A program made the translations under genes and the position numbers. Under the pieces are notes generated by a model. That model saw only the letters and a list, made by a program, of their open reading frames with translations. It was not told the DNA's origin and made no database searches. DNA of 12,085 bases from Leptospiraceae bacterium. Lineage in GTDB: Bacteria > Spirochaetota > Leptospiria > Turneriellales > Turneriellaceae. The DNA is taken from positions 1 through 12,085 of the forward strand of contig JANWWX010000017.1 of assembly GCA_025057195.1 (NCBI GenBank), given 5' to 3'. Of the stretch, positions 1 to 12,085 are shown one piece after another (the stretch's first letter is position 1; each line of letters opens with the position of its first letter).

Positions 1-159
1 GATTACCGCATTCAAGTGGAAATCCGAAAGATCATCAACAGTGAAACACACGCGCTACAGCTTACAAAAGGAAAAATTTTACCAGTCAGTGGTACCATCG
101 TTGCGGTTGAATACGAAAGCTCGGACTATTATGAACTAGTAAAATTTTATCTAAAATGA
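1..159 (+). CDS. 3' end of an unrecognised protein gene (partial, start outside window)
   Basis: Frame 1 is open from the first base to a TGA at 157-159 and encodes the last 52 residues of a protein ending in YYELVKFYLK. No start codon lies in the window, so only the C-terminus is visible. It contains a short glycine- and valine-rich stretch (GKILPVSGTIVAVEYES) that would fit beta strands, but I recognise no family. By direct count 60 of the first 160 bases are G or C, clearly lower than the genes to the right, and it uses TTA and CTA leucine codons and many AAA codons. It converges on the minus-strand dehydrogenase gene, with 33 nt between the two stops. The open frame and different composition make a real coding end more likely than chance, but function is unknown. 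Confidence 0.55.
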   Translation, partial: DYRIQVEIRKIINSETHALQLTKGKILPVSGTIVAVEYESSDYYELVKFYLK

Positions 160-192
160 AACTTGCATAGTGGCCATCACCACGGCTTGCGC

Positions 193-1002
193 TCAACTTT
201 GGCCTTGGAGTCCACGCACATAGCGCCGGTAGGCAAGGTATGCTGCCAGATCCGGAAAATGGCGGGCGACAAAGGCCACCAGCTTGTTGGTGAACCCCGG
301 TGCCAAAACGCGCCGGTTGGATTCGACGAGCCGCACCAGGTAGGAGGCCACTTGCTCTGCGCTCATGCGCGAGATGGTGGAGTGGGGTGCACTGCCATCG
401 GTGGGGGTGTTGGTATGGAAACCGGTGGCGATGCCCGCCGGGCGCAGGATCTGCATTCGGATTTTGCTACCAACAGCGCGTAGCTCCGAGGCCCAGGCGC
501 GCACAAAAATTTCTGCGGCAGCCTTGCTTGCGGCATAGACACTGCGACCCGGCATTGCGAAATACTGCATCAGGCTTGAGACCAAAACAAAACGAGGTTC
601 TGACGAATGTTCCAAAAGCGGTGCTGTTGCCTGCGCCACCACGATACACGAAAGTGCATTGGTGCGCAGGGTCAATTCGGCATTGCGGAGTTTAGTTTGG
701 GCAATGGTGCCAATATGGTTGATCCCAGCGTTGTGCACCACTAAGTCCAGTTTCTGGATCCGGAATTTTTGGCATAGCCTATGCAGTTGTGTTGCGAATT
801 GGGGGCTTGCACTATCGGCAGCAAAAAATAGCACAGGCGTTTCAAAGGCATTCGCTGCTTCTTTAAGCCGCTGGCGATCGCGGGCGTTGAGTAGCAGGGC
901 ATAGCCCTTTTGTGCCAGAGCCTGCGCAATCGCAAAGCCCAGCCCGCGGCTTGCTCCCGTGACAAGCGCAACACGCTTTTGCGGATCCCAAGCATTAGCC
1001 AT
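193..1002 (-). CDS. Short-chain dehydrogenase/reductase (SDR), classical type
   Basis: This is a 269-residue NAD(P)-dependent oxidoreductase of the classical SDR family. The Rossmann cofactor motif TGASRGLG is at residues 15-22, the structural NAG motif at 91-93, the conserved Asn at 115 (RTNALS), and the catalytic Ser at 142-143 with YAASK at 156-160 (Tyr156, Lys160). The PG-type loop after strand six reads RPAG at 187-190. The NAR(D) stretch after the second strand (39-42) has a basic residue that often goes with NADP(H) preference; that is inference. The length is normal for the family plus a short basic C-terminal extension. Substrate cannot be read from sequence. Its ATG overlaps the TGA of the upstream folK-panB gene by one base (TGATG), so translation is probably coupled. 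It is the last gene of the minus-strand train. Confidence 0.93.
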   Translation of the reverse strand: MANAWDPQKRVALVTGASRGLGFAIAQALAQKGYALLLNARDRQRLKEAANAFETPVLFFAADSASPQFATQLHRLCQKFRIQKLDLVVHNAGINHIGTIAQTKLRNAELTLRTNALSCIVVAQATAPLLEHSSEPRFVLVSSLMQYFAMPGRSVYAASKAAAEIFVRAWASELRAVGSKIRMQILRPAGIATGFHTNTPTDGSAPHSTISRMSAEQVASYLVRLVESNRRVLAPGFTNKLVAFVARHFPDLAAYLAYRRYVRGLQGQS

Positions 1003-2261
1003 CAGAACCTCTCCTGCTCGTTGGGGAATTTACGCTCACGCACGTCGGCCGCGTATTGTTCTACGGCACTGATGACACTGGCGCTGAGATTGGCGTAGCG
1101 GCGCACAAAGCGCGGCGAAAAGTCGGGGTCAAGCCCCAAGAGGTCGTTTAACACCAGCACCTGGCCATCGGTAAGGTCGCCGGCACCAATGCCAATGGTT
1201 GGAATCGAAAGAGAAGCCGTGACACGCCCGGCCAGCTCGGTGGGGACCATTTCGAGTACAATCGCAAACACGCCGGCTTTCTCAAGCGCAGCGGCGGCAC
1301 GCAGGATATTTTCCGCACTAGACGGGGTTTTGCCCTGCACACGGTAACCCCCGAATGCCAAAAGCGATTGCGGGGTGAAACCCAAGTGTCCCATCACAGG
1401 AATGCCACTTTTGATGAGCGCGCGGATCTGCGGTAAAAATAGCCCCTCCAGTTTGACAGCATCGGCTCCCGTCTCTTTGATGATCCGCCCGGCGTTGGCT
1501 ACGGCATCCCGGACTGAAGTCTGATACGACAGGAAGGGCAGATCGACAATGAGGAATGCCTGTGGGGCGCCGCGGCGGACAATCCGTGCGTGGTAAACCA
1601 TTTCCTCCACAGTCACCGGCAGCGTGTTGGCATGCCCCTGCATTACATTGCCGAGCGAATCACCGACCAAGATGGCATCAATCGAGGTGCGCGCCAAAAG
1701 CCTGGCGAAGGCATAGTCATAGCAAGTGACGACGGCAATTTTTTCACCTAAGGATTTTTTTTTGGCAAAGTCTTGGATGTTCATGATCGTACGCCCCCGG
1801 ATGCGGGCATAGCGTAGCCCTACCTCCGGGTCTATGGCGTCGGGCTTGAGTTCACACATAATCTGTCGAACCCATTCGCGTGCCCGGTTGAAAGGATGTG
1901 GGATGTGCAGCTGTGCGCTGCGGAATGTACCCCCCGAAAACCAAACGATGTCGATGTCGATTTCACGGGGTCCATTTTTAATGCGCGGGATACGCCCAAT
2001 TTCTTTCTCCAAAGCCAAAATTTGCCCAAGCAATGCTTCCGGCTCTGTGGTCGTTTCAAGCCAAACCCCCTGGTTGAGGAATTTTCCCTGCGCGCGGATT
2101 AGGATTGGCCAGGTCTCATAGCGGCGAGTCGTGGCCCGGACGGTGCCCAACCGCGCCAGGCCGCTGATGGCCTGGTCGAGGTAGAAATTCCGATCGCCAA
2201 CGTTGCTACCTAAAGCTAAGATGTATTCGAATTTCACTGGGTGGGTTTCTGGGCCAACCAC
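1002..2261 (-). CDS. folK-panB: FolK-PanB fusion: HPPK domain joined to ketopantoate hydroxymethyltransferase
   Basis: One uninterrupted 419-codon frame carries two complete enzymes. Residues about 10-155 are HPPK (FolK), which pyrophosphorylates 6-hydroxymethyl-dihydropterin in folate synthesis: ALGSNVGDR at 16-24, GKFLNQGV at 59-66, and NGPREIDIDIVW at 96-107 with the paired Mg-binding aspartates D102 and D104. LHIPHP (118-123) and the following Arg match the family C-terminus. Residues 160-419 are PanB, which makes ketopantoate from ketoisovalerate and 5,10-methylene-tetrahydrofolate: VGDSLGNV (D201), VDLPF (D240), KLEG (E272) as metal ligands, GHLGFTPQS, GGYRVQGK, LEMVP with the probable catalytic E337, and IGIGAG. 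Both sites look intact. The GTG at 2261 has an AGGAAG seven bases upstream. A GTG at 2237 would overlap the upstream TGA as GTGA and give the usual HPPK N-terminus (MKFEYILALGSN), so the start is uncertain. An internal ATG at 1784, preceded by GGGGG, could also yield free PanB. Confidence 0.95.
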   Translation of the reverse strand: MVGPETHPVKFEYILALGSNVGDRNFYLDQAISGLARLGTVRATTRRYETWPILIRAQGKFLNQGVWLETTTEPEALLGQILALEKEIGRIPRIKNGPREIDIDIVWFSGGTFRSAQLHIPHPFNRAREWVRQIMCELKPDAIDPEVGLRYARIRGRTIMNIQDFAKKKSLGEKIAVVTCYDYAFARLLARTSIDAILVGDSLGNVMQGHANTLPVTVEEMVYHARIVRRGAPQAFLIVDLPFLSYQTSVRDAVANAGRIIKETGADAVKLEGLFLPQIRALIKSGIPVMGHLGFTPQSLLAFGGYRVQGKTPSSAENILRAAAALEKAGVFAIVLEMVPTELAGRVTASLSIPTIGIGAGDLTDGQVLVLNDLLGLDPDFSPRFVRRYANLSASVISAVEQYAADVRERKFPNEQERF

Positions 2262-2902
2262 GCCTCGACTTCCTGCTGTTTCTGCTTCAACCGCAGCAGG
2301 TGGTTTGCCGTGAAAACCGTATAGTCAATATCGCCAGCCAGGATGTCGGCACGGATCGTCTCAAGCCCCGGCAGGTCTATTTCAAAATTGTACGAGGAGG
2401 CTTCCAAGGCCAGCTCCTTTGCCTTTTTCCAATACGGCATCGATTCGCGGTAATAGCGTTCTGCTTGAGCAAACGACTCTTTGAGTTCGGGGGCAAAGTC
2501 GAGATTGTAAAAGTAAAGATGGCGCTTGTCAAAAAGCGACGCTAAACGCAGGTAAGAGCGCATGATCTGCAAATTGAGGTGCATGTGGATCAACAAGCGG
2601 TACTTATGGTATTCTTCGGGGTTGCGGATCGGGCAAAGCGCCTCGCGCGGATGGCGGAATTTCTTTTCGAGTGCGACCTTCAGGAAAAATATATTGCGCC
2701 GGATTTCTTCCTGCTGGTAGAGTTGGCGAAAGCTATAAAGCAAGAAAAAGTCCTCCACAAATTGTGGCGACCATTGGTGTAGCCTTTTGGGGATCCAGTC
2801 AGAAAATTTGGTGAACATCCCAGACTGGTCGTAATAATAGTCGAGCCGGAGCTGTGCATAAAGCGGCAGTGTCAAAAAAAGCAGGACCCACCATTTCGCC
2901 AC
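2234..2902 (-). CDS. Unrecognised exported alpha-helical protein (222 aa)
   Basis: I do not recognise this family. The N-terminus (MAKWWVLLFLTLPLYAQ) looks like a Sec signal peptide: one Lys, a hydrophobic core at about 4-14, and an A-Q cleavage site near residues 16-17. The mature part is rich in Tyr, Phe, Leu, Glu and Lys and appears mostly helical; residues about 144-168 (AQAERYYRESMPYWKKAKE and on) resemble a TPR-like helical hairpin, but I see no clear repeat register. It has only one cysteine (90) after the signal and no catalytic motif. The start is GTG; an in-frame ATG does not fit the signal peptide as well. Its 3' end overlaps the folK-panB gene by 28 nt (or by 4 nt as GTGA if that gene starts at 2237), and it lies 49 nt downstream of the BrkB-like gene. 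A periplasmic or outer-membrane-associated scaffold is possible but unproven. Confidence 0.75.
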   Translation of the reverse strand: MAKWWVLLFLTLPLYAQLRLDYYYDQSGMFTKFSDWIPKRLHQWSPQFVEDFFLLYSFRQLYQQEEIRRNIFFLKVALEKKFRHPREALCPIRNPEEYHKYRLLIHMHLNLQIMRSYLRLASLFDKRHLYFYNLDFAPELKESFAQAERYYRESMPYWKKAKELALEASSYNFEIDLPGLETIRADILAGDIDYTVFTANHLLRLKQKQQEVEAWLAQKPTQ

Positions 2903-2951
2903 ACCCGATTATCGGCAGGAGGCCATAGCCCCGGAAGTGTTTTATTTCGGC

Positions 2952-5315
2952 TCAATCGCCCTGCATCAGCTGTGCCAGTGTCACATTGCGGAAGACCCGT
3001 CCACGGTTGAGTTCCAATTGGTCGAAATATTCCTTGACTTTGCGCATGAAACTATCTTTAGGATTGTAATCCGGTATGGAATAGTCCGAAGGATCGAGGT
3101 CTTCGAGCAAGGTACTGATGCGGATCAAATCGGGGTGCATCGCCAGCACCCAACGGTGGTTTTCTGTCTCGGTGACATAGTTGCGTGCTGCCAGGCGCTC
3201 CATAATAAACTTGAATTCCTCCTGATCGCCAGAAGTATATTTGATCAACACATCGGTGGTGCAGTCGTTCTTGCCAGTAAAGAAAGCCTGTGCCAGTCGG
3301 CGTAGGATGCTGATACCATACCAAAGCTGGCGTTTGTGCCGTTCGGCAAGTTCCGCCTTTTTGCTCAACCGCAAGAGCTGGGGGTACTGGTTAAAGAACG
3401 CGATTTCGGCACCGAAAAGCACAATCAACGCGGAAACATAGAGCAAAAGCAAGGTGAGTGGCACCAGCGCGAGCGTGCCATAAAGCGCTGCTGTGCCTTT
3501 GGAAAAATGGGTCACATAGTATTTGTAGAGCAAAAGGAAGATGACCCACGAGATGGAAGTGACTGTCGCACCGATGGCAGCAGCCCGCCACTGCACAAAG
3601 GTGTAAGGGATGACTTTGTAGAGGGTGAAAAAGAGCAGGAAAATGACTAAAAACGGGATGAGCAGGTTGCCGAGCGCCGAAATCACCCGCCGCCAGAGCG
3701 GTGCTTTCTGGATGATTTTGAAACTTTTCATGCTGTCGGGTTTATTGCCATCGTGCAGCGCCTGCAGCATGACATAGTGATCCCCGACGGCGATGAATTT
3801 GGATTCCTTGGCAAAATAGCGCACGGCGTGCAAATCCACATCCGGGATATCAGAGAATGCTTCCCATTCGATGGTGCTATCCGGCAAGAAACGGGTATAG
3901 CGCAAAAGGCCATCACGCCCAACTGCCACGGCGTTGCCGTCGGGGGCTGCCGCAACATCCTGGAAAAATAGGGTTTCAGCGGTGGCCACGGGCTTCCAGC
4001 TTGTGCCTGCGTCGCGCGAAACGAGCAGCAGTCCCGCCTCGCCCACAATATAGGCATAATTTTCGGCGACAGCAATCCCGGTGATCGACTCCCGGCGTGG
4101 GCGCAGCGCACTGAGCACAGGTTTAAACGGCGTGAATGTCTCCCCCGCGTCCTCGGTCAAAAGGGCTGTGCTGTCGTCGCCGACCAAAAGCCAGGCCCCC
4201 GGGCGCAGCCGCGCGATTTGGTGTAAATTGGCACTGAGCCCCTGTTGGTAGTTGGGTTGCCAGGTCTCTCCGCCATCGGTGGTACGTAAAATCAAACCGT
4301 CGCTGCCAATGATGACTGCGCTGCGTTCGGTAATAAACTGCATGCGACGGAACGAGACCTCATAAACTCGGCCCTCTTGCTCTCGGTAGAAACGGCGTAC
4401 GCGGAATTTGTTGCCGTCTTTGCTGATGAGCAGGATCCCATTTTCAGTGATGATGAATTCGGTGTTGCCCGAACGGGCATAATCCACGAAAACAGCATTC
4501 CGTAGCATCGAGGCATCTGCCCGCGCTGCGCTGTCCACGATGTCTTTGCGGCTTTCTGGAATTATGGTATTGCGCGCGCCATTAAAGACAATGCGCTGGT
4601 TATCGACCTCGTAATCCACACCGCGCAGGATATTTTTTTCTTTAAACGGTTTGCCCTTTTCGCTTTGGACCAGAAAGACTTGCTTGTCACCCAGGATCTG
4701 CACGGTGTCTTGTGCGATGTGTACCTGGCGGAAATTGGGCGAGGCAAATTTGGCCAAGATGGACTGCGCGAGACTGATGCCCACCGCCAAGACAGCCGGG
4801 CCAAAGACCATGACCATGATGAAACCTGCGATTTTCTGCAACATGGGCCGTTTGCGGTTCACCCGCCAGATGCGGTTGATAGCATCCTCGATGTTGCGCA
4901 GGACACTCGTCGCAGAAAAAAGCAATACCAAAAAACCCACGCCGCCGATGGCGCCGGCATTTTTCAAAAATTCGCGGATGATGTTGAAATAGGGTTCGAG
5001 ATCGATCTTCAGGCCATTGAGTCGGGCAAAGTCGGCGATGCGGTCGAAATAGAGCTCAATGTCGATGAAGCGCGAACCAACCATCATGACCACGACCAGT
5101 GTCGGTACAAAGCTCACGACAATTGCGTAGCTGATTGAGGCACTGCGCAACAGGACTTCGTCATCGAGGAATTTGCGAAAGGTCGCCATGGCAAAGAGGA
5201 TCGACGACTGCAGTTTTCGCTGCAGTTTACGGGTTTCATCAAACTCCCCAGAAAGAGTTTTCGCAAAAAAGTCTTTGATCCTCAAAACCAATCCCGGCTT
5301 TTGCGACTCAGCCAT
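2952..5315 (-). CDS. BrkB/YihY-type membrane protein with a large inserted BNR/Ycf48-like repeat domain
   Basis: This 787-residue protein is about two and a half times the usual BrkB/YihY length. Membrane segments are near 60-82, 121-139 and 163-188, then 548-568, 578-600 and 610-640. BrkB-like signatures flank the gap: SATSVLRNIEDAINRIWRV before it, and VIPYTFVQWRAAAIGA plus ALYGTLALVPLTLLLLYVSA and GAEIAF after it. Residues about 190-545 are an insert with repeats spaced 41-46 residues, of the form G-x-D-G-L-(x)-T-x-D-G-G-x-T-W: 289-309, 334-356 (SDGLILRTTDGGETW), 376-397 (LLTEDAGETF), 422-443 (SRDAGTSW), 463-487 and 508-523. This suggests a beta-propeller of six or seven blades. Positive-inside reasoning (RVNRKRP in the 141-162 loop) places the insert in the periplasm. 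Residues about 655-787 look like a cytoplasmic winged-helix-like tail. Function of the family is unclear; the old RNase BN label is considered wrong. A perfect Shine-Dalgarno precedes the ATG. Confidence 0.9.
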   Translation of the reverse strand: MAESQKPGLVLRIKDFFAKTLSGEFDETRKLQRKLQSSILFAMATFRKFLDDEVLLRSASISYAIVVSFVPTLVVVMMVGSRFIDIELYFDRIADFARLNGLKIDLEPYFNIIREFLKNAGAIGGVGFLVLLFSATSVLRNIEDAINRIWRVNRKRPMLQKIAGFIMVMVFGPAVLAVGISLAQSILAKFASPNFRQVHIAQDTVQILGDKQVFLVQSEKGKPFKEKNILRGVDYEVDNQRIVFNGARNTIIPESRKDIVDSAARADASMLRNAVFVDYARSGNTEFIITENGILLISKDGNKFRVRRFYREQEGRVYEVSFRRMQFITERSAVIIGSDGLILRTTDGGETWQPNYQQGLSANLHQIARLRPGAWLLVGDDSTALLTEDAGETFTPFKPVLSALRPRRESITGIAVAENYAYIVGEAGLLLVSRDAGTSWKPVATAETLFFQDVAAAPDGNAVAVGRDGLLRYTRFLPDSTIEWEAFSDIPDVDLHAVRYFAKESKFIAVGDHYVMLQALHDGNKPDSMKSFKIIQKAPLWRRVISALGNLLIPFLVIFLLFFTLYKVIPYTFVQWRAAAIGATVTSISWVIFLLLYKYYVTHFSKGTAALYGTLALVPLTLLLLYVSALIVLFGAEIAFFNQYPQLLRLSKKAELAERHKRQLWYGISILRRLAQAFFTGKNDCTTDVLIKYTSGDQEEFKFIMERLAARNYVTETENHRWVLAMHPDLIRISTLLEDLDPSDYSIPDYNPKDSFMRKVKEYFDQLELNRGRVFRNVTLAQLMQGD

Positions 5316-5319
5316 TTTT

Positions 5320-5326
5320 CCTCCTT
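5320..5326 (-). promoter_or_regulatory. Strong Shine-Dalgarno for the BrkB-like gene
   Basis: AAGGAGG read on the minus strand lies four bases (AAAA) before the ATG at 5315, fixing that start. It stands out because the other genes of the train have weak or no recognisable ribosome binding sites and seem to depend on overlap with the gene before. This gene is separated from the upstream stop by 21 nt, so it probably needs independent initiation. Confidence 0.85.
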
Positions 5327-5336
5327 AAAAAAGGTG

Positions 5337-6359
5337 TCAATCGACCATCAAAACAATTTTTCCTGTGCTGCCCCGGCTTTCCAGCAGCTCGTGCGCTTCG
5401 CCAATTTGGCGCCACGACATCTGCCGCGAAACAAAAGTTTTTACTTTCCCCTCGTTAAACAGCTGCAGGATGGCGGCAAGCTCTTCGGCAATGAGCTCTG
5501 GGTTATCTTTAGCGATGCGCAGCATGTTGACGCCATAAAAGCCACGGCTATGCACCATCAAATCCACCATCGATAATGTCAGCATGCTCACCAATTGTGG
5601 TACCAGGAATGGCAATCGCAGTGGGTTGCGGTCGGTGAACGCGGCAGCCCCAAACGCCACCACACGCCCATTGGGCCGCAATAGATTGAGGTCTTTTTTG
5701 AAATAGGCACCACCGACCGAATCGAGCACGACGTCGATATTGGCCCCTCCGGCGAGGCGCAGGACTTCGCGTTCAAAGTCGGTGGTTTGGTAGTTGATGG
5801 CATGGTGCACACCGAATTGGCTGAGCAGTTCGAGTTTTTGTTCCGAACTGGCAGTGGCAAAAATTGTGCAGCCTGCGTTGCGGGCAAGTTGCACGGCGGC
5901 CAATCCAACACCCCCTGCGCCAGCATGGATCAACACATTGGCACCACGGCGCAGCGGGCCAGTCCCAAAAAGCGCATGGTATGCAGTGAGGAAGTTTACT
6001 GGGATCGATGCGGCCTCAGCAAAGCTAAGTTTTGGGGGTTTGCGTACGACCAAGCGCGCATCGGCCACTGCCAACTCCGCATAGCCACCAAAGTGGGTGA
6101 GTGCCATGACCTCGTCACCAGTACGGAACGGCACACCATCGCTGGTTGCTTGCACAACACCAGCCACCTCGTAGCCGGGAACAAACGGATAGCGCGGGGC
6201 ATCGTTGTACATGCCCTTGCGGGCCAGGATGTCTGCGAAGTTGAGGCCGAACGCGCGCACCGCAATCAAAAGCTCACCCGATTTGGCTTCTGGCTCAGGC
6301 CAGCTTTCGATGTGCAACGCCCCCGGACCCGACGGCGAACGGAAAGGTATGGCTCTCAT
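5337..6359 (-). CDS. Zinc-independent MDR oxidoreductase, VAT1/quinone-oxidoreductase-like
   Basis: This 340-residue protein belongs to the medium-chain dehydrogenase/reductase superfamily, close to NADPH:quinone reductase and the VAT1 group. The GroES-like catalytic domain spans about 1-120, with the family stretch GLNFADILARKGMY at 38-51 and PFVPGYEVAGVV at 58-69. The nucleotide-binding domain carries AGAGGVGLAAVQLAR at 146-160 and an ASSEQKLE segment after the second strand, which often accompanies NADPH use. The structural four-cysteine zinc cluster and the catalytic zinc ligands of true alcohol dehydrogenases are absent, so it should act without metal. The likely reaction is NADPH-dependent reduction of a quinone or an activated double bond; the substrate is not readable. 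Its ATG overlaps the upstream TGA by four bases (ATGA at 6356-6359). It is full length and intact. Confidence 0.93.
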   Translation of the reverse strand: MRAIPFRSPSGPGALHIESWPEPEAKSGELLIAVRAFGLNFADILARKGMYNDAPRYPFVPGYEVAGVVQATSDGVPFRTGDEVMALTHFGGYAELAVADARLVVRKPPKLSFAEAASIPVNFLTAYHALFGTGPLRRGANVLIHAGAGGVGLAAVQLARNAGCTIFATASSEQKLELLSQFGVHHAINYQTTDFEREVLRLAGGANIDVVLDSVGGAYFKKDLNLLRPNGRVVAFGAAAFTDRNPLRLPFLVPQLVSMLTLSMVDLMVHSRGFYGVNMLRIAKDNPELIAEELAAILQLFNEGKVKTFVSRQMSWRQIGEAHELLESRGSTGKIVLMVD

Positions 6360-6907
6360 GGTCTCTTGGTCCGATGCAGGTGTTTAGCTTTTGTAGGGGT
6401 GGCTCGCTGCCTTTTGCGGGGAGCCATCGGCGCAGGTGCCAGTTCCCTTTGTGGCTTTTTTCTGCTGCGCCACCAGCTGAGTTTATGCATCCGTTTTTCG
6501 TTGAGGATGCGGATGGTCTCCACAGCATAAGCAATCGCCACCGCTGTACCCTGTTCTTTTTGCAGCGCCTGATAAATGCCAGCCATGGCCTTGAGGTCGC
6601 GTGGCCGCGCGCCGACCAGCCGCGCTAGGATCTGCTGCAGCTCGCGGTTGTCACGGTCTTCTTCTGCCATACCCCTGATGGCATTACGCACCATAAAAAA
6701 GAAAGAGCTTTTATTGCGGTACTTTCTCAAAACCGCTGCAACGATAAAAAACTCCGGCCAGCGTGGGGAAATCGCCTTGCGCGATAGAAGGCCATAGCCA
6801 GCACCGACCAGGCGGGGCACACCCCACTTCAGCCATGCGTCCACCCCTCCACTGGTGCTTTTGGCCTTCCTTGCCATGTCGGTAAAGGTGATCATGCCGG
6901 GCGGCAT
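6356..6907 (-). CDS. Unrecognised small protein with a strongly basic C-terminal tail
   Basis: This encodes up to 183 residues of a family I do not recognise. The middle (about 50-142) looks helical, with a short hydrophobic patch at 52-60 (EFFIVAAVL), possibly helix core rather than a membrane span. Residues 147-183 form a low-complexity tail with 14 Lys/Arg in 37 positions plus Ala and Pro (RSRKKPQR, APRKRQRATPTKAKH), a composition typical of disordered nucleic-acid-binding or ribosome-associated tails. That role is inference only. The longest start is ATG 6907. The ATG at 6895 (residue 5) overlaps the upstream TGA exactly as ATGA, like several other junctions here, and may be the true start, giving 179 residues. 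No good Shine-Dalgarno precedes either. It overlaps the MDR gene downstream by four bases, supporting a real coding gene. Confidence 0.72.
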   Translation of the reverse strand: MPPGMITFTDMARKAKSTSGGVDAWLKWGVPRLVGAGYGLLSRKAISPRWPEFFIVAAVLRKYRNKSSFFFMVRNAIRGMAEEDRDNRELQQILARLVGARPRDLKAMAGIYQALQKEQGTAVAIAYAVETIRILNEKRMHKLSWWRSRKKPQRELAPAPMAPRKRQRATPTKAKHLHRTKRP

Positions 6908-7380
6908 GTCAAATGCAAAAACTGGTCGTGCGTTTTGGCATGCTGCAAGAAAATAACACTACTTTCCCCCGCATCGGGAGTGATGGTTGCCGCGCTGCGT
7001 TGCCCTATTTTATATTCGAAGCGATAAAAGCGCCGGCCGGTGCTGGTGCTGCGCGACTCGAGGAAAATTAACTCAAAGCGGGGAAACTCTGCGAATTCGG
7101 CGACTGCTATTTCGAGCAACTTGAGCCGCCAGTGTGCAGTGTGGTTGCGGTAGAAAAAGGCATAGCCCGAAAGGGGTGGCCTGCGAAAGTCGGTGTGCAT
7201 GGTTTCAGCCATCACCCAACGCGCATTCTGGATTTGTGGATCCTGCGGTATTTGGGGATATGCCGAAAAAAAATGCGCCTCACAGAGAAGTTCCCGGTGC
7301 AGCACATCGCTTGCTTGTGGTGATATTTTATGCACCCACAAACATGCCAGCGCGATAGCGGGGATTTTACGTCTGCGCAT
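6892..7380 (-). CDS. Unrecognised small, possibly exported protein (162 aa)
   Basis: I recognise no family. The N-terminus has a basic n-region and short hydrophobic stretch (MRRRKIPAIALACLWV), which could be a short Sec signal. Ala-Leu-Ala-Cys at 10-13 is a poor lipobox (Ala at -3), so a lipoprotein is possible but weak; cleavage after ISPQA is another option. The remainder mixes charged and aromatic residues, for example FRRPPLSGYAFFYRN at 65-79 and RRFYRFEYKIG at about 116-126, which would suit beta strands. No catalytic motif is visible. The ATG lies inside the 3' end of the ROK kinase gene (14-nt overlap) and its stop overlaps the next gene. Its place in an unbroken chain of overlapping genes is the best evidence that it is real. 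The overlapping plus-strand frames here show no family features. Confidence 0.65.
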   Translation of the reverse strand: MRRRKIPAIALACLWVHKISPQASDVLHRELLCEAHFFSAYPQIPQDPQIQNARWVMAETMHTDFRRPPLSGYAFFYRNHTAHWRLKLLEIAVAEFAEFPRFELIFLESRSTSTGRRFYRFEYKIGQRSAATITPDAGESSVIFLQHAKTHDQFLHLTCRPA

Positions 7381-8293
7381 TTTCTAAAAAAAGGGCTGCA
7401 GCACCCAGGATCCCGAGATCTTCATCGCCGTGGGTGAAATGGAAAATTGCCTTATCGTGGAAAAACGTGAAGGTATGCTCGCGCCAGGACTTTTCGAGTG
7501 CCGCGCGCAGCAGATTTTCGGCCGCTGCCACGCCACCGGTGAAAATAAAATGCAGCAAGTTCATAATCTGGGTCAGCGCCGCTGCCGCAATCCCCAGTGC
7601 CTCACCGGCAAGAGTATAGGCTCTAACCGCTGCCACATCCCCACTTTGCGCACGCCGGGCAATTTCTGCAGCAGTTAACTTTTCCCCAGTCGCTTCTTGA
7701 TAGCTCAGGCTGATGCCGGTGGCAGAAGCGTAGGTCTCAAGGCAGCCCAGAGCACCACAGCCACAGCGGCGCGGTTGTGCGCTGCAGGCACTAAAACCGG
7801 CAATGGGGATATGGCCAATTTCAAAAAAATTGCCGTTCACCCCACGCTCTAATTTGCCGGCAAAGATGCAGCCACCGCCCACACCGGTGCCGAGGGTAAA
7901 AACGGCAAGGTTGGGCATGCCACGCAGCTTGCCATAAAAAAATTCGCCCAGCGTGGCCGCGTTGGCGTCATTTTCGAGCCGGATGGCTTTTTGTGGGAAG
8001 CGGGCAGACAGTTCTGCCACCACCGCAAAGTTTTTAATCTGCGGCATATTGGCCGAAGCAACGATGATTCCTCGTTCCAAGTCGAGTGGGCCGGGGGAAC
8101 CAATACCCACCTGCGTTGCGCCGGAAAATTCGGCACGTGCGATGATGCCTGCAAGCTGCTCGAGCAAAGCAGCGTTGCTTTGGCTTGCAATCGGTTCGCT
8201 GCCGCGGTGGAAAACCTGGTTACCACGGACCAGCCCATATTTGATACTTGTGGCCCCGATGTCGATGCCCAGGATACCGGTTGTTTCAGCCAT
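7367..8293 (-). CDS. ROK-family sugar kinase (glucokinase-like)
   Basis: This is an ATP-dependent sugar kinase of the ROK family, most like glucokinase or N-acetylhexosamine kinases. Residue numbers count from a TTG at 8299. The phosphate-1 motif is GIDIGATSIKYGLV at 11-24; GIGSPGPLD is at 65-73; LENDANAATLGEF at 108-120 contains the catalytic base D111; TLGTGVGGG at 135-143 is the phosphate-2 motif. The ROK zinc site is complete: His163 in EIGH and CGCGALGC at 179-186 with C179, C181 and C186, followed by the sugar-contacting LE at 187-188. There is no N-terminal helix-turn-helix, so it is a kinase rather than a NagC-type repressor. I prefer the ATG at 8293 over the TTG six bases earlier; either overlaps the upstream gene by 8 or 14 nt. 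The exact sugar cannot be decided, and no sugar transporter lies beside it. Confidence 0.93.
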   Translation of the reverse strand: MAETTGILGIDIGATSIKYGLVRGNQVFHRGSEPIASQSNAALLEQLAGIIARAEFSGATQVGIGSPGPLDLERGIIVASANMPQIKNFAVVAELSARFPQKAIRLENDANAATLGEFFYGKLRGMPNLAVFTLGTGVGGGCIFAGKLERGVNGNFFEIGHIPIAGFSACSAQPRRCGCGALGCLETYASATGISLSYQEATGEKLTAAEIARRAQSGDVAAVRAYTLAGEALGIAAAALTQIMNLLHFIFTGGVAAAENLLRAALEKSWREHTFTFFHDKAIFHFTHGDEDLGILGAAALFLENAQT

Positions 8294-8957
8294 AGACAAT
8301 TTGCGGCACTGGGAATGTCAGACGGAACTGCGGGATCGCCAAGGCCAGCCGCGGCGGGTACGAAATAGAGTGGTAATCCGGCAGCGCGCGCGAACCCTCG
8401 ATGCTGTCCACAAAGGCAAGCTGTGCCCAGCCGTTGCCCGTCGGCCGGGTCTCCAAAAAATAACTGCTATTCCCATTTTCCAATCGCCGCTGCAGCAGTG
8501 AAAAAGGCAATAAGGCCGTTGTCACCGGCAGCGCAAAAAGGCGCGGTTTCAGCGAAATAGAATAAATGTTGTCGCCGCTTTCCATTTGGCGCACATCGAT
8601 GTGCCAGCCGTCGCGATTTTTTTGCCAGTTAAATTGCGCCAACTCTTTCGGAATAGCCCAGTTGCGGCGCCCCCATTCGACCGATTCGGGGGTCGAAACC
8701 CAAATCCGGGTGATGCGGAGATAGTTCTTGCCGCGGTGGGCAAAAAAACCGGGAATATAAAGTAACTCGTCGTACGGGCCACAGTTGGATTTCTCATAGT
8801 GCACCAGCATGACTGCGCCCACACCACCCACGAATGTGCGGGCGTCTTCTTCTGCGAGCAGGCCAGATTCCAAAACACGCTTCTTGTGTGCTGGGAAGAG
8901 GATCACCACACCACTGCCTTCTAATTGCCAGGGCGGTGGGAACTCCTTTTTTGCCAT
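8286..8957 (-). CDS. Acetoacetate-decarboxylase-fold protein with an altered lysine pair
   Basis: This 223-residue protein resembles the acetoacetate decarboxylase (ADC)-like superfamily. Evidence is the N-terminal PPPW segment, GPYDELLYIPG at 60-70, the RITRIWVSTPESVEWG stretch at 81-96, and WAIPKELAQF at 100-109. The last corresponds to the clostridial region holding two adjacent lysines, the Schiff-base Lys and the one that lowers its pKa. Here the first (K104) is kept but the second is Glu (E105). The Schiff-base chemistry may be retained for a different reaction, as in ADC-like aldolases or dehydratases, or activity may be lost. The C-terminal strands (LALAIPQFRLTFPVPQ) fit the family's closing sheet. 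It starts at an ATG 29 nt after the alcohol dehydrogenase stop, with no clear Shine-Dalgarno. I am fairly confident of the fold and not of the reaction. Confidence 0.78.
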   Translation of the reverse strand: MAKKEFPPPWQLEGSGVVILFPAHKKRVLESGLLAEEDARTFVGGVGAVMLVHYEKSNCGPYDELLYIPGFFAHRGKNYLRITRIWVSTPESVEWGRRNWAIPKELAQFNWQKNRDGWHIDVRQMESGDNIYSISLKPRLFALPVTTALLPFSLLQRRLENGNSSYFLETRPTGNGWAQLAFVDSIEGSRALPDYHSISYPPRLALAIPQFRLTFPVPQIVYG

Positions 8958-8986
8958 AGCGAACGATCGAAAAAATACTCAGCGCG

Positions 8987-10135
8987 TCAAAGAGATTGCC
9001 GCAGCGCTCTGGCGAAAATTTTGCGGAAATCGTTTTCGGCCACTGGTGCTGGATTCGAAAGATGGCAGCTATCCGTACTTGCGACAGCAACCAGCGCATC
9101 CAAGTTTTGCCCACTAATTCCCAAGGCCACGAGATCGGCTGCAATGCCCAGTTCCGCCTTGAGCCGGCTGAGCCAGGGGATGAAGGAGCTGGCATCTCCG
9201 GAACCGGCTACTTGCGCCAGGCGTGCAAATTTTTCGTGTGCTATTTCGAAATTGTGCGGTAGGGCATGGTCGATCATCACGGCATTGGCCAGGCCGTGGT
9301 GCAAACCGCAGACCGCAGAAAGCGCATGCGCGCACGAATGCACAATGCCCAAACCCTTTTGGAACGCCACCGCCCCCATCATGGAGGCCATGAGCATGTC
9401 GCTGCGCGCGGCCAAATCCCTGCCGTTTTTATATACCACAGGCAATGCGCGTGCGGCCAAATGCAGTCCCTCCAGCGCGATGCCATCTGCCATCGGGTGG
9501 TAGCCTTTTGCCAAAAAGGCTTCGATCAGATGGGTCATTGCATCGAAACCCGTGGCAGCAGTCACTGCGGGTGGCAGCTCAAGGGTTAGCTCGGGGTCGG
9601 CAAAGACGGCACGCGCCATCAACCGCGGCGAAAAAATCACCTTTTTCACATGGTGAGTGTCATCGGCAATTACCGTGCTGCGGCCGACCTCAGAACCGGT
9701 GCCAGCAGTGGTGGGGATGGCAAACCACGGCGGGATTTCGCGGTCCACTGGCCGCGCATCTGCTTTGCCATCTTCGTAGTCAAAAATATCGCCGGGATGG
9801 TGGAGCATCAAGGCCACCGCCTTGGCCACATCGAGTGCGGCACCACCGCCAATGCCTAAAATTGCCTCGGCGCCCGCTGCACGCAATGCCGATACCCCGG
9901 CCAGCACCTGAGCACGCACCGGATTTCCCTCCACTCCGTTAAAGATGTGGAGCTTTAAACCTGCACGCTCGAGCTCGGCGATGAATTCGCGGAAAAAGGC
10001 CAGCTGGCTGAGTGCGCGGTCGGTGACGACAAAAAGGTTTTTAATTCCCTCTTTCAGAAAATGGTCTTTGGCCAGATGGCGCGCACCGGGGCCAAACGTG
10101 ATTGCGGTCGGAAAACTAAATTGGGAAATTGCCAT
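8987..10135 (-). CDS. Iron-containing (group III) alcohol dehydrogenase
   Basis: This 382-residue enzyme is a full-length group III metal-dependent alcohol dehydrogenase, related to FucO, EutG and hydroxybutyrate dehydrogenases. The dinucleotide-binding motif GIGGGAALDVAKA is at 94-106, with Ala where GGGS is usual. PTTAGTGSEV at 141-150 is the family signature. Metal ligands are present in the usual spacing: D198 and H202 (GFDAMTH), H266 (GIVHSCAH) and H280 (LHHG), with H270 also conserved. It should interconvert a primary alcohol or hydroxy acid and its aldehyde using NAD(P)H. Its ATG shares one base with the stop of the upstream ligase gene (TGATG at 10133-10137), so the two are likely made together. 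Pairing of such a dehydrogenase with a PuuA/GlnT-like ligase suggests catabolism of an amine or amino alcohol, but this is inference. Confidence 0.95.
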   Translation of the reverse strand: MAISQFSFPTAITFGPGARHLAKDHFLKEGIKNLFVVTDRALSQLAFFREFIAELERAGLKLHIFNGVEGNPVRAQVLAGVSALRAAGAEAILGIGGGAALDVAKAVALMLHHPGDIFDYEDGKADARPVDREIPPWFAIPTTAGTGSEVGRSTVIADDTHHVKKVIFSPRLMARAVFADPELTLELPPAVTAATGFDAMTHLIEAFLAKGYHPMADGIALEGLHLAARALPVVYKNGRDLAARSDMLMASMMGAVAFQKGLGIVHSCAHALSAVCGLHHGLANAVMIDHALPHNFEIAHEKFARLAQVAGSGDASSFIPWLSRLKAELGIAADLVALGISGQNLDALVAVASTDSCHLSNPAPVAENDFRKIFARALRQSL

Positions 10136-11520
10136 CAGATAATTTCAAAGTAGCGGCGCAACTCCCAATCAGTCACTGCATCCTGGAACTGCCGCCATTC
10201 CCATTCGCGCGTGGCCACAAAGTGCGCGATGAATTCCTCCCCAAAAATCTCCCGTGCTATTTTGGATTCTGCCAGGCGCTCTGTCGCCTCGTGCAGGTTG
10301 CGCGGTAACCGCGGCACATTGCTTTCTGCATAGCCTGAGCCCTTCACCGGCGGTGCCTCCAGCGGGAGCTTGTGCTCGATGCCATAAAGCCCAGAGCCTA
10401 ACGCCGCAGCGAGCGCTAAATAAGGATTGGCGTCTGAGCCAGAGACACGCACCTCGACTCGCGTCGATTTTTCCGAGCCTGGGATCACCCGGTGCGACAC
10501 GGTGCGGTTATCCACTCCCCAGCTCGGACGCACCGGTGCCCAGAAGCCATCCACCAGGCGCTTGTACGAGTTGATGGTCGGGGCATAAAATGGCAAAAGC
10601 TCGGGCAAAAGCCGGATTTGGCCGGCAACGTAGTGCTTGAAAATAGCACTCATTTTGTACGGATCCGAGGCATCAAAAAACACATTTTCGCCATTTTGGT
10701 TCCACAGCGACTGGTGCATGTGGCCAGAGCAGCCGGGGAGTTGTGCATTCCACTTGGCCATGAAGCTGGGCACAATGCCAAAGCGGCGCGCGATCTCTTT
10801 CACCCCGGCTTTGAAAAGCACCGCACGGTCGGCACTTTCCAGTGCAGGGCTATAAAGGATCGCTGCCTCATAGACTCCCGGCCCAGTTTCGGTATGGATG
10901 CCTTCCAGCGGCACGCCAAAAGCCGCCAGTTCGTCCATTAAAGCGTTGAAATATTCTCGCTCATAATTGGCCCGCAAAAGCGAATAGCCAAACATGCCAG
11001 GTGTGATCGGCGTCGGGCGCACGTAGTTTTTAGCGTCGAGGCTTGCTGGTGTTTCGCGGAAATTGAACCACTCGTATTCAAAGCCGTTTTTGGCAACAAA
11101 GCCCATCGCCTCAGCACGGGCAACCACGCGGCGCAAAACTTGCCGTGGACAAACCGGCAACGGTGTGCCATCTTCTTTGACAAAATGGCCTAAAAAAAAG
11201 GGGACATTGTTGTCCCATGGCACGTTGCGCTCAGTGGAAAGGTCGAGTTCCACCAAAGCATCAGGATAGCCGCTATGCCAACCCGTGTAGGATGTATTGT
11301 CGTAGCATAGATCGGCGATGTCCCAGCCAAAGACGACGTTGCAAAAACCAAATCCCGATTCTGCGGCCGAGCTAAACTTTTCAAAGTGCAGGTATTTGCC
11401 GCGCAGGACACCGTCGATATCGGTGATGGCGACTTTGACTTTTTTGGTGCCTGATTGTGCCAGGCGGGCAATAACTTTTTTGGCGTCAGCAGACTGCGGC
11501 ATTGGCATTGGTCCTGGCAC
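10135..11520 (-). CDS. Glutamine-synthetase-family gamma-glutamyl-amine ligase (PuuA/GlnT-like)
   Basis: This 461-residue ATP-dependent ligase has the complete glutamine synthetase fold: the small N-terminal domain (ITDIDGVLRGKYL at 32-44) and the catalytic domain from about 125. Metal and substrate residues visible are FEYE (E148, E150), HTETGPGVYE (E211, E218), CSGHMHQSLW (H267, H269), NSYKRLV (R321), NRT (R339), STRVEVR (R354, E356, R358) and SDANPYLALAAAL. The C-terminus DAVTDWELRRYFEI resembles gamma-glutamylputrescine synthetase PuuA and related GlnT-like enzymes. The adenylylation tyrosine segment of housekeeping GlnA is not present. The substrate is more likely an amine than ammonia, though that is inference. 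The GTG at 11520 is the longest start; the ATG at 11502 has an AGGA nine bases upstream and may be the real one. The gene lies just behind tRNA-Val with no terminator visible between them. Confidence 0.9.
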   Translation of the reverse strand: MPGPMPMPQSADAKKVIARLAQSGTKKVKVAITDIDGVLRGKYLHFEKFSSAAESGFGFCNVVFGWDIADLCYDNTSYTGWHSGYPDALVELDLSTERNVPWDNNVPFFLGHFVKEDGTPLPVCPRQVLRRVVARAEAMGFVAKNGFEYEWFNFRETPASLDAKNYVRPTPITPGMFGYSLLRANYEREYFNALMDELAAFGVPLEGIHTETGPGVYEAAILYSPALESADRAVLFKAGVKEIARRFGIVPSFMAKWNAQLPGCSGHMHQSLWNQNGENVFFDASDPYKMSAIFKHYVAGQIRLLPELLPFYAPTINSYKRLVDGFWAPVRPSWGVDNRTVSHRVIPGSEKSTRVEVRVSGSDANPYLALAAALGSGLYGIEHKLPLEAPPVKGSGYAESNVPRLPRNLHEATERLAESKIAREIFGEEFIAHFVATREWEWRQFQDAVTDWELRRYFEII

Positions 11521-11547
11521 GCCCTTGCTTCCCGCCGGCGCGCGTTG

Positions 11548-11621
<74 letters not shown>

Positions 11622-11653
11622 GTTTATCTGCGCTCTTTATGCACGTTTCAGCG

Positions 11654-11659
11654 TGTCAA
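11654..11659 (-). promoter_or_regulatory. Possible -35 box for tRNA-Val and the downstream gene train
   Basis: A perfect TTGACA on the minus strand lies 32 nt before the first base of tRNA-Val, in the right place for a sigma-70-type -35 element. The matching -10 is poor: TAAAGA follows after only 14 nt and nothing like TATAAT occurs at 16-18 nt. The call therefore rests on position and one hexamer. If real, this promoter could drive both the tRNA and the ligase gene behind it. Confidence 0.3.
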
Positions 11660-11710
11660 TGAAGATTGCACTTACTTTTGGATCTCCAAGCATGGACCCA
11701 TCCTAAGCTC

Positions 11711-11739
11711 TTTACAGCCTGCCGCAAAACACAAATACA
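11711..11739 (+). promoter_or_regulatory. Possible promoter of coaD
   Basis: TTTACA (11711-11716) and AATACA (11734-11739) are separated by 17 nt on the plus strand. The -35-like box is good and the -10-like box is weak (three of six consensus positions). Transcription would then begin almost on the coaD ATG, giving a leaderless or near-leaderless message. That agrees with the lack of a clear Shine-Dalgarno before coaD but is speculative. The divergent region 11622-11744 shows no other feature I can support. Confidence 0.22.
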
Positions 11740-11744
11740 GCAGA

Positions 11745-12085
11745 ATGCGCAGCGCGGTTTACCCTGGCAGTTTTGACCCTTTCACCAACGGGCACCTCGA
11801 CATTGTGCACCGGGCGATCCGGCTTTTTGACCGGCTGACCATTGCGGTGCTACGTAATACCTCGAAAAAAAGCCTTTTTACCCCGGAAGAGCGGGTCGAG
11901 ATCATCCGTGAGGTGGTCCGTGATTTGCCGCAGGTGCAGGTCGAAACGTTTGAGGGGCTTTTGGTCGATTTTTGCCGCAGCCGACAGATCCGCACGGTGG
12001 TGCGCGGCCTGCGCGCAGTCTCCGACTTCGACTACGAGCATGCGATCTTCCTGATGAACCGCAAGCTATTGCCGGAGCTGGAAAC
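11745..12085 (+). CDS. coaD: CoaD, phosphopantetheine adenylyltransferase (5' part; 3' end outside window)
   Basis: The frame from ATG 11745 is open to the window edge and gives 113 residues of an enzyme normally about 160 long. CoaD transfers AMP from ATP to 4'-phosphopantetheine, the penultimate step of coenzyme A synthesis, in the cytoplasm. The nucleotidyltransferase motif YPGSFDPFTNGHLDI is at 6-20 with the catalytic His in NGH. SKKSLFTPEERVEII at about 40-54 and VVRGLRAVSDFDYE at about 86-99 are the other hallmark segments, including the ATP-binding RGLR. No residue loss is seen. There is no strong Shine-Dalgarno; only CAGCAGA precedes the ATG. It is transcribed away from the tRNA and the minus-strand gene train. 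Confidence 0.96.
   Translation, partial: MRSAVYPGSFDPFTNGHLDIVHRAIRLFDRLTIAVLRNTSKKSLFTPEERVEIIREVVRDLPQVQVETFEGLLVDFCRSRQIRTVVRGLRAVSDFDYEHAIFLMNRKLLPELE

Follow-up and report, generated by a model that had tools for sequence, protein, structure and literature searches.

Domain organization of a split BrkB/YihY protein

The window, i.e., the whole stretch of 12,085 nucleotides analysed here, contains an open reading frame on the minus strand that runs from an ATG at position 5315 down to position 2952 and encodes a protein of 787 aa. The Pfam profile for BrkB (PF03631) matched this protein in two pieces (profile positions 2-138 and 158-254, total E 9.2e-41) separated by ~345 residues. The score was 140.6 bits against a cut-off of 33.7, and each half alone exceeded the cut-off. 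A match to the PSII_BNR/Ycf48 profile was located between the two halves (E 4.7e-12). Six strong hydrophobic segments were identified (residues 61-79, 121-139, 162-180, 547-565, 578-596, and 616-634); a weak seventh peak (414-432) lies within the insert and was excluded from the count. This is in agreement with the earlier note on this DNA, which had described a BrkB/YihY protein interrupted by a large insert between the third and fourth membrane segments.

As assigned by profile matches and hydrophobic segments, the N-terminal tail and TM1-TM3 with the first BrkB half occupy positions 4746..5315 (residues 1-190), and TM4-TM6 with the second half positions 3381..3698 (residues 540-645). The insert lies at 3708..4745 (residues 191-536), and a winged-helix tail of the Rrf2 type, predicted to be cytoplasmic, at 2952..3353 (residues 655-787 plus stop codon). 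Directly downstream on the same minus strand, positions 2234..2902 encode an exported-looking protein of 222 aa without a Pfam match.

AlphaFold2 predicted the ~345-residue insert to form a beta-propeller with pLDDT values mostly between 83 and 93; the membrane part of the full-length model was of low confidence (53-81 per ten-residue block). The predicted propeller comprises 27 strands within residues 195-536, interpreted as seven blades by strand count, and includes the region around 205-224 for which an additional blade had been considered possible. The BNR-type turns proposed earlier were only partly recovered: the propeller stood, while the quoted positions fall short of the actual ones by about 9-11 residues. 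The protein contains just three strict [ST]xDxGxx[WFY] motifs (345, 387, and 433), the motif near 298 is one residue short, and the remaining turns are degenerate. The nearest solved protein to the propeller was Ycf48, both by Foldseek and by profile. Taken together, sequence profiles and predicted structure indicate that the 787-aa protein is a BrkB/YihY inner-membrane protein with six predicted TM segments, a Ycf48-type propeller in the TM3-TM4 loop, and a tail with an Rrf2 fold. The earlier note had proposed a BNR/Ycf48-like propeller and a winged-helix-like tail.

Across 65 split proteins, lysine and arginine residues were denser in loop 2-3 (0.20) and the N-terminal tail (0.18) than in loop 1-2 (0.10) and the insert (0.12), which favours an N-in orientation. 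The bias was weak for the short loop 4-5 (0.11) and the C-terminal tail (0.12), where it does not discriminate between the two sides. With three membrane crossings from an N-in start, we infer that the loop carrying the insert is periplasmic, in line with the orientation suggested before.

Conservation of the propeller

All 65 aligned split proteins, a set that leaves out the fetched loci L082, L084, L090, L104, L105, L111, and L113, carry an insert of 311-383 aa at the same place. The PSII_BNR profile matched 53 of them and a Sortilin-type propeller profile 45. Because a profile built from 24 split proteins matched Ycf48 chains at E 4e-30 and the insertion point is shared by all 65, the split architecture is, at the level of sequence, far beyond chance. 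The propeller is conserved over great distances, yet less than the membrane core (1.61 bits per column compared to 2.46 and 2.66 for the core), and its conserved positions belong mainly to the Asp-box scaffold. We found no conserved basic patch in the propeller: within residues 191-536, only positions 211 and 308 are lysine or arginine in more than 60% of the proteins (weighted, 113 rows).

Distribution of the split form

In the class to which the window belongs, BrkB matches were found in 43 out of 48 genomes, and 39 of these 43 encode a split gene whose insert is complete; that of G006 is truncated N-terminally by the end of its contig. This count is our reading of the search matches and of the fetched loci, the latter without G023 and G046. 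The remaining four genomes contain pieces of the gene: a C-terminal half at a contig end (G008), halves on two contigs (G023), an N-terminal half in a 582-aa frame (G046), and a split BrkB broken into two overlapping open reading frames of 327 and 412 aa (G027; locus L064, family f6). One genome (G011) has a plain BrkB copy in addition to the split one. Across the phylum, BrkB was matched in 275 out of 392 genomes. Homologues with the same insert, a search for which the earlier note had called, were recovered beyond the class in seven further families of Spirochaetota (f12, f23, f31, f35, f39, f41, and f46; 49 chosen genomes). All 33 loci fetched from these families encode a protein of 742-831 aa, and the 26 that were aligned have inserts of 311-319 aa. 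In the same families, one genome lacks the insert (G143, f23) and five unfetched genomes show cut or separate pieces (G181, G193, G196, G206, and G216). The sampled BrkB proteins of f22, f34, f43, f47, f49, and others are unsplit. For comparison, BrkB/YihY was matched in 10 out of 14 control genomes.

Protein searches gave a similar picture. Both domains were present in 37 out of 48 matches of the first search (six organism names, all Spirochaetes) and in the best 120 of 391 matches of a further one (sixteen organism names, all Spirochaetes). The genus Leptospira was not among the names listed. Among 38 loci inspected, 13 had the split form (L006 being cut at a contig end); the record titles of 12 name Spirochaetes, whereas that of L009 names Caldithrix. 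The latter title was taken as a labelling error, since a contig of identical length (20,824) belongs to a genome of the window's own family (L073). A fusion or assembly artefact was likewise rejected, given that both domains occur in many protein matches and the split form on many separate contigs. A search with the short forms of family f5 yielded 11 matches: eight BrkB proteins, five of which also matched PF14870, and three propeller proteins without BrkB, one of them named Candidatus Eisenbacteria.

Among the matches listed for 992 sampled genomes of four other phyla (198, 199, 299, and 296), no fused BrkB-propeller frame was found, and a wide spread of the fused form beyond Spirochaetes was therefore rejected. 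One 661-aa frame with two internal stops matched profile positions 279-555, which is nearly all propeller. The positive control was matched in all 15 propeller genomes. However, a divergent fused form could have been missed, since at most 3-5 first-look candidates were scored per genome, cut-offs were set to 1e-30 (one phylum) or 1e-40, and the weakest control (G011) reached 3.1e-49 over profile positions 10-383 only. On the sequence evidence, the split form is a recurrent, conserved design and not an oddity.

Gain and loss of the propeller

Phylogenetic trees of the membrane core were built without the insert from 107 rows (112 minus five near copies) and from a stricter set of 91 rows, from which 16 long-branch or second-copy rows were also removed. 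Not included were L045 (cut N-terminus) and L121 and L150, whose matches did not comply with the length limit. The split label required two changes on both trees. The branch of the gain was supported by an SH-aLRT value of 91 in the 107-row tree and by 94/88 in the 91-row tree, with a bootstrap range of two to three changes. If the root lies outside the group, the two changes are one gain, with moderate support, and one loss. The insertion would thus most simply have occurred once in a spirochaete lineage and would thereafter have been kept as a module.

The lineage of the loss lies inside f23 and is represented by locus L125, situated on a 303-kb contig, in frame, with core and tail intact and no propeller. 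By its sequence, L125 is a natural propeller-less orthologue. A phmmer search of this orthologue against the PDB gave a single match (E 1.7), taken as chance. As one lineage lost the propeller, the domain is not indispensable everywhere. Several genomes of f23 and f41 also contain a second, distant plain BrkB.

The C-terminal tail

Among the matches listed, the tail corresponds to the full Rrf2 winged-helix fold including its C-terminal helix. The Rrf2 profile PF02082 was passed by 2 out of 65 split proteins at E 0.001. We found no set of cluster-binding cysteines in the tail, with no column containing cysteine in more than 36 out of 113 rows. Such a set is not present in every Rrf2 protein. 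The tail is absent in 15 of the 65 propeller proteins, all from f5. Conversely, it occurs without a propeller in L125, while L017 and L018 extend 256-257 aa beyond the insertion point, and profile positions 528-768 also matched unsplit frames of 430-490 aa among the matches listed. Propeller and tail thus come and go separately, and the tail is probably a cytoplasmic module of its own.

Other spirochaete BrkB proteins also carry additional regions. An unsplit BrkB (L147; genome G341, family f34) has a cyclic-nucleotide-binding (cNMP-binding) domain at the position of the tail and ~230-250 additional residues ahead of the membrane core. This cNMP tail suggests that cytoplasmic regulatory tails are usual in the BrkB family. 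A 624-aa BrkB frame of family f16 (L123; G057) likewise has ~230 residues ahead of the core.

Gene neighborhood and LpxC

No partner gene consistently linked to the split BrkB across families was seen in the loci fetched. The commonest neighbor, a convergent TonB-C-type protein at position +1 on the opposite strand, was present at 25 out of 71 loci, and an operon logic was rejected because these 71 loci revealed no operon shared between families. The 222-aa protein downstream is adjacent and on the same strand in four of nine fetched loci of the window's family (L076, L077, L079, and L080). Homologues exist in 45 out of 48 genomes of the class and are unlinked elsewhere in the loci fetched. 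In four near relatives, this protein is 84-88% identical compared to 60-65% for the BrkB protein. A search against the PDB returned nothing at 0.01 (single match E 0.81). The 222-aa protein may thus share an operon with the split gene, but solely in the family of the window. At positions 1002-2261 of the window, a minus-strand open reading frame encodes 419 aa with FolK (HPPK, residues 14-140) and PanB (160-415). The same FolK-PanB combination appears as a single continuous match in L076, L077, and L080; in L093, FolK and PanB lie side by side in different frames, interpreted as overlapping genes.

LpxC was surveyed in 80 of 97 intended genomes, i.e., 40 propeller genomes and 40 others (G052, G056, and G060 among the latter lack a BrkB match). 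It was detected in 21 of the propeller genomes, with 19 giving no match, and in 15 of the others. Since LpxC occurs with and without the propeller, the propeller is not tied to lipopolysaccharide (LPS), is not supported as an LPS marker, and is unlikely to serve an LPS-only role. All 18 tested propeller genomes of the window's class had LpxC.

Comparison with known systems

The core of the split protein, with its six predicted TM segments, resembles that of the BrkB/YihY/YhjD family (PF03631, TIGR00765), both halves scoring well above the family cut-off, and long forms of this family share the C-terminal tail among the matches listed. The ~345-residue propeller between TM3 and TM4 distinguishes the split form, as ten unsplit controls have 0-24 aa at this point. 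BrkB proteins of family f14 (L114, L115, and L117) are also from Spirochaetes and also combine an Rrf2 tail with additional residues in a loop predicted to face outward. However, their insert of ~100-140 residues is situated between TM5 and TM6 and has no Pfam match, and on the 107-row tree these proteins fall outside the propeller group. The tail shares its fold with Rrf2 regulators such as IscR and CymR but is membrane-tethered and lacks conserved cluster cysteines.

Ycf48/HCF136 (PF14870) likewise presents a BNR-type propeller beyond a membrane, the side being a prediction in our case. According to PMC10403576, Ycf48 is a seven-bladed propeller with a six-residue arginine patch that binds the lumenal face of D1. 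In contrast to this separate protein, the spirochaete propeller is part of a membrane protein and conserves no such patch, and the score against the Ycf48 equivalog model NF010237 was 43.2 of 326 bits, far below the cut-off. For YhjD of E. coli, PMC3219608 reports binding of rough LPS, co-purification with LptB, and genetic interaction with lptBCFG; a retraction notice of another paper also names YhjD (PMC12169533). In the open-access literature, with subscription papers and bioRxiv mostly outside its scope, our search listed no paper with a title or opening of an abstract on a BrkB protein with a propeller, and none mentioning Ycf48 and BrkB together. The split architecture is thus apparently undescribed, in line with the earlier note.

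Potential function of the split protein

With a probability of roughly one half, we favour the reading that the propeller serves as a docking platform in the periplasm and that the inner-membrane protein carrying it takes part in envelope homeostasis, probably that of lipids. The preference derives from the analogies to Ycf48 and YhjD (PMC10403576, PMC3219608). The propeller would act as Ycf48 does for photosystem subunits and might hold a periplasmic or outer-membrane-side partner beside the BrkB core, which in turn would work in envelope homeostasis as reported for YhjD. The lipid link comes from this one distant relative. The absence of a consistently linked partner gene, the missing Ycf48-like arginine patch, and the single loss of the propeller argue against docking. 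Another candidate is an assembly function, in which the propeller would receive new membrane or envelope proteins beside the core, a role comparable to that of Ycf48 or of EMC1 with its lumenal propeller. Ycf48 being the nearest solved protein is consistent with this, as is a match of one of the 65 proteins to the EMC1 propeller profile (E 2e-5); however, the EMC1 match is confined to this one member and the arginine patch is not kept, which leaves an assembly factor rather unlikely.

The earlier note had instead suggested that the propeller could sense a periplasmic ligand or partner and pass a signal through the core; in the form considered here, the signal would reach the Rrf2-like tail. 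A periplasmic and a cytoplasmic module flanking one membrane core, the complete Rrf2 fold, and the cNMP-binding domain of L147 would fit a sensor. The independent loss of propeller and tail nevertheless argues against obligatory signalling from one to the other, no cysteine set is conserved in the tail, and conservation in the propeller is mostly structural. A signalling role is therefore not supported, and we consider the sensor rather unlikely. Quite improbable, in our view, is a combination of these elements into a one-piece envelope monitor, in which the propeller would grip a periplasm-spanning partner (e.g., a lipid bridge), the BrkB core would gate or anchor it, and the tail, where kept, would read out its state in the cytoplasm. 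An adaptor that aids a YhjD-like core in LPS export could be argued by analogy from the YhjD data (PMC3219608) and from the LpxC genes throughout the window's class, but the 19 propeller genomes without an LpxC match and the 15 others with one had already weakened this idea and make it very unlikely. We give still less credence to a glycan enzyme or lectin with a GH74- or sialidase-like domain. The GH74 chains among the matches listed contain two propellers and have ~700 or more residues compared to ~345 here, and the conserved residues of our propeller are mostly Asp-box scaffold.

A propeller fixed to the core may offer a bait for the periplasmic contacts of BrkB/YihY proteins, and the natural propeller-less orthologue a matched control. 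If the envelope monitor were true, it would represent a novel type of trans-envelope device that is specific to Spirochaetes. The propeller appears to be an envelope feature shared by many of the Spirochaetes sampled, and its conserved design may provide a testable handle on the puzzling BrkB/YihY family.
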